NCBI GenBank assembly: GCA_018335855.1
Contig: JAGXRM010000010.1
Span: 124,001 to 188,000 of the forward strand
Length of the DNA: 64,000 bases
Direction: 5' to 3'
From: Clostridiales bacterium
GTDB lineage: Bacteria; Bacillota; Dethiobacteria; Dethiobacterales; Dethiobacteraceae
The notes beneath the pieces are model-generated. The model had not been told where the DNA came from, made no database searches, and was given only the letters and a program-made list of their open reading frames with translations. Numbering within the stretch: the first letter of the stretch is position 1; each line of letters opens with the position of its first letter. The translations under genes and the position numbers were made by a program. This document shows positions 1-64,000 of this stretch, piece after piece.

Positions 1-134
1 ACGCCAAGGTAGCCGTTGTCCCCGGAACCGGTTTTGGGGCTCCTGAATACGTCCGTCTCTCCTATGCCCTTGCCCTGGATGAAATTAAAACAGGCTTGGA
101 GCGGATTGAGGCATTTATGAACGAATTGAAATAG
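1..134 (+). CDS. Pyridoxal-phosphate aminotransferase, class I/II (3' end only)
   Basis: Only the last 43 codons lie in the window; the reading frame enters from the left edge and stops at 132-134. The tail carries GAPEYVRLSYA followed by an amphipathic helix (GLERIEAFM). This is the usual ending of aspartate/aromatic-type aminotransferases, where the Arg binds the substrate carboxylate. Such enzymes move amino groups between amino acids and 2-oxoacids in the cytoplasm. The exact substrate cannot be told from this fragment. A strong terminator follows 20 bases after the stop, and the next gene (thiI) runs convergently towards it. Confidence 0.8.
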   Translation, partial: AKVAVVPGTGFGAPEYVRLSYALALDEIKTGLERIEAFMNELK

Positions 135-154
135 CTTATTAAGCCAGTATTTAA

Positions 155-188
155 AGAACCCCGAGCCAAAACTCGGGGTTCTTTTTTT
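155..188 (+). terminator. Rho-independent terminator, aminotransferase / thiI convergent gap
   Basis: An 11-bp perfect stem (AGAACCCCGAG with its complement) closes a 6-base loop and is followed by seven T residues. It ends the plus-strand aminotransferase gene. The complementary strand has only a weak T run, so it may also slow transcription of thiI coming from the other side. Confidence 0.85.
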
Positions 189-236
189 GCGTTTTCACAT
201 TGTGAAAGAATTAGGTTAATTGTTAAACCTGACCCC
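187..236 (-). repeat. Family A repeat (GGGGTCAGG type) at the thiI stop codon
   Basis: Read on the minus strand, the element starts with GGGGTCAGG, continues through a T/A-rich middle to TTCTTTCACAATGTGAAAAC, and ends next to the terminator. A second copy with the same order of blocks lies directly after the htrA stop codon near 33.5 kb, and shorter copies cluster near 43.4 kb. Here the first bases of the element supply the last codons and the stop of thiI. It encodes nothing recognisable. Confidence 0.7.
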
Positions 237-1398
237 GGATTTCGATGGTTTCGGTTTTTTCCAGGCTTTCTGTGACAAGGGCTTCGATGTCCAGGGCTTT
301 TTCGGCTTCTTCGACATCAGCGAGGCGGGGTCGGGTAACTGGGAATTCGGGGAGAAAGACGGTACAGCAGTCCTCATAGGGGCGGATGGAGATATCGTAA
401 GTGTCGATGCGGCGGGAAATATTGACGATTTCTTCTTTGTCCATGCCGATGAGGGGCCGAAAGACCGGGATTGTCGTGACATGTTCAATCACGTGGATGC
501 TTTCCATGGTCTGGCTGGCTACCTGACCCAGGCTTTCCCCGGTAATCAGGGCCAGGGCACCCCGTTGTTCCGCCAGTCGCTCTGCGATACGGAACATCAT
601 GCGGCGCATCAGTGTTACTGTCAGCTTTTCCGGGCACTTTAACCGCAACTCCTTTTGAATTTCAGTGAAGTGAGCCACATGGAGAAGGATTTTACCGCCG
701 TAACCCGTAAGAACCCGGGTAAGGTCGACCACTTTCTCTTTAGCACGCTCGCTGGTAAAGGGAAAACTGTGGAAATGGAGTGCCTCCAGCGTTACTCCAC
801 GCTTCATTGTCATCCAGCCGGCAACAGGACTGTCGATACCGCCGGAAATGAGGAGCAGCCCTTTTCCGGATGCACCAACGGGCAAGCCTCCCGGCCCCGG
901 GATACGTTGTGTATAGATATATGTTTCATGATCCCGGATTTCCACATCAAGAACCTGGTCTGGGTGATGGACGTCCACAGTCAGGCCGGGTACATGGTCC
1001 AGCAGGTACTCACCCACATCCCTGCTGACTTCGGGAGAGCGCAGGGGAAAGCGTTTGTTGGCCCGTTTTGTCTCCACTTTAAAGGTCATGCCGGGTTTGG
1101 CCACTTTGCCCAGCTCCCGGGCTGCGACCGCTTTAATACTCTCTATGTCCAATTCCGCAATAGCCACCGGGCTGAGGGAAACGATGCCGAAGACTTGCTG
1201 TAGCCGACGAATCACAGCAGCCGTATCACCTTCCAGCACTTCCACAAAATTACGTCCGCGGTACTGCTGGATACGACATTCGGCAATGCCGAGCAAGCTT
1301 CTTTTAATATTGGCTGTCAGTTTATTCTCAAAAAACTTCCTGTTTTTTCCCTTAAGGCCAATTTCACCGTAACGGATTAAGAGTAATGCTTTCATCAT
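223..1398 (-). CDS. thiI: tRNA 4-thiouridine synthetase ThiI
   Basis: The 391-residue protein has the ThiI layout: an N-terminal ferredoxin-like part, a THUMP RNA-binding domain (about residues 60-165), and a PP-loop ATPase domain with SGGIDSP at 185-191. It adenylates U8 of tRNA and adds sulfur to give s4U; in many bacteria it also takes part in making the thiazole of thiamine. There is no C-terminal rhodanese domain, as is usual in Firmicutes, where sulfur comes from a partner cysteine desulfurase. That partner is encoded directly upstream: the desulfurase stop TAA is followed at once by ATGATG, and the GGAGG ribosome site lies inside the end of the upstream gene. Translation is therefore probably coupled. 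The last codons overlap a family A repeat. Confidence 0.93.
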   Translation of the reverse strand: MMKALLLIRYGEIGLKGKNRKFFENKLTANIKRSLLGIAECRIQQYRGRNFVEVLEGDTAAVIRRLQQVFGIVSLSPVAIAELDIESIKAVAARELGKVAKPGMTFKVETKRANKRFPLRSPEVSRDVGEYLLDHVPGLTVDVHHPDQVLDVEIRDHETYIYTQRIPGPGGLPVGASGKGLLLISGGIDSPVAGWMTMKRGVTLEALHFHSFPFTSERAKEKVVDLTRVLTGYGGKILLHVAHFTEIQKELRLKCPEKLTVTLMRRMMFRIAERLAEQRGALALITGESLGQVASQTMESIHVIEHVTTIPVFRPLIGMDKEEIVNISRRIDTYDISIRPYEDCCTVFLPEFPVTRPRLADVEEAEKALDIEALVTESLEKTETIEIRGQV

Positions 1399-2553
1399 TT
1401 ACCTCCGGGTAAACAGGCGGAGATTTGCAGCATTGTCCCGCAGTTTCTCCAGCGTGTAGTCTATTTCTTCTTCTGTATTGTAGGGAGAGAAGCTGAAGCG
1501 CAGTGATGCTTCGATTTCTTTCTCCGCTCTACCCATGGCCAGCAATACATGGCTGGGGTCGGCGCGGTGGGAGTGGCAGGCTGAACCTGTTGAAATGTAG
1601 ATGCCGTGCTCTTCCAGGGCATGAACAAGCACTTCCCCCTTGATGCCGGAAATTGTTACACTCAGAATATGCGGCGCAGCCCCTGCCTGTCCGTTATAAA
1701 AGACGTCGGGGATGGCTTCCATTATTCCGGCCAGCATCCGCTGGCGTAAATTGGCCATCAAACGGTTATTTTCTTCCTGCTTTTGTACAGCAATTTGGGC
1801 AGCTTCAGCGAAGCCGGCAATGCCCGCTGTATTTTCCGTACCTGGTCGAAATCCTTTTTCCTGATCGCCCCCGTGGAGCAGGGGCTCTAACAAGACGCCG
1901 CCTTTACAGTAGAAAGCGCCAACACCTTTGGGACCGTGGATTTTATGCGCGGAAAATGAAATCAGGTCGGCCTGCCAGTTGCCTGGCAACACAGGGAGTT
2001 TACCGAATGATTGTACAGCATCCACATGAAAAAGGATTTCCTTGTTTGCTGTTTTTAACCGTTTGCCGATTTCGGCTACCGGCTGGACAGAACCCACTTC
2101 GTTATTCACATGCATCACGCTGACAAGGATAGTGTCTTCCCGAAGTGCAGCGATTACCTTCTCCGGGTGAACCAGTCCTTCCCGATCCACGTCCAGGTAA
2201 GTGACTTGGAATCCTTCTTCCTCCAGGGCACGATACGCGTACAGAACCGAAGGGTGCTCAATTTTCGTGGTGATAAGATGGGTGCCACGCCGCCTGCGGC
2301 GCCGTGCAACCCCTTTGATAACTGTATTATTTGCTTCTGTGCCGCCGGAGGTAAAGTAGATTTCCCCTTCCTTCACAGCGCATGCGCCAGCCAGGACGCG
2401 GCGGGCAGAGGTAATTACCCGTTCTGCCGCCACCCCTTTTCTGTGTAAAGAGGAGGGATTGCCATAGGTTTCTGTAAGTACTTCCTGCATTACCGCTGCC
2501 ACCCCGGGAGTTACCTGGGTGGTAGCGCTGTTATCTAAATATACTTCCCTCAT
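1399..2553 (-). CDS. Cysteine desulfurase (NifS/IscS family), ThiI partner
   Basis: This PLP enzyme of 384 residues takes sulfur from cysteine, leaves alanine, and carries a persulfide to acceptors. The sequence shows SAHKIHGPKG with the PLP lysine (K204) and STGSACHSH with the catalytic cysteine (C326). I place the start at the ATG at 2551-2553, which has GGAGG seven bases upstream and begins MREVYLDNSATT, the normal family N-terminus. The open frame runs on to 2865, but that extension is not family-like and overlaps aor. The gene abuts thiI without a gap, so its main job is probably sulfur supply for s4U, as for B. subtilis NifZ. A run of six arginines (about 85-90) is unusual but harmless. 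Confidence 0.92.
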   Translation of the reverse strand: MREVYLDNSATTQVTPGVAAVMQEVLTETYGNPSSLHRKGVAAERVITSARRVLAGACAVKEGEIYFTSGGTEANNTVIKGVARRRRRRGTHLITTKIEHPSVLYAYRALEEEGFQVTYLDVDREGLVHPEKVIAALREDTILVSVMHVNNEVGSVQPVAEIGKRLKTANKEILFHVDAVQSFGKLPVLPGNWQADLISFSAHKIHGPKGVGAFYCKGGVLLEPLLHGGDQEKGFRPGTENTAGIAGFAEAAQIAVQKQEENNRLMANLRQRMLAGIMEAIPDVFYNGQAGAAPHILSVTISGIKGEVLVHALEEHGIYISTGSACHSHRADPSHVLLAMGRAEKEIEASLRFSFSPYNTEEEIDYTLEKLRDNAANLRLFTRR

Positions 2554-2650
2554 AAAAGCCTCCAACAGGCTTGTAGTTTTTAAAACCCTTTTTATACGAG
2601 CCTGTTTGTGTACTTTTATTATCTTACCATAGTTTTCCCCAAATACAATC

Positions 2651-4510
2651 TTACTCGTTGAATTTCCATCCTCGTGCCGTGAAATACTCACGGACATTCG
2701 TTTCGATTTCTGACCGGGTAAGGGGCGGAACCATACGACCGTCTGTGCCGGGCAGGCTTTCCTCGTAGAAACGGTCAGGATAGCAGAAATCTGCAGTTGT
2801 TTCGCCTTCGCGCAAATTAAACTGATGCTGCAACTCCCAGATAGCTTCTGCGGCCTGATAAACACTTTCTTCCGTATAGTCCCGGCCGGTTACTGCCTGC
2901 ATCGCGCGGGCATAAAAGTCAGGACCTAAAGACCGCAGCACAGGCGGGCGGATACAAAAGCCCACAGAGTTAATGATGGTTATTAAATTTTCTGCATAGC
3001 AGGCCACCCGCGGCAGATTGACTCCCTGCGGAGGATCGCCGAATATTTCCTTTTTCAAGCGCATTGGCATATCCAATTTCTCAATGTAACCGGCATCTAC
3101 ATCCAAAGGTTCGGTGCTATAATCCTTCATCCCCTTTAAGACCGATTCCACCGGTGAACGGGTGCGCAGGCTGTCACCACCCCGGGTGCTGGTCAGATAC
3201 CCGAAGGTAAAGGTATCACATTTGGGCCGGGGGTCCTTAACGGGCATTTCCACCCCTTTAACATGCATCGCCAACCGTTCAGCCCCGGGTACAGACCGAC
3301 CGGCGCGCATTGACCCCTCTGCCAGAAGATTGCCAATCCCTTCCCTGCGGGCGATTTGTTCCAGTAGACGTGACACTGTTTCGAAGTCGCCCCAGCGCGG
3401 CGCAAATCCGATCGCTTCCTCACTGATCAGTCCTCTGTCAAATGCATCGATAAGAAACGCTACACTGCCCGCAGCGGATATGACGTCCATGCCGTGGTGG
3501 TTGCAAATATCGGTGCAACGGAATATTTCCGGGATGCTTGTCAATTCCAACTTGGCCCCGAACTCCATAACAAACGTTACTTCCAATCCTCTGGTTTCCA
3601 GGCCGAAGTGCGGCCCTTCCTCTTTAACCCGGGACCAGTGAGCACAGGCGATGGGACAGGCGAAACAGGCAACATCCGCTTCTTTATATCGCTTTTCAAA
3701 AACTTTCCTGCCCCGGGTTTCTTCCCAGTCAGCATATGCTCCGATGGTAAAGTTTCTTCCGGGCACAGCATTCATCGTATTAAATGGATCAGCAACCACC
3801 ATGCTGCCATAACGGTTCATAAAGCCGTAACTGGGATCATTCTTTACCCGCTCGAACGCTTCCTTGCGTATAGCGAGGAAAGACTTACGGTCAGCAACAT
3901 CCACCTGACCGCTACCGCGAACAACGATAGCTTTCAGCTTCTTGCTGCCCATCACGGCACCCATACCGGTTCGGCCCCAGGAGGCAAAGTAATTATTTTG
4001 TATCGACGCATAACGGACCAGATTTTCTCCCGCAGGGCCGATGGCCGCTACTTGGACATCTTCTCCCAGTTTTTCCCGGATCCGGTCTGTCGCCTCCCAG
4101 ACATCCAGTCCCCACAAATCTTCCGCACTTTCCAGCCTCGCTTCCCCGTCCTCAATAATCAACATCACCGGTGAGGGGGAAATTCCGTGAAACGCCAGAT
4201 AGCTAAAGCCAGCAAAACGAAGGTACGGACCAAACGATCCACCTCCGTTGGCGGAACCGAACCGGCCGGACAGCGGAGATTTGGCTGTGACTTCCGTACG
4301 GCAGGCGGTAGGCAACATGGTGCCCACCAGCGAACCGACTCCGAATACCAGCAAGTTTTCCGGACCAAGGGGATCACACCCCTGAGGGACTAAATCATAG
4401 AGCAGCCGGGTATTTACACCAAGCCCGCCCAGGTATTCCCGCTCTATTTCAGTCACATCTTCCCGGATCAGGAGACCCTGATCCAGTTTAACGGTAAGCA
4501 TCGTAGTCAT
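2651..4510 (-). CDS. aor: Tungsten-containing aldehyde:ferredoxin oxidoreductase
   Basis: The 619-residue product matches the AOR family over its full length. These cytoplasmic enzymes hold a tungsto-bispyranopterin and one 4Fe-4S cluster and oxidise aldehydes to acids, or run in reverse, with ferredoxin as partner. The N-terminal pterin-binding part holds the glycine-rich stretch around residues 80-105. The cluster ligands are the CxxCxxxC set at about 282, 285 and 289 (CFACPIAC), with a fourth cysteine near the C-terminus in NSVGFC. The gene begins two bases after the stop of a ferredoxin-type gene that probably encodes its electron carrier. The AAAGGGGG ribosome site lies inside that upstream gene. 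The substrate cannot be read from the sequence. Confidence 0.92.
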   Translation of the reverse strand: MTTMLTVKLDQGLLIREDVTEIEREYLGGLGVNTRLLYDLVPQGCDPLGPENLLVFGVGSLVGTMLPTACRTEVTAKSPLSGRFGSANGGGSFGPYLRFAGFSYLAFHGISPSPVMLIIEDGEARLESAEDLWGLDVWEATDRIREKLGEDVQVAAIGPAGENLVRYASIQNNYFASWGRTGMGAVMGSKKLKAIVVRGSGQVDVADRKSFLAIRKEAFERVKNDPSYGFMNRYGSMVVADPFNTMNAVPGRNFTIGAYADWEETRGRKVFEKRYKEADVACFACPIACAHWSRVKEEGPHFGLETRGLEVTFVMEFGAKLELTSIPEIFRCTDICNHHGMDVISAAGSVAFLIDAFDRGLISEEAIGFAPRWGDFETVSRLLEQIARREGIGNLLAEGSMRAGRSVPGAERLAMHVKGVEMPVKDPRPKCDTFTFGYLTSTRGGDSLRTRSPVESVLKGMKDYSTEPLDVDAGYIEKLDMPMRLKKEIFGDPPQGVNLPRVACYAENLITIINSVGFCIRPPVLRSLGPDFYARAMQAVTGRDYTEESVYQAAEAIWELQHQFNLREGETTADFCYPDRFYEESLPGTDGRMVPPLTRSEIETNVREYFTARGWKFNE

Positions 4511-4512
4511 AT

Positions 4513-4779
4513 TTATTTACCCCCTTTAAGAGGTTGACTCTCATTTTTCTCAGACTGCAATGCCCCGCTGGGGCAAAATGAAACACAGGCTAAACAGCCG
4601 GTACAACGATCCCTGTCTATAGTAATCCGCCTGATAAAGTCCTTTTCATCCACGTCAACGTGGACAAAGGCCTGTGAGGGCTGATGTGTCTTACTGTTTA
4701 CCCATGAACAGGCAAGCATACAGAGTCTGCACCCCGTACACCGGCCCTCTTCACACATAATTTCAGGCTTACTGGCCAT
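4513..4779 (-). CDS. 4Fe-4S dicluster ferredoxin-type protein, AOR partner
   Basis: This 88-residue protein has two 4Fe-4S binding regions: CEEGRCTGCRLCMLAC near the start and CTGCLACVSFC near residues 60-72, followed by PSGAL. It resembles small HycB/CooF-like ferredoxins that sit beside AOR genes and pass electrons from aldehyde oxidation. It has no signal peptide or membrane segment, so it should be cytoplasmic. It is the first gene of a two-gene unit with aor, two bases apart. The oxidoreductase partner that would receive the electrons is not encoded nearby. Confidence 0.88.
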   Translation of the reverse strand: MASKPEIMCEEGRCTGCRLCMLACSWVNSKTHQPSQAFVHVDVDEKDFIRRITIDRDRCTGCLACVSFCPSGALQSEKNESQPLKGGK

Positions 4780-4885
4780 TTGTCTTCCTCCCCATTTAAA
4801 AAATTAGGCTTTTACGCTTATACTATTCCTCAAGATTCAATTCTACGACAGCAGTCCCATTCCCTGCCGCTTCAGATCGGGTATT

Positions 4886-4926
4886 TTTCAAACAACAAAG
4901 CCTGCAGACCAATGATCTGCAGGCTT
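4886..4926 (-). terminator. Terminator downstream of the cyclophilin gene
   Basis: The 11-bp perfect inverted repeat AAGCCTGCAGA / TCTGCAGGCTT with a 7-base loop lies 28 bases past the cyclophilin stop. On the minus strand it is followed by TTTGTTGTTTG, a broken T run. The plus strand has no T run, so it works in the minus direction. Confidence 0.75.
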
Positions 4927-4954
4927 GCTGTTACTACTGCATTTATATAGTTGA

Positions 4955-5476
4955 CTATTTAATTTTCTCCACATCACTGTAATCTTCACCGAACGTTTCC
5001 ACCGTAACCTTCTTCATAACCTGATCCGTCAGCGGCTTATCGCCGTGGTCGGCGTCTGTGTTAACAATCTTGTCGACCTCGTCTAAGCCCTCAACAACTT
5101 TGCCAAAAGAAGCATACTGGCCGTCAAGATGGGGTGATTTCTCGGTCATAAGAAAAAATTGTGACCCGGCCGAATCGGGATGAGCCGATCTGGCCATGGA
5201 AATAACGCCTCTGTCGTGCTTTAAAGGGTTGGAAAAACCATTTTTAGCAAATTCCCCTTTTATCCGGTATCCCGGTCCGCCCATGCCGCTGCCCTGCGGA
5301 CAGCCACCCTGAATCATAAAGCCGGGGATTACCCTGTGAAAGATCAACCCGTCATAGTAGCCGGATTGAATCAGGGAAACAAAATTTTTAACTGTGTTGG
5401 GCGCAATTTGCGGATCCAACTCAACTTTAATGGTACCGCCGTTTTCCATTTCAATCGTAACAAGAGGGTTTTTCAA
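4955..5476 (-). CDS. ppiB: Cyclophilin-type peptidyl-prolyl cis-trans isomerase
   Basis: The 173-residue protein is a single cyclophilin domain. It shows FHRVIPGFMIQGG (catalytic Arg and Phe region), GSQFFLM and YASFGKVVEG, all conserved blocks of the fold. It catalyses proline isomerisation during protein folding. No signal peptide or lipobox is visible, so it is cytoplasmic. The gene stands alone, with its own terminator downstream and a cluster of family B repeats upstream. The ATG at 5474-5476 is preceded by GAAGGAG. Confidence 0.93.
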   Translation of the reverse strand: MKNPLVTIEMENGGTIKVELDPQIAPNTVKNFVSLIQSGYYDGLIFHRVIPGFMIQGGCPQGSGMGGPGYRIKGEFAKNGFSNPLKHDRGVISMARSAHPDSAGSQFFLMTEKSPHLDGQYASFGKVVEGLDEVDKIVNTDADHGDKPLTDQVMKKVTVETFGEDYSDVEKIK

Positions 5477-5588
5477 ATTTATTCTCCTTCCATAATGGTT
5501 TCCTATCTGGTAATATTACCACATCAAAGGTAAAAAGTAAAAAATATCGGATGTTGTAAATCAACCCACTACCGGATGGCGATATTAA

Positions 5589-5717
5589 TTGCAACCCGGG
5601 GACGGTTCCTAAGTTGCAAACATGCAGCCCGGGGACGGTTCTCAAGTTGCAAACAATATTACTTAACTTATATGGACTCTTATCTTTTGCAATTTAGGAA
5701 CCGTCCCCGGGTTGCAA
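5589..5717. repeat. Cluster of three family B repeats (GGGGACGGTT flanked by TTGCAA)
   Basis: The 319-base gap between the cyclophilin and beta-propeller genes holds three related units at about 5589-5620, 5623-5652 and 5687-5717. Each has a core CCCGGGGACGGTTC and a TTGCAA word at one or both ends. The first two are direct repeats and the third is inverted, so long stem-loops can form. A diverged relative lies at 7721-7760, just after the beta-propeller gene. The layout resembles REP-type elements mobilised by Y1 (IS200-like) transposases, but no transposase is encoded in this window. I see no gene in the gap. Confidence 0.75.
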
Positions 5718-5795
5718 AAGGGTAAAAAGATAAGTTAGCGGGTCGTGAAACAATCGTCTAATATTCACGTCTAAAGCGGTATAGGAGGTGTTCTG

Positions 5796-7718
5796 ATGAA
5801 GAGGCCATTTATTTTACTGGTATTTGTTTTGGCTGTCCTGGTTGCTGCCGCGTCTTTTTTATCCGGTGAAAAAATTGAACCGATAACGGACCCCGGGATT
5901 GTTGAATTGCGAGATGAACTTCCGGTTGTGGGTTCAGCGGAGAAACTGATAGAACTGATAAGCGATACGATTTTGCCCCAAAGCGGATATTTCATAGGAG
6001 AAACTCGTGCCGTATCCAGTATGCTAAAAACGAACGAAAGCGCAGACTCTGCCAGTTATTCAACGACCAATATCCAGGTGGCCGGTGTGGACGAGGCCGA
6101 TGTGGTGAAAACGGACGGTCGGTTTATCTACCAGATTAACGATAACCGGGTAGTCGTGGCTGAGGTATACGGCCCGGAAAACATGGAGATTATCAAAATC
6201 TATACGTATGAAGACGGCTTCATGCCCAGTGACCTTTATGTGGATGAACAGTACTTAGCCGTCATCGGCAGCAACTATTATTATAACCGTGACGTCCCGA
6301 AAATTATGGCCCCGGAAGATTCCGGCCGGATGATGTATCCAGCTCCCAATGTGATGGGAACAGTGAAAGTAATTGTCTATGACATCAGCAATAAGCAGAA
6401 TATCCGGCAGGTAAGGGATGCAGAGCTGGAAGGGGGCTATCTCACTTCCAGGAAAATTGGGTCAGTACTTTATTTGTTGTCCAATCAATATGTCAATCTT
6501 TATCAGCCAGAGGATGACATTGCCGCCCCCCCTGCCCCTACATACCGCGACACGGCAGGAGAGAATACATTCCAGTCTGTCTCATATGATGAAATCCGTT
6601 ACTTCCCCGGCTTTGTCGAGCCGAACTATCTGCTCATTGGCACACTGGATCTGAGTGAACCGCAGCGGCCGATGGATGTGGCCACCTATCTGGGTTCAGG
6701 CCAGAATATCTACGCTTCTACAGAGAATTTATACATCGCTGGCACAAGGTATGATTGGCCAGCGGAACCGAAGCCCGATGTGCCAGGCAGAATATACACC
6801 GTTGTTTATAAGTTTGCACTTAAAAACACCGGCGTAGAGTATGTGGCCCAGGGAGAAGTACCGGGAACGGTACTGAACCAGTTCTCCATGGATGAACATG
6901 ACAGCTATTTTCGCATTGCGACTACCACAAGAGGTTTCTTGGGAAATACACAGTCGAAGAACCAGCTCTATATCCTGGACGATGGTATGCAAATGACCGG
7001 CTTCCTGGAAGATATCGCGCCAGGTGAGCAAATTTATTCCGTCCGCTTTATGGGCGGCAGGGGCTATATGGTGACTTTTGAAACAGTAGATCCGCTTTTT
7101 GTCATCGACCTGAGTAACCCCTACGCCCCGGAAATCCTGGGAGAACTGAAAATACCCGGCTACAGCAACTATTTGCATCCATATGATGAAAACCATATTA
7201 TCGGATTTGGCAAAGACGCCGAAGTAGTCGGTAATATGGCTTACTACCTGGGCATGAAAATTGCGCTGTTCGATGTGAGCGACGTGGAAAACCCGGTAGA
7301 AAAATTTACAGAAATGATCGGCACCAGAGGGACCGAGTCGGAACTGCTTTATAATCATAAAGCACTGCTTTTTAGCAGGGAGAAAAGCCTGCTTGCTTTC
7401 CCGGTCACAGTGCTGGAGGCCACCGACGGTAAGAAAAACGCCGACGGTTCTTCTCCTTGCGGGCAGTTCGCTTTCCAGGGCGCCTATGTCTATCAAATAG
7501 ACCTGATAAACGGCTTTACCCTGAAAAACAAAATCACACACCTGACGGAGAGTGATATCCAGGCAAGCCGGGGTGAGTACTGGTACTATTCGACCCGAAA
7601 TGTGGAAAGAATCCTGTACATTGGCGATACACTCTATACATTGTCCCGCGAACAAATACTCAGCCATAACCTGAACACCGGTACTAAAACAGGCAATCTA
7701 ACAATACCCGGCAAGTAA
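5796..7718 (+). CDS. Secreted beta-propeller domain protein
   Basis: The 640-residue product starts with a clear signal peptide or membrane anchor (MKRPFILLVFVLAVLVAAAS) and is otherwise extracellular. The motif NIQVAGVDEADVVKTDG near residues 95-115 is the hallmark of the family named Beta propeller domain (PF09826), found in archaea and Gram-positive bacteria. Repeated strands such as YLAVIGSNYYY, YLLIGTLDLSEPQRP and ILYIGDTLYTLS fit successive blades. The biochemical role of this family is not established; surface binding is a reasonable guess. The ribosome site ATAGGAGGTG is good. It is the only plus-strand gene in the first 9 kb, and repeat elements flank it on both sides. Confidence 0.85.
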   Translation: MKRPFILLVFVLAVLVAAASFLSGEKIEPITDPGIVELRDELPVVGSAEKLIELISDTILPQSGYFIGETRAVSSMLKTNESADSASYSTTNIQVAGVDEADVVKTDGRFIYQINDNRVVVAEVYGPENMEIIKIYTYEDGFMPSDLYVDEQYLAVIGSNYYYNRDVPKIMAPEDSGRMMYPAPNVMGTVKVIVYDISNKQNIRQVRDAELEGGYLTSRKIGSVLYLLSNQYVNLYQPEDDIAAPPAPTYRDTAGENTFQSVSYDEIRYFPGFVEPNYLLIGTLDLSEPQRPMDVATYLGSGQNIYASTENLYIAGTRYDWPAEPKPDVPGRIYTVVYKFALKNTGVEYVAQGEVPGTVLNQFSMDEHDSYFRIATTTRGFLGNTQSKNQLYILDDGMQMTGFLEDIAPGEQIYSVRFMGGRGYMVTFETVDPLFVIDLSNPYAPEILGELKIPGYSNYLHPYDENHIIGFGKDAEVVGNMAYYLGMKIALFDVSDVENPVEKFTEMIGTRGTESELLYNHKALLFSREKSLLAFPVTVLEATDGKKNADGSSPCGQFAFQGAYVYQIDLINGFTLKNKITHLTESDIQASRGEYWYYSTRNVERILYIGDTLYTLSREQILSHNLNTGTKTGNLTIPGK

Positions 7719-7720
7719 TT

Positions 7721-7760
7721 TTGCAACCTCGTGCACCCTCTGCGAGCCCCCGGGTTGCAA
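7721..7760. repeat. Diverged family B repeat after the beta-propeller gene
   Basis: Two TTGCAA words at 7721-7726 and 7755-7760 enclose a GC-rich core ending in CCCCCGGG, which recalls the TTGCAA-bounded units at 5589-5717. The centre has changed, so it is a relative rather than a copy. It runs directly into the terminator repeat that follows. Confidence 0.5.
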
Positions 7761-7806
7761 AAAAAATAAGCCGTCCTTCTGCATGTGCGGGGGATGGCTT
7801 ATTTAT
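7759..7806 (-). terminator. Family C terminator repeat, copy 1
   Basis: On the minus strand the stem AATAAGCCATCC pairs with GGACGGCTTATT (one mismatch) and is followed by a run of T residues. Close copies lie at 10599-10650 and 21962-22018. This copy follows a short fragment that looks like the end of a DUF188 gene. It may also end the plus-strand beta-propeller transcript, although the T run on that side is short. Confidence 0.7.
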
Positions 7807-7860
7807 TTAGGTTAACTCTGTTAATATCTGTTCCAGGGCAGCCGTGAAGACAGCCCCTTC
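7807..7860 (-). pseudogene. Remnant of a DUF188 (YaiI/YqxD) gene 3' end
   Basis: Read on the minus strand, the last codons give FTAALEQILTELT and a TAA stop at 7807-7809. The intact DUF188 gene at 22016-22456 ends [14 protein letters not shown] with a TAA at the matching place, and both are followed by a family C terminator. The DNA of the two tails also aligns. About 13-18 codons remain; upstream sequence runs into the glcD stop codon. I infer that the rest of a second DUF188 gene was lost and its tail plus terminator was left behind, now serving as the 3' end of the glcD transcript. Confidence 0.65.
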
Positions 7861-7876
7861 ACCCGCTGTTTGATAA

Positions 7877-9277
7877 TCAGATTTTTTTGCCGGGATTCAG
7901 GATATTCTCCGGGTCGAAGACCTTTTTAATTTGCCTCATTATATCCTGTTCTTTTTCTGAAAACTGAAGAGACATATCCTTGCGCCGCAGCAGACCCACG
8001 CCGTGTTCGCCAGTGATGGTACCGCCCAGTTCCACAGCTATTTTATAAAATTCAGTCTTTAACTCCAGATAATAGTCGGGCAGCAGGTTGTTCTCCCTTA
8101 GAATAAAAGTATGAAGGTTGCCGTCGCCGGCGTGAGCCAGCAATGGTATCGTGGTATGGTAGCGGGCCGCCAGTTTATCCACTTCTTCTATGAATTCATT
8201 TAGCCTACTCCTGGGAACGGTAGCATCCATAACATCACAAACATCCTTTTCTATAGCCGGGAAGAGGTGACTCCTGATTTCCAGGATATTTCTCTGCTCT
8301 TTCTTTTCCTGAGCAATGATGGTGCTAATCATATTAAACTGGCTGCAGATTTCTTCTATGGCCATGCCTTTACTGTAAATGGATTCGTTGCTGTCCTCGG
8401 ACAGAACAATCATCAGGTCGGCAAAACCCTCTTTGGCAGGCCAAGTCTTATTCATGACCGCTGCAGTCCTCAATATCTGCTCTTTTTCAATATACTCCAG
8501 GGCAACAGGAATGATGCCTTCCTGAATAATTTTCGGCACCGCCGCAAAAGCGTCCTTGCGTGTCTTAAAAGATACAATCAAAGTCCCGCTCGCTTTGGAC
8601 TTGGGAACCAGGCGTAAAGTCGCCTTGGTGATAATACCCAGTGTCCCCTCGCTGCCTATAAAAAGATGCATTATGTCATAACCTGCATTGTTTTTGACCA
8701 GCTTACCGTCCCGTCCGCCCAGAGTAAGTATTTCACCTGTGGGAAGCACCACTTCCAGTCCTTTAACCTGGTCTCTCATCACACCGTAGCGGACAGCGTT
8801 TACACCACCGGCATTGGTGCTGACCATGCCGCCCACCTGGGCGCTTTCATCCCCTGGATGCAGGGGAAAGTAAAGCTTTTCATGCTGGCTGAACAGCTGC
8901 ACCAAGTCGTGGAGAGATACAGCGGGTTCACAGGTTATCATTAAATTCTCTTCATCCAGTTCCAGCACTTTATTCATTCTTTCCATCGATACAATAATGC
9001 TGGGTTCTGTAGGAATGGCGCCGGCTGCAATTCCGGTGCCTCCTCCGCGGGGAATTACAGGTATCTTTTTCTCTCCGGCATACTTCAGAAGCGCGGACAC
9101 CTCAGCAGTGTTTTCTGGTTTTACCACTATACACCCGTCTGCCGCCGGCTCAGGACAGATAAGCCTTAACGAATCAAAGGTATAATCCCTGGTGTAGCTG
9201 TAAATATCTTCGCTGTTATACAATACCCGGGAGTCTCCGAACATGTTTTGTAAAGCAGTTATTACTTCCTGGTCCAC
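7877..9277 (-). CDS. glcD: FAD-linked oxidase, GlcD / D-lactate dehydrogenase type
   Basis: The 466-residue protein has an N-terminal FAD_binding_4 domain with RGGGTGIAAG at about 77-86 (the PP-loop that holds the FAD pyrophosphate) and a C-terminal FAD-oxidase domain with HAGDGNLHTFI and GTITGEHGVG. Such enzymes oxidise D-2-hydroxyacids such as glycolate or D-lactate and pass electrons to a quinone, an ETF, or a GlcF-type iron-sulfur partner. No glcE, glcF or etf genes are adjacent. Upstream lie a broken TRAP transporter gene and a GntR regulator, a common setting for lactate or glycolate use. Which substrate is used is unknown. Confidence 0.88.
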   Translation of the reverse strand: MDQEVITALQNMFGDSRVLYNSEDIYSYTRDYTFDSLRLICPEPAADGCIVVKPENTAEVSALLKYAGEKKIPVIPRGGGTGIAAGAIPTEPSIIVSMERMNKVLELDEENLMITCEPAVSLHDLVQLFSQHEKLYFPLHPGDESAQVGGMVSTNAGGVNAVRYGVMRDQVKGLEVVLPTGEILTLGGRDGKLVKNNAGYDIMHLFIGSEGTLGIITKATLRLVPKSKASGTLIVSFKTRKDAFAAVPKIIQEGIIPVALEYIEKEQILRTAAVMNKTWPAKEGFADLMIVLSEDSNESIYSKGMAIEEICSQFNMISTIIAQEKKEQRNILEIRSHLFPAIEKDVCDVMDATVPRSRLNEFIEEVDKLAARYHTTIPLLAHAGDGNLHTFILRENNLLPDYYLELKTEFYKIAVELGGTITGEHGVGLLRRKDMSLQFSEKEQDIMRQIKKVFDPENILNPGKKI

Positions 9278-9319
9278 CTTTTAACACTCCTCAAACTATA
9301 TATTTGATAATACCTCTTC

Positions 9320-9900
9320 TTATTTAAGCAACTGCAAAATGATTAAAGAAATGCCAGGAGCATATGTGACCATTAAGAGGCTTACGATCATCGCGGCTAA
9401 AAAAGGAAGGGACGCCTTGCAGACTTTTTCTATTTTAGCGTTAGAAATATTTGAGGCAACATAAAGATTGATTCCCACTGGAGGCGTCGTTAACCCTATT
9501 GCCAGGTTCATAATCATGATGATACCGAAATGTACTTTATCAATGCCCAAATGCACGGCGATAGGGACTAAAATGGGCGTTAAAATAATTATGGCTGCGG
9601 CTGTTTCCATAAAAGTTCCAATGATAAGAAGCTATGGCCAAGGCGCCGGATAATCTGCCCGCGGCCATGTTGGCAAAATCAACTATCCGTCTTGAAATAC
9701 CTCCTGCAGCCATCAGGTTGCCGGCAAGGATAAAAAAAGGCACTGCCATCAGGGGAAAAGAATCGGTACCGCCAAACATGCGCTGTGGCACAAGGAGCAG
9801 ATTCTGCCCCTGTGACAAGAAAGCAAACACTGTTGCCAAACCAAGACTTGCTGCGATAGGGGTGCCGGCAATAAGTAAAACAACCAGCGAAACAAACAAA
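9320..9900 (-). pseudogene. dctM: Broken TRAP transporter large permease (DctM)
   Basis: Two minus-strand frames each match part of DctM. The upstream piece (9899 down to about 9630) covers the N-terminus (VVLLIAGTPIAASLGLATV) through GRLSGALA. The downstream piece (about 9630 to 9320) begins LLIIGTFMETAAAIIILTP and runs to the normal C-terminus. The intact protein is about 425 residues; the roughly 200 or more residues between these blocks are missing, and the join is out of frame. No start codon with a ribosome site is left at the 9900 end. The small and periplasmic TRAP subunits are absent. The gene cannot make a working permease. Confidence 0.85.
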
Positions 9901-9901
9901 A

Positions 9902-10600
9902 TTGTTAGTCTACCAGATCGTTTTTAATCGTATCAACGAAGCCATTACCAGCGGCGCTTTAAAGCCTGGAGAAAGACTCCCGTCCGAACGAGAAATGGCC
10001 ACCACGTTCAATGTGAGCCGGACATCCGTTCGCGAGTCCCTGAGGGCCCTGGAACTGAACAGCATTATAGAAGTCCGGCCCGGTGAAGGTGCCTTCATCC
10101 GCCCCGTCAAGGTGAAAACACTAGTAAATGATATGGCTGCTATTATTGCAAAATCAGGAGAAAGTCTGATTTATGAAATGCTGGAAATAAGAGCAATCAT
10201 TGAGACTGAGTGTGCTTATCTCGCCGCGCAACGCGCTACATCCGCAGATCTGGAAAGAATGCGAAATTGCCTGGATGAGATGGCCCAATCAGAAAATAAC
10301 GAGGAGTTGGGCCTGACCGCCGACCTCAACTTCCACTACGCGGTAGCTCAGGCCACCAACAACTCCATTCTTCTGGGCATCATGCGCACCCTTGGCGACC
10401 ACATGGAACAGACCATCAAAGCCACCCGCCGCCACCGCTTTTCCCGTCCCGGCCGCTTCCAGGACACCCTGGAAGACCATAGGAATGTTTTTCTGGCCAT
10501 CTCAGGAAAAGATGCAGAGCGTGCCCGGCGGTTAATGTCTGAACTCATAACACAAGTACGGGAAGAAATGGCACTGATGTCACTGAAAGCTTCTCAATAA
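9902..10600 (+). CDS. GntR-family regulator, FadR/FCD subfamily (possibly trimmed at N-terminus)
   Basis: The 232-residue product has an N-terminal winged helix (LPSEREMATTFNVSRTSVRESLRALE) and a C-terminal all-helical FCD ligand domain with FHYAVAQATNNS. Regulators of this subfamily sense lactate, glycolate or similar acids and usually control an adjacent uptake and oxidation operon. The nearby glcD gene fits. The only in-frame start near the expected place is a TTG at 9902, and upstream of it there is no good ribosome site because the sequence runs straight into the dctM remnant. I suspect a deletion that removed the first few codons and the divergent promoter region, so expression is doubtful. 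Confidence 0.75.
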   Translation: MLVYQIVFNRINEAITSGALKPGERLPSEREMATTFNVSRTSVRESLRALELNSIIEVRPGEGAFIRPVKVKTLVNDMAAIIAKSGESLIYEMLEIRAIIETECAYLAAQRATSADLERMRNCLDEMAQSENNEELGLTADLNFHYAVAQATNNSILLGIMRTLGDHMEQTIKATRRHRFSRPGRFQDTLEDHRNVFLAISGKDAERARRLMSELITQVREEMALMSLKASQ

Positions 10601-10650
10601 AAAAATAAGCCGTCCTCCTGCAAGCAACATGCAAGGGGATGGCTTAGTTT
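10599..10650 (-). terminator. Family C terminator repeat, copy 2, end of the pilus locus
   Basis: This element is nearly identical over about 50 bases to the one at 21962-22018. It lies about 40 bases past the pilC stop. On the minus strand the stem is followed by a T run (TTATTTTTTTA), so it should end the pilus transcript. It also sits immediately after the convergent GntR gene and may act on both. Confidence 0.8.
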
Positions 10651-10690
10651 TAGGCACTTAATTCCGAACATCTTCGCAAACATTTTTTGT

Positions 10691-11773
10691 TTATTGAATG
10701 GAGTAACCTGACAGAATACCGCCAATCATCGCAGCGGCTACAAAACCAACTATACCGCCTAGGAAAACAAGGAGCAATGGTTCGAGCGACGCGTTCAGTT
10801 TTTTAATATAACTCTGGAGAATGGAGTAATGGATGTCGGCTATTCGTCCCATCGCCGCGTCCATTGTCCCGGTCTCCTCACCGACTTTTATCATGCTGCG
10901 TACCAGAGGCGGAAAAATGTTTGAGACTTTACGCATCGGTTCAGAAAGACTTTCTCCGAGGAGCACTCTACCGATACACAGGTCAATCGCCCGGCGTACC
11001 GCAGTGTTTTTATCCACATCCCGCACGGTCTTCAGGGCGTCAACGATAGTTACTCCGCTGCCGGTCAGTAAAAACATTGTTTTGGAGAATTGCACAATTA
11101 TGGAAGTCCGAATCAGAAAGCCAAACAGGGGAAGTTTCATTTTGATCAGGTCAATCCTGTAGCGCCCTTGTTTTGTCCTGTGTATGACAAGAAACATCAT
11201 GATGCAGGCTACCAGGGCCATGCCGATGTTTTTGATGTTCTTGGTGACAAAATTGGTCACGGAAATCAGTAGCTTGGTATTCCAAGGCAACTCGCCGCCC
11301 ATCATCTGTAAAAATGGAATAATCTGCGGAATAACAACCAGCACCATAAAGGCGAGTACACCCATGGTAGCGATGAATACAATGGCCGGATAAATCAGTG
11401 CCGTAGTCAACTCCCCGCGGAAAGTGCCCTGCTCTTCCATAAACTGGGCGATTTGTTGCAGGGAGGTGTCCAAAAGACCGCTTGTCTCCCCCACCCGGAT
11501 GGTGTTGCGGACGGCCAGGGGAAACACGCGGGGAAAACCATCCATAGCTTCGCTGAGCGATTTTCCCTGCTCCACTTCTAACCTGACGAGAGCCAAGGTA
11601 TGCTTGAACTTTCTGTTTGTCGTCTGCTCCTCCATAGTGACAAGACTGGGTACCAGCGGCAGGCCCGAAGCCACGAGAGCGGACAATTGTTTGAGCATCA
11701 GGATGATTTCGGCCTGCTTGATCCGTGTCATCCGTATCCGCAAACTACGCAGCACCGTCAAAAAACTGCTCAT
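10691..11773 (-). CDS. pilC: Type IV pilus assembly inner-membrane platform protein PilC (GspF family)
   Basis: The 360-residue protein has two T2SF (GspF) domains. The first covers about 25-145 (LSALVASGLPLVPSL ... TSGLLDTSLQQIAQFMEEQ) and the second about 215-340 (TGSGVTIVDALKT ... TGTMDAAMGRIADI). Hydrophobic segments near 125-150 and 175-195 and at the C-terminus (PLLLVFLGGIVGFVAAAMIGGI) cross the membrane. It forms the rotor platform with which PilB or PilT engages. The roughly 50-residue N-terminal extension seen in many PilC proteins is missing. The start overlaps a GGAGAGG ribosome site inside the end of pilB, six bases away. It is the last gene of the locus. Confidence 0.9.
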   Translation of the reverse strand: MSSFLTVLRSLRIRMTRIKQAEIILMLKQLSALVASGLPLVPSLVTMEEQTTNRKFKHTLALVRLEVEQGKSLSEAMDGFPRVFPLAVRNTIRVGETSGLLDTSLQQIAQFMEEQGTFRGELTTALIYPAIVFIATMGVLAFMVLVVIPQIIPFLQMMGGELPWNTKLLISVTNFVTKNIKNIGMALVACIMMFLVIHRTKQGRYRIDLIKMKLPLFGFLIRTSIIVQFSKTMFLLTGSGVTIVDALKTVRDVDKNTAVRRAIDLCIGRVLLGESLSEPMRKVSNIFPPLVRSMIKVGEETGTMDAAMGRIADIHYSILQSYIKKLNASLEPLLLVFLGGIVGFVAAAMIGGILSGYSIQ

Positions 11774-11779
11774 CTCCCT

Positions 11780-13420
11780 TTACCTCTCCGTGGTGGCGCT
11801 GAGCACTTCCGAGACGGAAGTAAGCCCTTTGCGAATTTTGATAATCCCATCATCCCGCAGTGTCCGCATCCCGTTTTTAATCGCGTACTCGCGGAGTGTT
11901 TCTGGATTCGCTTCCTGCGCCACTAATTTTTTGATTACGGCATCAATAACGAGCAATTCGTAAACACCAATTCTGCCCTTATATTTTAACCCGTTGCACG
12001 CGGGGCAGCCGGCAGCGGCGTAGAACGTTTCCTGACTGTCCGGTTCCAGCCCCAACGCTTGCAGTTCCTCCGACCCGGGCTTATACGGGCGTTTACAAGC
12101 CGGACAAAGCAACCTGACCAGTCGCTGCGCCAATACCGCGATAATCGTGGCGTTGATCAGAAACGCTTCACATCCCATATCAACTAAGCGGATTACGGCG
12201 CTGGTCGCGTCGTTGGTATGGAGCGTGGACAGGACAATATGTCCGGTCAGCGCAGCCTGCAAGGCGAGGCGTGCGGTCTCGCCATCCCGGATTTCTCCAA
12301 CCATGACGATGTCCGGATCCTGGCGCAGTATCGAGCGCAGCGCGCTCTGGAAACTGTTTTTCTGATCAACCTGCATCTGCGTGATTCCTTTGATAACCCG
12401 TTCCACAGGATCTTCGACGGTAATGATGTTCAACTCATCCGAGCACAGGAGGTTTAAAGCCGCGTAAAGCGTGGTTGTCTTGCCGCTGCCGGAAGGTCCG
12501 GTGGTGAGAAAAATCCCGTATGGCAGGGCGAGTACTTTGTACAACACTTCCAGGTGGTCCGGCTCAAAGCCCAGGTTTTCCAGCGTGGGTTCTTTTCTCG
12601 AAGCCTGCATCCGCAGGACCGCTTTCTCGCCAAAGATGCTGGGAACAGTAGAAACGCGCACGGACATGTTTAATGTTTCTCCATCCCCCTCGTACTGGAA
12701 TTTCAGGCCGCCGTCCTGCGCCGCGCGCTTTTCCGCGATATTCATCCCGGACATCACTTTCAGACGGGAAATGACCATATTGGCCACCCCTGGTGGCAAC
12801 AAGTCCACCGTCTTCAGGATGCCATCAATCCGAAACCGGATGCGTAAATGCTCCGGATACGGTTCAATATGAATATCTGACGCGCCGTAACCTGCCGCCT
12901 TATGCAGAATCTGCTCCACCATCTGCATCACGTCCGGTATACTGTCGGTCAACGCCGCCGGCAGCTCGGTGTGGGCCTGTGCAGCCGTTTCCGTGCCTTC
13001 ATACAGGCAGGTCATGGCCAGCGCCAGTTCTTCGGGCGGCATAAACACCGCACGAACCTGCCGGCCGGTTATCCTGCGGAGATTATCCGCCACAAGGCTC
13101 GGCAGGGAGCCGGAGGCGGCCACCACGAACGTGTTGCCGTCCAGCGTGACCGGGACGATATTCTGCTTGCGTGCCACATTGTGTGAAAGCAGGGTAATTG
13201 TTTCGGGGTCAGGTATAAAATCCTCCAGAGACAGATATTCCGTGCCAATAAATTCAGCCAGTAAAGTATTGAGCTGCCGTCCATTCAACACTCCCTGCCT
13301 GACCAGCAGTTGCCCAAGTGGTTCCTTGGTCTTTTGCTGGGTGCGCAGGACACTTTTCAACTCTTCAGAACTAATGACGCCACGTTGTAGAAGATATTCA
13401 CCCAGTCTCTGCTTCGCCAT
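11780..13420 (-). CDS. pilB: Type IV pilus extension ATPase PilB with MshEN domain
   Basis: The 546-residue protein is a GspE/PilB assembly ATPase. Residues 5-28 (RLG..L...G...... form) and 34-57 are two 24-residue MshEN motifs separated by exactly five residues, the layout known to bind cyclic di-GMP. The second motif has PLG instead of RLG and lacks the final Gln. The ATPase core shows SDIHIEP, Walker A GPSGSGKTTT (308-317), an Asp box (ITVEDPVE), Walker B (DPDIVMVGEIRD) and the His box. A C-terminal CxxC...CxxC zinc site follows (CPAC, CPAC). It powers pilin polymerisation. It starts two bases after the pilT stop with no strong ribosome site, so translation is probably coupled. Confidence 0.93.
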   Translation of the reverse strand: MAKQRLGEYLLQRGVISSEELKSVLRTQQKTKEPLGQLLVRQGVLNGRQLNTLLAEFIGTEYLSLEDFIPDPETITLLSHNVARKQNIVPVTLDGNTFVVAASGSLPSLVADNLRRITGRQVRAVFMPPEELALAMTCLYEGTETAAQAHTELPAALTDSIPDVMQMVEQILHKAAGYGASDIHIEPYPEHLRIRFRIDGILKTVDLLPPGVANMVISRLKVMSGMNIAEKRAAQDGGLKFQYEGDGETLNMSVRVSTVPSIFGEKAVLRMQASRKEPTLENLGFEPDHLEVLYKVLALPYGIFLTTGPSGSGKTTTLYAALNLLCSDELNIITVEDPVERVIKGITQMQVDQKNSFQSALRSILRQDPDIVMVGEIRDGETARLALQAALTGHIVLSTLHTNDATSAVIRLVDMGCEAFLINATIIAVLAQRLVRLLCPACKRPYKPGSEELQALGLEPDSQETFYAAAGCPACNGLKYKGRIGVYELLVIDAVIKKLVAQEANPETLREYAIKNGMRTLRDDGIIKIRKGLTSVSEVLSATTER

Positions 13421-13422
13421 TG

Positions 13423-14556
13423 TTATTGCGTGGCTCTAAGCCCATTACTCGACGGCTTCAGCTTACGCGCCTCGCTTTTCGGCGGCGTGCCTGTCAGGCG
13501 CTGGCGAATAAGATCCGGACTTTTCGCAGAATTGAGTGCTACGTCGAGGCTTATTTGGCTGGCGCGATAGAGTTCGACCAATGATTTTTCCATGGTCTGC
13601 ATGCCCAGCAAGGTACCGGTCTCGATAGACATGTAAATGTGTTCGGTTTTACCAATCCGAATCAGGTTGCTGATGGCCGGCGTTATAATCATCAGTTCGG
13701 AAGCCAGCACACGTCCGGGTTGGTCGACACGCGCTAATAGCTGCTGGGAAATGACAGCTTTCAGTGAAACGGAAAGCTGCTGCCGGATTTGCAATTGTTC
13801 TTCCGGAGGGAAAGCGCCGATGATCCGGTTAATGGATGAGGCAGCGTCTCGGGAATGCAGCGTGGAAAAGACCAGGTGGCCGGTCTCCGCCGCCATAATG
13901 GCTGTCCGGATGGTGTCCAGATCCCGCATCTCGCCGACCAGGATTACGTCCGGATCCGCCCGCAGCGCACCCCGCAGCGCGTCAGGAAAAGTAGGGACAT
14001 CGGAATACAGTTCGCGCTGGTTGATTATACTGTTTTTGGCGTAGTGGACATATTCGATAGGGTCCTCAATGGTAATGATGTTATGGCTGTAATTTGTGTT
14101 GACCAGGTCGATAATGGAAGCCAGCGTTGTGCTTTTACCGCTGCCGGTGGCGCCGGTTACCAGCACGAGACCCATTTTTAGGTTAGCCAGACTGGCCGCC
14201 GCCGGAGGCAGGCCAAGTGTATCAAGCGAGGGGATGCTGTCGGACAGCTTCCGGATCGCTCCGGAAAGGCAGCCCCGCTGGTAGTAGACATGTACCCGGT
14301 AGCGGCCGATATCTTTAAAGCTGACAGCGCAGTCCACCGAACGGCGTTCTTCCAGAACTCCTTGCTGTCCCGGCGTCAATAATTGATAAAGCAGCGTACG
14401 CGTTTCCTCGACGCTCAGCGCGGGCAGATCCAGAGATACCAGGCCACCGTTCGTCCGCAGCACCGGTGGCACACACGTACCGATATGGATGTCCGAGGCG
14501 TTGCAAAGATTAGCTCTCTGCAGCAGGGAAAGAATTGAAAGTTTGCCGGCGTCCAT
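13423..14556 (-). CDS. pilT: Type IV pilus retraction ATPase PilT
   Basis: The 377-residue product shows the PilT set: ASDIHI near the N-terminus, Walker A GATGSGKST (135-143), ITIEDPIEY, Walker B region DPDVILVGEMRD, and the His box STLHSRDA. The family's C-terminal AIRAGT-like region appears as LIRIGKTEHIYMSIETG. PilT disassembles the pilus and generates twitching force. The last 25 residues are a basic, disordered tail (TPPKSEARKLKPSSNG), longer than usual. A GAGGAGG site precedes the ATG. Presence of PilT next to PilB argues for a dynamic pilus rather than a one-way pseudopilus. Confidence 0.93.
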   Translation of the reverse strand: MDAGKLSILSLLQRANLCNASDIHIGTCVPPVLRTNGGLVSLDLPALSVEETRTLLYQLLTPGQQGVLEERRSVDCAVSFKDIGRYRVHVYYQRGCLSGAIRKLSDSIPSLDTLGLPPAAASLANLKMGLVLVTGATGSGKSTTLASIIDLVNTNYSHNIITIEDPIEYVHYAKNSIINQRELYSDVPTFPDALRGALRADPDVILVGEMRDLDTIRTAIMAAETGHLVFSTLHSRDAASSINRIIGAFPPEEQLQIRQQLSVSLKAVISQQLLARVDQPGRVLASELMIITPAISNLIRIGKTEHIYMSIETGTLLGMQTMEKSLVELYRASQISLDVALNSAKSPDLIRQRLTGTPPKSEARKLKPSSNGLRATQ

Positions 14557-14574
14557 TAACGTGCCTCCTCTTTT

Positions 14575-15231
14575 TTAGAGAATTAGTTTTAATGATAGGT
14601 CATATTCCCCGACTTCAGGCTTTTTATCCTTGCTTTTTTGCTCTATGATATTAACACGCAGTTTATTGACACGCACCAGCCATGTCGCCTCCGCCATTTC
14701 CCCCATAAAACCGGTTAGCCCTGACTGACTGCCGCTAACTGCCAGCGTGTATTCCTGCCAACCGAAACGTTCTCTTACAGTGGGTGGTTCTGTTTCCACG
14801 CGAGCACGGGTATTCCGGCGGCGGGCACTGCGCGGCACTTGCGGTTCTTTGCCCAGCTCATAGATGAGCTTGTCGTATTTCAGCTGCTTGACCGACAAAG
14901 AGTTGTTGGCTGCCAGCTGATCAAAGAGAGCCATCGCTTCCGTCACCGCAGGGTCGGTGTCTGCTTTGGCGGTAGCTCGGATTTCCTCCAGCTCTTCTTG
15001 CAGATATTCAATTTCTTCTTTAATAAAATCTATTGTTTCCTTTGCCTCTGTTGTGTCCGGCGGAACACCTCCCTGTCTGTCAATTTCACTCTGAACAAGC
15101 TGAATTTGATTTTCAACTGCTGCCAGCGCCTGTCGCGCCGGGTCGTAGACCCAGGTCAGGTAGCCATAAAAACATGCCGCCATTAAAACTGCCGCCAGGC
15201 CATACGTTTCGAGCTTACTAAGCTTCTTCAT
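14575..15231 (-). CDS. pilO: PilO-like pilus alignment protein
   Basis: The 218-residue protein has one N-terminal membrane helix (LAAVLMAACFYGYLTWVY, about 12-29), a coiled coil (about 35-90, rich in Glu and Leu) and a small C-terminal alpha/beta domain, the layout of PilO. In the pilus machine PilO pairs with PilN and links the cytoplasmic PilM ring to the outer parts. Sequence identity to classical PilO is low, so the assignment rests on architecture and on position directly after the PilM-PilN fusion gene. A basic stretch (RSARRRNTRARVE, near 135-147) interrupts the C-terminal domain. Confidence 0.72.
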   Translation of the reverse strand: MKKLSKLETYGLAAVLMAACFYGYLTWVYDPARQALAAVENQIQLVQSEIDRQGGVPPDTTEAKETIDFIKEEIEYLQEELEEIRATAKADTDPAVTEAMALFDQLAANNSLSVKQLKYDKLIYELGKEPQVPRSARRRNTRARVETEPPTVRERFGWQEYTLAVSGSQSGLTGFMGEMAEATWLVRVNKLRVNIIEQKSKDKKPEVGEYDLSLKLIL

Positions 15232-15248
15232 TGCAGTCCTCCATCCGA

Positions 15249-16976
15249 CTATAACTCTAACTCTAACTCCAGCTCATCACCTTCAACTTCAAATGGTCGC
15301 TCCGGCAGAAACTCCGGCTTGAGTACAACCCTGATTTTAAACTGGTAGACAATTACCGTCTTCAATTGAGAAGCAGTGTCGTCCCCGAAATCGTCAAAAC
15401 CGGACTCATCATCGCCAAACAGCTCTGCGCCTGGTGCCAGGCCAGCCTCCGGGGCTGTGCCGCCCGCGCCATTATCGTCATAGCCAAAGTCATCACCAAA
15501 GTCATCACCAAAGTCATAGCCAAAGTCATCAAAATCTGAGTCGATACTTTTTTCCACACGCACTATCCGCAATATTTCATCCACTTTTGCATAGATGCAC
15601 CACTCTTCGTCCTGCAGAGCCAGCGCCAAGGCGTGGATTGCGCTGGTATTGCGGCTCTCTCCGCTAAGCGTGAAATAGTCCGTCTTTTCCTCCAGTTCGA
15701 TGGTAAAGTATTTCAGACCCGGCTGTGCTCCCTGCTCCAGCGCTGACAGCGTGGCATACAGCAGCTGGTTATATTCCGGCAGCCGGTTTTGCAGATATTC
15801 TACCTGGGAATAAAGCAGGAGCTTTTCTTCCTTTAGTTCATCAGCCTTATTTTCCAACTCCTGTAACCGGGTGGCGGCTGCCGTTATAGAGTCTCTCTGC
15901 CGCACCAAAACGGTAAGTTCCCCGTCTGTCACCTTGATCTGCCGCCGGATTATCAGGAAGTGGACGCCGAAGATGAGAAAAAAGAGCAGCAGAATGACGA
16001 TAGGCGCGAAATATGCTTTCTCTGCCAGTTGCCTGAATAGAGACAGCTCGTCGCTTACACCAAGGGCGCGGCTTTTTACATACGGGTACCACAGCTCCCG
16101 TAAGCCGGCACCCACCACAGTTGCATACTCCGGCCCCCGCTTTGCGGCGGTAACTATATTTCCCGTCGGGATAATGAGAGAGCTTACCTCGGCGTTAAAG
16201 CTGGCACGTAAAAAACAGAGGATATCCTCTTCCAACCCGCCCGCGCCGGTGATTGTTACTGAGGCGGCGGCGGCCTCGACATCAAAAGGTTCGCCATAGG
16301 CCAGTTCCGCCCACACGCTGCAAGTCGTCAATTCGGCTTTAAGCTGCTCGAGACTGACCGGCACCGTCCTGTAAGAGACCATGCGGCCTCGGTGTATTAA
16401 GGCGAAGCGCACCGCCTCTGTGCCCACGTCAATGACCAGCTGCTTCTCTTTTGGCTGCCCTCCAGCCAGCAGTGAGACCGGTGCAGTAAAGCAGACATCG
16501 GGAGGGTAAACCCGTTTGAGCCGCAGCTCGCTTTCCGCCAGCAATTCTTTCCATTGCTGGTAGTCTGCCGCCGGAAAGCTGGACACCCAGAAACCCTCAT
16601 GTTCCGCGTCGGCATCCGAGCCGTGTTCGAAACCTATCAGCGATTCCTCGGCCGGTATCCCGGTATACATTTCACTCTCTGCCTGCAACAACTCTTTTAA
16701 TTTATGTGGCTTGAAACGGAGACTTTTAACCAGTTTCTTTTCCACCGGCACACGTATTAAGACTACACGCGGCGTGACAACCACAATCTGCTGCGGGCAG
16801 TTAGTGATTTTCGCCATAATCATCGCCAGTTCGTCCCGGCTGATTGGTTCATTCTCATCTTCGGTGCGATCAATGGTTTCACAATGAGCTAATTCGAATT
16901 TTTTCAGACTCTTTCTAGTCACCACAGCGCACCGGATTACCGGGCCGTCAAGTTCCAGTGCTAGGACGGATAACAA
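15249..16976 (-). CDS. PilM-PilN fusion protein
   Basis: The 575-residue protein joins two pilus parts usually made separately. Residues 1-300 look like the actin-like PilM/GspL cytoplasmic domain (VLALELDGPVIRCAV, VIDVGTEAVRFALI). One membrane helix follows (about 323-343, FAPIVILLLFFLIFGVHFLI), then a coiled coil (350-395) and a PilN-like domain (about 400-480). An acidic insert near 478-500 is built from GDDF/GYDF units encoded by 12-base tandem repeats, and a second acidic, Gly-rich stretch follows before the C-terminus. There is no in-frame ATG near the start; a TTG at 16974-16976 with GGAG upstream is the best choice. I assign the halves by fold pattern and position. Confidence 0.75.
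   Translation of the reverse strand: MLSVLALELDGPVIRCAVVTRKSLKKFELAHCETIDRTEDENEPISRDELAMIMAKITNCPQQIVVVTPRVVLIRVPVEKKLVKSLRFKPHKLKELLQAESEMYTGIPAEESLIGFEHGSDADAEHEGFWVSSFPAADYQQWKELLAESELRLKRVYPPDVCFTAPVSLLAGGQPKEKQLVIDVGTEAVRFALIHRGRMVSYRTVPVSLEQLKAELTTCSVWAELAYGEPFDVEAAAASVTITGAGGLEEDILCFLRASFNAEVSSLIIPTGNIVTAAKRGPEYATVVGAGLRELWYPYVKSRALGVSDELSLFRQLAEKAYFAPIVILLLFFLIFGVHFLIIRRQIKVTDGELTVLVRQRDSITAAATRLQELENKADELKEEKLLLYSQVEYLQNRLPEYNQLLYATLSALEQGAQPGLKYFTIELEEKTDYFTLSGESRNTSAIHALALALQDEEWCIYAKVDEILRIVRVEKSIDSDFDDFGYDFGDDFGDDFGYDDNGAGGTAPEAGLAPGAELFGDDESGFDDFGDDTASQLKTVIVYQFKIRVVLKPEFLPERPFEVEGDELELELEL
15477..15533 (-). repeat. Tandem 12-base repeat inside the PilM-PilN gene
   Basis: Four units of the form GTCATxxCCAAA (plus strand) lie head to tail and encode alternating GDDF and GYDF. 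Two adjacent units are identical. The tract keeps the reading frame, so copy-number change would add or remove four residues without disrupting the protein. Confidence 0.8.
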
Positions 16977-17002
16977 AGCAGACCATCTCCGTTTCTCTGC
17001 CT

Positions 17003-18601
17003 TTACTCGATAATCAGCGTAATTGCTCCTTCTTCGGCGGTCACTGTACCGGCCGGGCTAATGAACACCCCTGTATAGTCTACCCGTTCCAGGTCATTCC
17101 AGGACGAGTTCAATTCAACTAGTTCCAGAAAACGATAACCCGCGGAAGATCGCGGCACAGCCAGATTGAACTGCCAGCTATTCCCCCATTTTGCGCCCTC
17201 TACCGTCCGGCCGTACACAAACATCTCCACTGTGGGCTGGACGGCCGGGCTGGCATGGAGGCGCACCCTAAGCGGCAGGTCTTCAGCCGTTTCGTTAACC
17301 ACCTTGCCGCGTACGCTAACTTCCTGCCGGACATCCCAACCGCGTAAAATATCAATTGACAGATCGTCCAACGAGGGATCTTCTGCCGAATGAAACATCC
17401 CGTCGGGACCGGCACTGGTTATGGTCAGCATTTGCTCCGGCGGCGGGTCGGCCCCGGCGTGGGACAGCCGGAAACGCAGCATCGTGCCCCAGGGATCCCG
17501 CAGTACTTCATTCTCACCTGTACCCATGGGTTTTTCATAATAAGAGCCGCGCCACCCGAAACCGAGCAACACGAAACCGGCTGTCGAGGGATCCGGCGGA
17601 TTAGGCAGGTCAACACTTCCGTCGCCGTCTACATCCTGTGTCCAAAGCCCCCGCGGCTGGCCTTCGAGTACGCCGTCGACGGCTGTAGCCATCTCCCATT
17701 TCCCCTGCCAAACCCAAAGTGTCGGCCACAATCCGTGGTCACCCACATACCCGCCCAAGATCGGGCGGCCAAGACGGTCAGTTATCCCCCGTTTCCCAAC
17801 CAGCGCTTCCCGCAGGCTTAGGAGCTGGCGCTTCGCCTCCGTCATGCGCGTGTCATCCTGCCACTCCTCCGGAGTGATGGCAAGCACGAGGTTGTCGCCG
17901 TTGAATTCAAAGTCTTTGTCATATGCCGGATGACTGCTTCGCATGTCCGCTCCTTCGCTGACAATGTATAATGTGGCGTCAGGCGTCGCGACGCGCAGGT
18001 GGTTGCCGGAACCGTCCAGATAATAAAACAGCAGTGACCTGCCCCAGGCGTCCGCTAGTTTTCCTTCCGTCTGGCGCATTTCAAATTCCCCGTTTATATC
18101 GTATTCTGTGGCCGTCTGCGGCAACTCCACCCAGGTCAGGTGGTCTGCGTTAGCGGGAAATTCGTCCAACGGGTAAGCAAGGTACGGTCCCTGCCACCGC
18201 GGCCCGCGGTCTTCACCGGGTGCCGGCACCGCTTGCCACAGCCCCCTTGGCTGTCCAAACCCAAATTCGTAGTAAACACCTTCATCTTCATCCGCGTCAA
18301 CGCTCCACTCCCAAACTTCGAAAACCGGATTCCAACGGGCCCGGTAGAGTTCGGGAAGCCTGCCCATATCCCCCAGATAACCCCGCAGGGCACGGCGCCC
18401 TTCCGTGTCAAAGGAATCTCGCGGTCCGAGCATCGCCGTACGGATGGACTCCAGCCGCCGCTGCGTCTCTTTGACTTTCTGCAGCGCCTGCACCCGGCCC
18501 GCCAGGGGCACAGCCATCATCACAAACATACTCAGAATAGCGATTACAACAATGACTTCCAGCAGGCTGAAACCCTGTTCCCGCAGGCGATATTGTCTCA
18601 T
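17003..18601 (-). CDS. Large pseudopilin with duplicated GspG-like module
   Basis: The 532-residue protein starts with a type III leader: a short basic peptide, cleavage G10/F11, and the helix FSLLEVIVVIAILSMFVMM with Glu at +5. Two related modules follow, about 40-230 and 258-440. Each has a helix (RRLESIRTAM, then QLLSLREALV), a G-[GR]-Y-[LV]-GD block, GQPRGLW, WQGPYL or WRGSYY, a D-x-WG block, and a closing Ser-Glu-Gly or Ser-Ala-Gly-Pro-Asp-Gly turn like the GspG calcium loop. The C-terminal 85 residues form a separate beta-rich domain. Ordinary pseudopilins are 130-200 residues, so this is a tandem duplicate with an added head. It likely sits at the tip of the pilus. Identity of the partner cargo is unknown. 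Confidence 0.8.
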   Translation of the reverse strand: MRQYRLREQGFSLLEVIVVIAILSMFVMMAVPLAGRVQALQKVKETQRRLESIRTAMLGPRDSFDTEGRRALRGYLGDMGRLPELYRARWNPVFEVWEWSVDADEDEGVYYEFGFGQPRGLWQAVPAPGEDRGPRWQGPYLAYPLDEFPANADHLTWVELPQTATEYDINGEFEMRQTEGKLADAWGRSLLFYYLDGSGNHLRVATPDATLYIVSEGADMRSSHPAYDKDFEFNGDNLVLAITPEEWQDDTRMTEAKRQLLSLREALVGKRGITDRLGRPILGGYVGDHGLWPTLWVWQGKWEMATAVDGVLEGQPRGLWTQDVDGDGSVDLPNPPDPSTAGFVLLGFGWRGSYYEKPMGTGENEVLRDPWGTMLRFRLSHAGADPPPEQMLTITSAGPDGMFHSAEDPSLDDLSIDILRGWDVRQEVSVRGKVVNETAEDLPLRVRLHASPAVQPTVEMFVYGRTVEGAKWGNSWQFNLAVPRSSAGYRFLELVELNSSWNDLERVDYTGVFISPAGTVTAEEGAITLIIE

Positions 18602-18737
18602 TGAACGGACAGTCTCCTTTTGCGAATCAGGCTTACGCTGACATTAATTATAAAAAATATATTCGTTGCGGCAAACCGTTATCCTCCCGCTTTGGGGAGT
18701 TAACAGAAAGATAACCCTGGCATAACCTCTTTTTAGC

Positions 18738-18774
18738 ATAAACAAGCGGGAAAGGGTTGCCCCTTCCCGCTTGT
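18738..18774 (-). terminator. Hairpin between the two pseudopilin genes
   Basis: The stem ACAAGCGGGAA pairs with TTCCCGCTTGT (minus strand shown in both arms by symmetry), with a small loop. The T run after it on the minus strand is short (TGTTTATG). It lies in the 189-base gap after the smaller pseudopilin gene and probably attenuates rather than stops transcription, letting the upstream genes be made in excess. Confidence 0.65.
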
Positions 18775-18790
18775 GTTCCCGGACTAACTC

Positions 18791-19726
18791 TTATCCTTCT
18801 TCGATGCTATTGATAAGCCACAGAGCCGCCTTCGGATAAATCACGCCCTCCGGGCTTACCACGGCAAAGTTGTGCGAAGGCTGCGCTTCCTCGAGGGAAA
18901 CCACCTTTACTTCACCGTTTTCGTTGGATACGTCAACACTGAAAATGGGAATTTCACGGTCATACTCGCCATTCACGGTAGCAGCCAGGCGCGGCAGAAC
19001 CAGCAGGTAATTGTTATAGATGTAATTGTCGTTGTTGCCGCCGCGCGGGCTCACCGCGGAACCCTGCAGCTGTCCGGAAGTAATCAATTCGTTGTCTTTG
19101 CCAAAGCCAAGCACGATGCGGAAGAAAAGGTCGGGGTCAACGATACTGTCACTGGTATTGATGTCATGTTCCCAACCGAAGCCTAAGTCAAAACCGGCGC
19201 CGATCATCAGTACAGCCACACCCTCTGCCACTTCAACTTCCTGCAGGTGGGGTTGGGTGGATTCGGGGCCAACGTATTTTTCATCCATGGCGATGCTGGG
19301 ATTCAGGTTGCGGACTTTCGTCACGCCCATTCTTCTCAGTTCGGTCGCTTCATCATCGCTCAGGTAGTGAAGACGCAGGGGCAGCACTTCCTCCAACTCA
19401 GCGGAAAATATTTCTTTGCCGTCAGTCGGGTCGTTATTGCTGAAGTTCGGAATGCTGTAGATCTCGTCCCCTTCCTCAACTATCAGGTTTGTCATGCCGC
19501 TCGGCAGCCGGCCCAACCTTTCATTGAACAGCGCCGTTGTTGTAGCAAGGCGCTGCATATTGGAATCGTCCACGCTCCTGCCGGCACCGGCCACCACGCC
19601 TGCCAGGCGGGGGGCAATCATCGCCACCAGGAAGCCCATAATAGCCAGCACTACGACCAGTTCCAGCAAGGAAAAACCCTTGTTGCCGGAAAGAATACTT
19701 CTGACCTTTTTAACTAGACGTTTCAC
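18791..19726 (-). CDS. Prepilin-type protein, 311 residues
   Basis: The leader MKRLVKKVRSILSGNKG is followed by FSLLELVVVLAIMGFLVAMIAP, a type IV pilin signal with cleavage G17/F18 and Glu at +5. The rest (about 270 residues) has no Cys pair and no clear match to a named pilin; it contains several acidic loops. The gene uses a GTG start at 19724-19726 with AGGAGTGGG upstream. It lies 37 bases after the PstS-like gene and ahead of an attenuating hairpin, the place where an abundant pilin would be expected. It is larger than a normal major pilin, so I cannot say whether it is the main subunit or a minor one. Confidence 0.8.
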   Translation of the reverse strand: MKRLVKKVRSILSGNKGFSLLELVVVLAIMGFLVAMIAPRLAGVVAGAGRSVDDSNMQRLATTTALFNERLGRLPSGMTNLIVEEGDEIYSIPNFSNNDPTDGKEIFSAELEEVLPLRLHYLSDDEATELRRMGVTKVRNLNPSIAMDEKYVGPESTQPHLQEVEVAEGVAVLMIGAGFDLGFGWEHDINTSDSIVDPDLFFRIVLGFGKDNELITSGQLQGSAVSPRGGNNDNYIYNNYLLVLPRLAATVNGEYDREIPIFSVDVSNENGEVKVVSLEEAQPSHNFAVVSPEGVIYPKAALWLINSIEEG

Positions 19727-19763
19727 GTTATCCCACTCCTTTATTTTTTAGTTTATTAAATTA

Positions 19764-21533
19764 TTATTTAATTGTATCGAGCATTTTGGCCACGTGGAGC
19801 TTCAAGTTGGGCGTAATCGGAGTATAGTTCCTGTTCATTGCGTGCTCGTCGCCAAACCCTTCAACAACCGCCCATCTGACAAAATCCTTAATCACTGTGG
19901 CGCTTTGCTGCTGTTCGGCAAGGGTAATCGGTTTGCCTTCTGCCGCAACGGCGCTGGTAGTGCCGTCAAGGGCAGGGCGGCTCACAACAGTAGGAGTAGT
20001 ACCTCCGATTGAATCAAAGTCAGGCTTGGCCACGGAGGCATCCTTTTCCACAATCAGCCAGGTGAAGCCGGTAATCGGGTAGGCACCGGCGCCACGGCCG
20101 TTAACCGGATGGGAGTACATGTCTTTGTGCGTAATGCCGGCGGCAAAAACGGCGGCGCTGAGCGGTGTGACGAAGTTGCCGGCGCGGTTTCTCACTCTCG
20201 CTGTACCAATGTTGTCATGGCCTGCAACGTCACCATAGCTCACATAGCCGATGGGGTAACTCGCCAATCCGGAAGCGCCGCTGTGGCCTTTGATGTAGTC
20301 ACGAATCCCGCTGCCGCCTGCAATGTCTTTCCGCCTGCTGTAAGGTATGGTGCCGGGGCTTGTCTCGCCGTCCGCTAAATAACCGCAGACATCACCCATT
20401 TTGGTTGTAACACCATATTTTTCGGCCCATACACGGCTGACACTTCTCAGGTAGGTGGCGAAAATCTCAGTGGTCCCGCTGGCATCCTGACGGTAGACAA
20501 CCTGAATGTCCGCGTTGGGCAGCTGTGCGTTGGGGTTCAGTGCAGTGATGCGCCGATCGTTCCACTTGCTGATTTTGCCCATGTAGATGTCAGCGATGAC
20601 CTGCGGGGTCAGGCGCAGTTCGGGGTTGCCGGGCAGCTTGTAATTAACGGCAACACCGCCCATCGCCACCGGGATAATCGCGTAGAAATTCCGGTCACCC
20701 ACCGGGATGTCGGTGATGGAATCGGAACCGCCAAAGTGGGCCTGGCGGGCACGCACGGCGTCAATGCCGGCGCCGGAACCTGTCGACCCGCCGCCAAACA
20801 TTGCCGTGACGGCGCTGCCGTCAATGTTGTAGCTGTTATAGCCCAGGTCAAACGGGCCGGTTCCTGTCAGCTTCGAGTTTTCGAGATCCTGGGAGGCATT
20901 TTTGTAAAGCTCGATCCAGGCGTTCGCTGGGTTGGTGCTTCCAGAGACGACTCTGCCGTAGAGCGAGTTGGCGAAAGTCGCGCCGCGACCGATCATCCTG
21001 GCGTTGTCGACAGCAGGCACGACGTCCCGTTTGTCGGTACCGGTGAACGCAAAAGCTGCATTCGGCGGTGTTGTGCGGGGCAGAGAGGCAGTCGTAGCGC
21101 CAGAGAAAGAGCCGCCCAACAGTTTAATCACATCGTTGAAGGGCACAAAGATTTGGGCGTCGCCACCGCGGCCGATTGTGCGCGGCTGGGCGGAGAGCGC
21201 CACAGTCTTGATAGAAGGCGATTTAGTGCCCACGCCGGTGGTCAGGAAGGCGACACGGGAACCGCTGACAAGGTAAAGGACTTTGTCAACATACTTGATC
21301 TCCAAGAAATCAACGCCCACTCTCTTGCCGCATAAGGCAGTTGAATTTAACACGTTACCTAATGCTTCACCTTTGACCAAGCGGGCTTTGCCGACGATCC
21401 TCGCTTCCACTGTTGTGCCGTTGAGCGTAACGTTTTGTGTATTTGCCTGGGCGGGGAACGCACCAATCATTAGAAATGCCATGGCAACGATGAGCAGACT
21501 TGCAATCAGCTTGACATTAAACCTTTTGTACAT
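19764..21533 (-). CDS. Secreted PstS-like binding protein with N-terminal copper-amine-oxidase-like domain
   Basis: The 589-residue product has a signal peptide ending AQA near residue 30. Residues 35-145 resemble the Cu_amine_oxidN stalk-type domain (ending IFVPFNDVIKLLGGSF). Residues about 180-585 match periplasmic phosphate-binding proteins of the PstS type: GSTGSGAGIDA (249-259), GGSDSI, IYMGKISKWND and YRQDASGTTEIF. There is no lipobox, so it is released or held by other means. No pst permease genes follow. Instead it is the first gene of the pilus locus, 37 bases before a prepilin gene. I infer that it is either exported by, or displayed on, the pilus. AAAGGAGG precedes the ATG. Confidence 0.8.
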   Translation of the reverse strand: MYKRFNVKLIASLLIVAMAFLMIGAFPAQANTQNVTLNGTTVEARIVGKARLVKGEALGNVLNSTALCGKRVGVDFLEIKYVDKVLYLVSGSRVAFLTTGVGTKSPSIKTVALSAQPRTIGRGGDAQIFVPFNDVIKLLGGSFSGATTASLPRTTPPNAAFAFTGTDKRDVVPAVDNARMIGRGATFANSLYGRVVSGSTNPANAWIELYKNASQDLENSKLTGTGPFDLGYNSYNIDGSAVTAMFGGGSTGSGAGIDAVRARQAHFGGSDSITDIPVGDRNFYAIIPVAMGGVAVNYKLPGNPELRLTPQVIADIYMGKISKWNDRRITALNPNAQLPNADIQVVYRQDASGTTEIFATYLRSVSRVWAEKYGVTTKMGDVCGYLADGETSPGTIPYSRRKDIAGGSGIRDYIKGHSGASGLASYPIGYVSYGDVAGHDNIGTARVRNRAGNFVTPLSAAVFAAGITHKDMYSHPVNGRGAGAYPITGFTWLIVEKDASVAKPDFDSIGGTTPTVVSRPALDGTTSAVAAEGKPITLAEQQQSATVIKDFVRWAVVEGFGDEHAMNRNYTPITPNLKLHVAKMLDTIK

Positions 21534-22015
21534 TTTTCAATTCCTCCTTTTCGAATTATACAGAATAATTGTTTTCGTCCGTCGTGCTGTCATCCTTGAT
21601 ACCAACACGCCCCGTAATTGTTTAATGCGCATCACTGGCCAGCTTCCGCTGTAGCACCACCCCTCTCGCTGAATTTTTGACCGCAGATGAAGTGCTTAAT
21701 GGCATGTTCAACTGTGCAAAAGGATGTTTCATGAAGTATAACGCCACACTTCTAAGCAGAGTATAGCACTCGAATATTAACGCCATACGCGTTTCGTGTT
21801 AATCAAGATTAACTTTTGACTACAGCTTGCTAAACTCTTTGTTAAAATAACTACTCAGGTTCCCACTGCCTAGCCCTGACCGGGACGAAGCGGATCTGCT
21901 CTTTCGCCGGTTTCCAGAGCGGATACAGGCAGTAATAGGACAGTTCGTTCTTCCGAAGTTGCAAAAAAAAATAAGCCGTCCTCCTGCAAGCAACATGCAA
22001 GGGGATGGCTTATTT
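21534..22015. other. Long gap upstream of the pilus locus
   Basis: These 482 bases hold no intact gene. The right end carries a family C terminator and a possible transposase scrap. The rest should contain the promoter and leader of the pilus locus. I looked for a cyclic-di-GMP riboswitch and found no convincing match. A TGCTATACT word near 21757-21765 (minus strand) could be an extended -10 element, but no good -35 element accompanies it. Confidence 0.5.
21855..21960 (-). pseudogene. Possible transposase fragment
   Basis: A short minus-strand frame ending in TAG reads LSYYCLYPLWKPAKEQIRFV followed by a few more residues. The pattern YxCLxxLWKPxxxxIRFV resembles a stretch of DDE-type transposases that I recall from Firmicutes, but the piece is only about 35 codons and has no start. 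Confidence is low. Confidence 0.25.
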
Positions 22016-22018
22016 TTA
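21962..22018 (-). terminator. Family C terminator repeat, copy 3, after the DUF188 gene
   Basis: The minus-strand stem AATAAGCCATCC / GGACGGCTTATT is followed by a run of T residues and overlaps the DUF188 stop codon. It is almost identical to copy 2 at 10599-10650 and related to copy 1 at 7759-7806. It should end the helicase-DUF188 transcript. Confidence 0.85.
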
Positions 22019-22456
22019 GGGATTAACTCTGCTTAATATTTGTTCCAGGGTAGCTGTGAAGCGGTTGTCATCCTCAGCTGTTCTTTTCTTTGGGCCTTTG
22101 GTACGACCGCCGCCCCGGCGGAATTTTGCTTTCGCTTCCCGCTCTTCCAGGAGAAAATCCATGCTTTCCAGGCGGAACTCCCGGCCTATCGGGCTGAGAC
22201 AGGCTGCCCGTTTACCCAGCACCATGGCTGCCAGGCCCCAATCCTGGGTAACGACGATATCGTTGGGTTCCGTGAGGTTCATTACTTTTACATCAGCCTC
22301 TTCGGATGCGTTTCCGACTGTTATATGGCAGTCCGACTGGATATTGTGGTTAAAACTGGCCACAGTCCAGACAGGGACCTGAAATCGTTGTCCCAATATA
22401 AAGCAGATTTGTAGTACCTGCTTTGGGCAGGCATCGGCATCAACCAGTATTTTCAT
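22016..22456 (-). CDS. DUF188 / YaiI-YqxD family protein
   Basis: The 146-residue protein begins [14 protein letters not shown], the signature start of the family, and contains [16 protein letters not shown] and a basic tail ([15 protein letters not shown]). The fold is PIN-like, with Asp residues at 6 and 8 and the Asp of TQDWG as likely metal ligands; nuclease activity is suspected but not proved for the family. It lies 11 bases after a DEAD-box helicase gene, so a role in RNA metabolism is plausible. The closing residues FTATLEQIL recur as a gene fragment at 7807-7860. Confidence 0.88.
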
Positions 22457-22467
22457 CAGTGTCAGCC

Positions 22468-23937
22468 TTAATATTTGGGCCTTCTGGGTCGGCTGCCGCT
22501 ACTGCCGCCGCCGCGAGTATCACCGCCGCCACCCCGATAGTTGCTGGAACCTCGGTAGCCGCCGCGCTGTCCTTGGCCTTGACCTCCGCCACTTCTGCTG
22601 TCATTACGTTTCTTAGACCAGTGGGAAGTTTCTTCCGTAAGCTTGACCGGTGTTTGATCCGGCTCTTTTGTCATCATTTTTAACGCTGCCGCTAGGATGG
22701 TTACCGGTTCAAATTCGTTTAACAGGTCTTCGGCCAGTACCTGGTAATGGGAGACATCTTCCGTCTCCACCGCTTTAACCAATTTATCCACAGCTAAGCG
22801 CTGCTGACCGACAATGGCTTCCTTGATGGTGGGAATTGTCTGACGCATTATTTTTCGCTTTGTTAAGCGTTCAATCGTTCTAAGCTGATTAAACTCCCTG
22901 GGTGCAACAAAAGTGACGGCAAGCCCCGATTTTCCAGCACGGCCGGTCCGGCCGACACGGTGGACATACCCTTCCGGGTCTTGCGGGATGTCGAAGTTGT
23001 ACACATGCGTAACGCCGCTAATATCCAGGCCCCGGGCAGCTACGTCGGTAGCGACCAGAACGTCTACGCCACCCTGTTTAAATTGTCTCATAACGCTGTC
23101 TCGCTTAGCCTGGGTTAAATCACCGTGAATCCCTTCGGCAGAGTAACCGCGCTTGTTTAAAGCCTCATAAAGCTCGTCAACACGCCGTTTCGTACGGCCA
23201 AATACAATGGCTAACTCCGGTGACTGGATATCGAGCATCCGGCAGAGAACATCAAACTTCTGCTTTTCTTCCACTTCAACATAGTACTGCTCTGTATTGG
23301 GGACGGTGACCTCTTTTGACTTAACGCTAATCATCAGAGGATCCTTCATAAAGCGCCTGGCCAATGCCTGAATCGGAGCCGGCATCGTTGCCGAGAAAAG
23401 CATGGTCTGCCGTTCCGAAGGGATTTCTTTAAGTATGGCTTCTATATCTTCAATAAAGCCCATATTCAGCATTTCATCAGCTTCGTCAAGAATAACCACC
23501 TTTATCTCATTCAACCGAATTGTCTTGCGACGGATATGGTCTAAGAGCCGTCCCGGTGTCCCGGCAATAATTTGCGGCCTCTTCTGCAGCGCCCGAATTT
23601 GACGGGTAATATCCTGCCCCCCGTAGATAGGTATTGTGCGAACACCCTTATACTGTCCGATTTTATTTAACTCTTCTGCCACCTGCACCGCCAATTCCCG
23701 GGTGGGTGCAACAACAATGCCCTGGATATGAGGAAAGCTGATATCCAGTTTTTCAATCAACGGCACGCCGAATGCAGCTGTTTTTCCTGTGCCGGTATGG
23801 GCCTGACCAATTAAATCTTTTCCCTCCAAGGCGGCAGGTATTGCCTGTTCCTGAATCGGGGTTGCCTCTTCAAAGCCCATATTGCTGATTGAACGAATCA
23901 TAGTTTCGCTCAATCCAAAATCATTAAAAGTTTTCAT
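22468..23937 (-). CDS. cshA: DEAD-box RNA helicase (CshA/DeaD type)
   Basis: From the ATG at 23935-23937 the protein has 489 residues and begins [17 protein letters not shown]. The start is supported by AAGGAGA eight bases upstream. All helicase motifs are visible: the Q motif (PIQEQAIPA), [23 protein letters not shown] in [12 protein letters not shown], and [10 protein letters not shown]. The C-terminal tail is rich in Arg and Gly ([14 protein letters not shown]), typical for RNA binding in cold-adapted helicases. It unwinds RNA duplexes during ribosome assembly or decay. The DUF188 gene follows in the same transcript. Confidence 0.93.
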
Positions 23938-24041
23938 ACGCTTGTTCTCCTTACTGAACATAAAATCCGCCTGACTATTTGCCAGGCGACGTTTCCTTGA
24001 CAATCATAACAGAGACACCGGATTTCGTCAAGTTTGGCAAA

Positions 24042-24533
24042 TTATCGGTAATTAATAAACTGCAGCTCCAAGTCATAGTCATTTTCCCTTAAGAATGCGA
24101 TTACAGCCTGAAGGTCATCGCGGTTTTTCCCGGATACTCTAATCTGGTCATTCATAATTTGTGCCTGAACTTTAATTTTTAATCCTTTAATATCTTTAAC
24201 AATTTGCTTCGCTTTTTCTGACTCAATTCCCTGGTGTACTTTGATCAGTTGGCGGACTGTTCCACCTGACGCGTCCTCCAATTTACCGTATTCCAAGTTC
24301 TTAATCGGCACCTGCCTGCGAATCATCTTTGTTTGTAAGATATCAACCGCACTTTTGAGCCGGAAGTCGTCTTCAGCACTTATTTTCAGGCTTTCCCCCT
24401 CCAGTCTGACCTCTGCTTTGCTCCCCTTAAAGTCATACCGCTGGCTGATTTCCTTGTTTGTCTGGTTGATGGCATTATCAAGTTCCTGTAAATCCACTTT
24501 GGAAACAACATCAAACGATTCATCTTTAGCCAT
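24042..24533 (-). CDS. yajQ: YajQ-family nucleotide-binding protein
   Basis: The 163-residue protein starts [21 protein letters not shown] at the ATG at 24531-24533, with GAGAGGAG upstream. It contains RYDFKGS and [23 protein letters not shown], both hallmarks of YajQ (DUF520). The fold is two ferredoxin-like halves. Some homologues bind cyclic di-GMP and act with transcription factors. In this window there are also a diguanylate cyclase and a PilB with a cyclic-di-GMP-type domain, so a shared signal is possible, but none of these genes are linked. Confidence 0.92.
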
Positions 24534-24611
24534 AATCAATCTCCTCTCTGAAAATAATTTTGCCTGCCTACCGGGGTCAGATTGCTAAAAAGTATTATAC
24601 CCTATAGACAT

Positions 24612-24648
24612 GCAGCAAAGCCCCTTCGCTCGGCGAAGGGGCTTTTGT
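24612..24648 (-). terminator. Hairpin after threonine synthase
   Basis: A 12-bp perfect stem (AAGCCCCTTCGC and complement) with a 3-base loop lies five bases past the thrC stop. The T run is short on both strands: TTTGCTG on the minus strand, TTTTGTTT on the plus strand. It fits a terminator for the thrC transcript. Confidence 0.7.
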
Positions 24649-26139
24649 TTAGATGCCAAGGATTTTTTCTACCTGCCCCTTCATTTCTCCCGTTTCGCAT
24701 ACTGTTTTGTGCAGCACCGGTCGGGTGCCGATATCCTTTATCGCGTCCGGAATGTCATGACCTGTGAGTTTACTCATCTCATGCAGCAATGCAAATTCAT
24801 CGGCGAATGCAAACCGGGGCTCAATGGACTTCATGACATCGGCGGGAAACTTGTAAGGGCTGGCCGTAGAAATCACTATGATTTTGGTCGGGTCTGACGT
24901 AACCTCTTCATATTCACGGCAAACGGAATATGCAACAGCCGTATGAGTATCAATCAAATAGTTGGATGATAAAAACAACTCCCGAATGGATCTGGCAGTA
25001 TCGTCTTCCGTTGCATACCCGCCAAAAAAGTCTCTTAACCCAAACTTCAATTCCTCCGGGATATCATATTTGCCAGAGGATGAGAGTTCTTCCATTAGCC
25101 GGCCGGTTACAGAGCCATCTTCACCGCTGACGTGATAAAGTAACCGCTCCAGGTTACTGGAGACAAGTATATCCATGGACGGAGACATGGTGACAACAAA
25201 ATCACGATTTTTATTATAGTTGCCGCTTTGGAAAAAATCGTAGAGTACTTTATTTTCATTGGAGGCACAGATTAATTTTTTGACCGGCAGCCCCATTTTC
25301 TTAGCATAGTACCCTGCCAGAATGTTCCCGAAGTTCCCTGTGGGTACCGCAAAGTTAATCTCTTCTCCCAATTCAATTTCCCCGGATGCGCAAAGACGCA
25401 GATACGCATGAAAATAGTAAACAACCTGGGGTACAAGCCTGCCGATATTGATGGAATTGGCCGAGGAAAACATATAGCCCCGCTCATCCATGGCCTGCAG
25501 CAATACCTGGTCGGCAAACATACTTTTTACACCGCTTTGGGCGTCGTCAAAATTGCCTTCAATCCCGATAACATAGGTGTTATCACCACTCTGGGTGGTC
25601 ATTTGCCTTTTTTGCACCTGACTTACACCGTGCTCCGGGAAAAACACTATAATCTTTGTACCTGCAACATTAGCAAAGCCTTCCAAAGCAGCTTTGCCTG
25701 TATCTCCAGATGTAGCTGTAAGAATTACAATTTCTTTGTTCATATTAAGCTTACGGGCTGCCATTTTTAAAAGATACGGCAGAATTGACAGTGCCATATC
25801 TTTAAACGCCAATGTAGGCCCGTGATATAGCTCCAGGAAGGAAACGCCATCTTTTTTCTGCAGCGGAGCAATTTCCGGCGTATCAAACTTTTTATCATAT
25901 GCCTGTTCTATGCATAGCTTTAATTCATCTTCCGTAAAATCTGTCAGGAAAAGCTTCATGATTTGATACGCTAGCTGCCTATAGTCCAGTGTCTGCAGCG
26001 TTTCCAGAGACGTTTCCAAAACAGGAACGGTGTCGGGGACAAACAGCCCGCCGTCTTTGGCAATACCCTGCAGAATTGCTGTAGCAGATGGTACCCGTTC
26101 CTGATTTCCCCGGGTACTTTGGTAGTATAGCTGCGTCAT
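24649..26139 (-). CDS. thrC: Threonine synthase
   Basis: The 496-residue PLP enzyme turns O-phosphohomoserine into threonine. It is of the long form (as in E. coli and yeast): the N-terminal block LYYQSTRGNQERV is followed by DGGLFVP, the PLP lysine region (GPTLAFKDMALS), and TATSGDTGKAALEGF, which binds the phosphate. NFGNILAGYYAKKMGLP lies in the middle. It overlaps the stop codon of the upstream PGM-like gene by four bases (ATGA), so the two are translated together. This pairing supports the view that the neighbour is a homoserine kinase. Confidence 0.95.
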   Translation of the reverse strand: MTQLYYQSTRGNQERVPSATAILQGIAKDGGLFVPDTVPVLETSLETLQTLDYRQLAYQIMKLFLTDFTEDELKLCIEQAYDKKFDTPEIAPLQKKDGVSFLELYHGPTLAFKDMALSILPYLLKMAARKLNMNKEIVILTATSGDTGKAALEGFANVAGTKIIVFFPEHGVSQVQKRQMTTQSGDNTYVIGIEGNFDDAQSGVKSMFADQVLLQAMDERGYMFSSANSINIGRLVPQVVYYFHAYLRLCASGEIELGEEINFAVPTGNFGNILAGYYAKKMGLPVKKLICASNENKVLYDFFQSGNYNKNRDFVVTMSPSMDILVSSNLERLLYHVSGEDGSVTGRLMEELSSSGKYDIPEELKFGLRDFFGGYATEDDTARSIRELFLSSNYLIDTHTAVAYSVCREYEEVTSDPTKIIVISTASPYKFPADVMKSIEPRFAFADEFALLHEMSKLTGHDIPDAIKDIGTRPVLHKTVCETGEMKGQVEKILGI

Positions 26140-27362
26140 ACTGATGCCTCCTCGTTCTTTAAGAAGAAATCAATGAGCCTGTACCCTTTGTCCACATACA
26201 GCCCGGTACCGGCGGCACAACGCTCATCATACGTGTAGTCAGGGTTGTCCCGTTCATTGCTGCTGTCGTAGATTAGGAAAGGTACAGGGTCGCTGGTGTG
26301 AGTTCGCAACGACAGTGGGGTAGCATGGTCCGGGAGGAACATAAGTTTATATGCCTCACCCGTTGCGTCAAGACGCTCCCGCAAAACACCAACAACTTCG
26401 CGGTCAATCAGCTCAATGGCTTTTACTTTATTATTGATCTCACCACGGTGGCCGCATTCATCAGGGGCTTCCAGATGAATATAGACGAAATCCAGGCCCT
26501 TTTGTAGCGCAGCCAATGCCGCCTCCGCTTTTCCCCTGAAGTTTGAGTGGATAGTACCGGTGGCACCGGGCACATCAATAGACTCAAGGCCGGCGCAGAT
26601 GCCAATTCCTTTGATTAAGTCAACAGCAGAGATTACAGCGCCTTTCAGGCCGTACTTTTCCGTGAAACCGGAGAGCAGCGGCTTCTTTCCTTCTCCCCAG
26701 ATCCAAATAGAGTTAGCAGGCCTAAGACCCTTTTGCCTTCTTTGCCGGTTAACAGGGTGACCGGCCAGAAATTCCACACTTTTTTTCATCATGGCAGCCA
26801 CAGTTTCGCTGCTCTTACCTGCGGGCAAAAAATCTGCAATCTTTTTGCCCAGTATGTCATGGGGAGGGGTAAGCCGCCAGTCATAGGGGCCATTTTCCCA
26901 CACCATCAGATGTCTGTAACTGACGCCGGGGTAAAATTTAATCTGCGGTGTACCAAAAGTACGGTCTACCTCAGCGATGAGCTCTTTGGCTTCCGCTGAG
27001 GAAATTTCATCGGCGCCATGATCAAGCATAACTCTCTCTTCGTATGTACTCTCATCGGAAAGAGTCACCAGATTACACCGGAAGGTAATATCCGTCTTTG
27101 CCATGGGAATGCCCATGCTGGCAGCTTCAAAAGGTGAGCGGCCACTGTAATAAACACAGGGGTCGTAGCCCATAACTGATAAATTTGCCGTGTCACTTCC
27201 CGGACTCATTCCTTCTGGAACTGTCTTCACCATACCCAGAGTTCCTCTCCTGGCCAGGCTGTCGACAAATGGCAGATCAGCAGACTGCAAAGGCGTGCGG
27301 TTTTTAAGCTCCGGCACAGCATAGTCCGCCATTCCGTCTCCTAATACAACGATATACTTCAC
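26136..27362 (-). CDS. Phosphoglycerate mutase-like protein, probable homoserine kinase
   Basis: The 408-residue protein belongs to the alkaline-phosphatase superfamily branch of archaeal-type cofactor-independent phosphoglycerate mutases. Metal and nucleophile motifs are clear: GDGMAD at the start, SPGSDTANLSVMGYDP with the likely Ser, and LPDHATP near the C-terminus. A subgroup of this family has been proposed to be a non-homologous homoserine kinase because it is found with threonine synthase. Here it overlaps thrC by four bases, and no classical GHMP thrB is nearby. It starts with GTG after AAAGGGGAG. True phosphoglycerate mutase activity remains possible. Confidence 0.82.
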   Translation of the reverse strand: MKYIVVLGDGMADYAVPELKNRTPLQSADLPFVDSLARRGTLGMVKTVPEGMSPGSDTANLSVMGYDPCVYYSGRSPFEAASMGIPMAKTDITFRCNLVTLSDESTYEERVMLDHGADEISSAEAKELIAEVDRTFGTPQIKFYPGVSYRHLMVWENGPYDWRLTPPHDILGKKIADFLPAGKSSETVAAMMKKSVEFLAGHPVNRQRRQKGLRPANSIWIWGEGKKPLLSGFTEKYGLKGAVISAVDLIKGIGICAGLESIDVPGATGTIHSNFRGKAEAALAALQKGLDFVYIHLEAPDECGHRGEINNKVKAIELIDREVVGVLRERLDATGEAYKLMFLPDHATPLSLRTHTSDPVPFLIYDSSNERDNPDYTYDERCAAGTGLYVDKGYRLIDFFLKNEEASV

Positions 27363-27537
27363 CCTGTTCTCCCCTTTGGAAATAGAAAAATTCGTTATGC
27401 TTAAACTTATACCATAGATTCCGGCTCCTGACTACCTTTCAGCTAAAAAAACCAGGTAAACCATGAATACGTTAAGGAAAAGAAGTACGAGAAGGCGTAC
27501 TCTTTTCAGTACTCTTGATAAAAATTTACAAGGCAAG

Positions 27538-27562
27538 AAAAAAGCTTCGCGTACGCGAAGCT
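27538..27562 (-). terminator. Terminator after the coiled-coil membrane protein gene
   Basis: The perfect 20-base palindrome AGCTTCGCGTACGCGAAGCT overlaps the stop codon of the upstream gene and is followed on the minus strand by six T residues. It is a compact and strong intrinsic terminator. Confidence 0.85.
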
Positions 27563-28124
27563 AGTTCAGCCAAAACCCTTCATCGTCTAATAAACCCGAA
27601 CCATATAAGCCGGGGAATTCGTCTAATCTGCTGCTTACAAGCTGACCGCCTTTAAAAAAGAGATACAGACCCGTCGGATCCTGTTCAAAAGGTGAAAACA
27701 CCCATACTTCCCTGTTAAACTGCGGGTTTACAGCAATACTCCGGATTAATACCGGCGGTTCACCCAGGAGTTCCCGTACTCTTGCCACAGACTCTCCGGT
27801 CAGTGTGGTCGTCTCCGGCGTTGGGAAGTAAGCTTCCCACCCCGGTTTTGGCTGGCGGTTAATTACCGGAGCAGGCGCCTGTCCCTGATTCCGGAGTTGT
27901 TCCACTTCTTCCTCCAGTTGTGCAACCTGGGATTCCAACTCCCCGTTTTCAGTGGCAAGCGTTTCTTTTTCGTTTTCCAAAGCTTCTACCCGGGCCTGCA
28001 AATTAGCAATCTGTACATTCTTCTGGGTCGGTCTCGTCAGAAGATATGTAATACCGGACGCCAGCAGTGCTGTTATTGCTGCTGTAATCACAACAGGCGT
28101 CACCCAACTGTGTTTCCTGTCCAA
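27561..28124 (-). CDS. Membrane-anchored coiled-coil protein of unknown function
   Basis: The 187-residue product is not recognised. Residues 9-29 form one membrane helix (WVTPVVITAAITALLASGITYLL). A heptad-patterned coiled coil follows (about 38-80, rich in Leu, Glu and Asn), then a Pro-rich hinge and a C-terminal domain of about 95 residues with VWVFSPFEQDPTGLYLFFKGG. The coil and domain would lie outside the cell. The gene is alone, with its own terminator, between the threonine genes and cspA. Confidence 0.7.
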   Translation of the reverse strand: MDRKHSWVTPVVITAAITALLASGITYLLTRPTQKNVQIANLQARVEALENEKETLATENGELESQVAQLEEEVEQLRNQGQAPAPVINRQPKPGWEAYFPTPETTTLTGESVARVRELLGEPPVLIRSIAVNPQFNREVWVFSPFEQDPTGLYLFFKGGQLVSSRLDEFPGLYGSGLLDDEGFWLN

Positions 28125-28200
28125 TCATTTCACCTCACAAAGTATTCCTTTCCTTACTAGCGTTTCTATTTTGCTAAAAAGTATGAGTGATTAACCCCAT

Positions 28201-28237
28201 AAAAAAAGGCATTTCCGGTATTAACCGGAAATGCCTT
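28201..28237 (-). terminator. Terminator of the cold shock gene
   Basis: On the minus strand the stem GGCATTTCCGGT pairs perfectly with ACCGGAAATGCC across a 4-base loop and is followed by seven T residues. It starts 15 bases past the csp stop codon. Confidence 0.92.
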
Positions 28238-28251
28238 CAGTTTAATTTGAT

Positions 28252-28449
28252 TTATATGCGAGTAACGTTGGCCGCTTGGGGACCACGGTTGCCTTCAACA
28301 ACATCAAATTCAACTTCTTGACCTTCTTCTAAGGTCTTAAAGCCTTCACTCTGGATAGCGGAGAAATGTACGAATACATCTTCACCATCATTTTTCTCGA
28401 TGAAACCGAAACCTTTTTCTGCATTAAACCATTTTACTTTTCCTTGCAT
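28252..28449 (-). CDS. cspA: Cold shock protein, CspA family
   Basis: The 65-residue protein is a single cold shock domain: [18 protein letters not shown] carries RNP1 (KGFGFI), and DVFVHFSAI carries RNP2. It binds single-stranded RNA and DNA as a chaperone. TTTTTAGGAGGCAAC precedes the ATG. A clear sigma-A promoter lies about 115 bases upstream, so the transcript has the long untranslated leader typical of cold shock genes. It is monocistronic with its own strong terminator. Confidence 0.96.
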
Positions 28450-28566
28450 TTTGTTGCCTCCTAAAAATAATTTGAATCAAAAAGAGGAATAACGTCAAAA
28501 CCTTTCATCGTTGCCATTCAATGTCTTAGTCGTTCGATCGTTCTCTTCTTTTTAACACTAGTAGTA

Positions 28567-28595
28567 ATATTACCATATTTTTAAAAGAAATACAA
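28567..28595 (-). promoter_or_regulatory. Sigma-A promoter of the cold shock gene
   Basis: On the minus strand TTGTAT (28595-28590) and TAATAT (28572-28567) are 17 bases apart. Transcription would begin about 110-115 bases before the csp start codon and give a long leader. The surrounding DNA is very A/T-rich. Confidence 0.7.
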
Positions 28596-28653
28596 CTAAA
28601 TAATAAATATTTAAATATTTTACTAACTATTGATACTTTAGTTAAAAATAGCT

Positions 28654-29304
28654 TTATTTCATAGGCAGAATATAAAAGTAAATCATCAGGTAATGTAATG
28701 TTGTTCCCAAGAGTACAAAAATATGAAATATCTCATGGAATCCAAAACGTTTGGGCGAAAAATTTAGCCTCTTTGTTGCATAAACAATTCCCCCAAGAGT
28801 ATATGCTATGCCTCCTGCAAAAATCAGGATGATTGCCCCAGCAGGCAATATACTGACAAGCTTTGTCAGGGGGATTACGGCCATCCAACCCAAGCCGATA
28901 TAAATTGCGGTGGAGATATAACGGGGAATCCGTACAATAAATATTTTCAGCAAAATGCCCAGGACGGAAATAGACCATACGGCACTAAGCATCGAGATTT
29001 TCCACCAACCATCCAACCCGTAATAAAGAATAGGCGTGTACGTTCCGGCAATTAACAGAAAGATAGCTATATGATCCAGTTTTCTTAACAACTGCTCCTT
29101 CTTTGTTGTGGTTCGAATCCAATGATACATGGAACTGGCACCGTACAGGGCAAGAATGCTTACACCATAAATCCCCATGGTAATAAGCTTCGATGATTCA
29201 CCCGTTGATTTTATCAATAGCAGAATGAATCCCGCTATACCAACTAAGAACCCGATGAAATGGGACCATGTGTTAAAAGGTTCTTTCATTTTAAGGCATT
29301 TCAT
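28654..29304 (-). CDS. Hemolysin III / YqfA family membrane protein
   Basis: The protein has seven predicted membrane helices and the family markers SHFIGFLVGIAG near the N-terminus, ASSMYHW, and HEIFHIFVLLGTTLHY near the C-terminus. The conserved Ser and His residues mark the PAQR-like metal site. Members are called hemolysin III, but most have no proven toxic role and may act on lipids. I use the ATG at 29302-29304 (216 residues) because a strong promoter lies at 29351-29379, which makes the longer open frame up to 29379 unlikely. The ribosome site is weak, and ATG codons nearby are alternatives. Confidence 0.82.
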   Translation of the reverse strand: MKCLKMKEPFNTWSHFIGFLVGIAGFILLLIKSTGESSKLITMGIYGVSILALYGASSMYHWIRTTTKKEQLLRKLDHIAIFLLIAGTYTPILYYGLDGWWKISMLSAVWSISVLGILLKIFIVRIPRYISTAIYIGLGWMAVIPLTKLVSILPAGAIILIFAGGIAYTLGGIVYATKRLNFSPKRFGFHEIFHIFVLLGTTLHYLMIYFYILPMK

Positions 29305-29350
29305 TGTACGTGCACGTCCCGTCTCCAATTTATCTTCGAGCATCAATAAA

Positions 29351-29379
29351 ATTATATCATCACTGCACGATGCTTGCAA
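29351..29379 (-). promoter_or_regulatory. Sigma-A promoter of the hemolysin III family gene
   Basis: On the minus strand TTGCAA and a perfect TATAAT are separated by 17 bases. The start point would fall near 29343, inside the longer open frame, which is why I chose a downstream start codon for the gene. It is back to back with the threonine dehydratase promoter. Confidence 0.75.
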
Positions 29380-29383
29380 ATAA

Positions 29384-29412
29384 TTTACATCTTTATACAG
29401 GAAAACTATAAA
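29384..29412 (+). promoter_or_regulatory. Sigma-A promoter of threonine dehydratase
   Basis: TTTACA (29384-29389) and TATAAA (29407-29412) are 17 bases apart, about 68 bases before the GTG start. The two divergent -35 elements are only four bases apart, so the two genes share a compact control region. Confidence 0.65.
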
Positions 29413-29479
29413 TTTTGAGGAATATTCACACTAAGAAAAAAATTGATATTATCCTGGTTACCTGGAAAGAGGTATTGTT

Positions 29480-30685
29480 GTGTTTATTACCTTGAATCAA
29501 TTTAAAGAAGCAAATAAGCGTTTAGAAGGTATTATTAACGAAACTAAGTTAATATACAGTACCGCTTTTAGTTGCGAGTCGGGAAATGAAATTTATATAA
29601 AACCGGAAAATTTGCAAATTACCGGAGCCTTTAAAATTCGTGGCGCCTACAATAAAATTTCTAAACTATCGCTTCAGGAAAAACAAAAGGGCCTTGTCGC
29701 TTCGTCTGCAGGTAATCACGCTCAGGGAATAGCCTACGCTGCACAAAAGCTGGGAGTAAAAGCGACAATTGTTATGCCCAAAACAGCCCCCCTTATTAAA
29801 GTGGAAGCAACCAGAGGCCACGGCGCCAAAGTTGTTTTATCCGGGGACTGCTATGATGAAGCCTATTCTGAGGCAAAAAGACTGGAGAAAAAACACGACT
29901 ACATCTTTGTCCATCCGTTTAATGACTTGGATGTAATTGAAGGACAAGGCACAATTGCCCTGGAAGTTCTCAGCGAATTGCAAAATGCAGACAGTATTCT
30001 TGTTCCCATTGGCGGAGGTGGGTTGATTAGCGGGATTGCCATGGCCGCCAAGGCCATGAAACCTGACATTAAAGTTATCGGGGTGGAACCTGAAGGGGCA
30101 CAAGCTATGAAGGTTTCAATCGAGTGTAATAAGCTTACCTTCTTAGACCACGTTAATACTATCGCTGACGGAGTTGCTGTTAAAAATCCCGGGGAACTGA
30201 CTTTTGCAATTATCCGAGATTATGTCGATGAAATTATCACAGTTTCTGATTTTGACATCATGGAGTCTTTTCTGCTTCTTTTGGATAAGCACAAATTAGT
30301 TGGCGAAAGTGCAGGAGTCTTATCTCTGGCAGGCCTAAAAAAGATCACTCAAAAAAACAAAAAAATAGTTTGTATTATCAGCGGCGGTAACATCGATGTG
30401 TTAACCATTTCTGCTATGATTAACAGGGGTCTCCTGTCCCGAGGACGAATTTTTGGCTTTTCTGTAAATTTGCCAGACAGACCCGGTCAGCTTAAAATAA
30501 TTACTGGCCTTTTAGCAAAGTTGAATGCTAATATCATTAAACTCGATCATAACCAGTTTAAGGCATTTCACCGATTTATGGAAGTTCAGCTAGAAGTAAC
30601 CGTAGAAACTAACGGTCACAGTCATATAAAAAAAATTATAGAAGAATTTAAAAAGGCAGGCTATGACATTACTAAGGTTTATTAA
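29480..30685 (+). CDS. ilvA: Threonine dehydratase with C-terminal ACT domain
   Basis: The 401-residue protein deaminates threonine to 2-oxobutyrate, the first step to isoleucine or the entry to catabolism. PLP motifs are visible: GAFKIRGAYNKI with the lysine, SAGNHAQGIAYAA, and PIGGGGLISGIA. The last 75 residues form one ACT domain (FSVNLPDRPGQLKIITGLLAKLNANI), matching the medium-length form often placed between IlvA and TdcB. It starts with GTG, with AAAGAGG in front. It has its own promoter and no operon partners. Whether it is biosynthetic or catabolic cannot be decided here. Confidence 0.93.
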   Translation: MFITLNQFKEANKRLEGIINETKLIYSTAFSCESGNEIYIKPENLQITGAFKIRGAYNKISKLSLQEKQKGLVASSAGNHAQGIAYAAQKLGVKATIVMPKTAPLIKVEATRGHGAKVVLSGDCYDEAYSEAKRLEKKHDYIFVHPFNDLDVIEGQGTIALEVLSELQNADSILVPIGGGGLISGIAMAAKAMKPDIKVIGVEPEGAQAMKVSIECNKLTFLDHVNTIADGVAVKNPGELTFAIIRDYVDEIITVSDFDIMESFLLLLDKHKLVGESAGVLSLAGLKKITQKNKKIVCIISGGNIDVLTISAMINRGLLSRGRIFGFSVNLPDRPGQLKIITGLLAKLNANIIKLDHNQFKAFHRFMEVQLEVTVETNGHSHIKKIIEEFKKAGYDITKVY

Positions 30686-30756
30686 CAATCTACCCCATAG
30701 TTTTGTTGTAGTTAAACTGCGCAATTATTTTGATTATATTGGGGGGGCTACTATCT

Positions 30757-31650
30757 ATGTCGGATAAAATATTAGTTGTAGACGATAATGCTTTTAATTT
30801 AAAATTATTATCGGATATACTGCAAAAAGCAGGATACGTGGCATCTACCACACAAGATGGTTCGCAAGTAATTAAAATCGTAAATGAGAGTCCTCCGGAT
30901 ATTATTCTTTTGGACCTTATTATGCCGAATATTGACGGGTTTGAAATATGTAAACTTTTAAAGGATAATTATCAAACAAAGGATATACCTATCATCATGA
31001 TAACTGGACGGACAGATTCGGAGTCAATAAAAAAAGCACTGGAATTGGGAGTTTTTGATTATATTAAAAAACCCATTGAAGAAATTGAAGTGATAGCCAG
31101 AGTTCAATCAACTCTTCGTTTTAAAGAACAGCTGGAACAGCTAAAAGAAATGAGCCTTAAGGATGGATTAACAGGGTTATACAACCATTACTTTTTAATA
31201 GAATTATTTGAAAAGGAACTAACCCGACATGAGCGTACAGGCCAGGGAATGGGATTTATTATGGTCGACATTGATTTCTTTAAAAAAGTTAATGATACTT
31301 ATGGTCATCAGACGGGAGATTTTGTACTAAAGAAATTATCGAATTTACTTACGAAATCGGTCCGCCAGGGAGATGTTGTGGGAAGATATGGCGGAGAAGA
31401 ATTTGGGATCGTTTTTGCAAACTCATCCAAAGAGGACGCAATCAGGGCTTGCGAAAGAATCAGAAAAAGGGTCGAAAACTACGTATTCAATGTATCTGAA
31501 ACAGACATCCGGATTACTGTAAGCCTGGGAGTCTGTTATAAAGAACCGAATACAACAATGACCTGTCAGGAAATGATTCAATATGCCGATAAAGCTCTTT
31601 ACACTGCCAAGCGAAACGGCCGCAATCAATTTGTAGTGGCTGATATTTAA
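30757..31650 (+). CDS. Response regulator diguanylate cyclase (REC-GGDEF)
   Basis: From the ATG at 30757 (after a run of seven G) the protein has 297 residues. Residues 1-120 are a receiver domain with DD near the start, phospho-acceptor Asp in IILLDLIMP, and the Thr/Lys positions (ITGRTDS, YIKKP). Residues 135-297 are a GGDEF domain with the active site written GGEEF (RYGGEEFGIVF), GLTGLYNHYF and DIDFFKKVND. It should make cyclic di-GMP when phosphorylated, like PleD. No RxxD inhibitory site is visible just before the GGEEF. No histidine kinase gene is adjacent. Confidence 0.93.
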   Translation: MSDKILVVDDNAFNLKLLSDILQKAGYVASTTQDGSQVIKIVNESPPDIILLDLIMPNIDGFEICKLLKDNYQTKDIPIIMITGRTDSESIKKALELGVFDYIKKPIEEIEVIARVQSTLRFKEQLEQLKEMSLKDGLTGLYNHYFLIELFEKELTRHERTGQGMGFIMVDIDFFKKVNDTYGHQTGDFVLKKLSNLLTKSVRQGDVVGRYGGEEFGIVFANSSKEDAIRACERIRKRVENYVFNVSETDIRITVSLGVCYKEPNTTMTCQEMIQYADKALYTAKRNGRNQFVVADI

Positions 31651-31690
31651 GATCTCACTTCATCTAACCCAACATAAAAAGAATTCCTAT

Positions 31691-31724
31691 CAGCCTTAGT
31701 TCTGTATTAGAAGAACTAAGGCTG
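31691..31724 (+). terminator. Hairpin after the diguanylate cyclase gene
   Basis: The 13-bp stem CAGCCTTAGTTCT and its complement enclose an 8-base loop, 40 bases past the stop codon. The downstream sequence (TATCTGTTAGG) lacks a clean T run, so it is a weak terminator or an mRNA-stabilising hairpin. Confidence 0.5.
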
Positions 31725-31795
31725 TATCTGTTAGGACGTTTTAATTAATATAAATTTATAGCCTGCAAGGGAAAATAAGGGAAACCTTCCGTTCG

Positions 31796-32275
31796 TCACT
31801 TATGGTAGGGTTCACCACGGATTATTTTAAAGGCGCGGTAGAGTTGTTCGAGGAGCATGAGGCGAAAAAGTTGGTGGGGGAATGTAAGGGATGAAAATGA
31901 TACGTGCAGGTCTGCTTTCTGCAAAAGACGCGGCGACAGCCCCAGGCTGCCGCCGATAAGGAACGTAATATGGCTTTTGCCGGCGGTACCCAAATCCTCA
32001 ATGTATGATGCCAGTTCCGGGGAAGAGAGGGATTTGCCCTTGATGGCCAAAGCAATCAGGTGAGTTCCTGGCTTAATCAGAGCTTCCAGTCGGTCCGCTT
32101 CTTTTTCAAGCAGCGCGTCTTCGTCTGCCGGGGATGCGTTGTCTGGGGTTTTTTCATCTTTGACTTCCCGGATTATCACTTTGGCATAGGAAGACAGTCT
32201 TTTTTCATACTCTGCTATGCCGGCGGCCAGATACTTTTCTTTAATTTTACCCACAGTGAGTATTTGAATCTGCAT
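31796..32275 (-). CDS. rlmH: 23S rRNA pseudouridine(1915) N3-methyltransferase RlmH
   Basis: The 159-residue SPOUT methyltransferase starts MQIQILTVGKIKEKYLAAGIAEYEKRL, the fixed N-terminus of RlmH. The knotted C-terminal part shows FLIGGSLGLS (AdoMet loop) and LTFPHQLFRLMLLEQLYRAFKI. It methylates pseudouridine 1915 in helix 69 of the ribosome after 70S assembly. It follows the small CxxH/CxxC gene by 12 bases, with GAGGTG in between. It marks the outer edge of the conserved origin-flanking gene order in this window. Confidence 0.96.
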   Translation of the reverse strand: MQIQILTVGKIKEKYLAAGIAEYEKRLSSYAKVIIREVKDEKTPDNASPADEDALLEKEADRLEALIKPGTHLIALAIKGKSLSSPELASYIEDLGTAGKSHITFLIGGSLGLSPRLLQKADLHVSFSSLTFPHQLFRLMLLEQLYRAFKIIRGEPYHK

Positions 32276-32287
32276 TGTACACCTCGT

Positions 32288-32455
32288 TTATACAACTAAG
32301 AAGATTGGCGGACGGGGGCAAAAATCACAGTGGGACGGAGCCGTCCAATCGGTGAAGCTGACTTTATCCAAATGATAAAGATCGGGTGGAGATTCGTAGA
32401 CGTCTACAAACTCTTCGATGGCTTGTTCCAGATGGTCTTCACAGATGACGTACAT
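32288..32455 (-). CDS. Small CxxH/CxxC protein, 55 residues
   Basis: This short gene runs from ATG at 32453-32455 to TAA at 32288-32290. It begins MYVICEDHLEQAIEEFVD and ends CDFCPRPPIFLVV. The CxxH pair near the N-terminus (CEDH) and the CxxC pair near the C-terminus (CDFC) could bind one zinc ion. A family with exactly this length and pattern is found beside rlmH and htrA in many Bacilli and Clostridia; its function is unknown. A strong AGAGGAGG site precedes it, and spacing to both neighbours is short, which supports a real gene in one operon with rlmH. Confidence 0.88.
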   Translation of the reverse strand: MYVICEDHLEQAIEEFVDVYESPPDLYHLDKVSFTDWTAPSHCDFCPRPPIFLVV

Positions 32456-32469
32456 GGGACGCCTCCTCT

Positions 32470-33369
32470 TTAACTGTCCAGGATATTCATGATAAAAGGC
32501 AGAATATCGGTTAAATCGGTCAGTGGGGATACGGTGTGAGCACCCGGACCCAGAAGGAGCAGAGGGACAGGGTTTGTCGTGTGTGTCCCGGACGACAGAT
32601 CTTCCAGATTGCCGTGATCGCTGGTAATGATCAGCATAGTATCGCCAAAATCAAGGTTTGACGTGACGCTGCCAAGGAAACGATCAATGGTGTCAATACA
32701 CTTGGCGGCTTTTTCCCGATCCCGTTTATGGCCGATCATATCGGTAAGAAAATACTCAAAGAGGACAAAATCATAATGGTCTGCTGCCCGAACCAGCGTT
32801 TCGCCGGCGGCCTCCGGGGTAACGAGCGGTACCTGATGGCCCAGTTCGTGTAGCACTTCATTGGTAATATCGGAATATACAGACCGGCCTGCTGCCATAT
32901 CTTCAAACGTATAGAACGGCAGGTCGGCGTAGAGGTTGAGCATAGTAGAAGCGGAAAAACAGACCTTTCCTTCCGAAAGCAAAGTGAAAAACTCCGGACG
33001 GAATCCGTTTAAAAACGTGGGCTTTTTTCCCATGCTTGCTATTTTTTTTAGTATTCCCTCTGCTTTTAATATATTACGTAGCGGTTCGTTGGGAAAGCCA
33101 CGAAGATGCCGGCCTAATGCTTTGGGAGCATTCACGCCTGTAAAGAGCGTAGTTTGGCCTGTGGCGCTCTGGGGGCAACCGGGCATGCCAAGGCTAGCGT
33201 CCAGAGCTTGCAATGCTGCCAGAGTGTCTGGTATCCCCACAGCATCGATAGTCAGGTCTCTGCCACCCAGCAATTTATTCAGGCAAGGGGTATCCGTAGT
33301 TGATAGTGGATTGTTTTTACCCGACGGAGCCAATCCCAAACCGTCGATAAAAAATAGTACGACCCGCAC
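32470..33369 (-). CDS. Alkaline-phosphatase superfamily metalloenzyme (phosphopentomutase/PGM-like)
   Basis: The 299-residue protein has the metal motifs of the superfamily: FFIDGLGLAPSG at the N-terminus, CPQSATGQTTLFTG with the probable catalytic Ser or Thr, TSDHGNLED and HTTNPVPLLLLG near the end. It is smaller than true phosphoglycerate mutases (about 510 residues) and phosphopentomutases (about 390), because the inserted cap domain is short. The substrate is unknown. It starts with GTG behind CGGAGG and lies 14 bases before the CxxH/CxxC gene, so it belongs to the rlmH operon. Confidence 0.8.
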   Translation of the reverse strand: MRVVLFFIDGLGLAPSGKNNPLSTTDTPCLNKLLGGRDLTIDAVGIPDTLAALQALDASLGMPGCPQSATGQTTLFTGVNAPKALGRHLRGFPNEPLRNILKAEGILKKIASMGKKPTFLNGFRPEFFTLLSEGKVCFSASTMLNLYADLPFYTFEDMAAGRSVYSDITNEVLHELGHQVPLVTPEAAGETLVRAADHYDFVLFEYFLTDMIGHKRDREKAAKCIDTIDRFLGSVTSNLDFGDTMLIITSDHGNLEDLSSGTHTTNPVPLLLLGPGAHTVSPLTDLTDILPFIMNILDS

Positions 33370-33414
33370 GTTTTTCCTCCGTTTTTAATATTATCATATC
33401 ATAGTAACCATGGC

Positions 33415-33447
33415 AAAAAAAGGGGCGGCTAAAAGCCGACCCTTTTT
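33415..33447 (-). terminator. Terminator after htrA
   Basis: On the minus strand the arms AAAGGGTCGGCT and AGCCGCCCCTTT pair with one mismatch across a 3-base loop and are followed by a run of T residues. It ends the htrA transcript just upstream of the metalloenzyme gene. Confidence 0.75.
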
Positions 33448-33505
33448 GCGTTTTCGCGTTTTCATATTGTGAAAGAATTTAGTCAAATGGTCAAGCCTGA
33501 CCCCC
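33443..33505 (-). repeat. Family A repeat at the htrA stop codon
   Basis: Directly after the htrA TAA, the minus strand reads GGGGGTCAGGCTTGACC, then TTCTTTCACAATATGAAAAC and GCGAAAACGCAAAAA, and passes into the terminator. The order of blocks is the same as in the element at the thiI stop near position 200. The two therefore share a mobile or duplicated unit lying between stop codon and terminator. Confidence 0.75.
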
Positions 33506-34672
33506 TTAGTTGATGGATTCGGGGAGTTCGGCAAGACGGATATTTACTGTTTGCTCCTGGCGGTCACGGAAAAAGGTGATTTCGATTTCTTCGCCAACGT
33601 CGTGTTCAAAGATAATACGGCGCATATCGCTGAAAGTGGAGATTTTTTTGCCGGCCATGGAGACAATGACGTCACCACGGCGGATGCCGGCACGGTGAGC
33701 AGGGCCGTCGGTGACTACATCCTGAATGAGAACTCCGTACGTGACAGGAAGCTGCAGTTGCTTAGCAAGAGTTTCGTCAACGTCTCCTCCATGGTACACG
33801 CCAATCCAGGGTCTGATAATCCTGCCATGGCGAATCAGATCCAGGGAGATTGTTTTTACGGTATTGGAGGGAATGGCAAAGCCCATTCCCTCCACACCGG
33901 AGATTTTTATTTTAGCGGTATTAATACCAATTACTTCCCCGTTCAGGTTAACCAGGGGGCCGCCGCTGTTTCCGTCATTAATGGCGGCATCCGTCTGGAT
34001 AAAGGTAAAGTTGTGTTCGTTGATGTTAATTGCCCGTTCTTTGGCGCTGATTACACCTACGGTGACCGTCTGAGAAAAAGCGATTCCCAGCGGATTACCG
34101 ATGGCGATGGCAGCCTCACCGACAGCTAGGTCATCGGAGTCACCCAGTTGAGCAGTAGGCAAGCTACTTTTTTCAATTTTTATAACAGCCAGGTCTGTGG
34201 CTGGGTCAGCGCCAACCAGGCGTGCCGGTACTTCATCCCCATTGCTCAACGTTACACTAAGCTCGTGGGCGCCGTCGACAACGTGGTTATTGGTGACAAT
34301 ATATCCGTTTTGGTCAATAATGACTCCTGTGCCGGTGGCACGCTCCGATAAAATAGTACGCCCGTGGAAGAAATCATACGTCATCGCTTTGTTCGTAATT
34401 CCCACTACCGTTGGAAGAACCCGTTCTGCAGCACGGACAATGGCTGTATTCTGATACTCCGGCAAATCGCGCTGTGTATAGGGAACCCGCTCCTGAGATT
34501 CCGGAGGAAAGACGGGATCGGGTAGTGTTTGAGCTATGTCAGGCACAAGGAAGCGGAACATAATAAAGGCAACAAGCAAACCGCCCAGAACGGCACCGAA
34601 CAAAGCTGTCAGTAAAACACCGGCCAGATTCGCTCTTTTAGGCTGGTTAGAGAAGCCGTTAAAAAAGTCCAT
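33506..34672 (-). CDS. htrA: HtrA/DegP-type serine protease
   Basis: From the ATG at 34670-34672 the protein has 388 residues. One membrane helix lies near residues 18-40 (GVLLTALFGAVLGGLLVAFIMF), so the protease faces outside. The trypsin-like domain shows the triad in VTNNHVVDGAH (His), DPATDLAVIKIE (Asp) and DGNSGGPLVN (Ser). A single PDZ domain follows (about 290-375). Such proteases degrade or refold damaged exported proteins. The start is chosen because GGGAGGAAGAG lies in front, and the longer open frame to 34705 has no ribosome site. The gene follows the WalRK set in the usual Firmicute order. Confidence 0.94.
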   Translation of the reverse strand: MDFFNGFSNQPKRANLAGVLLTALFGAVLGGLLVAFIMFRFLVPDIAQTLPDPVFPPESQERVPYTQRDLPEYQNTAIVRAAERVLPTVVGITNKAMTYDFFHGRTILSERATGTGVIIDQNGYIVTNNHVVDGAHELSVTLSNGDEVPARLVGADPATDLAVIKIEKSSLPTAQLGDSDDLAVGEAAIAIGNPLGIAFSQTVTVGVISAKERAININEHNFTFIQTDAAINDGNSGGPLVNLNGEVIGINTAKIKISGVEGMGFAIPSNTVKTISLDLIRHGRIIRPWIGVYHGGDVDETLAKQLQLPVTYGVLIQDVVTDGPAHRAGIRRGDVIVSMAGKKISTFSDMRRIIFEHDVGEEIEITFFRDRQEQTVNIRLAELPESIN

Positions 34673-34740
34673 AATCTCTTCCTCCCGTATAGTGTTATCC
34701 TTCACAAACTGTGGGCTGTGATGATTGTAAACAAACTCTC

Positions 34741-34769
34741 AACATAACTATAGCAAAAACTTGTGACAA
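34741..34769 (-). promoter_or_regulatory. Sigma-A promoter of htrA
   Basis: TTGTCA and TATGTT on the minus strand are 17 bases apart, about 70 bases upstream of the chosen htrA start codon. No CtsR or CssR-type operator is evident. Confidence 0.6.
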
Positions 34770-34797
34770 AAATATGAATTTTATGAATGCGTGTATG

Positions 34798-34821
34798 GAA
34801 AAATTATCCCCGCCGGAGGGG
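34798..34821 (-). terminator. Weak terminator after yycJ
   Basis: On the minus strand CCCC and GGGG arms enclose TCCGGC and are followed by ATAATTTTT. The stem is short, but it sits immediately after the yycJ stop and before the htrA promoter. Confidence 0.45.
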
Positions 34822-34825
34822 AAAC

Positions 34826-35620
34826 CTATGCCAGGCGTAGATGGCAGCTAGGTATATGACGCTCTGCAACCTGCACCGTAAACTGGCGGTTGGGGCTGAA
34901 CCCGAATTGTTCCAGCCGGTCACAGGCAGTATCAAACGCCAGGCTTGGACGGTTGTTTTCTTCGCTGAGATGGGCCAAAACAACATGCCGGGTAGCCGGA
35001 GATAAAATTTCAATAAGCGTTGCAGCGGCAGTTGCATTGGAAAGGTGGCCGTTTGTACCGAGAATACGGTTTTTTAATGACCAGGGATATGTACTATTAC
35101 GCAACATGTCCTCATCATGGTTTGATTCCAGTATGAGGCAATCTGCATCTTTTAGCTTTTCCAGAATAAACGGTGTTACGCAGCCCAAATCTGTAGCCAG
35201 GGCAATGGTGCTGCTGCCGCAGCGAAAGAGGAATCCGACGGGTCCTGCGGCGTCGTGGGGTACCGGAAACGTCTCGACGAGTAAATCTCCGAAGGCCAAG
35301 CGGCCCATGCCCGGCAACTTGCGACAGCTTGTCTCCGGCAGTTTACCCAGCTTACAGGCAGAAGCCTGCCAGGTTGGCTCTGTCGCATAAATTGGCAGGT
35401 TATAACGTCTGGCCATGATGCCCGCGCCGCAAATATGGTCATTATGATCATGAGAGATTAATAACGCGTCCAGGGATGCTGGATCAACACCGATTTCTGC
35501 CAGTGCCGCAGCTAGACGGCGGCCGCTTAAGCCTGCGTCTATTAAGAGCCGGGTATGTTGTGTGGCGATATAGATGGCGTTCCCGGAACTGCCGCTGGCT
35601 AGCATACATAATTCAAGCAT
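34826..35620 (-). CDS. yycJ: MBL-fold hydrolase YycJ (WalJ)
   Basis: The 264-residue protein is a metallo-beta-lactamase fold enzyme. It starts LCMLASGSSGNAIYI and carries the zinc motif SHDHNDH, then PHDAAGPVGF, ATDLG and NHDEDMLRN. YycJ/WalJ proteins belong to the WalRK operon in many Firmicutes and are thought to act on DNA or RNA ends, linking cell division to replication, although the substrate is unsettled. The gene overlaps the end of the histidine phosphatase gene by eight bases. Confidence 0.9.
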   Translation of the reverse strand: MLELCMLASGSSGNAIYIATQHTRLLIDAGLSGRRLAAALAEIGVDPASLDALLISHDHNDHICGAGIMARRYNLPIYATEPTWQASACKLGKLPETSCRKLPGMGRLAFGDLLVETFPVPHDAAGPVGFLFRCGSSTIALATDLGCVTPFILEKLKDADCLILESNHDEDMLRNSTYPWSLKNRILGTNGHLSNATAAATLIEILSPATRHVVLAHLSEENNRPSLAFDTACDRLEQFGFSPNRQFTVQVAERHIPSCHLRLA

Positions 35621-36230
35621 GTAATTCTCCTGTCAGATGGCATTCTTCATTGAATTTTAGTATTCTGCGCCGACCGGCCACTTCTTCCAGGACGGTAACG
35701 GCGGCAGAGGCGAAGGAAAACGGCCATGGGCCGTTAAAGTCCAAACCAAGGTATTCAACAACCATCGCATTTAAATAGCGGCCGTGGCCGATAAGCGCCA
35801 CAGTCCGGGGGCCTCCGGGGTCAAGGAGCATGGATAGGCCTTTCTGCAGCCGCTGTCTGAATTCGTCCTGGGGTTCCTGCCCCGGGATATCTGCACCGCG
35901 CAGGTCATGGCGCAGACGAGAAAAAAGAGCGGGATAACGCTCTTTTATTTCCGGCCAGGATAGCCCCTCCAGTTCTCCCCAGGAGTACTCCCGGTAGATG
36001 GGGGAAGGGATGGGGTCAAGGCGTAACAGGCGTGCCGCCGGCGCCGCAGTCTGTATACTACGGCAGAGGTCGCTTGTATATATACGGCCGGGATTATACT
36101 GACTTAGCTGCCCTGCCAGGTTTTCTGCCTGCTGTAACCCCAGTTCGTTTAGAGGAAAATCAATATGCCCCTGGAAGCGCTTTTCGGCGTTGGCTGTTGT
36201 TTGCCCGTGACGGGCTAAAATAATTCGCAT
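35613..36230 (-). CDS. Histidine phosphatase family protein
   Basis: The 205-residue protein begins MRIILARHGQTTANAEKRFQG; RHG is the catalytic motif of the phosphoglycerate-mutase-like histidine phosphatases. EYSWGELEG supplies the second Glu region, and GHGRYLNAMV the second catalytic His. Related proteins include alpha-ribazole phosphatase (CobC) and broad phosphatases. No cobalamin genes are near, so the substrate is left open. It lies between murA and yycJ, with 11 bases to murA and an 8-base overlap with yycJ. Confidence 0.85.
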   Translation of the reverse strand: MRIILARHGQTTANAEKRFQGHIDFPLNELGLQQAENLAGQLSQYNPGRIYTSDLCRSIQTAAPAARLLRLDPIPSPIYREYSWGELEGLSWPEIKERYPALFSRLRHDLRGADIPGQEPQDEFRQRLQKGLSMLLDPGGPRTVALIGHGRYLNAMVVEYLGLDFNGPWPFSFASAAVTVLEEVAGRRRILKFNEECHLTGELHA

Positions 36231-36241
36231 TACGATCCGCC

Positions 36242-37504
36242 TCAGTCTATTTCAGTAATATTAGCACCCAATGAATTGAGCTTACTGCAAATTTTTTCAT
36301 AGCCACGGTAAATATGACCGATATCACTGATAACAGTCTCGCCTTCGGCCAGCATGCCGGCCACGACAAAAGCAGCACCCGCACGGAGGTCAGTGGCACG
36401 TACCGGTGCGCCGGACAATTGGCTGCAGCCTTCTATAATTGCTGTTCTGCCTTCTACTTTAATACGGGCACCCATCCTTTTTAATTCATCCACATGCTTA
36501 AAGCGACCCTCAAAAACGTTTTCCGTAATGATACTGCTGCCGTTAGCCTGGGTGAGTAATACCATGGCCAGGGACTGCAGGTCTGTGGGAAAACCGGGAT
36601 AAGGAAAGGTTTTGATATCCACCGCCTGCGGTAAGTGGCATCCGATGACTCGAACCTGATCATCTGCCACATCAACAGTCACCCCCATTTCCCTGAGTTT
36701 GGCAACAATGGGGTCAATATGTTTGGGAATTACATCGCAGAGAAGTACATTTCCTGCCGTGGCCGCCGCGGCGATCATGTATGTGCCTGCCTCAATCCGG
36801 TCAGGAATAACAGAATGATTCACCGGTCCCAGTTCGCTTACACCGGTTATTTTAATCACGTCTGTGCCGGCTCCGCGGATTTGGGCACCCATGGCGTTTA
36901 AAAAGTTGGCTACATCAACAATTTCCGGCTCTTTGGCGGCATTTTCAATGACAGTTTTTCCTTTGGCCCGGACTGCCGCCAGCATGATATTAATCGTGGC
37001 GCCAACACTGACAATATCCAGATAAATATTGGCCCCGATAAGCTTTTTTGCTTCTACCTTAATAATACCGTGCTCCACTTCCACTTTGGCTCCCAAGGCT
37101 GTTAATCCTTTAATATGCTGGTCTATAGGTCGGGGGCCCAGGTCACAGCCACCGGGGACCGGAACCTCGGCGCGGCCAAAGCGCCCTACCAGAGCTCCAA
37201 TCAAATAGTATGATGCACGTAACTTTTTGACCAGCTCATACGGAGGTTCCCACTTGTCCAATGTTGACGCATCTACAGAAAGAGTTGACGGGCTTTCCCA
37301 TTGTGCATGAACGCCCAAGAACTCTAATATTTCCACCAGTGCCTGAATGTCGTTGATTTCCGGCAGATTTTCGATCCTTACCGGCGCCGAGGTAAGAATT
37401 GCTGCGGGGATAATTGCAACCGCCGCGTTTTTGGCACCGCTAATTTTTATTGTACCCTGTAAAGGGTGTCGACCGCCGGCAATCAATAGCTTGGCCATAG
37501 ACAT
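36242..37504 (-). CDS. murA: UDP-N-acetylglucosamine 1-carboxyvinyltransferase MurA
   Basis: The 420-residue enzyme transfers enolpyruvate to UDP-GlcNAc, the first committed step of peptidoglycan synthesis. It shows [15 protein letters not shown] near the start, the active-site loop [15 protein letters not shown] with the fosfomycin-target Cys, and [18 protein letters not shown] lies three bases before the first ATG and nine before the second (MAKLL), so translation probably begins at the second, shortening the protein by two residues. It follows the yycH-yycI genes after a 167-base gap and heads the unit murA-phosphatase-yycJ. Confidence 0.95.
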
Positions 37505-37671
37505 AAGCCTCCTACGTAAATTATGCTGTCACTTGTTGTTAAAGCTTTAATTAATACGCTTGTATACGTTGTTATTAGTAACCGGGACAAGTATACTATA
37601 AAACTGCTCCAATTAGAATATATTCTGTGAAAAAAGCAGAATTCCTGTTAACTAGACATTTATTTACATAA

Positions 37672-38514
37672 TTACAGTTCCGCGTCCCCGGTGAATGCAT
37701 TAATGTAAAAGACTGCGCCATCCGTGAAAGCAAACCTCCATACGGGAACAATTTCCCAGCGCTCTGCGTCATAGTCCTGACTGTAATAGCCCAGTGAGAT
37801 ATCAATAATTGTCCGATTTTCCGTGGAGTCGGCAGACTGGACAAACGCATCTGCAGCCTCAGCAGCGGAAACCGTTTGTATTTCCTGTTCTGTGAATCCC
37901 AACGGGACAACTCTATAAAGCCTGACCTCTGCCAAACGCCCATCAACTATTTTAACATCGGTATAGCTAAAGAACAGGGGAAATCCCTGATAGGTTTGCA
38001 GGTAGCGATAACGGACAAGCGCACCGGCCCGTTGTACGGTGAGGTCGAATTTTAGGTCATCGGACCAGAGCTTGCGTTCTTTAAGAAACCTCTCTACCAG
38101 GAAACGCGAGTCCTCACCGGCAGAAGCCTGGAGCGGCTCGTTCACATAAAGCGTTACGACACCGTTTGTGGCAATTTCCAGTGTCTCTTCACCATATGTA
38201 TAGCGAATATTACCTGTTTCTGTAAGCATCTGTTCAAACGTAACATCTCCCCAAATGCTTCTTGGCCAGGATGCCGGTTGTTGGGGTAGGCGGGAGACAT
38301 GAAGAAGAGAAAGACGGGGAATCTGGCGCGGAACGGTCGCCAAAACCTCATACCCTGCCGAAATCAGAACATCCCTGGCCTGCTCAGCTTCTTCATTGGT
38401 CAGTACCCCACTGGTTTGTAAATACTGGGGGCTTAGCCATAAACGAAAGCCAAGAAACAGGTTTAGCGATAAAAAAGAGAGAATTAAAATTGTTTTCGCT
38501 CTGGATAAGTCCAT
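37672..38514 (-). CDS. yycI: YycI-like regulator of WalRK
   Basis: The 280-residue protein has one N-terminal membrane helix (KTILILSFLSLNLFLGFRLW) and an extracellular domain made of repeated alpha/beta units, ending FAFTDGAVFYINAFTGD. Together with YycH it binds WalK and tunes its activity. The family evolves fast, and the assignment relies on the N-terminus and position after yycH, 11 bases away. It is the last gene of the walR-walK-yycH-yycI set. Confidence 0.85.
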   Translation of the reverse strand: MDLSRAKTILILSFLSLNLFLGFRLWLSPQYLQTSGVLTNEEAEQARDVLISAGYEVLATVPRQIPRLSLLHVSRLPQQPASWPRSIWGDVTFEQMLTETGNIRYTYGEETLEIATNGVVTLYVNEPLQASAGEDSRFLVERFLKERKLWSDDLKFDLTVQRAGALVRYRYLQTYQGFPLFFSYTDVKIVDGRLAEVRLYRVVPLGFTEQEIQTVSAAEAADAFVQSADSTENRTIIDISLGYYSQDYDAERWEIVPVWRFAFTDGAVFYINAFTGDAEL

Positions 38515-38525
38515 TGCCGCCCTCC

Positions 38526-39860
38526 TCAGTCGAGCCAGGTCACAAACTGACCTGTTAAACCATGGACGATTGCCGTCCTGCCGTCATCAAAAACCAGGGC
38601 CCACACAGGTTGGGATACCGTCTGCATGGCAATAGAGTCCCGCAGGTAATAACCGGCATAAACATCAACAAGGGAGGCGTTGAAGCCTTCCTGCTCAAGC
38701 TTGTCCATAATAACCGGGACAGTTAACCTCGGGTCAACCATGACGGTTGGTGTATCCGTTTTCTCGCCCAAAATTTTAACCTGACGGTTGTAGTAAACTA
38801 CGCCGCGGTCGGAAAAAAGCAATGTAACAGGGGCCCTGCCCCCAATTAGGGGCATGCCGTGCTGTACAGATAAAAACGAGACCTGATACGTATACCATTG
38901 CCGTCTGTTCCACCCCAGCTTTTCCGCCGGAATAATGCTGTCCAGGTAGATGTGTTCGGGCCAACCACCCAGCAATTGCAGATACTGAGCTGTCCTGCGC
39001 AAAGCGGGAATACGTTCCATAGCCTCGACGCCCGGCTCACTTTTTGGTGACGTATATTCTAATTCACCGTGGTCAAAAAGTCTTAGTCCCCGTTGTCCGT
39101 CTGTATATATAACTGCTCCGTCCCGTTCTTCAATTCTCCTGACCAGAGCAATATCCACAAAAATACTGCGTAAAAGCTTATCGATATCGAGGTTTTCCTT
39201 TTTGAGCATCCGGGGCGCCAACATAAGCGGAACATCCGGTACAAGCAACTCCCGTCCCGGAACTACTGTCAACGGTTCCCACTCCCTTGCCTCCGTGACA
39301 GTATACTGCGGGGCTTCACTAAACACAGCTGATAAACTCTCTGCAAACTCCTGCGGAAGGGGCTGCAGCCCGCTGTGCAACCAGTTACCACCATCACGGA
39401 GCCAGACGACGCCCGGTTCCGTTTCATACCAAAACAGTGTGTCCACAGCCAATTCGGCAAGACGAAAGGAAGAGAACCAGATAGAAGGCGGTGTTAAGAC
39501 AGGGAAGAAAAGCCGTACCTGTACACCTTCCCCTTCTTCCGAGGATTGAACAATTTCTTGCTCTGGGGATGTGGAGACTTCCGGTGTTCCGTTTACATGA
39601 AACAGGGCGCTTACAACGTCCCAGGCATTATCATATTCTTCATCCCACGGTTGTAGCACCTGCCATTTGCCGCCGACGCCGAAATGAAGGGCGGGTCTGA
39701 GATATTCAGTCACCGGGCGTAGTTCGCCAAATACCAGCTGTTCGTAAGCCGGAGGAGCGGCAGTCTCCAATGCAGGTAAGCCAAAAAGAAGTTGGCCAGT
39801 TAAAATAATACTGGAAATAACCAAAAGAAAGAGAATAACTGTTTTTACGCGCTCTGGCAT
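38526..39860 (-). CDS. yycH: YycH-like regulator of WalRK
   Basis: The 444-residue protein starts with a membrane helix ([22 protein letters not shown]) followed by an extracellular region. The phrase [18 protein letters not shown] is typical of YycH N-termini. In Bacillus YycH and YycI form a complex that restrains the WalK kinase; in Staphylococcus the effect is opposite. The sign in this organism is unknown. The gene overlaps walK by 16 bases, which indicates coupled translation. Confidence 0.87.
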   Translation of the reverse strand: MPERVKTVILFLLVISSIILTGQLLFGLPALETAAPPAYEQLVFGELRPVTEYLRPALHFGVGGKWQVLQPWDEEYDNAWDVVSALFHVNGTPEVSTSPEQEIVQSSEEGEGVQVRLFFPVLTPPSIWFSSFRLAELAVDTLFWYETEPGVVWLRDGGNWLHSGLQPLPQEFAESLSAVFSEAPQYTVTEAREWEPLTVVPGRELLVPDVPLMLAPRMLKKENLDIDKLLRSIFVDIALVRRIEERDGAVIYTDGQRGLRLFDHGELEYTSPKSEPGVEAMERIPALRRTAQYLQLLGGWPEHIYLDSIIPAEKLGWNRRQWYTYQVSFLSVQHGMPLIGGRAPVTLLFSDRGVVYYNRQVKILGEKTDTPTVMVDPRLTVPVIMDKLEQEGFNASLVDVYAGYYLRDSIAMQTVSQPVWALVFDDGRTAIVHGLTGQFVTWLD

Positions 39861-41662
39861 TGTGTTTTGTCCCCTTCCCCCACCGGCAGCCTCTTTGGCA
39901 GTGAAATGGTTACCTCTGTATCTTTGTCAGCTTCACAGGAAATAACAATAGTCCCGCCGTGGGCCTCCACAATCTCTCTGGCAATAGCCAGGCCGAGTCC
40001 GGTACCGCCAAAATCCCGGGAGCGGGTTTTATCCACAAGGTAAAAGCGTTCAAAGACCCGCTCTGCGTCCTCTGCGGGAATCCCGATTCCATCATCCGTA
40101 ACACGGACGACGGCATCCGTACCGATATCCTCCAGGCTGACATGAATTCTACCGTCCGGCGACGTATACTTAAAAGCGTTTTGCACAACGTTGATTAAGA
40201 CCTGTTTCATTTTGTCACGGTCAAAACAATGAATTACTGGCTGATCCGGCAAATCCAGAGTGACAAGCCGTTCTTTCTCCAGAAGTTTAACCTGAAGCTC
40301 ACCAACTACTTCCAAAACCAATTCATCTAATCTTTGTGCCTCAATCCGCCAGGTGACCTGCTGGTAGTCCAACTGGGAAAGAACGAGCAGGTCTTTAACC
40401 AAACGCACCATTCTTTCTGTTTCTTTTTCCATTGTGTTAAGAAAAGAGAGACACGTTTCAGGCTGGTACATGGCCCCTTCCAGCAGTGTCTCCGTGTAAC
40501 TTTTTAACGTGGTTAGCGGTGTCCTTAGCTCATGGGATACATTCGCTACAAACTCCTGCTGAATGCGGATTAGTTCCCGCTCCTTTGTAACGTCATGAAG
40601 AACGATAAGAACGCCGGAAAAAAAGCCGGCAGCACCGGGTGATTCCGGGGTGTGGAAGGGGACATAATTAGCCAGGATTAGGGAGTTTTGCGGTTCAAGC
40701 TTGAGCTCGCGGCTTTCTTGCCCTCCCGTATGTAATAATCCTGCTAAATCAACGTGGGCAACGAGAAAAGAGAGCAGTTCTGTGGACGGTTCTTCCCCCT
40801 CAGGAATACGCAGTAGCTTGTGAGCTGCGGGATTCAGGTGGAGTATTTGCCCCTCGCGGTTTAACGCAACGATACCATCGGTCATATAGTTTAATATTGC
40901 TTCCACTTTCCCTTTTTCAGAGGAAATTTCCTGCAGTGTTCCGTCCAGCTGTTGTGAAAGGTAATTAAACATCTCTCCCAACCGTCCGATTTCATCCTGC
41001 GAGCGAACCTTAATCCTCTGGCGGAAGTCGCCGTGGGCAATCTGAGCGGCTTTTGATGTTACTTCCTGAATGGGACCGGTAATCGTTTTCGCCAAAATAA
41101 ACCCCAGCAATACCGTAACGCCGATAACGAGCACGGCACCTGTTAATAAGATGTATTGCACTTCGCGGAGGATACTGTAGATCGGCTCCAGGGAACCGAT
41201 CAGGTAGACTACGCCCAGCGTTTTTTCTCCGGAGCGTACAGGCAGAGCCAGATATTTAACTCGCTCCCGGGTTTCCGGATCCATACGGACTTCGTCACTG
41301 CGGCTGCCTGTCAACGCCCGGGTGATTTCCTCCTGAATAATACGTTGGCCGCGCAATTCATCCTCCAGGCGGGAAGAGGAAATGACGCGGCCGAAGGCAT
41401 CAAGAACCATAATATCAGTAGTCCCTGCATAGCGGGAATATTCTCTGACCAAGCTGTCGATGGTGTCTCCCTCGTCCCCGGCCACCAAGTATCGCTCCAG
41501 GAAGTTGGCAAGGAGAAGCCCCTGCGATTCCAGATTTCGCGAATAGTTGTTGACGTAGTACCGCTCCAGCGACTGGCTGAGAAAGACGGCAAAAAACTGC
41601 ATCGCAAACAGGATTAACAGCGAATAGATAAAGACAATCTTCCACTGCACACTTTTAAACAT
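39845..41662 (-). CDS. walK: Sensor histidine kinase WalK
   Basis: The 605-residue kinase has two membrane helices (about 9-30 and 172-195) with an extracellular PAS-like sensor between them, a HAMP domain (about 193-245), a cytoplasmic PAS domain (about 255-365), HisKA with the phospho-His in [15 protein letters not shown], and an HATPase domain ([27 protein letters not shown]). This is the full WalK layout. It senses cell-wall state and controls wall hydrolases through WalR. It overlaps walR by eight bases and yycH by 16. Confidence 0.95.
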
Positions 41663-42350
41663 GGCTTTTTCTCCTGAAAAAATATCCTGCCCCCCGTTTT
41701 GTTACGATGTACCGGGGCTGACTTGGATTGGGTTCAATTTTTTCACGCAGCCGGCGGATTGTTACATCCACCGTACGTTCATCACCGTAGAAATCATAAC
41801 CCCAGACTTCCTCCAGCAGTTTTTCTCTGCTGATTACGAAGCCGGCATGACGCAGCAAATATACAAGGAGCAAATATTCTCTGTAGGTCAGGTCTATACT
41901 CGTTCCCTCTTTTGTCAGTTCCATCCGGCCTGTATCTAAAACAAGATCCTGACAAGCCAGCTTTTCTCCTACTGGATCACTGGTTTGGGAACGGCGAAGC
42001 TGTGCTTTAACGCGGGCAACCACTTCCCTGGCAGAAAAAGGTTTGGTTACATAGTCGTCTGCGCCCAGTTCCAGACCCAGCACTTTATCGAGTTCCGTGT
42101 CTTTTGCTGTGAGCATAATAATGGGTACATTGTCGACCCGGCGGATTTCGCCGCAAACGGCAAACCCGTCCTTCTTGGGCAACATCACGTCCAGCAGAAC
42201 TAAATCGGGCTTCTCACTGTGCAGTAGCCGTAGCGCTTCATCACCATCAAAGGCCAGAACAACGGCAAAGCCTTCCTGCTCCAGATTATAGCGCAGGATT
42301 TCAGCAATCGGCTTTTCATCATCGACAACAAGAATTTTCCCCCGAGTCAC
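41655..42350 (-). CDS. walR: Response regulator WalR (OmpR family)
   Basis: The receiver domain (1-120) shows [20 protein letters not shown], the phospho-Asp in [13 protein letters not shown], and [14 protein letters not shown]. The C-terminal winged helix (about 135-231) has [19 protein letters not shown] and [12 protein letters not shown]. Two GTG codons could start the gene; I prefer the one at 42348-42350 because GAGGT lies six bases in front. The other, at 42354-42356, overlaps that site. WalR is an essential regulator of wall hydrolases. The two peptidase genes just upstream are natural targets, though no clear WalR box was found. Confidence 0.95.
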
Positions 42351-42397
42351 CGCCACACCTCAATTGCAAGTTTTCATACGTATTCTCCGACAGCAGC

Positions 42398-43300
42398 TTA
42401 TTTCCTGCTTTTTGTTGCAGACCAGCGTCCATTGTGCCTGATCCACTGCTCCCAATTTTGCACCATATTTATCTTATCTACCCCGTAAACATCTTGGAGC
42501 GCCTGGTAAAACGGACTTCCCTCAGCAAGGCGATCGATTAAAGTATTAATCCCCTCCATGCCCTGCAATTCTTCCAGATATGAAACCATACTGAGAGCCT
42601 GCCTATATGCCAGAGCCTGGTTAGGAAGGCTGTCAAATGAACTGTCCATTTCCTTCAGGCTGTATAGCGGGTTTTTTAAAGAGCTGCCGTTCTCTAACCA
42701 TTCATAGCTCAGTATGTTATATTCCATAAGCTGCGCCAATCCTTCACTGAACCAACGGGTGTAATTCCCTCCGGTGCGTATATCAAGAACGTAATGGGTA
42801 TATTCGTGGACCAGAGGCCCCTGGCGGGTAAAAACAATTGCCCGTTCGCTTTCATCCACCCAATCCCAGGCATCAGGAGAGAGGACTTTTACTGTTTCTG
42901 CCAGGTACACTCCCAGTGCTCCCGTTCCTTCCCCCCAACCGAAAACCTCCCGGAAAAGTTCCTGTTCCGGGATAATAACCAACCAGGGCTTACCCGGACC
43001 CTGAAGGTGTGGCAGCTCTTTGGCGACCAGTTGCGCGGCTTTGTCGGCTTCCGCAGCCACCCATAAAGCTGTCTGTCCTTCTCCGGAAGGGTAGCGCACA
43101 TGAAAAGTATCACCCTCTAAAGACGGCCAGTCCCGGTAATAACGCCGGACAGACATCTGGGTAACACCAAAAGGCACTCCAAAATAGTTAATAAAAAAAA
43201 GTCCTCCTGTCAGGGAAAAGAAGAGGACAGCCAAGGCGGCAAGGAAAATGATTTTTTTATTCGTACATACTCTACCCACGGCACTCCCTCCCCCTTCCAT
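42398..43300 (-). CDS. Membrane-anchored peptidase MA-like metalloprotease
   Basis: The 300-residue protein has one N-terminal membrane helix (IIFLAALAVLFFSLTGGLFFI) and an extracellular domain with the gluzincin motif HEYTHYVLD near residue 168 and a downstream Glu in WFSEGLAQLMEY, which fits the third zinc ligand. This matches the Peptidase_MA-like family (PF13485). The target protein is unknown. It lies 47 bases upstream of walR, so it may be transcribed with the regulator. A long repeat-filled gap precedes it. Confidence 0.82.
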   Translation of the reverse strand: MEGGGSAVGRVCTNKKIIFLAALAVLFFSLTGGLFFINYFGVPFGVTQMSVRRYYRDWPSLEGDTFHVRYPSGEGQTALWVAAEADKAAQLVAKELPHLQGPGKPWLVIIPEQELFREVFGWGEGTGALGVYLAETVKVLSPDAWDWVDESERAIVFTRQGPLVHEYTHYVLDIRTGGNYTRWFSEGLAQLMEYNILSYEWLENGSSLKNPLYSLKEMDSSFDSLPNQALAYRQALSMVSYLEELQGMEGINTLIDRLAEGSPFYQALQDVYGVDKINMVQNWEQWIRHNGRWSATKSRK

Positions 43301-43368
43301 GATACCAGCTATGATTCATGAACGCACTGGAAATGAGTTACAAATAGCCGGAATTTAGAACACGGTCC

Positions 43369-43592
43369 GGGGTCAGGCTTAACATTTGACTTAATCGCGG
43401 GCTTCTTGGGGTCAGGCTTAACATTTGATCTAACTATTTCTTGACCATATAGCTTGCAGTTAGATCAAATGTTAAGCCTGACCCCTGTTTAGCTACGTCA
43501 AATGTTAAGCCTGACCCCGCGGTAGCAAAAAAATAACGTGGGGTTACCACGTCATTAAAGAAAATATATTAAGAGGGGGTCAAACTTAATTT
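43369..43592. repeat. Family A repeat cluster with 28-base perfect inverted repeat
   Basis: The 406-base gap between the two peptidase genes holds four close copies of GGGGTCAGGCTTAACATTTG: direct at 43369-43390 and 43408-43429, inverted at 43463-43485 and 43497-43518. A degenerate fifth (GGGGTCAAACTTAA) is at 43576-43592. Copies two and three extend to a perfect 28-base inverted repeat (43408-43435 with 43458-43485) around a 22-base loop. The symmetric layout is that of a REP or BIME-type unit. No gene is seen in the gap. Confidence 0.85.
43527..43553 (-). terminator. Hairpin with T run inside the repeat cluster
   Basis: The minus strand reads ACGTGG, a 5-base loop, CCACGT, then a stretch with seven T residues. 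It would stop transcripts leaving the LysM/M23 gene before they reach the peptidase MA gene. Confidence 0.65.
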
Positions 43593-43663
43593 CATTATAC
43601 CGATAGAATATTACAGCCACATTACAGTGAAGTTATTTTTATATGACAGAGTCTGAACATATG

Positions 43664-43690
43664 AAAGCCCGGGCTGCTCGCAGCCCGGGC
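43664..43690 (-). terminator. GC-rich hairpin after the LysM/G5/M23 gene
   Basis: An 11-bp palindromic stem (GCCCGGGCTGC) lies 16 bases past the stop codon. On the minus strand only TTTC follows, so it is very stable but has a poor T run. Confidence 0.65.
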
Positions 43691-43706
43691 CAGAATTTCG
43701 TGATTA

Positions 43707-45092
43707 CTAGAAAAAGTTAAGAGGGTTAACGTTGGAGCCGTTGCGCAAAACTTCAAAGTGTAAGTGCGGCCCGGTGGAATTTCCTGTGCTGCCGACACGG
43801 GCAATCTGGGAACCTTTGCTTACTTTCTGGCCCACAGATACCAGGATGGATGAATTGTGAGCGTACTTGGTGGCGTAGCCATTGCCGTGGTCGATAGATA
43901 TCAGGTTGCCGTAGGCACCGCCCCAACCGGCAAATGTAACAGTCCCGGAATCGGCGGCCAGTACTGCTGTACCTGAAGAAGAACCGATATCCACTCCATA
44001 ATGGAAGCGGGATCCACGCATACCGTAGCGGGATGTAATTCTTCCGCCTCCGGATACCGGCCAGAGAAAACGTCCGGTGCCGGCGACGGGAGCTGCTGCT
44101 GTTCCCCTGGCAACAACTTGGGTCTGAGGTTCTTCAATGATTACTTCGCCGAGAATTTCCCTTTGAACCTCACTGCCGTTTGTCTGCGTAATACGGTATG
44201 TAACTTCTTTATATCCGTACTTACCCGGGGTAATAACTTTTGTAGCGCCCTTATACATTTTACTGTCATTTTGATATTTTGTTTCAAAAGGAATTCTCTG
44301 CGTGAGCATAACTTCTTCTGTTACAGAGACACTTACGAACGGGTCTGCAACTACAAGGTTCAGTTCTTCTCCCGGCTGCAGACGATCTGAATCGCCCAGT
44401 TGAGGATTGGCCTGTTGAATTTGGCCCACTGTCATATTGTTACTTCTGGCGATGGTCCAGAGAGAATCGCCACGGGAAACCAGATACGTTTCACTCCGGT
44501 CGGTACCACGACGCAGGATGTCTGCCGCTTTATCAGCACTGTATAATGCATCGGGGTCAACCAGTGTCAGCCGGGCTTCTACCTGATCGTTGAGTACTAC
44601 GGCCTGGATTACAGAATTATCTTTGCCGCTGACGTAGGCACCTTTTAGTTCTTCAATGACCCTGTCATAGTCTTCAATGGCCCGAACAGCCAGCGTTGGC
44701 TTGTCGTTCACTATGATAACATACGCATAAACGTCATATTCTAATTCACGGCGCAACTGATCCTTAACCGTCCATTCATCGGGCTGGATACCGGGGCGCT
44801 GTTCCCGTTCCACCCGTACTTCCTGCAGGGGCTTTACTGGCAATCCATAACGTTCTGCTTCTTGCTCATGAAGTGCATCTACATATTCTAAGATTTCCGC
44901 TTCGTTAGGAACGAAGCCGATTTCCTCATTATCCAAATAAACCACGTATGTATAGGAGCCCGCGTGCGCATTCATTCCTGCCGCTGCAGCCAAAACCGCC
45001 ACAATAATAAGCAGAGCGCCTATCCTTGTACTATACTTGCGAAGATACCCTAAAACTACATGCATTCTTGCCAATAATATTTCTTTTGTCAT
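43707..45092 (-). CDS. Cell-wall endopeptidase with LysM, G5 and M23 domains
   Basis: From the ATG at 45090-45092 (preceded by GAGGTG) the protein has 461 residues. A membrane helix lies near 22-42 (IGALLIIVAVLAAAAGMNAHA). It is followed by a domain of about 130 residues, a LysM peptidoglycan-binding unit (YLVSRGDSLWTIARSNN), a G5 domain (EVMLTQRIPFETKYQ ... TPGKYGYKEVTY) and a C-terminal M23 peptidase with HYGVDIG and GPHLHFE as zinc ligands. It should cut cross-links in peptidoglycan. The longer open frame to 45173 lacks a ribosome site. Its position next to walRK suits a WalR-controlled hydrolase, though I found no clear operator. Confidence 0.92.
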   Translation of the reverse strand: MTKEILLARMHVVLGYLRKYSTRIGALLIIVAVLAAAAGMNAHAGSYTYVVYLDNEEIGFVPNEAEILEYVDALHEQEAERYGLPVKPLQEVRVEREQRPGIQPDEWTVKDQLRRELEYDVYAYVIIVNDKPTLAVRAIEDYDRVIEELKGAYVSGKDNSVIQAVVLNDQVEARLTLVDPDALYSADKAADILRRGTDRSETYLVSRGDSLWTIARSNNMTVGQIQQANPQLGDSDRLQPGEELNLVVADPFVSVSVTEEVMLTQRIPFETKYQNDSKMYKGATKVITPGKYGYKEVTYRITQTNGSEVQREILGEVIIEEPQTQVVARGTAAAPVAGTGRFLWPVSGGGRITSRYGMRGSRFHYGVDIGSSSGTAVLAADSGTVTFAGWGGAYGNLISIDHGNGYATKYAHNSSILVSVGQKVSKGSQIARVGSTGNSTGPHLHFEVLRNGSNVNPLNFF

Positions 45093-45210
45093 AAAACACC
45101 TCATAAGTCCCGGCAAAGAATAATTCCGGTTTTTCTTTAGTGCATACGTATAATTCGGCAAGTTTTCAGTCAATTCCTGCTAAACATTAATAAAATATTA
45201 AGTTTTCTTA

Positions 45211-45240
45211 AAAAAATTAAGAGACCATAATGGTCTCTTA
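45211..45240 (-). terminator. Terminator of the tRNA unit
   Basis: The palindrome TAAGAGACCA / TGGTCTCTTA with a 3-base loop is followed on the minus strand by AATTTTTT. It lies just past tRNA-Glu and ends the two-tRNA transcript. Confidence 0.85.
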
Positions 45241-45247
45241 GATTTTT

Positions 45248-45322
45248 TGGTGACCCCTGGGGGAATCGAACCCCCGTTAACGGCGTGAAAGGCCGCTGTC
45301 TTGACCGCTTGACCAAGGGGCC
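45248..45322 (-). tRNA. tRNA-Glu (anticodon TTC)
   Basis: The minus strand folds into a full cloverleaf: acceptor GGCCCCT with AGGGGTC, anticodon loop CTTTCAC with anticodon TTC, T-arm GGGGGTTCGATTCCCCC, and an encoded CCA end. It is the second gene of a two-tRNA unit. Confidence 0.95.
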
Positions 45323-45327
45323 TGAAT

Positions 45328-45403
45328 TGGTGAGCCATGATGGACTCGAACCATCGACACCCTGATTAAAAGTCAGGTGCTCTACCGACTGAGCTAATGG
45401 CCC
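45328..45403 (-). tRNA. tRNA-Lys (anticodon TTT)
   Basis: The minus strand gives acceptor GGGCCAT with ATGGCTC, D-arm TAGCTCAGTCGGTAGAGCA, anticodon loop CTTTTAA with anticodon TTT, T-arm GATGGTTCGAGTCCATC, and an encoded CCA end. Only five bases separate it from tRNA-Glu. Confidence 0.96.
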
Positions 45404-45423
45404 ACGTTACCCTACGGGTTTAT

Positions 45424-45452
45424 ATGTTACTATAACTAATACTCTTTGTCAA
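45424..45452 (-). promoter_or_regulatory. Sigma-A promoter of the tRNA-Lys/tRNA-Glu unit
   Basis: A perfect TTGACA and a TAACAT box are 17 bases apart on the minus strand, about 20 bases before the tRNA-Lys gene. This is the strongest promoter match in the window. Confidence 0.85.
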
Positions 45453-45471
45453 CGACCAATACTAGGTTTTT

Positions 45472-46785
<1,314 letters not shown>

Positions 46786-46825
46786 TTATGGCGAAATAAT
46801 AGCACAATACTGTTCACCTATGGAT

Positions 46826-46855
46826 ATAGTATCCCCAGTCAAAAAAACAACTCAA
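46826..46855 (-). promoter_or_regulatory. Possible purA promoter
   Basis: TTGAGT and TACTAT on the minus strand are 18 bases apart and overlap the T run of the dnaB terminator. The match is moderate; no purine-box or guanine riboswitch was recognised in the short leader. Confidence 0.4.
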
Positions 46856-46880
46856 ACAGAATTTTCATTCCATTCGAGTT
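46841..46880 (-). terminator. Terminator after dnaB
   Basis: On the minus strand AACTCGAA and TTTGAGTT form an imperfect stem with an inner AAT/ATT part, followed by GTTTTTTT. It lies about 80 bases past the dnaB stop. Confidence 0.55.
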
Positions 46881-46957
46881 TTACTACGTTTATACCCACA
46901 CCTTTTTTAGATAGTCAATGTTTACCAAGGGTAGTTTAGCAGACTAAAGCGTTTTTG

Positions 46958-48313
46958 TCAAGCCAGACGCTGACTTTCCTGGCCGTGGTCACGGGCGATA
47001 CTGAGAAACTTATTATGACTTTCCTTAAAGTATAACTGGATGCTACCTACAGGGCCGTTACGCTGCTTGGCAATAATAATGTCCGTCTCGTGCCGGCTCT
47101 CCGTATCCTGGTTGTAATACCCTTCACGGTAGATAAACGCGACAATGTCAGCGTTGGCCTCTATGCCCCCTGACTCCAGCAAATCACTGAGAATAGGGCG
47201 CTTTTTTTCTCGTTGCTCCACTGCCCGGGAAAGCTGTGACAAAGCAATAACAGGCACTTCCAACTCCTTGGCCAAAGCTTTGAGCGAACGGGATATTCCG
47301 GAGATTTCCTGCTGACGGTTTTCACTGCGCTCACTGCCGCGCATTAACTGCAGATAATCAACAAAGACTGCGGCTAGTCCGTGCTCTGCTTTAAGACGGC
47401 GTGCTTTAGCGCGCATTTCCATAATGGAAATCGATGCGGTATCATCAATAAAGAGCGGTGCTTCGGCCAACGGCCCGGCAGCCCGTGTCAGCTTTGGGTA
47501 ATCTTCATCAGAAAGGTATCCCCGACGCAGACGCTGGGCATCAATGTTTGCCTGGGCAACGAGCATTCGCTGAACCAACTGTTCTTTGGACATTTCCAGA
47601 GAAAAAACGGCAACGGGCAGCTTTTCATTGACCGCGATATGCTGGGCAATGTTTAACGCCAGTGTTGTCTTACCCATACTGGGACGGGCGGCAATAATGA
47701 TTAAATCAGAATTCTGGAAACCGCTGGTGATGTTATCCAGGTCGGGGAACCCGGTTGGTATTCCGGTTACTCCTCCTTTGTTCCCCCAAAGCTTATCGAT
47801 TCGCTCAAAAGCGCTTTTTAAGATATCTTTCATGCTGGAAAAGCCCTGCGGATTAGAACGTTGAGATACTTCAAAAATGGCTTTTTCCGCTTCATCCAGA
47901 ATTTCGTCCACATTATCCGCCGCTTCAAAACTGCGGGTTACAATACGGGTCGCAGCATTAATCATGGAGCGCAGCACGGCCTTATCCCGAACGATACGGG
48001 CATAATAGGCCACATTGGCAGCGGTTGGAACAATGTTGGCCAACGTAGTCAGGTAAGACATACCGCCGATGCTTTCCAGTTGGTTATGCCGGCCAAGCTC
48101 TTCGACCAGAGTAACGAGATCAACCGGTTCAGCCCGCTCTGAGAGTGCTGTCATGGCGGAAAATATTTTTTGGTGGCCATCCCGATAGAAGTCTGCGGCG
48201 CGCAGGTACTCAGCCGCAGCAATAATTGCATCTTTGTTAATCAGCATAGAGCCGAGCACAGACTGCTCCGCTTCAATATTTTGGGGGGGGATTCGCTCTA
48301 AACTCCCGGTCAT
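46958..48313 (-). CDS. dnaB: Replicative DNA helicase DnaB
   Basis: The 451-residue hexameric helicase has the N-terminal primase-binding domain (PPQNIEAEQSVLGSML) and a RecA-like C-terminal domain with Walker A ARPSMGKTTLALN, Walker B VFVDYLQLM, and a DnaB-type ending (RNGPVGSIQLYFKE). It unwinds DNA at the fork. It is the third gene of the rplI-lonC-dnaB run; the gap to lonC is 14 bases and GAGGTG precedes the ATG. Confidence 0.97.
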   Translation of the reverse strand: MTGSLERIPPQNIEAEQSVLGSMLINKDAIIAAAEYLRAADFYRDGHQKIFSAMTALSERAEPVDLVTLVEELGRHNQLESIGGMSYLTTLANIVPTAANVAYYARIVRDKAVLRSMINAATRIVTRSFEAADNVDEILDEAEKAIFEVSQRSNPQGFSSMKDILKSAFERIDKLWGNKGGVTGIPTGFPDLDNITSGFQNSDLIIIAARPSMGKTTLALNIAQHIAVNEKLPVAVFSLEMSKEQLVQRMLVAQANIDAQRLRRGYLSDEDYPKLTRAAGPLAEAPLFIDDTASISIMEMRAKARRLKAEHGLAAVFVDYLQLMRGSERSENRQQEISGISRSLKALAKELEVPVIALSQLSRAVEQREKKRPILSDLLESGGIEANADIVAFIYREGYYNQDTESRHETDIIIAKQRNGPVGSIQLYFKESHNKFLSIARDHGQESQRLA

Positions 48314-48327
48314 CGGAACACCTCATT

Positions 48328-50253
48328 TTATTGGGAAATCTTTTCGTTAATATTTTCAAAAAAATACGGCAATGCTTCTTCCACTGTGGATACCGGAACC
48401 ACTTTCAGCCCGTCCATGGTAAAAGGAATATCATCTTTATTTTCTTCGGGGATTAAAACTGTGGGAATACCGGCAAGGCGGGCACCGTACAGTTTTTCCG
48501 AGATCCCGCCCACAGGACGAACAAATCCCTGCAAAGATACTTCACCGGTAACCGCGACGTTTTGCGAGACAGGCCATCCTTTCATTGCACTAAGCAACAC
48601 AATAACCGTCGCCAGGCCGGCAGAAGGTCCGTCAATACGACCGCCGCCGATTACATTGACATGAAGGTCAAAATTACTTAACTCTTCGCCTGACAGTCGC
48701 CGGATTACAGCCGCTGCATTAAAAACGGAATCCCGGGCCATACTGCCCGCTGTCTCATTAAAGCGCATTGTCCCTTTTCCCGGTTCCCGTGCTGGAAAAG
48801 CAACCGCTTCAATTTCCAGGACGCTGCCCAGGTAACCGCTTACGCCCAGGCCGAAAACTTTTCCGGGTAACGTACCCTGTGCTTTTTTCTTTAGTGTATT
48901 CGGAGAATATCTCCCCGAGCGCAGAGATTCCATTACCATGTCCCTGTTGATAACCACACAGCTTTTTTCACCGTTTTGGTCCGTCTTATAAAGACCCAGG
49001 CCGAAAGAATCTGCCAATAGGTTTACCGCCTGGCGGCCTTCCGTGGTATATTCACTGATTGTTGAAGCGACACCGTCTTCCAGGCAGACTTCCAGCTTTG
49101 CTGCTGCATTTTCCACAATACTGCGGACATGATACGGTGTCAGCGGTTCAAAAAAGACGGATGTACTGCGGGAACGAAGGGCAGGGCTAATTTCATCCGG
49201 AGAACATGTGGTCGCGCCTATTAAAACAAAATCTGCAGGAGCACCTTCTTCAAAAAGCTTGCGGATATATTGGGGTATCTGGCTGTCAGAAGGATCATAA
49301 TACGCTGAATCAAAATCTACTTTTTTATCCTCCAGCACTTTCAACAGCTTGCTTTGCAAGTGTACGTCCAATTCCCCGATCTCATCAATGAAAAGAATTC
49401 CGCCGTGAGCTTCGGTAACAAGACCAGGTTTCGGCTCAGGCACGCCACCGTCAACCAGGTCCCGTTTTGCGCCTTGATAGATGGGGTCATGGACTGAGCC
49501 CAGAAGCGGGTTTGTCGTTTCCCTGGGATCCCAGCGCAGCGTTGTCCCATCCACTTCCACAAACGGCGCATCCGCGGCAAAAATACTCTGCTTTAATTTT
49601 TTGGCAGCCTCGAGAGCCAGTCTGGCCGCGGTGGTTTTACCCACGCCGGGCGGACCGTAAATAATCATATGCTGCGGGTATGGGGACGCCAGTTTAGCCA
49701 TGAGCGCCTGGATGGCCGCTTCCTGCCCGACAATTTCATTTAATGTTTTAGGGCGCAGAATCTCAAGAGCAGTTCTGTTTAACTTTTGGCTTTTCATCTT
49801 TTCCAGCTGGGCAAACTTTTTGAGCGTCTGAGGATTCTCAGGACCGCCCTGCTCTTTAAGCAACTGGCGTTTCATTTCCTGGATATATTCTTCATGTCTT
49901 TCCTGCATTTTCTCAGCAATTTTACGTTCAATAGATTCTTCCACTGTACGGCGGGCCATTTGGTCAGCAAGCTCTTCATAGAGCGCCTGTAAGACATCGG
50001 GGATTTCTTCCGGTGACGGAGGGTTTTCCAGAGCCGGGTTTTCAAATATTACCCGCTGCAGGCCAAGAATACGATCTTCCAGTTTCCGCGACCGCAATAG
50101 GGTGAGCGCCTCCAGTTTTCCCGCTTTTAAAACAAGCTTGTCCGCACCAATCATTCCGGAAAGCAAAGCATAAACAGCGTTAATCTCCCGTTTTAGCTGA
50201 TCTTTGCTATCCATAACATTTTGTGAGAGTCTTGTTGTCAATGTCTTTTTCAT
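48328..50253 (-). CDS. lonC: LonC, spore-associated Lon-family ATP-dependent protease
   Basis: The 641-residue protein resembles LonB more than classic Lon. An N-terminal helical region (1-150) replaces the usual substrate domain. The AAA+ part shows Walker A YGPPGVGKTT, Walker B ILFIDEIGELD, and a sensor region. The C-terminal peptidase domain has the catalytic Ser in GPSAGLAT and Lys in GISEKLYGA. The LonC group is restricted to a subset of endospore formers and is linked to sporulation by that distribution. It sits between rplI and dnaB, where related genomes also carry it. Its presence is a good sign that this organism makes spores. Confidence 0.9.
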   Translation of the reverse strand: MKKTLTTRLSQNVMDSKDQLKREINAVYALLSGMIGADKLVLKAGKLEALTLLRSRKLEDRILGLQRVIFENPALENPPSPEEIPDVLQALYEELADQMARRTVEESIERKIAEKMQERHEEYIQEMKRQLLKEQGGPENPQTLKKFAQLEKMKSQKLNRTALEILRPKTLNEIVGQEAAIQALMAKLASPYPQHMIIYGPPGVGKTTAARLALEAAKKLKQSIFAADAPFVEVDGTTLRWDPRETTNPLLGSVHDPIYQGAKRDLVDGGVPEPKPGLVTEAHGGILFIDEIGELDVHLQSKLLKVLEDKKVDFDSAYYDPSDSQIPQYIRKLFEEGAPADFVLIGATTCSPDEISPALRSRSTSVFFEPLTPYHVRSIVENAAAKLEVCLEDGVASTISEYTTEGRQAVNLLADSFGLGLYKTDQNGEKSCVVINRDMVMESLRSGRYSPNTLKKKAQGTLPGKVFGLGVSGYLGSVLEIEAVAFPAREPGKGTMRFNETAGSMARDSVFNAAAVIRRLSGEELSNFDLHVNVIGGGRIDGPSAGLATVIVLLSAMKGWPVSQNVAVTGEVSLQGFVRPVGGISEKLYGARLAGIPTVLIPEENKDDIPFTMDGLKVVPVSTVEEALPYFFENINEKISQ

Positions 50254-50265
50254 TTTATTCTCCTC

Positions 50266-50706
50266 TTATGTCCTTACTACCAACTGTATATGCGAATCCA
50301 CATCAGGGTGTAGTTTGATACGGACAGAATACGTCCCTAAGTTTTTTATGGTTTCTCCTAAATCAATCTTCCGTTTATCAACAGTGAACCCTTTTTCCTT
50401 AAGAGCGCTGGCTACATCAGCGCTGGTGACAGAACCGAAAAGCCTGCCTCCCTCACCTACCTTGGCCACAACTTCCAGGGTCAGCCCGTCTATCTTTTTC
50501 GCCAGGGCTTCCGCAGCAGAAAGAACCTTAGCTACCTTTGCTTCCTGCCTTTTTTCCTGGCTCTGGTGTTCTTTAAGGTGACCGCCGCTTGCTTCAACTA
50601 CAAGGCCGCGCGGTATTAGATAATTTCTCGCGTACCCCTCAGCCACTTCTTTAATTTCCCCTTTTTTACCAAGGGCTTTAACATCCTGAATTAAAATAAC
50701 CTTCAT
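50266..50706 (-). CDS. rplI: Ribosomal protein L9
   Basis: The 146-residue protein begins [32 protein letters not shown], the L9 signature, followed by the long connecting helix and the C-terminal rRNA-binding domain with GRLFGSVT. It binds 23S rRNA at the base of the L1 stalk. AAAGGAGG precedes the ATG. It is the first gene of the rplI-lonC-dnaB unit, downstream of rpsR across a terminator. Confidence 0.97.
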
Positions 50707-50862
50707 TTAAAAATTCCTCCTTTCGGAAACCATCCGACTGTACTTGTTCTGCATAAAAACTGTATTCTCCTGCCCGCAACACGGACAGTTCTTCTGCTAA
50801 TTTTACCAAGGCAAGGCAAAATTTCGCGAAAGGCGTGTTCTTTTAATTTCCAGGGTGAAAGT

Positions 50863-50884
50863 AAAAACGCCCGGAGACCGGGCG
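50863..50884 (-). terminator. Terminator after rpsR
   Basis: The stem CGCCCGG / CCGGGCG with a 3-base loop is followed on the minus strand by TTTTTAC. It ends the rpsF-ssb-rpsR transcript. Confidence 0.88.
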
Positions 50885-50897
50885 CTTAGTGAAAAGC

Positions 50898-51128
50898 TTA
50901 TTCAGCTGTGTAAGGCAACAGGGCGATATTACGTGCCCGCTTAATTGCCATTGTTAACTGACGCTGGTGTTTCGCACAATTACCGGATATCCGGCGCGGT
51001 AAAATCTTGCCACGTTCTGTAAGAAAGCGAGCCAGTTTCCCTGTAACTTTATAATCGATACTCGTTGCTTTATCTACACAGAAACTGCAGATTTTGCGTT
51101 TATTCCTGCGACCGCGTTCCCTACGCAT
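50898..51128 (-). CDS. rpsR: Ribosomal protein S18
   Basis: The 76-residue protein shows the S18 markers [21 protein letters not shown] and [24 protein letters not shown]. The two cysteines near the N-terminus and one near the centre are retained, so this is the zinc-type form. S18 pairs with S6 in the platform of the small subunit. It ends the S6 operon. Confidence 0.97.
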
Positions 51129-51168
51129 GGTGCAGACCTCCTTGACTTAAAATAATTGATACAGCCAT

Positions 51169-51564
51169 TTAAAAGGGGACATCATCTTCCCCGATCATTG
51201 AGTCATCAAAAGACGGTGATTCATCACTGGCAGCACGCTTATCTTTACTGCCCGGTGAGCTTAGAAACTGAACACTGTCCGCGATCACTTCCGCTATAGT
51301 CCGTTTCTGACCTTCACGGTCTTCATAAGAACGGATCTGCAGCCTTCCGTCAACGGCGACCAAACTGCCTTTACCTAAATATTTGGCACAGTTCTCTGCC
51401 TGAGCGCGCCAGACAACAATGGGAACAAAATCTGTCTCTTTTTTCTGGCCAAAACGCCGGTTAACAGCCAGCGTAAAGCTGGCTACGGCCACACCGTTGG
51501 CGGGTGTGTAGCGCAACTCGGGGTCTCCCGTTAATCTACCGACAAGAACGATGCGGTTAAGCAT
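51169..51564 (-). CDS. ssb: Single-stranded DNA-binding protein
   Basis: The 131-residue protein has the OB fold ([36 protein letters not shown]), a short linker, and the acidic tip DDVPF that binds partner proteins. It coats single-stranded DNA at the fork. The linker is short (about 25 residues), shorter than in B. subtilis SsbA. It lies between rpsF and rpsR as in most Firmicutes. Confidence 0.97.
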
Positions 51565-51582
51565 GGCTCCTCACCCCCGGTT

Positions 51583-51873
51583 CTATTGTTCTTCTTTAAC
51601 AATGAGGTAGCGGATTACATCATCAGAAATTCTGAAATTCCGCTCAAGTTCGTTGGTTACATTGGCTTCGCCAGTGTAATGAAAGAGTACGTAGTACCCT
51701 TCCCGGAACTTTTTGTCTACCTCATAGGCCAACTTGCGTCGACCCATGCGATTCACGTTAGTTACTTCACCCTTCTCGCCCTCAATGATCCCTTTAAACT
51801 TCTCAACCAAGGCGTCATATGCCTCTTCCTCGAGTTCGGGTCTAAGAATATACATGGTTTCGTACTTTGTCAT
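51583..51873 (-). CDS. rpsF: Ribosomal protein S6
   Basis: The 96-residue protein starts MTKYETMYILRPELEEEAYDALVEKF and shows GRRKLAYEVDKKFREGYYVLFHY, both typical of S6. It pairs with S18, encoded two genes on. GGGAGGAGGTG is a strong ribosome site. The promoter lies about 75 bases upstream. Confidence 0.97.
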   Translation of the reverse strand: MTKYETMYILRPELEEEAYDALVEKFKGIIEGEKGEVTNVNRMGRRKLAYEVDKKFREGYYVLFHYTGEANVTNELERNFRISDDVIRYLIVKEEQ

Positions 51874-51874
51874 G

Positions 51875-51930
51875 GCCTATTCACCTCCTCCCTATGGTCT
51901 ATGGCCCCCGGTCAATGCCAGGAGCAGGGA
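51875..51930 (-). promoter_or_regulatory. rpsF leader with a possible S6:S18 binding hairpin
   Basis: In the mRNA, CCTGG and CCGGG arms enclose a short loop ahead of the ribosome site. The S6:S18 complex is known to bind an rpsF-leader hairpin containing a CCG word, and ACCGGGGG here could serve. The match is loose and is an inference. Confidence 0.3.
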
Positions 51931-51942
51931 AGTACAACCTAT

Positions 51943-51971
51943 ATAGTACCATAATCAGCCAGGATTGACAA
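51943..51971 (-). promoter_or_regulatory. Sigma-A promoter of the rpsF-ssb-rpsR operon
   Basis: TTGTCA and TACTAT on the minus strand are 17 bases apart. Transcription would start near 51936, giving a leader of about 60 bases. Confidence 0.75.
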
Positions 51972-52040
51972 GGGATGAGTTTTCAGCAGTATGTCCACCC
52001 TAGTGTTGTAGCTTATTTTAAGACAAAGACGGTGATCTGC

Positions 52041-52423
52041 ATGGATGTTTATCTGCTTGGCGCCGGGTTTTCCAATGACGCTGGTGTCCCTACTATGAAA
52101 AACTTTATGGACGGTGTACATACCGCAGCCGTAGCCTACAAATCCAGGCCGGAAGCTGCTGTTATAGAGGCTGCGTTAGAGATTGCCTTTTCCGGGATGC
52201 TGACCGCTTAATCATTGGTGGCTTCTCTTTTGCCGGACGGGATGCCGACTTTCACCGCCGCTTTCTAACAGCGGTGAAAGAAAACAATTCTCTGGAAGAG
52301 GTGGTTCTTGTTAACCGTGATGAGGATACCTGCAAAACCATTGGCAGCCTATTGCCAAAAGGGACCTCTTGGCGGTCAGTACCGGGATTTGCGCAGTTCT
52401 GCGAAGAAGAAAACTACAAATGA
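52041..52423 (+). pseudogene. Decayed SIR2-like gene
   Basis: Two plus-strand frames carry the two ends of a SIR2-like protein. The first (ATG at 52041) begins MDVYLLGAGFSNDAGVPTM, the NAD-binding GAG motif region, and stops at 52211. The second, in another frame (about 52170-52423), reads ADRLIIGGFSFAGRDADFHR and continues to EEENYK and a TGA. SIR2_2-type proteins of this kind are about 300 residues; only about 130 remain, so the middle is deleted. It is the only plus-strand gene between rpsF and yyaC. Members can be NAD-consuming antiphage effectors, but no function can be assigned to this relic. Confidence 0.75.
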
Positions 52424-52449
52424 TCCGGCCAACTTTGGTCCGGGTCATT

Positions 52450-52641
52450 TTACTCTGTTGGTTCCGGCAGGATTTCTCGAACGCTTTTTTCGAATTTTCC
52501 CCTGGGAATCATTACGCTGCGTCCGCATTCTACACATTTTATACGAAAATCCATGCCGACACGTATAATCGTCCAAATATCACCGCCGCATGGATGTACT
52601 TTTTTCATCCGAACCCGTTGCCCCAGGCTATACTCAGCCAT
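52450..52641 (-). CDS. DUF951 family protein
   Basis: The 63-residue protein begins MAEYSLGQRVRMKKVHPCGGDIWTI and contains CVECGRSVMIPRGKFE. The HPCGG and CxxC motifs could hold a zinc ion. The family is small and widespread in Firmicutes, usually next to mscS and rpsF as here; its role is unknown. The ATG at 52639-52641 overlaps the mscS stop by eight bases (ATGGCTGA), with GGGAG upstream, so the two are coupled. The longer open frame to 52704 is not family-like. Confidence 0.9.
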   Translation of the reverse strand: MAEYSLGQRVRMKKVHPCGGDIWTIIRVGMDFRIKCVECGRSVMIPRGKFEKSVREILPEPTE

Positions 52642-53521
52642 CGGTCTCAACTCCCTTGTCGTTGCCCCGATTGTAGATGACACGCCTTGGATAGGGTATT
52701 TCAATACCTTTCTCGTCGAAGGTCTTTTTAATTAGACGGCGCAAATCCCTCTCCACCTTCCACTGCGTCATGTTTACCGTCCGTGCAAATAGGCGAATGA
52801 CGACGGCAGAGTCGCCCAAACCCTCCACACCCAGGACCATGGGCCCTTCCACCACATCCGGCTCATTCTCCGCAAACTGACGAGAGAGTTCCTCCAGCAC
52901 AGATACCACATAGTCGATATCTTCTTCATATGCCACGCCCACATCTACCAGCGCACGCATGTTGCCGCGGGCTTTGTTAGTAACCGCTTCAATATGACCG
53001 TTGGGAATGATATGTAATTCTCCACTAAAGTCTCTTATTTTTGTAATCCGCAGACCCAGTTCTTCTACAATACCGCTATAGGAGCCGGTGGTAATGAAAT
53101 CACCGACTGAAAACTGATCTTCTAATAAAATAAAGAAGCCGGAAATGATATCACGGACAAGGTTTTGGGCACCAAAACCAATGGCAAGGCCGAATATACC
53201 GGCACCGGCCAGAATCGGCCCGATATCCATAATTTCCAACTCTGTCAGCACAAGAATAATCGTTAATGCATAGATAAAATACCGCCAGATAGATACAAGC
53301 AGTGCAGAAATAGTTTTTGCTTTATTTTCAGGGAGATGTATCTTCGATTGCCCTTTGATATCAAACAGCTTACAGATTACACTGTTGCCAAAGCGCAACG
53401 CAAAGCGGGCGAGAAGGATTATCAATAAAGATTTGATAATCCTTGTTCCCCAGGTTATAGCCATCTCGAAAAAGAACGATTCAAGAAATTCTCCGTTCAG
53501 TTGTGTAAAGATCTGCAGCAT
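52634..53521 (-). CDS. mscS: MscS-family small-conductance mechanosensitive channel
   Basis: The 295-residue protein has three N-terminal membrane helices, with the pore-lining segment near 108-130 (AGAGIFGLAIGFGAQNLVRDIISGFFILLE cut by the usual Gly/Ala pattern), the beta domain (QFSVGDFITTGSYSGIVEELGLRITKIRD), and a cytoplasmic alpha/beta vestibule. It opens on membrane tension to release solutes. It lies 27 bases after adk and overlaps the DUF951 gene. Confidence 0.94.
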   Translation of the reverse strand: MLQIFTQLNGEFLESFFFEMAITWGTRIIKSLLIILLARFALRFGNSVICKLFDIKGQSKIHLPENKAKTISALLVSIWRYFIYALTIILVLTELEIMDIGPILAGAGIFGLAIGFGAQNLVRDIISGFFILLEDQFSVGDFITTGSYSGIVEELGLRITKIRDFSGELHIIPNGHIEAVTNKARGNMRALVDVGVAYEEDIDYVVSVLEELSRQFAENEPDVVEGPMVLGVEGLGDSAVVIRLFARTVNMTQWKVERDLRRLIKKTFDEKGIEIPYPRRVIYNRGNDKGVETDG

Positions 53522-53548
53522 GCCATCACCTTGTTTTGCGAATCAGGC

Positions 53549-54199
53549 TTATTTCTTTGCGTCCAATATAGCAGTAACTTCTTTAAATACCTCATCGATA
53601 TCTTTGGAACCGTCAACGGTAAATAACAAACCCTTATTCTCATAGTATGCAATGAGCGGCTCCGTCTGATTCCGATATACTTCCAACCGCTGTTTTACTG
53701 TTTCCACGGTGTCATCTACCCGCTGGTACAGTTCACCGCCGCATTTATCGCATACATTTCGAACTTTGGAGGCGTTAAATTTCACATGATAGGTAGACCC
53801 GCATGATTTGCAGACCCGTCTCCCAGTCAATCTGTCCAACAATTCATCCTGATTAACATCAACATTGACAACTCCGGTAAGTGGTGTATTTAATTCCCCC
53901 AGGGCAGCACTTAATGCTTCGGCCTGGGTAACAGTGCGGGGAAACCCGTCAAGCAGGTAACCGTCCTGACAGTCAGGCTGCATTAGGCGTTCTTTCACAA
54001 TCCCGACGACCAACTCATCCGGAACCAGTTCTCCCTTATCCATATACTCTTTTGCTTTCATTCCCAACTCTGTTCCTTCTTTAATGGCAGCACGAAAAAT
54101 GTCTCCGGTAGATATATGCGGCAAGTTATATTTCTTTACCAGCCTCTCCCCTTGTGTTCCCTTACCGGCACCTGGGGGTCCCAACAAGATAATACGCAT
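53549..54199 (-). CDS. adk: Adenylate kinase (zinc-binding lid)
   Basis: The 216-residue enzyme interconverts ATP, AMP and ADP. It shows the P-loop [10 protein letters not shown], the AMP-binding STGDIFR, DGFPRT, and a lid with CxxC...CxxC (CKSCGS, CDKCGG) that binds zinc, typical of Gram-positives. In most Firmicutes adk lies in the spc ribosomal operon next to secY. Here it stands between cvpA and mscS with its own promoter. It is either a second copy or a moved one; the rest of the genome would tell. Confidence 0.96.
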
Positions 54200-54232
54200 T
54201 TACTTCCCTCCACTTCGCGTCAGAATATTTGA

Positions 54233-54261
54233 CTTATACTAGTTCTTCCTAAATTAAACAA
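54233..54261 (-). promoter_or_regulatory. Probable sigma-A promoter of adk
   Basis: TTGTTT and TATAAG on the minus strand are 17 bases apart, about 35 bases before the adk start. It would drive adk-mscS-DUF951. Confidence 0.45.
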
Positions 54262-54308
54262 AATCCTGCTGTTGACATCCAAAAAACCTATAATTTCCTC
54301 TTTACGGA

Positions 54309-54953
54309 TTACGGGGGCAAAAACTGCAAAATAATACCCGCCAGTTGATAAAGATATGAGCTGTCCAGGTCCTGTTGGAATACCCTAAATATTGTCATAA
54401 AACTAACCGCATCTAAGGCAATACAAATTACTGCCGACAAAAGAACACCATGAACGGCCCCAATCATCATACCGAACATTTTTTGCCACTCCGGAAGCAA
54501 TTCACTCCGTGAATTTTGCTGACCAAGACGTATCAGCAATGTAGCAACAGAAGCAATTAAGAGAAAAAAAGCAGCCGCGCAAAAAATACGAATTACTACC
54601 TGGGTGAGTAAAACAGCAGACATTTCCCTGCCGGCAACGGGAACGGCGGCCAGCTCCGGAGCCATCCGGAACAGGGCATCTCCCGCCAGCCGGGGCAGTA
54701 GAATTAATGGTGTATTCTGCGAATATGTAGTAACCGCAACATCGACTTGATTCGCAATATAAACACGCACCAGCTCTTCAATCTGCCACTCCATGTCTAA
54801 ATATGCCGCAAGGGGCGTTTGTAAAACGACGGCAGCCACTAACGCCACTGTCGTCGTACTTAAATGAAGAAAGGCCAAGCAGGCTCCGTTTATATATCCT
54901 TTTGCCGCTGACCATAACACCAAAGTAAGAGCTGCTAAATCGACCCAGGACAT
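54309..54953 (-). CDS. CvpA family membrane protein
   Basis: From the ATG at 54951-54953 (after AGAGGTG) the protein has 214 residues and begins MSWVDLAALTLVLWSAAKGYINGA, the CvpA-type start. Four hydrophobic segments are visible: the N-terminus, about 25-45, about 115-140 and about 165-190. CvpA-like proteins have been linked to colicin export and envelope maintenance; the mechanism is unknown. An exact Noc-binding palindrome lies 29 bases upstream of the start codon, inside the probable leader. Confidence 0.82.
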   Translation of the reverse strand: MSWVDLAALTLVLWSAAKGYINGACLAFLHLSTTTVALVAAVVLQTPLAAYLDMEWQIEELVRVYIANQVDVAVTTYSQNTPLILLPRLAGDALFRMAPELAAVPVAGREMSAVLLTQVVIRIFCAAAFFLLIASVATLLIRLGQQNSRSELLPEWQKMFGMMIGAVHGVLLSAVICIALDAVSFMTIFRVFQQDLDSSYLYQLAGIILQFLPP

Positions 54954-54976
54954 CGCCGTCACCTCTGCAACTTTTG

Positions 54977-55000
54977 TTGATATTTCCCGGGAAATATCAA
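54977..55000. promoter_or_regulatory. Noc-binding site (NBS), 24-base perfect palindrome
   Basis: The centre ATTTCCCGGGAAAT (54982-54995) equals the published B. subtilis Noc-binding consensus, and the dyad extends five bases further on each side without mismatch. A noc gene lies 6 kb away in this window. It is placed between the cvpA promoter and start codon. Confidence 0.8.
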
Positions 55001-55023
55001 ATTTCCCCTGGAAAGACGCTTCC

Positions 55024-55053
55024 ATATTATTTTGACTCTTTACAAAATGTTAA
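55024..55053 (-). promoter_or_regulatory. Sigma-A promoter of cvpA
   Basis: TTAACA and TAATAT on the minus strand are 18 bases apart. The start point would fall near 55017, so the Noc palindrome is in the first 40 bases of the transcript region. Confidence 0.55.
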
Positions 55054-55132
55054 CACATCATCCTTGAGTACAGTATAAAAAAGCCTTAGCTTCAATATAC
55101 TATGATAAATGTATTCTAGATGGAGGGTCGCT

Positions 55133-55759
55133 ATGTCAGCGTTTCAAAGCCCGGTCATTACCGGGGAAGATAAAAAAACATTTCGTGTTGACAGTTCCGA
55201 CCCCTTTGCCGTTCAAAAACTAAAATGGGCGCTTCAGCAGTTTCTTGCCGACCTGTATAAGCCGCAATATCATCAACTTATTGTGCTATGTATCGGCACA
55301 GACAGATCCACAGGTGATTCCTTAGGGCCTTTAATCGGTACAAAAGTGAGTCGGTTGCAGCCAAAGCGGGCTGTTATATACGGAACCCTGGAAGAGCCTG
55401 TCCACGCTGTCAATCTGGAGGAAACGGTGGCAGAAATCGAACGCCTTTACCACTACCCCCTGATTATAGCTGTAGATGCCTGTCTGGGGCGGGCGGAAAG
55501 TGTGGGAGCAATTGACATCGGCCTGGGACCGATGCAGCCGGGTGCCGGGGTTAATAAAACGCTCCCGCCCGTCGGACAGTTACATATAAACGGCATAGTT
55601 AACGTTGGAGGTTTTTTAGAATATTTTGTTTTACAAAATACCCGCTTGAGCGTGGTTATCCGAATCGCGGAGGCCATTGCCAGAGGTTTATATCTTGGGT
55701 TGCAAAGCCTGCCGCAGACAGCAGACACAAGCAAGTCGCTACCCCTGCAGCGGGTATAA
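55133..55759 (+). CDS. yyaC: Spore protein YyaC (germination-protease-like)
   Basis: From the ATG at 55133 (after TGGAGGG) the protein has 208 residues. CIGTDRSTGDSLGPLIG and VDACLGRAESVGAIDI match YyaC (DUF1256), a family related in fold to the spore germination protease GPR and found in spore formers. In B. subtilis it also lies beside parAB. Its activity is not established. It runs opposite to its neighbours and is followed by a bidirectional terminator. The upstream region has A/T-rich words that could suit a forespore sigma factor, but the match is too loose to call. Confidence 0.9.
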   Translation: MSAFQSPVITGEDKKTFRVDSSDPFAVQKLKWALQQFLADLYKPQYHQLIVLCIGTDRSTGDSLGPLIGTKVSRLQPKRAVIYGTLEEPVHAVNLEETVAEIERLYHYPLIIAVDACLGRAESVGAIDIGLGPMQPGAGVNKTLPPVGQLHINGIVNVGGFLEYFVLQNTRLSVVIRIAEAIARGLYLGLQSLPQTADTSKSLPLQRV

Positions 55760-55790
55760 GAGCCTGAGCGCGCACGAGGAGTAGAACGTT

Positions 55791-55823
55791 AAAGGCCGCT
55801 GTTCAATGCGAACGGCGGCCTTT
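55791..55823. terminator. Bidirectional terminator between yyaC and ykuS
   Basis: AAAGGCCGCTGTTC and GAACGGCGGCCTTT pair with one G-T step around a 5-base loop, with A and T tails on both sides. It serves the convergent yyaC and YkuS-family genes. Confidence 0.75.
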
Positions 55824-55831
55824 ATACTACT

Positions 55832-56071
55832 TTAATGAAGCCATTTGCTTTCTAACTCCTGCAAAATATCTTGCGGTGTTTTGCCTCGGGCATTCACAAC
55901 CGGTGCATCAATTACGACATTTTGAATATCCATCATATTATTATCCATGCCACTGACCACGGCTCCGTCCACTTGTTGACCAGACTGCATGCCAACCACC
56001 TGATATCCTTTATTACGCAAAAATTCCTTGACGGGAGCTAACCCGTCTTCCACAGCAATTTTTCGCTCCAT
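55832..56071 (-). CDS. YkuS family protein (UPF0180)
   Basis: The 79-residue protein begins MERKIAVEDGLAPVKEFLRNKGYQVV and contains VVSGMDNNMMDIQNVVIDAPVVNA, matching the YkuS family of short Firmicute proteins of unknown role. It has no membrane segment. AAAGGAGG precedes the ATG. It lies 45 bases past the lipid-kinase pseudogene and ends at the shared terminator. Confidence 0.85.
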   Translation of the reverse strand: MERKIAVEDGLAPVKEFLRNKGYQVVGMQSGQQVDGAVVSGMDNNMMDIQNVVIDAPVVNARGKTPQDILQELESKWLH

Positions 56072-56115
56072 ATAAATACCTCCTTTGCGCTTATTCTAAG
56101 CAGTCAAAGGATGTT

Positions 56116-56656
56116 TTATTCCGGAACACGAAGCCGGATCACGTGGTGACAGATTTTTACCTCGACCGGCGTCGTTCCCGCCAAATCACCGTCTGCATGA
56201 ACTGCCAGTTTATGGACACTGTCGATTCTAATCTCTTTGCCGCGTAATACCTGAACAGCTGGATGATCGATGTGGCGGCCACTGTAAACTAACGGAAATA
56301 ATCGTAAAAAATTCAGCCTGTGAATATTGCCTACAATAATAATGTCTGCAAGTCCATCCTGCGGGTCTGCACACGGTGCGATTTTCATGCCGCCGCCGTA
56401 ATACCTGGCATTAGCAACGGTAACTAGCCAAACAGGCCCCGACACCACTTTACCATCCACTTCTATGTGTACCGGCTTAGGCCTGTATACTGCTAATTGT
56501 TCGGGCCAGCCTTTCCACATCTTCCAAATCGGTACTTAGCGAATATTCGTATTTATGCCCCTGGGCATCCATATACTGCTGTACTTCAGCCCAGGTCGCA
56601 ACAGCCCTGCCATGTTGCGCTTCGGGATTGACAATAAAAAAAACAGATGCGCTCAT
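56116..56656 (-). pseudogene. Broken YegS/DagK-type lipid kinase gene
   Basis: The 5' part (from ATG at 56654-56656) reads MSASVFFIVNPEAQHGRA, the start of diacylglycerol-kinase-like proteins, and goes on to DVERLART. Another frame then supplies the C-terminal half, from AVYRPKPVHIEVDGK through NARYYGGGMKIAPCADPQDG to the normal end. The central part, which should hold the GGDGT nucleotide-binding motif, is missing, and the join is out of frame near 56510. About 110 of 300 residues are lost. The gene overlaps the bactofilin stop by four bases (ATGA), so it once belonged to that operon. Confidence 0.85.
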
Positions 56657-57006
56657 TCGGCCGAGGAGCCGCGCATCTTGCAGGAGCCGTGCAATATAGC
56701 GCCGTCGGCCACTTGTAAAGTTTGCACATTCACGTCGCCTTCCACAACACCGCTTGCCATAATTTCCAGACACCCTGCCGCTGTAATACCCCCAATTACC
56801 CGACCAGCCACCTGAATATTTTGTCCTTTAACTGATGCTTCGAGCACAGCGCTTTCTCCGATAAAGACATCACCTTCAATGTCAACATCTCCCTGCACCC
56901 TTCCGTCTATACGCACCGGACCGCAACCTTTCAATGTTCCGTCGATTACAGCATCTTTGCTTAAAATAGTCAGTATTTTTTCAGTCCCTTGCTTTTTAAA
57001 GCCCAA
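56653..57006 (-). CDS. Bactofilin
   Basis: The 117-residue protein is one bactofilin domain: GTLKGCGPVRIDGRVQGDVDIEGDVFIG is followed by repeats with Gly and Val every six residues that build a beta-helix. Bactofilins polymerise without nucleotides and anchor wall enzymes. The gene uses a TTG start at 57004-57006, nine bases after GGAGG, and this start overlaps the end of the M23 peptidase gene. Such pairing is known from other bacteria, where the peptidase and the filament shape the cell. Confidence 0.9.
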   Translation of the reverse strand: MGFKKQGTEKILTILSKDAVIDGTLKGCGPVRIDGRVQGDVDIEGDVFIGESAVLEASVKGQNIQVAGRVIGGITAAGCLEIMASGVVEGDVNVQTLQVADGAILHGSCKMRGSSAE

Positions 57007-57877
57007 ATCCAGGCACCTCCGACGTAAGTATAGTTAACGGATCAATTGTATTCCCGTTTATATGTATTTCAAAATGCAGATGGGGGCCGGTGGAGTAACC
57101 TGTACTGCCGACTTCTGCAATTAGCTGACCCTTTACCACCTTATCTCCAGGCTTTACCAAAAAGCGCTTTAGGTGAGCATAGTATGTCGTATATGTACCA
57201 TGATTAATAACAACCAGATTACCCCATCCCGCACGATATCTGGCAGCTGAGACCGTACCATCTGCGGAAGCCCTGACAGGAGATCCGTAGGGCGCGCCAA
57301 TATCAATACCCTGATGAAAATTATAACGACGTGTCAGAGGAGCCCTGCGCATTCCATAAGGGGAAGTAATTCTTCCTTCAATAGGCCAGAAATCCGGCGT
57401 TACGGCCAACTCCTGCCGGTATGCAATTGCATCATCTTTTAACAGGGATAGCTCCTCTACCTTTTCCGGAATTCTTTCTTTTAAGTAGTCAATCGCTTCA
57501 TCTGTAGTGCTACTGTCCCGAACACTGTTTCGACTGAAAAGTTCGGTTCGTTCAGACTGCAATTCACCGCCGTTGACGATACCGCGAACTTCTCTGCCCA
57601 GACTTTCCAACTCCGCCATTTGCCAAACCATAGAATTGAGATCTGCTTCTAAAAGCCTGACTTCCTCTGCCACACGGGCGTTTTCCTCAAGCAAATGAGG
57701 TATGCGTGCCGCCTGACGTGCATACTGGTTATGGGAATAGCCCAGAGCTATTACACTAAAAACTGAGAAACAGGCAATTATTCCGGAGATATAGACGGCT
57801 ACACGGGAAAGCTTAAAGCTGGTTGGAGCCTTGCCTCCATCAGAAACAATCAGAACCGTAAAGAGCTTATTCCACAT
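56996..57877 (-). CDS. Membrane-anchored M23 endopeptidase, bactofilin partner
   Basis: The 293-residue protein has one N-terminal membrane helix (VAVYISGIIACFSVFSVIALG), a coiled coil (about 50-130), and a C-terminal M23 domain with NFHQGIDIG and GPHLHFEIH as zinc ligands. It should cut peptidoglycan cross-links near the membrane. It overlaps the bactofilin gene and follows the DUF4446 gene by 15 bases. A link between this hydrolase and the filament is inferred from gene order. Confidence 0.92.
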   Translation of the reverse strand: MWNKLFTVLIVSDGGKAPTSFKLSRVAVYISGIIACFSVFSVIALGYSHNQYARQAARIPHLLEENARVAEEVRLLEADLNSMVWQMAELESLGREVRGIVNGGELQSERTELFSRNSVRDSSTTDEAIDYLKERIPEKVEELSLLKDDAIAYRQELAVTPDFWPIEGRITSPYGMRRAPLTRRYNFHQGIDIGAPYGSPVRASADGTVSAARYRAGWGNLVVINHGTYTTYYAHLKRFLVKPGDKVVKGQLIAEVGSTGYSTGPHLHFEIHINGNTIDPLTILTSEVPGFGL

Positions 57878-57892
57878 AACTACTCCTCAATA

Positions 57893-58372
57893 CTATTTTA
57901 GTTGCAGCAGTGAATCTGCCGCCCGCTGGATCGCTTCTCTTTCCTCAATACTTAACTGGTACTGGGACTGACCGTCCTTAACAGGCTTAGCATACGTGCG
58001 TGACTCTTCCCGACCATAAATACTACTGAGAACCAGCCCGTTTTTATGTGCATCTAAAAACGCTACCGAGAAACTAAGGTCGCTTCCCGTATCCTGAAAT
58101 GCGTTAAAACGAACAACACCGATACCCCGGGTCGCTGTATTAAGAACGGCGGCTATTTCTTTTAGCCGCAAGCGGTTCTCAGCGACTTCCGCTTCCACAC
58201 TATCCATATGAACGCATATTTCAGTTACCCGGTCTTCTAAGCTAGCGCCGTCCCTGCCACGCATAAAACCAAGATAGCGGGCAGAAAGAATATTTACTTT
58301 ACGATATAAGAGCAAAAGCATGACAAATAAAATGATTATAACTACAAGCGCTGCATTTATGTATAAATCCAT
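57893..58372 (-). CDS. DUF4446 family membrane protein
   Basis: The 159-residue protein has an N-terminal membrane helix (AALVVIIILFVMLLLLYRKV), a short coiled coil (about 50-75) and a C-terminal domain with GIGVVRFNAFQDTGSDLSFSVAFLD, the DUF4446 signature. The family lies beside parB in many Clostridia; its role is unknown. Here it starts a run with the M23 peptidase and bactofilin genes. Confidence 0.87.
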   Translation of the reverse strand: MDLYINAALVVIIILFVMLLLLYRKVNILSARYLGFMRGRDGASLEDRVTEICVHMDSVEAEVAENRLRLKEIAAVLNTATRGIGVVRFNAFQDTGSDLSFSVAFLDAHKNGLVLSSIYGREESRTYAKPVKDGQSQYQLSIEEREAIQRAADSLLQLK

Positions 58373-58458
58373 ACCAACCCCCCAAACTCTTGTCTATAAT
58401 TTCGACATCAACAGGCAAAATCCTCCTGCCCTGCCAACAATACATGTTTATCCTATTT

Positions 58459-59157
58459 CTATAAGGCGAAAATAGTTAGCCAAACAAAAGCAACAGCAAA
58501 AGCAGGGAGAAAGTTCGCCACTTTGATTTCCTTTAATTCCAGCAAATTGAGACCAATCGCAAAAATAAGCACGCCTCCGACGGCGGAAAGCTCTGTAATC
58601 ACTGCTGTGCCGAGAAAAGGCCGGAGGGAGCCGGCCGCCAAAGCGATTGCTCCCTGGTATAAAACGACAGGAACAGCGGAGAGACAAATCCCTATACCCA
58701 TGGAGGCAGCAAACGCCACTGCCGTGATGCCGTCAAGGACAGATTTAGCATATAAAATCTGATGCTGTCCCAGCAGTCCGCTCTCCAGCGCACCAGTTAC
58801 CGCCATAGCCCCAACTCCATAGAGCAATGTGGCAAAAACGAAAGCCCTGGCCAAGCCGGAACCGCTATGCGATGCCCGTTCCTCCAGCCAAACGCCCACA
58901 CGGCGCAGCCAGGCATCGATTCCCACGGCTTCACCCAAAACACAACCAATAATTAAGCTGAAAATAACAATAATTAGCTGATTCGTTCGCAGTGCCATTT
59001 GCAAACCAATCAGAACGACAGTGAGGGCAATTCCCTGCATAGTAATAATCTTATACCGTTCGGGAATCCGGTTTCCCAACAGAACCCCGACCAAGCCACC
59101 GACAACAATTGCCAAACCGTTAACTGCAGTCCCTAATAGCGCATTCCAGACACTCAT
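58459..59157 (-). CDS. DUF554 family membrane protein
   Basis: The protein of about 232 residues is very hydrophobic with seven predicted helices and starts MSVWNALLGTAVNGLAIVVGGLVGVLLGNRIPER, typical of DUF554 (YdfK/YqgA-like). A transport role is suspected but not proved. Two ATG codons occur in a row; I use the second. It lies between the twin parS sites and the DUF4446 gene. Confidence 0.88.
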   Translation of the reverse strand: MSVWNALLGTAVNGLAIVVGGLVGVLLGNRIPERYKIITMQGIALTVVLIGLQMALRTNQLIIVIFSLIIGCVLGEAVGIDAWLRRVGVWLEERASHSGSGLARAFVFATLLYGVGAMAVTGALESGLLGQHQILYAKSVLDGITAVAFAASMGIGICLSAVPVVLYQGAIALAAGSLRPFLGTAVITELSAVGGVLIFAIGLNLLELKEIKVANFLPAFAVAFVWLTIFAL

Positions 59158-59187
59158 CATTCACCGCTTCTCTCTGTATAAAAATGA

Positions 59188-59203
59188 AGTTTCACGTGAA
59201 ACA
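59188..59203. promoter_or_regulatory. parS site 1
   Basis: AGTTTCACGTGAAACA matches the 16-base ParB-binding consensus at 15 positions. It lies 24 bases from a second, perfect copy, downstream of parB. Confidence 0.93.
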
Positions 59204-59211
59204 TCTCTAAA

Positions 59212-59227
59212 TGTTTCACGTGAAACA
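59212..59227. promoter_or_regulatory. parS site 2
   Basis: TGTTTCACGTGAAACA is a perfect parS consensus. Together with site 1 it forms a tandem loading point for ParB close to the origin. Confidence 0.97.
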
Positions 59228-59267
59228 AAGAGCCAGATTTATATCCCGTTGTGAGCAATAATTAGTT

Positions 59268-60107
59268 TTACCCCTGAAAAAAAAGTTCGCAAATTCGATC
59301 CAGTTCATCCTGGTCGCTGAAGTGAACTTCCACCCGGCCACTGCCATTGTTTGCAAGACGGACATTCACAACGGTGCCGCAATGCTCACGGAGCCGGTCT
59401 TCCAAATCAGTAAGGTAAAAATCCTTAACAACGGTTTTACTGGTACTGCGTCGACGTTGTCCTTGCCCGGCCAGCCGCTCCGTTTCACGCACAGACAGCC
59501 CCAACTCCATCACCTTTTTAGAAGCCTCCGGTTGTTTTTCTAAGGGAAGGGCCAGAATCGCCCGGGCATGACCCTCGGACAGTCGGCCTGCTGACACCTC
59601 TTTACGCACTTCCGCATGCAGTGCAGTCAGCCTCAGAGTATTTGCCACAGCCGATCTGCTTTTTCCCACTCTTTCCGCCAGTTGTTCCTGAGTGTAGCCA
59701 AACTCATCCAACAGCCGCTGATATGCTTCCGCTTCTTCAAGGGGATTCAGGTCTTCGCGCTGCAAATTTTCAATTAGCGCGATTTCCATCATTTGCCGGT
59801 CAGAAAGAGGTTTAATTACAACAGGCACGCGGGGCAGCCCAGCCATTTTTGCCGCCCGCAGACGCCTTTCTCCGGCAACCAGTTGGTATGACTCACCGGA
59901 AGGACGCACAATTAACGGCTGAAGCACACCGTGTTGCTCTATGGAACGTGCCAGCTCAGCCAGCTTGTCCTGGTCGAAGCTCTTCCGGGGTTGGTGCGGG
60001 TTCACACTGATTTCAGCTACCTCAACTTCAATGGCGTCAGATAAAGGCGCATCTTCTATTTCGGGGATTAAGGCCTGTAGCCCTTTACCCAGCCTATTCT
60101 TGTTCAT
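59268..60107 (-). CDS. parB: Chromosome partitioning protein ParB (Spo0J)
   Basis: The 279-residue CTP-dependent clamp has the N-terminal nuclease-like CTPase domain (HQPRKSFDQ, GERRLRAAKMAGL), the helix-turn-helix TQEQLAERVGKSRSAVANTLRL that binds parS, and a C-terminal dimer domain. It loads at the two parS sites 40 bases downstream of its gene and recruits SMC. It overlaps parA by 14 bases. Confidence 0.96.
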   Translation of the reverse strand: MNKNRLGKGLQALIPEIEDAPLSDAIEVEVAEISVNPHQPRKSFDQDKLAELARSIEQHGVLQPLIVRPSGESYQLVAGERRLRAAKMAGLPRVPVVIKPLSDRQMMEIALIENLQREDLNPLEEAEAYQRLLDEFGYTQEQLAERVGKSRSAVANTLRLTALHAEVRKEVSAGRLSEGHARAILALPLEKQPEASKKVMELGLSVRETERLAGQGQRRRSTSKTVVKDFYLTDLEDRLREHCGTVVNVRLANNGSGRVEVHFSDQDELDRICELFFQG

Positions 60108-60861
60108 TGGCGATCACTTCCTTTGCCAATAATTGATACATTTCCGCACCTTTGGACCGTTCATCGTAAGTAAGGATCGATTGCCCGTGACTCGGCGCCT
60201 CACTTAACCGGACATTGCGGGGTATAACCGCTTTAAAAACACGACTGCCAAAAAACTTATGGACTTCATCTGCTACCTGTGACGCCAGATTTGTTCGGGC
60301 ATCATACATCGTTAATAGCACACCCTCGTAACGCAGGGCGCTGTTTAAGTGTTTTTGCACCAACTTAACGGTGTTCGTCAACTGGCTTAAGCCTTCTAAG
60401 GCGTAATATTCGCACTGAATCGGTACAAGCACCGTGTCGGCAGCTGTCAGGGCGTTGATTGTCAGCAAGCCAAGGGAAGGAGGGCAATCAATAATTATGT
60501 AATCATAACGCTCGCGAATACCCTCGAGTACCCGGCGCAACCGTACTTCCCGGGACATAGTCGGAACCAGTTCAATTTCGGCACCCGCCAGTTGAATGGT
60601 GGCAGGGACGACATCAAGCCCGTCCAAAGAAGATTTCTGGATCACCTTTTCCAGCGGTATGTCATTAATCAGAACATCATAGATGCAAGCCTGAATCCGA
60701 CGCTTTTCTAAGCCTATTCCACTGGTGGCGTTCCCCTGGGGATCAATGTCCAATAATAGGACGGCCTTCCCCGCTGCCGCCAGGTATGCGCTTAAATTAA
60801 CCGACGTAGTTGTTTTACCCACGCCGCCTTTCTGGTTAGCTATTGCTATCACGCGTTTCAT
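60094..60861 (-). CDS. parA: Chromosome partitioning ATPase ParA (Soj)
   Basis: The 255-residue protein starts MKRVIAIANQKGGVGKTTTSVNLSAYLA, with the deviant Walker A motif, and shows DIDPQGNATSG and IIDCPPSLGLLTINAL. It forms ATP-dependent dimers on DNA and in Firmicutes also acts on DnaA. It is followed by parB with a 14-base overlap. Confidence 0.97.
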   Translation of the reverse strand: MKRVIAIANQKGGVGKTTTSVNLSAYLAAAGKAVLLLDIDPQGNATSGIGLEKRRIQACIYDVLINDIPLEKVIQKSSLDGLDVVPATIQLAGAEIELVPTMSREVRLRRVLEGIRERYDYIIIDCPPSLGLLTINALTAADTVLVPIQCEYYALEGLSQLTNTVKLVQKHLNSALRYEGVLLTMYDARTNLASQVADEVHKFFGSRVFKAVIPRNVRLSEAPSHGQSILTYDERSKGAEMYQLLAKEVIANEQE

Positions 60862-61008
60862 ATCGACACCTCACTTCTCCGCTGTACAATATATTCGCGC
60901 CGCACCTGCCGTCTCCTGCCAGAAGACACTGTTTGGCGACAAATTACCGCTTGAAAATCTACGAACAGTCAGATTCATTGAGAAGTGTGTCGTATAAGCC
61001 TGGTGTCA

Positions 61009-61896
61009 TTACCTGGGAAATACCCGTCCACCCTCTGCTATAGCCTGTTTGTTACCCACTTTTTCTCTTTTTTTAGGAAGACGAATCGTAATTTCCAGAA
61101 AGTCTCCATGGTCCTTTTCTGTCATTTTTGGTCCTAATCCACCTGTTTCCAGGATGGAAACCGCCTGACGGATGGTGTTAAGGAATATCCGGATATCTCT
61201 GATGATTACTTTCTTCCGTTCTTTAACTACTGTTTCTGCCTGGTTGTTGATAATTTCATCTACCCGCTTTTCCGTTTGCTTTACCGTATAGCCCAGGTTG
61301 AAAATTTCGTTGACAACTTTCATCTGTATCTCTTCATCCGGCAGCCTGAGAAGTGCTCTGGCATGTCGTTCTGTTAGATCCTGGGACAGAAGAAGCTCTT
61401 TAACACGGGATGGCAGCTTAAGCAATCTTAATTTATTGGCGATAGTAGGCTGAGACTTGCCTAATCTTTGCGCCAAAACTTCCTGTGTTAAGCCGAATTC
61501 TTCCAGCAGCCTGCCATAGCCTTCCGCTTCTTCAATAAAGTTCAGGTCTTCCCGCTGCAGGTTTTCAATTAATGCGATGGTAGCCATAGCACTGTCGGAA
61601 ATGGTCCTGATCACAGCATTTATATGAGTCCACCCCAAAGATTTACAAGCCATAAGACGGCGTTCGCCTGCAATGAGTTGAAATACATCTTCCTTTTCTT
61701 TTCTGACCAGAATCGGCTGCAGGAGGCCATATGTACGTATTGACTGAGCAAGTTCATCTATTTTCCCGGCATCAAAGGTCTTGCGGGGCTGAAAGGGGTT
61801 AGGTCGAATATTCTCAACAGGAACGACTTGTGTTTCACCCTGGTCAATCTCAGCTTCATCAATGTTTATAAGCTTCTTCCATGCCTCATTCATCAT
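61009..61896 (-). CDS. noc: Nucleoid occlusion protein Noc (ParB paralogue)
   Basis: The 295-residue protein is a second ParB-family member between rsmG and parA, the usual place of noc. It has RPNPFQPRKTFD, an AGERRLMACKSLG box, IENLQREDLNFIEEA and the helix-turn-helix TQEVLAQRLGKSQPTIANKLRL. Noc binds NBS sites and keeps the division septum off the chromosome. The usual GERRxR box has Met in place of the last Arg, although the ParB of this window keeps it. GGAGG precedes two consecutive ATG codons. A perfect NBS occurs at 54977-55000. Confidence 0.92.
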   Translation of the reverse strand: MMNEAWKKLINIDEAEIDQGETQVVPVENIRPNPFQPRKTFDAGKIDELAQSIRTYGLLQPILVRKEKEDVFQLIAGERRLMACKSLGWTHINAVIRTISDSAMATIALIENLQREDLNFIEEAEGYGRLLEEFGLTQEVLAQRLGKSQPTIANKLRLLKLPSRVKELLLSQDLTERHARALLRLPDEEIQMKVVNEIFNLGYTVKQTEKRVDEIINNQAETVVKERKKVIIRDIRIFLNTIRQAVSILETGGLGPKMTEKDHGDFLEITIRLPKKREKVGNKQAIAEGGRVFPR

Positions 61897-62008
61897 TTTT
61901 CCTCCAATCTAATCATCGTTACATTAGTTATCTTTCGACATTTCAAAGGAATATCCTGCCAATTATTTTGTTACTATTTGCCTGAAATTAAGAAGTTTCC
62001 AATGGTTA

Positions 62009-62063
62009 GGCAAAAAAAAAGACGCCCCTCGAAGAGTTCCCCTGTTAAAGGGGTCTCTTTTCG
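62009..62063 (-). terminator. Terminator at the end of rsmG
   Basis: On the minus strand a long imperfect stem (CCCCGAAAAGAG with CTCTTCGAGGGG) encloses an inner CCCCTTT..AGGGG hairpin and is followed by nine T residues. It overlaps the last codons of rsmG. Confidence 0.8.
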
Positions 62064-62752
62064 GGGGTACCTGCTTTACGCGGGTAGCGTGCCGGGGTAA
62101 CGTCTTCTTTGCGGAAGAACAGTAATGATCGGGTTCCCATATTGTCGGGGAGAGTGTAGCTCTTGGTCGTTTCTAAGCGGCTGTTCAGTTCTTGTAAGGC
62201 CTGGGCTGAATCTTTGACTTCCTGTCCGGCTTCAGGTCCCTTATAGGAGATAAACATGCCCTCCGGTGCAACAAAGGGAAGGCACAGTTCCAGGAGAACC
62301 GGTAAGCGGGCCACAGCCCGTGACACGACCAATCTGTACTTATCACGGTGATTCGGCAAGCGGGCTATGTCTTCGGCACGGCCGTGAATCGCAGTGAGCT
62401 CTGTCAGGCCCAACGCTGCCCCGCTTCCATTGAGAAAATCAACTCTTTTTTTTGAGGAATCTAGCATGACCACGGGAATTTCCGGCCGGGCAATGTTTAA
62501 AGGGATGCCGGGAAATCCGGCACCGCTTCCCACGTCCAGAATTGGTCCGGGTGGGTCAGGGTACCAGGCCAGGAGTTGGAGAGAATCAAAGAAATGCTTG
62601 ATTAAAGCTTCCTCAGGGTCAGTAATTCTTGTCAGATTACATTTTTCATTTCCCTCTAACAAGAGCTGATAGTATTGGGCAAACAGTGCAGGAGCCTCGG
62701 GTGGTAACTGGATGTTCTGCTCAGTGCACAGTGTTGTGAGTCGATTCCACAT
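62045..62752 (-). CDS. rsmG: 16S rRNA (guanine527-N7)-methyltransferase RsmG
   Basis: From the ATG at 62750-62752 (after AGGAGGGG) the protein has 235 residues. [20 protein letters not shown] is the AdoMet-binding motif, followed by [14 protein letters not shown] and [10 protein letters not shown]. It methylates G527 of 16S rRNA. The longer open frame to 62848 is not family-like. It overlaps the mnmG 3' end by 32 bases, so the two are translated from one mRNA. Confidence 0.95.
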
Positions 62753-64000
62753 GGCGCGTCCCCTCCTTGCGCCGCTGTTGCTCCAGGTGAACCAGCAAGA
62801 CAGAAATATCCGCCGGAGAAACTCCTGAGATACGACTGGCCTGACCAATGGAACGAGGTTTTATTTTTGCCAGTTTCTCCGCCGCTTCTCTGGAGATTCC
62901 TTCCATTTTACAGTACGGCATATCTTCAGGCAGCGCTTTATTTTCCATTTTCTTAAATTTTTCAACCTGCTGCATTTGTTTTTCAATATAGCCCTGGTAT
63001 TTTATCTGCGTCTCTACCTGTGCAGCCACATCTGGCTCCTGTGAGACAGTTTCCTGTAAAAGCATGAGAATATCATCGTAAGAAAGCTCCGGCCGCTTTA
63101 ATAGCTGGGCAGCGCTGACGTGACCGCCCAACGGACTGCTCCCTTTACCTTCCAGATATTCGTTAACGTCCTCGGTGGAGGGGATGGTCCGTTCTTGCAT
63201 CCGCCCGATTTCATTGTCCACAGACGCAGATTTTTGGGTAAACACGTGGTAACGTTCGGGTGATATCAGGCCGATTTTATAGCCAAGCGGTGTAAGGCGG
63301 GCATCTGCGTTATCCTGACGCAGCAGCAGCCTGTATTCCGCCCGGGATGTCATCATTCTGTATGGCTCAAGGGTGCCTTTTGTCACCAGATCGTCAATGA
63401 GTACCCCGATGTACGCCGTGGATCGGTCTATGATTATGGGGTCAATTCCATTTATGTAATGCGCCGCGTTTATTCCGGCCACAATTCCCTGAGCGGCGGC
63501 TTCTTCGTACCCGGAAGAACCGTTTATTTGCCCGGCACTAAATAAACCTGCCACCGTTTTCGTTTCCAGTGTCAGTTTTAGTTGTGTAGGATCTAGGCAG
63601 TCATACTCAATTGCGTACCCAGCCCGCATAAGTTTCACGTTTTCCAGGCCAGGTATTGTTCGTAGCATGGCAATCTGTACATCCTCCGGCAAGCTCGTGG
63701 ACATTCCCTGAACATAATATTCGGCTGTATCGCGTCCTTCAGGTTCCAAAAATACCTGGTGTGACGGTCGTTCGCTGAAGCGTACCACTTTATCCTCGAT
63801 AGACGGGCAATAACGGGGCCCCACACCCTTAATGTCTCCGGAATATAATGGAGACCTATGAAGATTGTCTTGTATTACCTGGTGAGTCTTTTCAGTGGTA
63901 TGCGTTAACCAGCAGGGCACTTGTTCCCCGGAAGCGGGAGTTCCCATAAAAGAAAACGTCAGCGGCTTATCATCTCCGGGTTGAATCAGCATTTTATCAA
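62721..64000 (-). CDS. mnmG: tRNA uridine 5-carboxymethylaminomethyl modification enzyme MnmG (5' end outside)
   Basis: The frame is open to the right edge, so about 425 C-terminal residues are present of an expected 620-630. The visible part begins in the insert region ([13 protein letters not shown]), then shows [42 protein letters not shown] (FAD-binding block) and [20 protein letters not shown], and ends in the helical MnmE-binding domain ([24 protein letters not shown], written here as [13 protein letters not shown]). With MnmE it modifies wobble U34 of tRNAs. It overlaps rsmG. Confidence 0.95.

Follow-up and report, generated by a model that had tools for sequence, protein, structure and literature searches.

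The window, the whole stretch of 64,000 nucleotides analysed here, carries on its minus strand eight open reading frames that run from 21533 down to 10691 in the order PBP (a PstS-like protein), P311, P532, PilM-PilN fusion, PilO, PilT, PilB and PilC. An earlier note had read the same gene set from the DNA, and all eight frames were recovered with the same coordinates and sizes. The features of the locus, in the direction of reading, are as follows.

21967..22011, minus strand: 45-bp terminator-like element lying 5' of the cassette and following a YaiI/YqxD-family gene; identical to the 10601-10645 copy
21760..21812, minus strand: Pho-box-like promoter, with TTAATC, TTAACA and TTAATA at +0, +10 and +32 and a -10 box, TATACT, at +47
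21534..21753, minus strand: PBP 5' leader, about 220 nt; no Rfam match
19764..21533, minus strand: PBP, secreted PstS-like phosphate-binding protein, 589 aa (PBP_like_2, 3e-18; PDB PstS matches)
18791..19726, minus strand: P311, prepilin, 311 aa (N_methyl; family alignment; model pLDDT 73)
18742..18774, minus strand: strong hairpin 3' of P311, terminator or mRNA stabiliser (z -4.1)
17003..18601, minus strand: P532, prepilin, 532 aa (GspG-like domain in two tandem copies; C-terminal beta-sandwich)
15249..16976, minus strand: PilM-PilN fusion (GspL-like), 575 aa
14575..15231, minus strand: PilO-like protein (GspM-like), 218 aa (hhalign)
13423..14556, minus strand: PilT-type retraction ATPase, 377 aa (TIGR01420, 428.9 bits, cut-off 319.1)
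11780..13420, minus strand: PilB-type assembly ATPase with a c-di-GMP-binding MshEN domain, 546 aa (T2SSE, 5e-119; MshEN, 4e-13)
10691..11773, minus strand: PilC platform protein, 360 aa (T2SSF, 2e-50)
10601..10645, minus strand: 45-bp terminator-like element on the 3' side of the cassette; same sequence as the 21967-22011 copy

PBP and P311 are separated by 37 bp in the window and by approximately 25-40 bp in all four loci in which PBP is found. P311 is followed directly by a hairpin in the same four loci (z -4.1 in the window and -3.5 to -6.6 in the others), and in the window the hairpin and a gap of 189 bp lie between P311 and P532, the remaining genes being closely spaced. The short junction and the hairpin closing after P311 suggest that PBP and P311 form a two-gene unit. 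The position of the hairpin suggests that the two would be co-produced at higher levels than the motor genes, as one would expect for a structural subunit and the protein that works with it.

The host genome (2.96 Mb, 99.5% complete) contains other loci of both kinds. An ordinary type IV pilus (T4P) cluster on contig C11 encodes PilB, PilT, PilC, PilM, PilN, PilO, an A24 prepilin peptidase and small pilins, and a full pstSCAB-phoU-phoPR operon, the PstS of which is a lipoprotein, is present on contig C54. Two claims of the earlier note must therefore be narrowed. The absence of a prepilin peptidase holds for the locus but not for the genome, in which the A24 enzyme of the separate T4P cluster (L029:7448-8185) supplies the peptidase that the type IV filament superfamily requires; likewise, the absence of a pst permease is a property of the locus only, given the complete operon on C54. 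The lipoprotein PstS and its operon also rule out PBP as the sole PstS of the genome. Given the separate T4P cluster and the separate pst operon, the locus adds one more machine and one more phosphate-type binding protein to the genome. A tandem pair of T2SSF proteins, Tad-like by layout, was also observed on C54 (G000:C54:29235-30623) and probably represents a Tad-type pilus, which would bring the type IV filament systems of the genome to three. A search of nine cassette-bearing genomes detected its positive controls but no secretin, and the cassette machine is of the monoderm type.

Against curated models of pili and type II secretion systems (T2SS) the PilB-type ATPase scored 514.5 bits for GspE and 510.4 bits for PilB, both under the cut-off, and its c-di-GMP motif (NF053729) scored 50.3 bits, above the cut-off of 38. 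The PilM-PilN fusion itself gave no strong family match; for its N-terminal part hhalign gave an alignment to the PilM of the host itself (89.6%, E 1.9e-6), and Pfam PilN matches were obtained in two of five homologues (best 2.6e-5). The PilO-like protein was aligned with the host's own PilO with an E-value of 1.2e-4 and a probability of 55% (hhalign).

Only two prepilins, of 311 and 532 aa, are present in the locus, in agreement with the earlier claim that a small major pilin is missing from it. P311 has its cleavage site after G17 with Glu at +5 and is the candidate for the main filament subunit. Its model, of moderate confidence (pLDDT 73), shows a pilin helix joined to a large head; Foldseek returned no significant match to this model, and the best row in a comparison with solved structures was a type IVb pilin with a Z of only 3.2. 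P532 contains a tandem duplicated domain (repeat 1 against repeat 2: BLAST 6e-10; hhalign 99.5%, 1.5e-22), each copy of which shows a weak match, of low probability (E 0.002-0.008), to the DxWG...SAGPDG end of E. coli GspG. The last 105 residues of P532 resemble a beta-sandwich (Z up to 8.1), although the model itself is weak (pLDDT 60.6, pTM 0.44) and a match was obtained for its C-terminal sandwich only; on that model the sandwich may resemble sugar-binding modules, a likeness that is not a functional claim. In the UBA911 genome, a draft MAG of 1.5 Mb that may be incomplete, P311 and P532 were the only N_methyl prepilins found, together with a single PilC.

The N-terminus of PBP is a Sec signal peptide with neither a lipobox nor a prepilin motif. 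The protein scored 167.9 bits against the PstS model TIGR00975, under the cut-off of 205. All nine phosphate ligands of PstS, which we take to be T10, F11, S38, D56, R135, D137, S139, G140 and T141 in E. coli numbering, are kept in the window PBP as T186, F187, S253, D271, R348, D350, S352, G353 and T354. In the PBP of 'Ca. Formimonas warabiya' Ser replaces T10 and Glu replaces D137, both conservative changes. Unlike the PstS of pst operons, the cassette PBPs possess an extra N-terminal domain and loops of their own; an identification of this domain with the copper-amine-oxidase-N domain of the family's canonical PstS was unsupported (hhalign probability 1%). In a tree the Formimonas PBP groups with the cassette PBPs and a second PstS type of the window's family and not with the PstS of the Formimonas pst operon at L086 (100/100). 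As PBP has a Sec signal and lacks a pilin-like N-terminus or a known anchor, its sequence gives no proof of attachment to a filament.

Further evidence for a phosphate role comes from the DNA upstream of PBP, which in the window reads TTAATCTTGATTAACACGAAACGCGTATGGCGTTAATATTCGAGTGCTATACT. Each of the four PBP loci has a Pho-box-like promoter 279-310 bp upstream of the gene, with a common layout of TTAAC, TTAACA at +10, TTAACA at +32 and TATAAT at +47. PHO boxes are defined by an 11-nt direct-repeat layout (PMC4415409), and direct repeats of this type, the sequence criterion for the Pho regulon, are present at the PBP promoter. Consensus scores at the four loci were 20, 20, 23 and 21 of 23, with shuffles scoring 17 or less; the window promoter agrees at 20 of 23 positions and its own shuffles reached at most 15. 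The promoter of the window genome's own pstS scores 23/23, with one additional base separating its first and second repeats. No Pho box was found before four PBP-less cassettes, where scores of 12-13 were the same as those of shuffles, nor, except in the genome G003, between P311 and P532, ahead of P532 and the motor genes. In G003 a partial duplication of the hairpin and the P532 N-terminus lies before PilMN (L066:14600-15130) and has its own Pho-box-like site, scoring 23/23.

The exact 53-bp pattern TTWAY-N5-TTAAYA-N16-TTWAYA-N9-TATAMT occurs at one site in each of the four genomes (14.5 Mb), always at PBP. As the pattern was built on these four sites, finding it at them is partly circular; its uniqueness is free of this circularity. 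The reversed control pattern gave no sites in the same genomes. An 11-bp version fitted to pstS, searched in eight genomes with one mismatch or fewer, gave seven sites, which lie at pstS in four genomes, at pstB-phoU in one, near a pst operon in Formimonas and inside the pilus cassette of G003. A Pho-box-like site with one mismatch lies at L086:8510-8563, before an uncharacterised 239-aa gene (8603-9322) beside a Formimonas pst operon. The PBP promoter looks like a phosphate-starvation switch under predicted PhoP control, and it provides separate support for a phosphate role of the cassette. The 5' leader of PBP measures approximately 215-260 nt in all four loci (window, L065, L066 and L067), far longer than the leader of the same genome's pstS. 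Rfam gave no match to a known RNA in the leader region of the window PBP or in two PBP leaders, and alignment of the four leaders revealed no convincing conserved element. Elsewhere in the window, 28205-28526 (minus strand) matches the Rfam cspA thermoregulator with 86.8 bits.

The cassette was found in nine further genomes, in one of which only the first gene is present, at a contig end, and this recurrence indicates that the arrangement is more than chance. The seven-gene machine recurs in distant Bacillota, mostly in the same order. Full-length matches to P311 were obtained in three of 98 genomes of the class (the window genome, G003 and G017), and a P311 scan of 84,980 species genomes, which was seeded with short peptides and biased toward close relatives, identified 'Ca. 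Formimonas warabiya', HKB214 (G003), CROMO_A_128 (G017), an 'Armatimonadetes' MAG, UBA911 and MAG.313. A search with P532 among 398 genomes drawn evenly from the phylum added G445, G464 and G559; among 149 relatives of Formimonas, P532 was found in Formimonas itself only. The order P311-P532-PilMN-PilO-PilT-PilB-PilC is retained where contigs permit, with some genes inserted, and no PilO was recognised in the G464 cassette.

PBP lies immediately 5' of P311 in the window genome, G003 and G017 (two sister genera) and in Formimonas, and is absent from the cassettes of UBA911, HOT.MB2.58, MAG.313, G445, G464 and G559. The earlier note had regarded a pairing of the PstS-like gene with pilus genes in one genome only as fatal to its proposal; the co-occurrence search instead places the linkage in four genera of two lineages. 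In trees of PilB and PilT, which left out the motors of G017, the cassette proteins fall into a single clade that excludes the T4P proteins of those genomes, and within it the members with PBP make up one subclade with 100% support. On these trees a single gain or loss of PBP by the machine is probable, with the gene retained ever since, and the linkage persists in Formimonas though its PBP is only 36% identical to that of the window. The six cassettes without PBP indicate that it is an add-on of one subclade, outside the core machine, and the persistence of the machine in those genomes that its core task is not PBP-specific.

Other genes were observed in the PBP-less cassettes. A polytopic protein, judged by eye to be O-antigen-ligase-like and without a Pfam match, is encoded between P311 and P532 (L069:10226-11512, L094:8347-9555, L095:12387-13646 and L068:11052-13940), in L068 within a single open frame of 962 aa shared with P532; it is possible that this is a pilin glycosylation enzyme. 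A conserved small protein of approximately 75-120 aa, also without a Pfam match, precedes P311 (L068:9236-9595, L069:8438-8695, L094:6832-7077 and L095:14934-15155) and has the motif 'HTNEMVLAKI..LYE..FRHDGFGE..VE.R.LKRGQKEV.IHCGKQYR'. Two of these cassettes have an uncharacterised protein of about 280 aa between PilB and PilC (L068:18947-19777 and L094:16197-17048), the L094 copy of which gave no Pfam match.

The window cassette has a G+C content of 54% against 47-49% in its flanks, and the one congener examined has neither P311 nor PBP. It is bracketed by the two identical 45-bp elements, a third and diverged copy of which is found at 7765-7800; these are the three copies in the genome and all lie within 14.3 kb. 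The bracketing elements are a possible insertion footprint and, together with the G+C contrast and the absence from the congener, fit acquisition of the cassette by transfer.

The reading that we prefer, with a probability of roughly one half, is that the locus encodes a second type IV filament machine, dedicated and without a secretin, which would be induced by phosphate starvation and would work with the secreted PBP. It starts from what can be read in the DNA, namely the gene content, the PBP linkage, the Pho-type promoter, the phosphate site, the cassette's own motor set and the lack of a secretin. PhoP would activate the Pho-box promoter, giving a PBP-P311 transcript, and the prepilin peptidase encoded in the T4P locus would process P311. 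PilB, PilC and a GspL/GspM-like platform of PilMN and PilO would then polymerise P311 and P532 into a filament, or a short pseudopilus, which PilT could retract. The co-made PBP would contact the filament and act with it on the cell surface, where it would hold inorganic phosphate at the thick wall or beyond it; the separate PstSCAB transporter would receive this phosphate for uptake. For a machine with PilT in a cell without a secretin, display on or beside the filament would be the simplest use. A more specific form of this proposal, a 'phosphate bindosome' in which a starvation-induced, two-pilin, secretin-less filament carries the PstS-like protein beyond the wall and PilT retraction brings the phosphate back, is put forward tentatively.

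The known roles of type IV filaments are motility, adhesion, DNA uptake and protein export. If the preferred reading is true, nutrient capture would be added to these, by a small machine of two prepilins and a fused PilMN without a secretin, and it would be shown how a thick-walled cell might gather phosphate beyond its wall. One carrier of the cassette, 'Ca. Formimonas warabiya' DCMF, has been brought into laboratory culture, which makes the idea testable. A text search of the literature, covering few subscription journals, returned no description of a system in which PstS works with type IV pili or pseudopilins, and the main text of the Formimonas metaproteome paper mentions neither pilins nor phosphate.

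Among the alternatives the best surviving is a monoderm T2SS-like piston, in which P532, P311, the GspL/GspM-like platform and the ATPases would push folded PBP through the wall or S-layer and out into the medium during phosphate starvation. The PilMN fusion equals the GspL arrangement (PMC4471445) and P532 has GspG-like domains, but the locus lacks a minor set of the GspH/I/J/K kind, the nine genomes lack a secretin, and PilT, usually missing from the T2SS (PMC6668835), is present. PBP has the plain Sec signal of T2SS substrates, and in Caulobacter the export of ElpS via the T2SS is triggered by phosphate starvation (PMC2996285); a monoderm cell, however, has no obvious need of a piston to release a Sec substrate, and the machine also exists in cassettes without PBP. 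We consider such an exporter unlikely.

It is also conceivable, and in our view rather doubtful, that PBP and a pilus for adhesion or motility under starvation share one promoter without touching. PBP is missing from six cassettes, as a shared regulon would allow, yet where it occurs its linkage survives deep divergence, and the short PBP-P311 junction and the hairpin after P311 in all four loci suggest a two-gene unit. Adhesion is a common function of type IV pili and would suit the resemblance, on the weak model, of the P532 C-terminal domain to sugar-binding sandwiches; the N-terminal domain and loops that set cassette PBPs apart from pst-operon PstS argue against mere co-regulation. That the locus is an ordinary minor-pilin or accessory set of the C11 T4P beside an unrelated neighbour gene, an objection raised in the earlier note, is very improbable: its premise of a normal T4P locus elsewhere, with a small major pilin and in this case a peptidase, stands, but the cassette has its own PilB, PilC, PilT, PilMN and PilO in a separate clade, no further N_methyl prepilin or PilC was found in the draft MAG UBA911, and the PBP linkage is conserved.

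By its components, which are prepilins with class III signals, a PilB-type ATPase and a PilC-type platform, the cassette belongs to the type IV filament superfamily. Within it, on gene content, the cassette is T4aP-like but without the small major pilin and minor set. The T4aP of Firmicutes are known as a monoderm type without a secretin (PMC6668835) and share with the cassette a PilB with MshEN, PilT, PilC, homologues of PilM, PilN and PilO, class III prepilins with Glu5 and the secretin-less state (PMC6668835). The cassette differs from them in its fused PilM-PilN, in the two oversized prepilins that replace the small major pilin and minor set, and in its PstS-like leader gene, its Pho-type promoter and the lack of a peptidase in the locus. 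No PilA-type major pilin or pilE/fimT-type minor pilins are present in the locus, small pilins being found only in other loci of the genome.

With the T2SS (GspE/F/G/L/M) the cassette shares a GspL-like PilMN, a GspM-like PilO, the GspG-like domains of P532 and an adjoining secreted protein of phosphate type, but it has PilT, has no secretin and has no recognised GspC/H/I/J/K. PilT likewise separates it from the monoderm Com pilus (ComGC/GD/GE/GF/GG, no PilT), and ComG pilin models match the cassette prepilins at the shared N-terminus only. PBP resembles the PstS of PstSCAB in fold family, phosphate-binding residues and Pho-box-like promoter, and differs in its cassette-specific N-terminal domain and loops, in the adjoining pilin gene and in the absence of PstCAB from the locus. 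Caulobacter ElpS is comparable as a phosphate-starvation protein exported by a machine of the type IV filament family (PMC2996285); that system, however, is diderm, its substrate is a lipoprotein not described as PstS-like, and its T2SS has a full gsp set (PMC2996285). The Sulfolobus bindosome (Bas) is alike as an idea, being a type IV filament machine that serves surface solute-binding proteins (PMC4471445, PMC6711533), but it is archaeal and handles sugar with binding proteins that carry class III signals, whereas PBP has a Sec signal and would bind phosphate.

Follow-up and report, generated by a model that had tools for sequence, protein, structure and literature searches.

A conserved candidate Noc-binding site in the leader of an origin-linked cvpA gene of Dethiobacter-like bacteria

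A perfect 24-bp dyad at positions 54977-55000 (TTGATATTTCCCGGGAAATATCAA; unstranded) lies in the leader of an origin-linked cvpA gene in the 64,000-nucleotide stretch of DNA analysed here (the window). Its 14-bp core, at 54982-54995, is an exact copy of the Noc-binding site (NBS), and we are fairly confident that the dyad represents a genuine high-affinity NBS, which would probably be the main origin-proximal nucleation point of Noc in this lineage. The NBS itself is an element of a known kind; what is new here is that the one in the cvpA leader is conserved across the Dethiobacter-like family.

The dyad equals its own reverse complement over the full 24 bp, as the initial annotation had it, and the bases just outside (G and A) are unpaired. 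The window contains four perfect palindromes of at least 16 bp, of which this is the longest and the parS site at 59212-59227 is another. The NBS is defined as the 14-bp palindrome ATTTCCCGGGAAAT, in which A1 and C6 differ from parS, and the core of the dyad matches it at every position. Furthermore, the 20 bp at the centre of the dyad also form the centre of the 22-bp NBS duplex that was used for the in vitro loading of B. subtilis Noc-CTP (PMC8429893), and the proposed identity of the core with the B. subtilis Noc consensus is borne out. The core is the sole exact match to the NBS 14-mer in the window, where 12 matches at up to 3 mismatches were counted against 4.61 expected from shuffles, and also the sole exact match in its own genome (2.96 Mb, 99.5% complete). 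A search for parS-like sites (TGTTTCACGTGAAACA) at up to 3 mismatches returned two sites; the dyad was not among them, and it is not classed as parS. A 20-bp perfect palindrome at 27543-27562, followed by a T-run on the reverse strand, is an intrinsic terminator of the ordinary type, placed where the gene at 27561-28124 ends.

A protein suited to such a site is encoded nearby. The noc gene (61009-61896, reverse strand), which codes for a nucleoid occlusion protein of 295 amino acids, lies 6.0 kb from the dyad, in agreement with the 6 kb first estimated. Its product scores 340.7 bits against TIGR04285 (cut-off 315), and the adjacent Spo0J just 248.7 bits. The best PDB sequence matches of the window Noc are three Noc entries, and where the window protein reads QPTIANKLRLLK these three proteins read QSTIANKLRLLK. 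On the same strand follow soj (parA; 60094-60861; AAA_31, 242.8 bits), which owes its name partly to gene order, all its ParA-type NCBIfam matches being under their cut-offs, and spo0J (parB; 59268-60107). A consensus search detected two unstranded parS sites beside them (59188-59227), one with 1 mismatch at 59188-59203 and one perfect at 59212-59227, the latter about 4.2 kb from the dyad. The parS consensus used for these two sites agrees with the parS oligonucleotide of the cited Noc loading work. The dyad is 13.6 kb from the start of dnaA in its own genome, a gene that we take to be dnaA from its sequence. Four residues set the preference for NBS or parS: Q, K, K and R in Noc, and R, T, A and G in Caulobacter ParB (PMC7383237). 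When the positions from that paper were mapped by anchoring on the conserved GKS...AN and HAR motifs, the equivalents of Q173, K179, K184 and R201 were Q/K/K/R in the window Noc and R/T/A/G, the parS type, in Spo0J. As a measure of the amphipathic membrane helix expected at the N-terminus of Noc, the hydrophobic moment of MNEAWKKLINI is 0.60; the Spo0J control gave 0.64, hence this measure does not separate the two proteins.

With the window Noc as query, matches were obtained in 58 of 59 genomes, a count in which Spo0J paralogues also match; in some genomes (e.g. G018 and G056) the best match is at Spo0J level only. In G001, a relative of the same genus, stops and a frame change interrupt the noc gene (L085, G001:C4:39378-40351); the NBS in the cvpA leader of that genome is perfect. 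Genome G028, which is 90% complete, has 13 NBS sites and gave no Noc match. These two results speak against a tight link between NBS and Noc, and may both reflect assembly gaps or frameshifts.

Further NBS are present across the genome. At up to 1 mismatch the genome of origin has 7 sites, where the reversed pattern gave 0 and a composition-matched palindrome 2; at up to 2 mismatches the corresponding numbers were 59, 5 and 27. The reversed control is too lenient and overstates the enrichment at 2 mismatches, and an excess remains over the composition-matched one. Across the 59 genomes, the search at up to 1 mismatch returned 616 NBS, against 34 reversed and 70 matched-palindrome sites. The genome scan that the initial annotation had proposed thus revealed more than the few or no further sites that it named as evidence against its reading. 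When 65 one-mismatch NBS outside cvpA, from six genomes, were compared, positions 4 and 7 varied most (21 sites each); position 6, the base read by a Noc-specific arginine (PMC7383237), was altered in just 3. Six of the 59 genomes (G000, G001, G005, G007, G009 and G011) were surveyed for the context of their sites. They hold 13 perfect NBS; the cvpA-leader site accounts for 5 of these and has no other perfect copy beside it in 4 of the 6 genomes. By a simple open-reading-frame rule, the other NBS at up to 1 mismatch lie mostly inside genes.

The genome of origin is in 60 contigs, and the position of NBS relative to origin and terminus was looked at in a closed genome of another family (G021). 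Among the 50 sites listed of its 59 NBS at up to 2 mismatches there is a gap at 1.01-1.44 Mb, and NBS occur on either side of the skew change near 1.5 Mb; no clear depletion at the terminus is seen among these sites, and 1.89-2.07 Mb is a stretch of mixed skew. Of the suggestion that the dyad marks the origin region for division control, an NBS and its cognate Noc in the origin region are well supported by sequence; an origin-biased distribution of NBS along the genome is a possibility only.

The cvpA leaders compared numbered 18 (17 from genomes of the same family, plus record L069), counted without L032, a C-terminal fragment at a contig end, and without repeat loci of the same genomes; G003 and G018 gave no cvpA match. 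An NBS with up to 2 mismatches is present in 15 of the 18 leaders, 12 of the sites having at most 1 mismatch and 7 being perfect, and such a site arose in 2 of 9000 shuffled leaders. In these 15 leaders its centre lies 29.5-35.5 bp ahead of the cvpA start codon. The mean majority-base fraction is 0.90 over the 14 NBS columns, 0.49 over the 45 columns upstream, 0.56 between NBS and ATG, and 0.76 over cvpA codons 2-10. When each genus was represented by a single genome and L069 was added, these fractions became 0.92, 0.53, 0.57 and 0.75, respectively. Identity of CvpA to the window protein is merely 27-46% across the same family. Conservation of position suggests that the cvpA-leader NBS is important. 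The leaders of G016 and G005 (2 of 18) carry no NBS, and that of G004 exceeds 2 mismatches, although an intact half-site remains (4 mismatches). Outside the family, none of 9 cvpA loci has an NBS with up to 3 mismatches within 200 bp upstream; these 9 cvpA matches have weak E values (1e-5 to 3e-4), and it is uncertain where the genes start. Since 3 of 18 family leaders and 9 of 9 outside loci lack the site, it appears to be dispensable over longer time scales. An extended motif, NBS plus ATCWACAAAA, matched only cvpA leaders at 0-1 mismatches when searched in the family. It was rejected as a general feature of the cvpA and leuS sites, as the latter match only at 3 mismatches; the scoring pattern was drawn up after seeing the sites and is hence circular.

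The gene that follows the dyad (54309-54953, reverse strand) codes for a divergent CvpA-family membrane protein of 214 amino acids (PF02674, 39.7 bits; cut-off 29.3). Most genomes of the family carry two CvpA-family genes, one canonical and one divergent and origin-linked, the latter being the gene at 54309-54953; the canonical cvpA of the genome of origin is at G000:C7:119811-120281. The start codon is best placed at 54953, in agreement with the conserved MSW..D start of the relatives; an SD-like AGAGGTGA precedes it, and the NBS core lies 28 bp upstream of it. The open reading frame stays open as far as an ATG at 55025, and an N-terminal extension of CvpA from there would make the dyad coding. 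This was rejected, because in 4 of the 15 relatives that conserve the site its frame with respect to the start of cvpA is a different one (site centred at -33.5 or -34.5, against -29.5, -32.5 or -35.5 in the others), and we conclude that the dyad is leader and not coding sequence. Consensus scoring for sigma-A-like promoters gave none above the 95% level of shuffled sequences in the 18 leaders, the best being near the shuffled median. The dyad had been placed between promoter and start codon: it does lie upstream of the start codon, and a promoter above the shuffled 95% level was not found.

On the other side of the leader is yyaC, a divergent spore protease gene (55133-55759, forward strand; TIGR02841, 209.4 bits, cut-off 84.9), whose start at 55133 was picked by eye behind an SD-like GGAGGG, the reading frame being listed from 55109. 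The leader alignment contains a second strongly conserved block, non-coding, at 55093-55113 (forward strand), which is TATATGATAGTATATGG-like on the cvpA strand and has a TTATGTG-like partner; this is probably the sporulation promoter of yyaC together with its 5′ end. The distance from NBS to this block is more variable than that from NBS to the cvpA start. In G001, yyaC was not found and the yyaC-side block is gone; the NBS is perfect. Since this genome keeps a perfect NBS without a detected yyaC, we assign the site to cvpA or the locus and not to yyaC. Both the break in noc and the absence of yyaC in G001 could be either real losses or assembly errors.

Two other NBS are kept in place within the family. 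One, which has 2 mismatches in the window (61008-61021, unstranded), is located at the stop codon of noc and 160 bp ahead of soj. This weaker noc-soj site, mostly ATTTCCCAGGCAAT, recurs at 13 of 17 family loci (61008-61021 of the window; L079-L084, L086, L087, L089, L091 and L093-L095), 130-170 bp upstream of soj; the 17 noc loci come from 19 family genomes, G017 and G018 being left out. Relative to the noc stop it ranges from -68 to +7, and it is conserved independently of the position of the stop. A feedback on the partition operon is a possible role for it. The other lies exactly 2 nt past the stop codon of leuS in 14 of 18 family genomes (loci L196-L213; G017, the nineteenth, has no true leuS match), and is followed by a conserved A[TA]TG[TA]CAAAA-like flank; comEA is usually the next gene. 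Linkage to comEA was rejected as the reason for this site, which is kept in four genomes (G004, G012, G016 and G018) where comEA was not detected downstream. In two genomes of family f2 (G019, L099; G022, L098) a perfect NBS lies about 320-350 bp upstream of noc, so that by sequence this family, too, has a strong site close to noc, in another position than in the Dethiobacter-like family. An NBS is present within mutS2 of G001, G007 and G009 (L130, L168 and L190), about 2-5 kb from the canonical cvpA paralogue, and in the genome of origin an NBS with 2 mismatches (G000:C7:124700-124713) lies 4.4 kb from canonical cvpA.

The reading that we prefer is that the dyad nucleates Noc near the origin. 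Noc made 6 kb away would dock on the dyad via its helix-turn-helix and close into a CTP clamp; clamps would then spread across the origin region, beside the complex of parS-bound Spo0J, and tether this region to the membrane, which would keep the division ring off it. Docking, clamp closure, spreading and membrane tethering have been described for B. subtilis Noc (PMC8429893, PMC4331003). For the present organism we infer binding, spreading, tethering and any effect on cvpA. Noc bound at the dyad, or sliding from it, would also be expected to hinder transcription of cvpA, because the dyad sits in the cvpA leader, 28 bp before the start codon.

An alternative, possible rather than probable in our judgement, is that the site is retained as an operator: Noc would repress cvpA or set the time of its expression, the origin-linked CvpA would be made only while no Noc occupies the origin region, and nucleation for nucleoid occlusion would be secondary. 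In 15 of 18 leaders the NBS centre stays 29.5-35.5 bp ahead of the start of cvpA, and the distance to the yyaC block varies more; this is in keeping with such an operator, as is G001, where the perfect site goes with cvpA in a genome in which yyaC was not found. There are precedents: KorB, a ParB-like CTP clamp, represses promoters (PMC11790492), SlmA activates the chb promoter of V. cholerae (PMC5519180), and for S. aureus Noc a small peak has been seen at the dnaA promoter (PMC5540599). The authors of the last study, however, judged Noc unlikely to act via dnaA expression (PMC5540599), and no promoter above shuffles was detected in any of the 18 leaders. Moreover, the NBS at the 3′ end of leuS is equally fixed and is kept in the four genomes without a detected comEA; as that site stays in place with no consistent gene downstream, conservation of position does not require regulation of the downstream gene. 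Repression of cvpA by Noc is plausible.

A broader proposal is that Noc of the Dethiobacter-like bacteria regulates genes in addition to inhibiting division, the strong NBS in the cvpA leader and that between noc and soj tying expression to Noc occupancy. We regard it as speculative and rather doubtful. Synthesis of the CvpA paralogue would then depend on the occupancy of the newly replicated origin by Noc, and the weaker noc-soj site would do likewise for the partition operon. If this were true, Noc would couple nucleoid occlusion to the expression of envelope and segregation genes, and capture of the origin by the membrane would occur at a gene whose own product inserts into the membrane.

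The dyad might instead be the site of another regulator or a chance palindrome. Either is very improbable, given that shuffled leaders so seldom reach 2 mismatches or fewer (2 of 9000), that the variants in the leaders follow the genome-wide NBS spectrum, with the Noc-specific position 6 altered in 3 of 65, and that the gene for a cognate Noc, whose specificity residues match, lies 6 kb away. Least credible of all is an RNA element, in which the dyad, lying ahead of the SD in what is presumed to be the 5′ untranslated region, would form a hairpin in the cvpA mRNA for leader regulation or mRNA stability: the fold of the leader is no better than those of its shuffles (z -0.36), its minimum-free-energy structure does not pair the two arms of the dyad, there is no Rfam match at E up to 1, no T-run follows the dyad on either strand, so that hairpin, riboswitch and terminator were all rejected, and the family variants at position 4 (ATTACCCGGGAAAT, ATTCCCCGGGAAAT and ATTACCCGGGCAAT) break a hairpin pair, an argument softened by position 4 also being among the two most variable elsewhere (21 of 65 one-mismatch NBS).

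The NBS of B. subtilis and S. aureus have the same 14-bp core as the dyad. They number about 70 (PMC4331003) and 41 (PMC5540599), respectively, and here there are 59 candidates at up to 2 mismatches. What differs here is a site fixed in the leader of one gene family-wide, with no second perfect NBS in 4 of the 6 genomes surveyed; the literature searched gave no report of such a site. The parS sites of ParB/Spo0J are likewise origin-proximal palindromes bound by a CTP clamp of the ParB family. Their core differs from the NBS at positions 1 and 6, which are A and C in the NBS (PMC7383237), and parS is here served by the paralogue with R/T/A/G residues, Spo0J, and not by Noc. At the KorB operators of RK2 a ParB-like clamp acts on a promoter, in that case working with KorA (PMC11790492); at the chb site of V. 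cholerae a nucleoid occlusion protein does so, though SlmA is TetR-like and not ParB-like (PMC5519180). Compared with KorB and SlmA, the transcriptional role of the cvpA-leader dyad is a candidate one, based on sequence. That literature, in which subscription papers were few, also yielded no report that places an NBS at cvpA or that deals with Noc in Dethiobacter. The original B. subtilis NBS paper is said to be that of Wu et al. 2009.

These results extend the Noc/NBS system, known from Bacilli, to the Dethiobacter-like lineage, in which both halves of it are present. Here individual NBS stay put across genera (in the cvpA leader, between noc and soj, and at the 3′ end of leuS), for which the papers searched gave no earlier report. 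With such conserved single sites two questions can be put to the test: i) whether individual NBS, and most of all a strong one close to the origin, are important to nucleoid occlusion, and ii) whether Noc controls genes as well.
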